Shown here in pieces: positions 1-6,354 of a DNA stretch of 6,354 bases (within the stretch, counting starts at the first letter, position 1; each line of letters opens with the position of its first letter). This DNA is from Treponema sp. (GTDB taxonomy: Bacteria > Spirochaetota > Spirochaetia > Treponematales > Breznakiellaceae). The notes under the pieces are model-generated. The model worked only from the letters and a program-made list of their open reading frames with translations. It ran no database searches and was not told the DNA's origin. The stretch covers positions 1 through 6,354 of the forward strand of contig JAIRSD010000133.1 in assembly GCA_031255615.1 (NCBI GenBank), read 5' to 3'. The position numbers and the translations under genes were made by a program.

Positions 1-563
1 TCCCGCGCCGATTCCCAGCCCCCTATCAGGGACGCGGTGTACAGCGAATTCGCCGTATCGATAAAATCCCGGTGGGGGCCGTCGAAAAAAGCCAGCCCCG
101 TCGAGTAGGTCCGCTGCCAGTCCAGTATCTGCCGGGACGGACCCTCGAAGTCCAGCGGATTCGGCTTCCGCGGCTCCTTCCGGTCCGGGGCCTTCGCTCC
201 GGCGGACCGCTCCGGAACCGGGAATTCCCTGGGGGCCGGGGATTCGGCCCCAGCCGTCTTCTCCGGACCTGGGGATTCCGCCGGAGCCCCTTCTTCCGTC
301 TCTTCCCGGTCCACGATGAAGCCGTCTTCACGGTACCTTATCCGAAACCGTATTCCCCGGCCTCGAAGGACCGCCTCCGCCTCGACCCCGAAGCAGCCGG
401 CCATCCGGCCCAGCAGCTCCACCGGCATCTCCCTATCCCCCCGTTCATAGCGGCTGTACAGATCCTCCGGCAGCCCGAGTTTTTCGCGGGCCTCCGCCTC
501 GCTCAGCCCCGCCCGGTCCCGCAGTTCCGGAATGATCCCCTCCAGCCCCCTTCCCTCCTTCAT
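1..563 (-). CDS. XRE-family HTH / bacteriohemerythrin fusion regulator, 3' end beyond window
   Basis: The minus strand reads open from an ATG at 563 to the window edge, giving 187 codons with no stop; the C-terminus is missing. Residues about 8-66 match the XRE helix-turn-helix pattern: PELRDRAGLSEAEAREKLGL, then the hallmark SRYERGDRE, then VELLGRMAGCFGVEAEAVL. Residues 70-86 are basic (RGIRFRIRYRED). Residues about 87-140 are a low-complexity Pro/Glu/Ala/Arg linker. Residues from about 145 match the start of a bacteriohemerythrin: W149, then STGLAFFDGPH with D161 and H164 in the position of the first iron-ligand histidine, then a helix ending in a GG turn. The remaining ligands lie off the left edge. 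From family knowledge, hemerythrin binds O2 at a di-iron site, so the inferred role is a cytoplasmic O2- or redox-sensing DNA-binding protein. An in-frame ATG at 689 would add 42 Arg/Gly-rich residues. The start at 563 was preferred because it sits just before the HTH, although its ribosome binding site is poor. Confidence 0.85.
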   Translation of the reverse strand, partial: MKEGRGLEGIIPELRDRAGLSEAEAREKLGLPEDLYSRYERGDREMPVELLGRMAGCFGVEAEAVLRGRGIRFRIRYREDGFIVDREETEEGAPAESPGPEKTAGAESPAPREFPVPERSAGAKAPDRKEPRKPNPLDFEGPSRQILDWQRTYSTGLAFFDGPHRDFIDTANSLYTASLIGGWESAR

Positions 564-859
564 CGCCGCCGGTCCGCCGGCAGCCTGCGCCCCGCCGTCC
601 GGGGAAAAGAGAAGAAAAGTCCGGCGGCAGCGCCCCGTTCCCCGGACCGGCGTTCCGGAAAACGCCCGGCATCCGGCGCGCACATCCATGGGGAGAAGGG
701 ATCTTTTAGGCGGATTCGTAAGATCCGCGGCGCCATAAACCGGTACATACCACCTTCAGGAATTTCAAATTTAACGTAACGATGGACAATATATACCCTT
801 TCGACCAGGATTTCCATCTTTTTTTCGAATGAAACTATAAATCGCGTAAAATCGGCCAA
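564..859 (-). other. Leader/intergenic region upstream of the XRE-hemerythrin gene
   Basis: This gap has no firmly supported gene. Positions about 740-860 are clearly more AT-rich than their surroundings, as expected for a promoter region. A TATAGT hexamer on the minus strand (834-839) resembles a -10 box but has no convincing -35 element at 16-18 bases. A minus-strand open frame from an ATG at 817 to a TGA at 560-562 (85 codons) begins plausibly (MEILVERVYIVHRYVKFEIP) and overlaps the regulator's start as ATGA. It has no Shine-Dalgarno sequence and ends in Arg/Gly-rich residues typical of spurious translation, so it is not annotated as a gene. Confidence 0.4.
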
Positions 860-903
860 CTCCGCGGCTGGTTCAGCCCCGCCGCCGCTTCCTTCCAGGT
901 GTT

Positions 904-939
904 GAAGCAAAAAAGTTGGACGGGTAGGGGTTTTGCTTC
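904..939. repeat. Inverted repeat, 9-bp stem
   Basis: GAAGCAAAA (904-912) pairs perfectly with TTTTGCTTC (931-939) across an 18-base loop. On the minus strand a run of six T lies just inside the stem rather than after it, so it is a poor terminator. Confidence 0.6.
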
Positions 940-944
940 GGCCT

Positions 945-982
945 CCCCGGGGGGCGGGCCGGCCCGGGGCCGCCCCCCGGGG
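945..982. repeat. Perfect 13-bp all-GC inverted repeat
   Basis: CCCCGGGGGGCGG (945-957) is the exact reverse complement of CCGCCCCCCGGGG (970-982), with a 12-base G/C-only loop that itself contains GGCCGGCC. This is one of the most stable stems in the window. Confidence 0.75.
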
Positions 983-1084
983 GGCCGCGTTTTGCCGGGA
1001 GGGGGGGGATTCCGCCTGTTTTACAAGGGAAACGCCCCGCCGCCGCAGCCGAAAAGCGCGGGGAACGGCGAGGGGGAAAGCCAG

Positions 1085-1102
1085 GCCGGCGGGGATGCCG
1101 GC
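1085..1102. repeat. Inverted repeat, 6-bp GC stem
   Basis: GCCGGC at 1085-1090 and again at 1097-1102 form a 6-bp stem around the loop GGGGAT. GCCGGC is itself palindromic, so this may be a direct repeat as much as a hairpin. Confidence 0.4.
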
Positions 1103-1114
1103 TGTGTCTGTTCC

Positions 1115-1141
1115 TTGGGGTTTTGCAAGGCAAAACCCCAA
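1115..1141. repeat. Perfect 12-bp hairpin, 3-base loop
   Basis: TTGGGGTTTTGC (1115-1126) and GCAAAACCCCAA (1130-1141) pair perfectly around the loop AAG. It abuts the next hairpin with no spacer. Confidence 0.8.
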
Positions 1142-1172
1142 GCCCAAAAATGGCAGGATGCCATTTTTGGGC
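1142..1172. repeat. Perfect 14-bp hairpin, 3-base loop
   Basis: GCCCAAAAATGGCA (1142-1155) and TGCCATTTTTGGGC (1159-1172) pair perfectly around the loop GGA. There is no T-run after the stem on either strand, so it is not a canonical intrinsic terminator. Confidence 0.8.
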
Positions 1173-1203
1173 AGCGCAAGGGATAGGAGGGGTGCGGAGC
1201 AGA

Positions 1204-1245
1204 CCCGGCGCGGAGCGCCGGGGCCGGAGGCGAAGCCGCAGCCCC
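1204..1245. repeat. Two overlapping GC hairpins with GGA and GAA loops
   Basis: CCCGGCGC (1204-1211) pairs with GCGCCGGG (1215-1222) around the loop GGA. GGGGC (1220-1224) pairs with GCCCC (1241-1245), with an internal GGC-GAA-GCC stem at 1229-1237. The two stems share bases 1220-1222, so they are partly alternative structures. Confidence 0.6.
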
Positions 1246-1256
1246 GGATAGCCCGG

Positions 1257-1286
1257 TCCCCGCCGGACCGTCAGGGACGGCGGGGA
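1257..1286 (-). repeat. 9-bp GC hairpin just after the lipoprotein gene
   Basis: TCCCCGCCG (1257-1265) pairs with CGGCGGGGA (1278-1286); the loop contains an alternative short CCGTC/GACGG stem. It lies 57 bases beyond the lipoprotein stop codon on the same strand, so it could protect or end that mRNA, but no T-tract follows. Confidence 0.55.
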
Positions 1287-1342
1287 TGCGCCCGGCATGC
1301 ACTCGATACGCGGCCCGTGCTAAAGGGAGAACCGCGGCTGTT

Positions 1343-4300
1343 TTAGCTTTGGGGGACCGGCGCCCAGTTGGTTCCCACGGTGTGGTCCGAGGCGCAGTTT
1401 ACATGCCGCCGGGCGTATTTTCTCAGGTCGATGAGGCGCCAGTGGGTGTCGTTGCCGCCGCCCCGGGCATAGCCGGAGAGGTAGTTGTCATTGTACCTGG
1501 TCCAGTATATTCCCGGAGGTACGGCGAAGGGACCGGCCTGGTTTGTGTAACTGTTCAATAGTCCGCCCCACTCGAAGACCAGGGTCTCTTTGGGTGCGTA
1601 GGGTCCCTGCGAGGCGTTGATCCAGGGGCCCGGCCATTTGTTGTACCATCGCGTATCGGGGCCCGGCGAGGCGCTGGTCCAGGGGGCGTTGTAGATTTGG
1701 TTGAATTCGGCGTCGGACAGGTGGTCTCGCGGTCTGACGGCCATTTCAAAATACACCATGGCGAAGGCGTTGTCATGTTCGGACATGGTTATATTGAAGG
1801 TAACGTAGCCGTTGGGGGTGTCTTTCTCGTTGCCGTGGTTATTAAAGTGGTACTGCCGTTCCTGGCCCGCGACGATGAGCACCTCCCCGCAGTCGTAGCT
1901 GATCAGTTTCTCGCTCAATGTGAGGTTGTCGATAGCAATGCTGTTCTGGTAGTTCGGCCATGGATAGGAACCGGCGACTACGATCAGCTTATAAAAACCG
2001 GGCGCGACGACCGGTATGTTTTTGTTTTGGCCGCGGCCTATCGGACTGTAGGGGGTCGTTCCGTCGAAGGAATAATCCGGATTCGCGCCGTAGTAGTGGT
2101 TTCCCGTGGTCTGATCGATTTGCGCTTTATAAAGATGGTACTTGAAGATCTTTGTGTCCAAATAAGCGGCGGCTCCGACGTTCATGGGGTATGCGTTAAA
2201 GACCCGGATCCCCCCTTCCTGCGTATTGGGATTGGCCACGTTTGATTTATCCGTAATGGTCTCATCGGTGATGGTAACCGCGACAATCCGTTTGCTGCTG
2301 TTGTCAAGGGTGATGATGAACTCCGCCGTAAAGGATTCCATCTTGAATTGCGCCACGTAGGATTGGAAGGGAACCCTGAGGGAGTCGGTTTCTCCGGATA
2401 CCAGGGTGAACGATTCGCGGCGGGCGGTCATCCTGGAGTCGTAAAAGACGGCGGATTGAACGGCCTCGGAAGACTTATTCGTAACCCTTACCATGCCGTA
2501 GCCGTCGGGCAGGTCGGTAATATCCATACCGTCGGTGAAGGTTACGGAAAAGATCTGCCCCGCTTTTATGTTTACCGGAATCGCCCCGGACCACTGCTGT
2601 TTTACCCCGTTGTAGAACCTGGCCGTAGCCGCCCCTACCGGAAGTATGGCGTCGTTGGCGGTTTCCGCTCCGGGGACTAACTGGATGTTTCCCGGAAAAT
2701 TCATCTCCGTGTCCGCCCCGTTGTACTGGTAAGAGAGTTTGGTCAGGATCGTGGCGGAGGAGCCGTTTTTGATGTGGAGGTATCCTTCGTTGCTGCCGAC
2801 GGGGATCGTATTGGCGTCTGTAAGGGGCGGCAGATCCGGCCAAACCGGAGGCCAACTGGAGCTTATCGAGTAGTCCCCGGTATTGTTCTGGTAAAAATAG
2901 AGGACGTAAATGGAACCGGCGGTAAGGGTGAAGGAATTCGCGCCGCTCCCGGCGGGAATCCTCCCCGATCCCCGGTTGTCGGCATAGTATTCCAGATAGT
3001 GGCTCCAACCCCCGGCCCCCAGAAGTATCGACATCTGGTTCGACCGTGAAACGCCGGATATTGAATAATTTTTTGCCGGCGCCGCCGAGGAAAAATTGAC
3101 GGCGTTTATATCGGCGGTTTTCGACAGATTCTTCATCACCACCAGTCCGAGGCTGCCTTTATTGGCATCGGTCAGGGCGCCGGGAGAATCTCCTTCGTTT
3201 CCGCCATCACCGCCGGAATTTGGGCTGTTCCCGTCATACTGGTAGACCGGCGGCGCGTTGATGCCGCCTTCAACGCGGTAGTCGGCGTCTATTTCCCAGG
3301 AATTGTCCCCGTCGTCAAAAAAGGAGAAGTACACGGATGTTCTGATATTCGTAAGACCCACGGGTTTGACGTTCAGATCGTCCAGGGTCTTGCTGCCTGT
3401 CTGACTGCCCCAGGAATAGTCGATGACCACATCCCACACGCCCTTTTCCAGGATTATGGACCGGTTGTTCTGGATGCCGACGGATCCCATTTCCCATTTC
3501 CGGGATTTGTCCAGGTCGTGGGTAAGGGTAATCCTGGTAATCCTGACCCGGGAACTTAAATTTTGAACCGTCAGTACGCCGTAATTATTCCGATGCATAT
3601 CCCACGAAGGGCCGCTGGTATTAATATTCTCGTTCTCGTTGGTGATCTGTCCTTCGCTGCTCATGTCCACGCCGCCGGTGTTTCCGTTGTCAAGGTAATC
3701 GTTGGCGTCGGGTTGGGGAATCCAGCGCGTGTTGTCGGATTCATCGGTCAGGTGGTATGCGCCGTCCGGGGGCGCCGCCTTATAGAAGTAGAGGTGGTTG
3801 ATATAATTCGAAACTCCGGCCTTTACAATGGAAGTGTCGATTACGGCGCCGGAATCGTCGGGGCGGGCGGGATCTATCCAAACGGCCCGGACCCTCCAGA
3901 CTCCCGGATGGAGGATGATGGATTTCCGGTTCCCCTTGTCCGGTCCGGGATTCATTTCCCAGTGCATGTCAAATGTATTGCCGGCGGCGTTGTCGTTCTC
4001 GTAGTGGTCGAATACCAGCTTAAGGAGGGGCATGGTTTTACTTAGGTTATGAACGATAAGGATGCCGTAGTTCTCCCGCATGGTGGGGGGCAGTTTGATC
4101 CGGGGATCATTATCGGCGGACACATCCCCTTCCCGGGGGTTGTTCACAGCGTCGCCGTCCTTGTTGTCATCCAGGTTCTCGTTGTCCTGGTAGTAGTTGT
4201 AGTTGATATCCCCGTAGACATGGCTGGAGTCCATGTTGACGCCCCCCTTGTAGGCCCCGTCTTTTCCCGCATAGAAGTAGACGTATTCCACGCGGCCCCG

Positions 4301-4765
4301 CAGGAGGGCCTTGGTTCCGGCGATGGGGGCCGCGGCATCGTCGAATTTCATGGTAATGTCGTAATGTCCGGGAAGCAGAATCATGGACTTTTCCTGACCG
4401 GCGGACAGGGAGACGTCGGCCTTTATGTCGCTGTGTTCCTGGCCGGTGATGGTATAGGTTACTATCCTGGCCATGGATCCGCCGGTAAGGTTTTTAAAGA
4501 CGATGGCCCCCTTATCGGGATCGGGATGGATGTCCGGCTTGTCGGCGGAGGAGATGTCGCCGGGGTTGGCAGGATCGTTGAGTCCGGGATTAATAACCTC
4601 GCCGGCATCGGATAAAAGATCCGGCACAAAACCAATGGGGTTCAGGCAGGATGAAAAAAAGACGCCCGCGCAAAAAAGAAGGGCGGGCAAGGCCGCGAAG
4701 TTTCCGAAAATTCCCGGACCGGGGGAATACTTGTCCGCCCCGCCGGTGAAATTTCTGGTTTTCAT
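1343..4765 (-). CDS. Large modular surface lipoprotein, unknown function
   Basis: The product is 1140 residues. The start at 4765 was chosen over an ATG 109 codons upstream because GAGGAAA sits 6-8 bases before it and because it begins a signal peptide: basic residues to 12, hydrophobic stretch 19-39, and a permissive lipobox F-S-S-C with Cys40 as the lipidated residue. The mature protein is therefore inferred to be membrane-anchored and exported. It consists of diverged beta-rich modules that begin with G-x-hydrophobic-V-x-N-L-S-like strands at about residues 86 (AIVFKNLTGG), 233 (YGILIVHNLS), 395 (YGVLTVQNLS), 538, 660, 756 and 851. Each continues with an S-I-I-L-x-x-G-V-W-like strand (282, 436, 579) and often a Y-F-Y strand (161, 324, 621). 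Asp/Asn-rich linkers (for example 193-208, 360-382, 484-525) contain DNKDGD-type, possibly Ca-binding sequence. The last 150 residues are Trp/Tyr-rich and differ from the modules. No enzyme motif was seen and the family is not recognised; adhesion or envelope structure is a guess. Confidence 0.9.
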   Translation of the reverse strand: MKTRNFTGGADKYSPGPGIFGNFAALPALLFCAGVFFSSCLNPIGFVPDLLSDAGEVINPGLNDPANPGDISSADKPDIHPDPDKGAIVFKNLTGGSMARIVTYTITGQEHSDIKADVSLSAGQEKSMILLPGHYDITMKFDDAAAPIAGTKALLRGRVEYVYFYAGKDGAYKGGVNMDSSHVYGDINYNYYQDNENLDDNKDGDAVNNPREGDVSADNDPRIKLPPTMRENYGILIVHNLSKTMPLLKLVFDHYENDNAAGNTFDMHWEMNPGPDKGNRKSIILHPGVWRVRAVWIDPARPDDSGAVIDTSIVKAGVSNYINHLYFYKAAPPDGAYHLTDESDNTRWIPQPDANDYLDNGNTGGVDMSSEGQITNENENINTSGPSWDMHRNNYGVLTVQNLSSRVRITRITLTHDLDKSRKWEMGSVGIQNNRSIILEKGVWDVVIDYSWGSQTGSKTLDDLNVKPVGLTNIRTSVYFSFFDDGDNSWEIDADYRVEGGINAPPVYQYDGNSPNSGGDGGNEGDSPGALTDANKGSLGLVVMKNLSKTADINAVNFSSAAPAKNYSISGVSRSNQMSILLGAGGWSHYLEYYADNRGSGRIPAGSGANSFTLTAGSIYVLYFYQNNTGDYSISSSWPPVWPDLPPLTDANTIPVGSNEGYLHIKNGSSATILTKLSYQYNGADTEMNFPGNIQLVPGAETANDAILPVGAATARFYNGVKQQWSGAIPVNIKAGQIFSVTFTDGMDITDLPDGYGMVRVTNKSSEAVQSAVFYDSRMTARRESFTLVSGETDSLRVPFQSYVAQFKMESFTAEFIITLDNSSKRIVAVTITDETITDKSNVANPNTQEGGIRVFNAYPMNVGAAAYLDTKIFKYHLYKAQIDQTTGNHYYGANPDYSFDGTTPYSPIGRGQNKNIPVVAPGFYKLIVVAGSYPWPNYQNSIAIDNLTLSEKLISYDCGEVLIVAGQERQYHFNNHGNEKDTPNGYVTFNITMSEHDNAFAMVYFEMAVRPRDHLSDAEFNQIYNAPWTSASPGPDTRWYNKWPGPWINASQGPYAPKETLVFEWGGLLNSYTNQAGPFAVPPGIYWTRYNDNYLSGYARGGGNDTHWRLIDLRKYARRHVNCASDHTVGTNWAPVPQS

Positions 4766-4770
4766 GTGTG

Positions 4771-4777
4771 TTTCCTC
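4771..4777 (-). promoter_or_regulatory. Ribosome binding site that fixes the lipoprotein start
   Basis: The minus strand reads GAGGAAA followed by ACACAC and then ATG at 4765. This is good Shine-Dalgarno sequence and spacing. The far upstream in-frame ATG at 5092 has none. Confidence 0.75.
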
Positions 4778-4800
4778 ACTGTTTTTGAATGTTTCCGTTT

Positions 4801-4817
4801 GCGGCCTCCCGGGCCGC
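4801..4817 (-). promoter_or_regulatory. GC dyad in the lipoprotein leader
   Basis: GCGGCC (4801-4806) pairs with GGCCGC (4812-4817) around a five-base loop, 35 bases before the lipoprotein start codon. It could fold in the mRNA leader close to the ribosome binding site. Function unknown. Confidence 0.4.
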
Positions 4818-4852
4818 GTCAATACAAACCTTTCCGGCCGCATAATGGACCT

Positions 4853-4879
4853 GTTCAACGACTTGCCTGGTTGTTGAAC
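4853..4879 (-). promoter_or_regulatory. Dyad GTTCAAC-N13-GTTGAAC in lipoprotein leader
   Basis: GTTCAACGAC (4853-4862) pairs with GTTGTTGAAC (4870-4879) over ten positions with one G-T wobble and a seven-base loop. It could be an operator for a dimeric repressor or an RNA hairpin in the leader. It lies directly downstream (minus sense) of the terminator-like hairpin at 4890-4924, so an RNA role in the same leader is plausible but not shown. Confidence 0.45.
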
Positions 4880-4889
4880 GGATCTTATA

Positions 4890-4924
4890 AAAGGCGCGGA
4901 TTCCCCGGGGGAACCCGCGCCTTT
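4890..4924 (-). terminator. Strong terminator-like hairpin inside the lipoprotein leader (possible attenuator)
   Basis: AAAGGCGCGG (4890-4899) pairs with CCGCGCCTTT (4915-4924). After an A/C mismatch the stem continues with TTCC/GGAA (4901-4904 with 4910-4913) around a five-base loop. On the minus strand the stem is followed by TTTTATAA, a fair U-tract. On the plus strand it is followed by TTTCTTCTTTATT, so it may work in both directions. It lies 125 bases before the lipoprotein start and downstream of the best promoter candidate. It could therefore end transcription early unless overridden; alternatively it simply blocks read-through from the repeat array. Confidence 0.6.
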
Positions 4925-4954
4925 CTTCTTTATTAACCGGCCGTTGTCCGAAGG

Positions 4955-4983
4955 TTGAATTTCTCGAACGGTTTTAATATATG
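4955..4983 (+). promoter_or_regulatory. Weak candidate plus-strand promoter
   Basis: TTGAAT (4955-4960), a 17-base spacer and TATATG (4978-4983) each match the sigma-70 consensus at four of six positions. Transcription would begin near 4990 and run toward the terminator-like hairpin at 5072-5109, antisense to the lipoprotein leader. Confidence 0.3.
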
Positions 4984-4999
4984 ATAAATGCTTTTTTTG

Positions 5000-5020
5000 T
5001 TCTATCCCCCCAAGATAGAA
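5000..5020. promoter_or_regulatory. Perfect 7-bp inverted repeat in lipoprotein leader
   Basis: TTCTATC (5000-5006) and GATAGAA (5014-5020) are exact reverse complements around CCCCCAA. It sits between the candidate minus-strand promoter and the attenuator-like hairpin, so it could be a protein-binding dyad or an RNA stem in the leader. Confidence 0.4.
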
Positions 5021-5064
5021 ATTCCGTAGTATTTCTGTGGTGTATATTTTTATCTGTATATAAC

Positions 5065-5092
5065 AGAATACAAAAAGCAGTATCACTGTCAA
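5065..5092 (-). promoter_or_regulatory. Candidate sigma-70 promoter for the lipoprotein gene
   Basis: On the minus strand a perfect -35 box TTGACA (5087-5092) is followed after 16 bases by TATTCT (5065-5070), four of six matches to the -10 consensus. Transcription would start near 5058 and give a leader of roughly 290 bases before the ATG at 4765. A short dyad TCTGT/ACAGA (5053-5067) overlaps the -10 box and start site and might be an operator. Confidence 0.5.
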
Positions 5093-5109
5093 TAGTATTG
5101 CTGCTTTTT
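5072..5109 (+). terminator. Intrinsic-terminator-like hairpin with T-run
   Basis: AAAAAGCAG (5072-5080) pairs with CTGCTTTTT (5101-5109), followed by another T. The loop is about 20 bases with a small ACT/AGT stem inside. The A/T-rich outer stem works on either strand. On the plus strand it could end a short RNA from the promoter at 4955-4983; on the minus strand it could stop read-through from the repeat array. It also encloses the TTGACA box, so it may have more than one role or be partly fortuitous. Confidence 0.4.
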
Positions 5110-5157
5110 TCGTGTTTAACGGGCTGCTGTGCGGGATCTGAATTTTTTTTGGGGGTA

Positions 5158-5330
5158 GTGATGCTTTTGACTGGGGGGCCCGCCGGTGGGGGCGCGGTGT
5201 CTGTCCACCGAAATCGAGGGGGGGCCTTCCTGGGCGGCGGGGCGTACCTTCTCTGCGCTGACGGCGGGGCGGGGAACGGGGCGGCTGGTCGAATCCGGGG
5301 TTTGCCGCTGGAGGCTGACGTTTCGGGGCA
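5158..5330 (+). repeat. Array unit 1 (173 bp)
   Basis: Slot type A (CCACCGAAATCG). It has a CGGTGG/CCACCG stem (5184-5189 with 5205-5210) and the conserved stem GCGGC/GCCGC (5281-5285 with 5304-5308). It lacks the CTTGGGGAC portion of the G-run cluster, which explains most of its shorter length. Confidence 0.85.
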
Positions 5331-5514
5331 GTGATGCTTTTGACCGGGGACCCGCCGGTGGGATGCAGTACACGTCCACCGAAATCGGGGGGGCTTGGGG
5401 ACGGGGGCCTTTCCTACGCGGCAGGCCGTACCTTCTTTACGCCGAGGGCGGGGTGGGTATGGGGCAGATGGTCGAATGCGGGGTTCGCCGCTGGATGCTG
5501 ATTTTTCGGGGACA
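5331..5514 (+). repeat. Array unit 2 (184 bp)
   Basis: Slot type A, with the CGGTGG/CCACCG stem at 5356-5361 and 5376-5381. The conserved 18-base-loop stem is degraded here (GCAGA opposite GCCGC at 5464-5468 and 5487-5491). The G-run cluster at 5387-5407 has enough runs for a quadruplex. Confidence 0.85.
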
Positions 5515-5795
5515 GTGATGCTTTTGGCCGAGGTCCCGCCGGTGGGGCGCGGTGCCTGTCCACTATATGCGGGGGCTTGGGGGCAACCGTTCGGATCCTA
5601 TCCTGATATTGCCGCACCTCATGCTGGGGAACAGCACCGGCAGGGCGCAGCACTTGTCCGCTAAATGCGAGGGGCTGGGGACAGGGGCCTTTCCTGTACG
5701 GCGGGCCTTACCTTCTCCACACTGGCAGCGGGGCGGGGTATGGGGTGACTGTTCGAATACGGGGTTTGCCGCTGGAAGATGATGTTTCGGGGACA
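5515..5795 (+). repeat. Array unit 3 (281 bp) with internal partial duplication
   Basis: About 97 bases longer than its neighbours. The front part of the unit, through GTCCACTATATGCGGGGG, is followed by about 50 bases of unrelated sequence (about 5584-5635). A second, diverged copy of the front part then follows (CACCGGCAGGGCGCAG through GTCCGCTAAATGCGAGG) before the unit continues. The conserved stem is GTGAC/GCCGC (5745-5749 with 5768-5772): four pairs including one wobble, plus one mismatch. Confidence 0.8.
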
Positions 5796-5978
5796 GTGAT
5801 GCTTTTGACTGGGGCCCCGCCGGTGGAGCGCAGGGCCTGTCCACCGAAATCGAGGGGGCTTGGGGACGGGGGCCTTTCCTGCGCAACGGGCCGCCTTTCT
5901 CCACGCCGACAACGGGGCGGGGTATGGGGCGACTAGTCGAATGCGGGGTTTGTCGCTGGAAGATGATGTTTCGGGACA
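5796..5978 (+). repeat. Array unit 4 (183 bp)
   Basis: Slot type A with the CGGTGG/CCACCG stem (5821-5826 with 5841-5846). The conserved stem is GCGAC/GTCGC (5929-5933 with 5952-5956) around an 18-base loop, the A-T version of the pair that is G-C in units 1 and 6. Confidence 0.85.
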
Positions 5979-6162
5979 GTGGTGCTTTTGGCCGGGGCCC
6001 CGCCGGTGGGGCGCGGTCGCTGTCCGCTAAATGCGGGAGGGGCTTGGGGGCAGGGGGCCTTCCTGCGCGGCGGGCCGCCTTTCTCTACGCCGAGGGCGGG
6101 GCGGGGTATGAGGCGACTGTTCGAATCCGGGGTTTGTCGCTGGAAGATGATGTTTCGGGACA
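5979..6162 (+). repeat. Array unit 5 (184 bp)
   Basis: Slot type B (CCGCTAAATGCGG, which can itself fold as CCGC/GCGG). The conserved stem is GCGAC/GTCGC (6113-6117 with 6136-6140). The G-run cluster at 6035-6057 has four G-runs with short loops. Confidence 0.85.
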
Positions 6163-6336
6163 GTGGTGCTTTTGGCCGGGGCCCCGCCGGTGGGGTGCGG
6201 CGCCTGTCCGATAAATGCGGGGGCTTGGGGGCAGGGGGCCTTCCTGGGCGGCGGGCCGCCTTTCTCTACGCCGGCGGCGGGGCGGGGGACGGGGCGGCTG
6301 GTCGAATCCGGGGTTTGCCGCTGGAGGCTGATGTTT
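6163..6336 (+). repeat. Array unit 6 (about 174 bp, last)
   Basis: Slot type B (CCGATAAATGCGG). The conserved stem is GCGGC/GCCGC (6294-6298 with 6317-6321), as in unit 1. Its GATGTTT end motif is followed by TGAGGAGCAATGAG instead of the usual CGGGGACAGTG, marking the likely array edge. Confidence 0.8.
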
Positions 6337-6354
6337 TGAGGAGCAATGAGATCT

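Follow-up and report, generated by a model that had tools for sequence, protein, structure and literature searches.

The question raised by this locus is why the right-hand part of a short spirochaete contig is filled with diverged repeats that stand upstream of a predicted lipoprotein gene. The window, that is, the whole stretch of 6354 bases that was analysed, is nearly the whole of a contig of 6413 bases from a Treponema-like bacterium known from metagenome data. From left to right it holds a gene with helix-turn-helix (HTH) and haemerythrin-like parts, a GC-rich intergenic region, the lipoprotein gene, an AT-richer intergenic region, and the array. The lipoprotein gene (1343-4765, minus strand) is predicted to encode a protein of 1140 amino acids that belongs to a Treponema family and has a lipobox-like sequence, ...FFSSC, when inspected by eye. 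The array starts 393 bp upstream of this gene. In agreement with the preliminary description, which had placed the repeats beside a lipoprotein promoter, a promoter-like site, TTGACA-16-TATTCT, is found on the minus strand at 5092-5065, about 65 bp from the array. It reads away from the array and toward the lipoprotein gene, and no second site of this kind turned up in 4700-6354 (mean of 0.4 in shuffles).

The array, at 5158-6344, is a non-coding tandem array in which six full units and a truncated one follow each other head to tail with a period of 184. The full units are 173-184 bp long and their pairwise identity is 70-88% over aligned letters. A landmark, GTG[AG]TGCTTTTG, occurs at 5158, 5331, 5515, 5796, 5979, and 6163, and the third interval between landmarks, which is 281 nt, holds the truncated copy and then a full copy whose start is degraded. 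All units are on the plus strand. Landmark and profile together define unit 1 (5158-5330, 173 nt), from which some 14 columns are missing in a G-run region of its G-rich middle, unit 2 (5331-5514, 184 nt), unit 4 (5796-5978, 183 nt), unit 5 (5979-6162, 184 nt), and unit 6 (6163-6344, 182 nt). Unit 3b (5612-5795), of full length with its first 30 nt or so degraded, was placed by the profile, and the truncated unit 3a (5515-5611) has about 70 nt of the unit start followed by 25-30 nt that are unmatched. The profile was built from the six full units and unit 3a was left out of the build; it recovers the six full units with E values of 1.8e-43 to 2.4e-55, as it must by construction, and it matches the truncated copy, which is outside the build, at 5516-5585 with an E value of 1.4e-13. 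The fraction of matching bases at a lag of 184 is 0.53 as against at most 0.36 at any lag from 150 to 399 in 200 dinucleotide shuffles. Tandem Repeats Finder (TRF), the check that had been suggested, reports only the better-conserved right part, 5643-6336, with a period of 184 and 85% matches, and again at a period of 365. Landmarks, profile, and autocorrelation thus lead to the same count of full and truncated units. The earlier count of six copies of about 183 bp, too long for a microsatellite, is therefore right for the full units and for the length, since the period is 184 by both TRF and autocorrelation and the head-to-tail units are above microsatellite length, but it missed unit 3a inside the 281-nt interval. 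By eye, both outer edges of the array fall in the TTTCGGGGACA stretch of the unit. Because the right end (TTTTGAGGAGCAATGAGATCT) is, again by eye, still like a unit start, the array may continue beyond the end of the window. An AGGAG-CA-ATG sequence seen by eye at 6339-6348 on the plus strand, with the window stopping 6 bases past the ATG, may be a degraded further unit start or the start of a rightward gene, for which the spacing of 2 is short.

The units have diverged and they are also mosaic. In the alignment 101 of the 189 columns vary or hold a gap, and the biallelic variable columns comprise 54 transitions and 18 transversions with no codon periodicity. When five units were compared there were 24 informative sites, 140 of the 276 pairs of sites were mutually incompatible, and neighbouring sites were more compatible than in permuted orders (PHI-like test, n = 5000, p = 0.0014). 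With all six units, unit 3b included, there were 27 sites, 242 of 351 pairs were incompatible, and p was 0.0004. At the informative sites from 40 to 84 units 5 and 6 agree throughout, and at those from 120 to 186 it is units 1 and 6 that agree throughout. Since the units are mosaic, these results support the conclusion that the copies exchanged segments with one another. In an earlier mosaic test based on identity runs none of the 2000 permutations reached the summed statistic and single pairs were mostly non-significant; this test, which unit 3b with its degraded start might have inflated, gave way to the PHI-like test.

Variation is uneven along the unit (variance in 20-column windows, p = 0.0016, and p = 0.0004 without unit 3b). 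The unevenness, however, is mostly due to stretches where variable columns are dense. For the 20-column window with the highest conservation (147-166), p is 0.017 when unit 3b is included and 0.26 when it is left out; the corresponding values for the longest invariant run are 0.37 and 0.40. Since the conserved stretches are not beyond chance once the damaged unit 3b is omitted, the shared landmarks, among them TCGAATNCGGGGTTNGNCGCTGG, which is common to all six full units, are weak evidence for selection, and exchange between units could be an alternative source of them.

The searches covered here revealed no relative of the unit among proteins, Rfam families, phages or plasmids, which is in keeping with the preliminary description that the family was not recognised. 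When 84,980 species genomes were searched for one exact 20-base pattern there was only a single match, and the lack of relatives is weakly tested in these genomes as they were probed by that one pattern alone. The matching locus (L001), from Gemmatimonadota, with a 35-nt match to the profile, had TRF periods of 6, 9, and 11 only and was judged to be due to chance. Of five patterns searched against viral contigs four had no match and one matched a single locus (L003), which was likewise judged to be due to chance as it had no match to the unit profile. A blastn search against phages and plasmids found nothing, and a literature search, judged partly from titles and the openings of abstracts, found no published statement on this repeat.

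The most likely explanation is that the array is an old, self-shuffling, long-period intergenic minisatellite of a Treponema-like spirochaete, and we consider this reading probable. It starts from a tandem array of mosaic units that keep no frame and carry strand-biased G-runs, and it is the simplest because it covers the tandem order, the truncated copy, the loss in the G-run region, the mosaics, the transition-rich divergence, and the lack of recognised relatives. A non-coding, G-rich segment of about 184 bp upstream of the lipoprotein gene would have been duplicated in tandem, and the number of copies would then have been altered by unequal exchange or replication slippage between them. Growth by unequal exchange is suggested by the mosaic pattern of the units, and the clustered G-runs of the plus strand might perhaps promote such exchange or slippage and thereby changes in copy number. 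The copies would drift, mainly by transitions, while swapping segments, and recombination or slippage commonly leaves behind remnants such as unit 3a and the loss in unit 1. The array would have no essential product, and its effect on the neighbouring promoter, if any, would be passive, by way of spacing, supercoiling or a G-quadruplex. As in a minisatellite, the copies stand head to tail, are longer than those of a microsatellite, and show exchange of segments, and the array is non-coding and lies between genes, of which the left neighbour alone is known, the right one being outside the window. Two findings count against this explanation. The uneven variable columns and the presence of TCGAATNCGGGGTTNGNCGCTGG in six of six full units are what a functional site could also give, and a plus-strand fold of six units in a shifted phase was reached by only 3 of 150 column shuffles. 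Among the closest known systems are the MIRUs and other VNTR loci, and the array is like them in being an intergenic tandem repeat; the MIRUs of Mycobacterium tuberculosis are described as minisatellites that are mostly in intergenic regions (PMC3635867). The array differs from MIRUs in its 184-bp unit, its strongly diverged copies, and its G bias on one strand. MIRU units are shorter than 184 bp. The hallmark of VNTR loci is variation in copy number between strains, and the array is known here from one sequence. If it is only a minisatellite, the array could serve as a typing marker, and it illustrates clearly how non-coding repeats of a metagenome-derived spirochaete exchange segments with each other.

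What makes the array notable is that nearly all its G-runs are on one strand of the DNA. Of the 75 runs of at least three G or C in 5158-6344, 69 are plus-strand G-runs and 6 are on the minus strand (58 and 5 per kb, respectively), whereas the lipoprotein gene has 60 and 55 on its two strands. The array is 42% G and 25% C, and the 69 runs exceed the number in each of 500 single-base shuffles (mean 51.6, maximum 67). The G4Hunter score is 0.76 in the array as against -0.56 to 0.42 in 250-base steps that are wholly outside it. These values, together with the mosaic units and the distance of about 65 bp from the promoter-like site, speak for an element that acts at the level of DNA, in which the G-run array would influence recombination or the lipoprotein promoter in cis, through a G-quadruplex, an R-loop or protein binding. 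A further point in its favour is that G-runs are confined almost to one strand in the vls region of Borrelia as well, where one strand is reported to have 225 G-runs (27 per kb) and its complement a single one, and a role for them in recombination is proposed (PMC3585125). On the other hand, strict four-run G-quadruplex motifs make up 10.5% of the array, and since they average 8.0% (sd 3.7%) in dinucleotide shuffles, they show no excess beyond composition. Such an element is, in our judgement, unlikely. A DNA-level function had been put forward from the retained structure, in itself weak evidence; the strand-biased G-runs lend it some weight. The more specific proposal, that a spirochaete array with strand-biased G-runs is a cis-acting element that drives recombination or tunes lipoprotein expression, as proposed for vls but without a role as donor cassettes, is slightly less likely still. 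If the G-run bias is functional, the array would make it possible to test the proposed role of G-runs in recombination where no coding donor system is involved.

Equally unlikely is a tandem structured RNA read from the plus strand, either as a leader of several units for a gene that lies beyond the right end of the window or as repeated small-RNA genes. Folding of the six units with RNAalifold gave a z score of -1.7 on the plus strand (11 of 200 column shuffles reached the value) and -1.0 on the minus strand (35 of 200). There were 7 pairs that change on both sides on the plus strand against a shuffle value of 3.7 (sd 1.6; reached by 5 of 150) and 3 against 3.3 on the minus strand (reached by 103 of 150). 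Columns 40 and 84 hold G-C in three units and A-U in the other three. When the start of the unit was shifted upstream all six units gave plus-strand z scores of -2.3 and -2.2, each reached by 3 of 150 shuffles, and four units folded in phases 149-175 gave -2.1 to -2.9, reached by 0-1 of 120. Against this, the column shuffles used for consensus folding do not preserve dinucleotides, and single units compared with dinucleotide shuffles gave plus-strand z scores of 0.1, -0.1, 0.9, -3.4, -1.0, and -0.4, that is, chance level except for unit 4, while 27 sliding windows of 120 nt had a mean of +0.14. The lowest consensus values (-3.5 and -3.4) are selected because phases were scanned; they come from four units chosen after that scan, in which 8 of 12 plus-strand phases gave -0.1 to -2.0. 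Folding of four units in other phases on both strands gave +1.0 to -2.4, with only the plus strand below -1. The shifted-phase values also weaken to -1.7 and -1.8 in five units without unit 3b and to -1.5 and -1.1 in five units without unit 5. For the suggested structured RNA array the consensus fold is thus borderline, confined to the plus strand, and dependent on the phase and the units taken. Riboswitch and small-RNA arrays resemble this array in having repeated units close to gene starts, but the units here have no Rfam match (the highest score within the array is 17.8 bits, with a gathering threshold of 42), no consistent fold, and no promoter-like or terminator-like site within them. The best Rfam score over 4766-6354, 24.6 bits against a threshold of 141, lies outside the array. 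The modelled folds give no firm verdict, and on balance we lean against a folded RNA from the array. The sequence TTCGAATCC resembles a T-loop; the idea that it is tRNA-like was rejected when ARAGORN found no gene in the window.

That the array is a decayed protein gene or a mobile element is very improbable. A decayed gene would be in line with the low density of stops and with stop-poor open reading frames of up to 125 amino acids, but no frame is conserved, as the preliminary description had held. The length of the full units, 182-184 nt and 173 in unit 1, is no steady multiple of three. Stops number 10, 6, and 6 in the plus frames against shuffle means of 7.1, 7.0, and 6.6, and 4, 4, and 3 in the minus frames, which were counted without a shuffle control. 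The variable columns are spread over the three codon positions as 24, 25, and 32, of 61 each, with no clear preference. Translated open reading frames of the array matched no Pfam family (five frames) and no NCBIfam family (two frames). For the last two units the plus-strand translation had 149 candidate proteins, none at an E value of 0.1, and the minus-strand translation 46, none at an E value of 1; this negative is weak because such a search covers only frames that someone has called as genes. An insertion sequence, other transposon or MITE was rejected since no pair of inverted repeats of at least 20 nt has both arms inside the array, so that the absence of IS ends is upheld, and since no transposase family was found in the translated frames; there was also no match to phage or plasmid DNA. 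Alignment to a decayed gene or a known transposon had been named as what would overturn the first interpretation, and no protein, Pfam, NCBIfam, phage or plasmid match to the array was found. A CRISPR array, commonly several repeats in a row, was likewise rejected, as had been anticipated, because here the entire 184-nt unit is repeated and there are no short repeats with unique spacers.

Still less probable is that the units serve antigenic variation as silent donor cassettes, like those of the vls system in Borrelia. The setting invites the comparison: a spirochaete, tandem units that are diverged and mosaic, G-runs nearly confined to one strand, and a predicted lipoprotein gene adjoining. 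Between vls cassettes, however, there are direct repeats of 17 bp, and the cassettes themselves are counterparts of the vlsE variable region (PMC3585125), whereas the units of the array keep no frame and have no homology with the lipoprotein gene. The best DNA match between array and gene is 12 nt (E value of 0.5), the best match between array frames and the lipoprotein is 29 residues (E value of 0.2), there are stops in all six frames, and the unit lengths are no steady multiple of three. Since there is neither homology to the lipoprotein nor a kept frame, the array is not a vls donor array for this lipoprotein, and its likeness to vls is one of composition. It is just as improbable that the satellite of another organism was joined to the Treponema contig in a chimeric assembly, for although the period near 180 bp and the composition (G 42%, C 25%) are unlike the rest and the contig has only 6413 bases, the left edge of the array has no visible break by eye and a similarly high GC content is seen in the left part of the window.

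The lipoprotein has at least 25 relatives besides its own copy at an E value of 0.001 among the best 7994 candidates, those sharing most words, that were scored. They are 796-1449 amino acids long, some of them partial, the nine nearest have 54-72% identity, and the seven with the name of a source organism are all from Treponema sp. or a Spirochaetaceae bacterium. The protein has no match in Pfam, NCBIfam or solved structures, and no relative was found in plasmids or in viral contigs, where 19 stretches matched a pattern and none was a relative. Folding of 4766-5064 revealed a hairpin of 17 pairs at 4889-4925 on the minus strand, with a loop of 3 and two G-U pairs, that lies between the promoter-like site and the start codon of the lipoprotein gene, in the presumed 5' leader. 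It is followed by TTTAT on the minus strand and is absent from the list of the terminator scan; it is a candidate attenuator or terminator. The intergenic region that separates the HTH-haemerythrin gene from the end of the lipoprotein gene holds a complete match to the TD-2 RNA (RF03162) at 1085-1176 on the plus strand, with 58.9 bits against a gathering threshold of 48.7. TD-2 RNA was described from Treponema, and together with the named lipoprotein relatives it assigns the contig to a Treponema-like spirochaete. A search for TD-2 had no match in the Gemmatimonadota genome of locus L001 nor in any of 14 control genomes, and so carries no information. The start of the HTH-haemerythrin gene is at 3-689 on the minus strand (HTH_31, E value of 9.9e-7); the score to bacteriohemerythrin is 15.3 bits, below the cut-off of 84, in a domain that is cut by the edge of the window. 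Judging from these domains, the protein is possibly an oxygen- or iron-responsive regulator. An inverted repeat, GTTCAAC...GTTGAAC, seen by eye at 4853-4879 upstream of the lipoprotein start, is operator-like.
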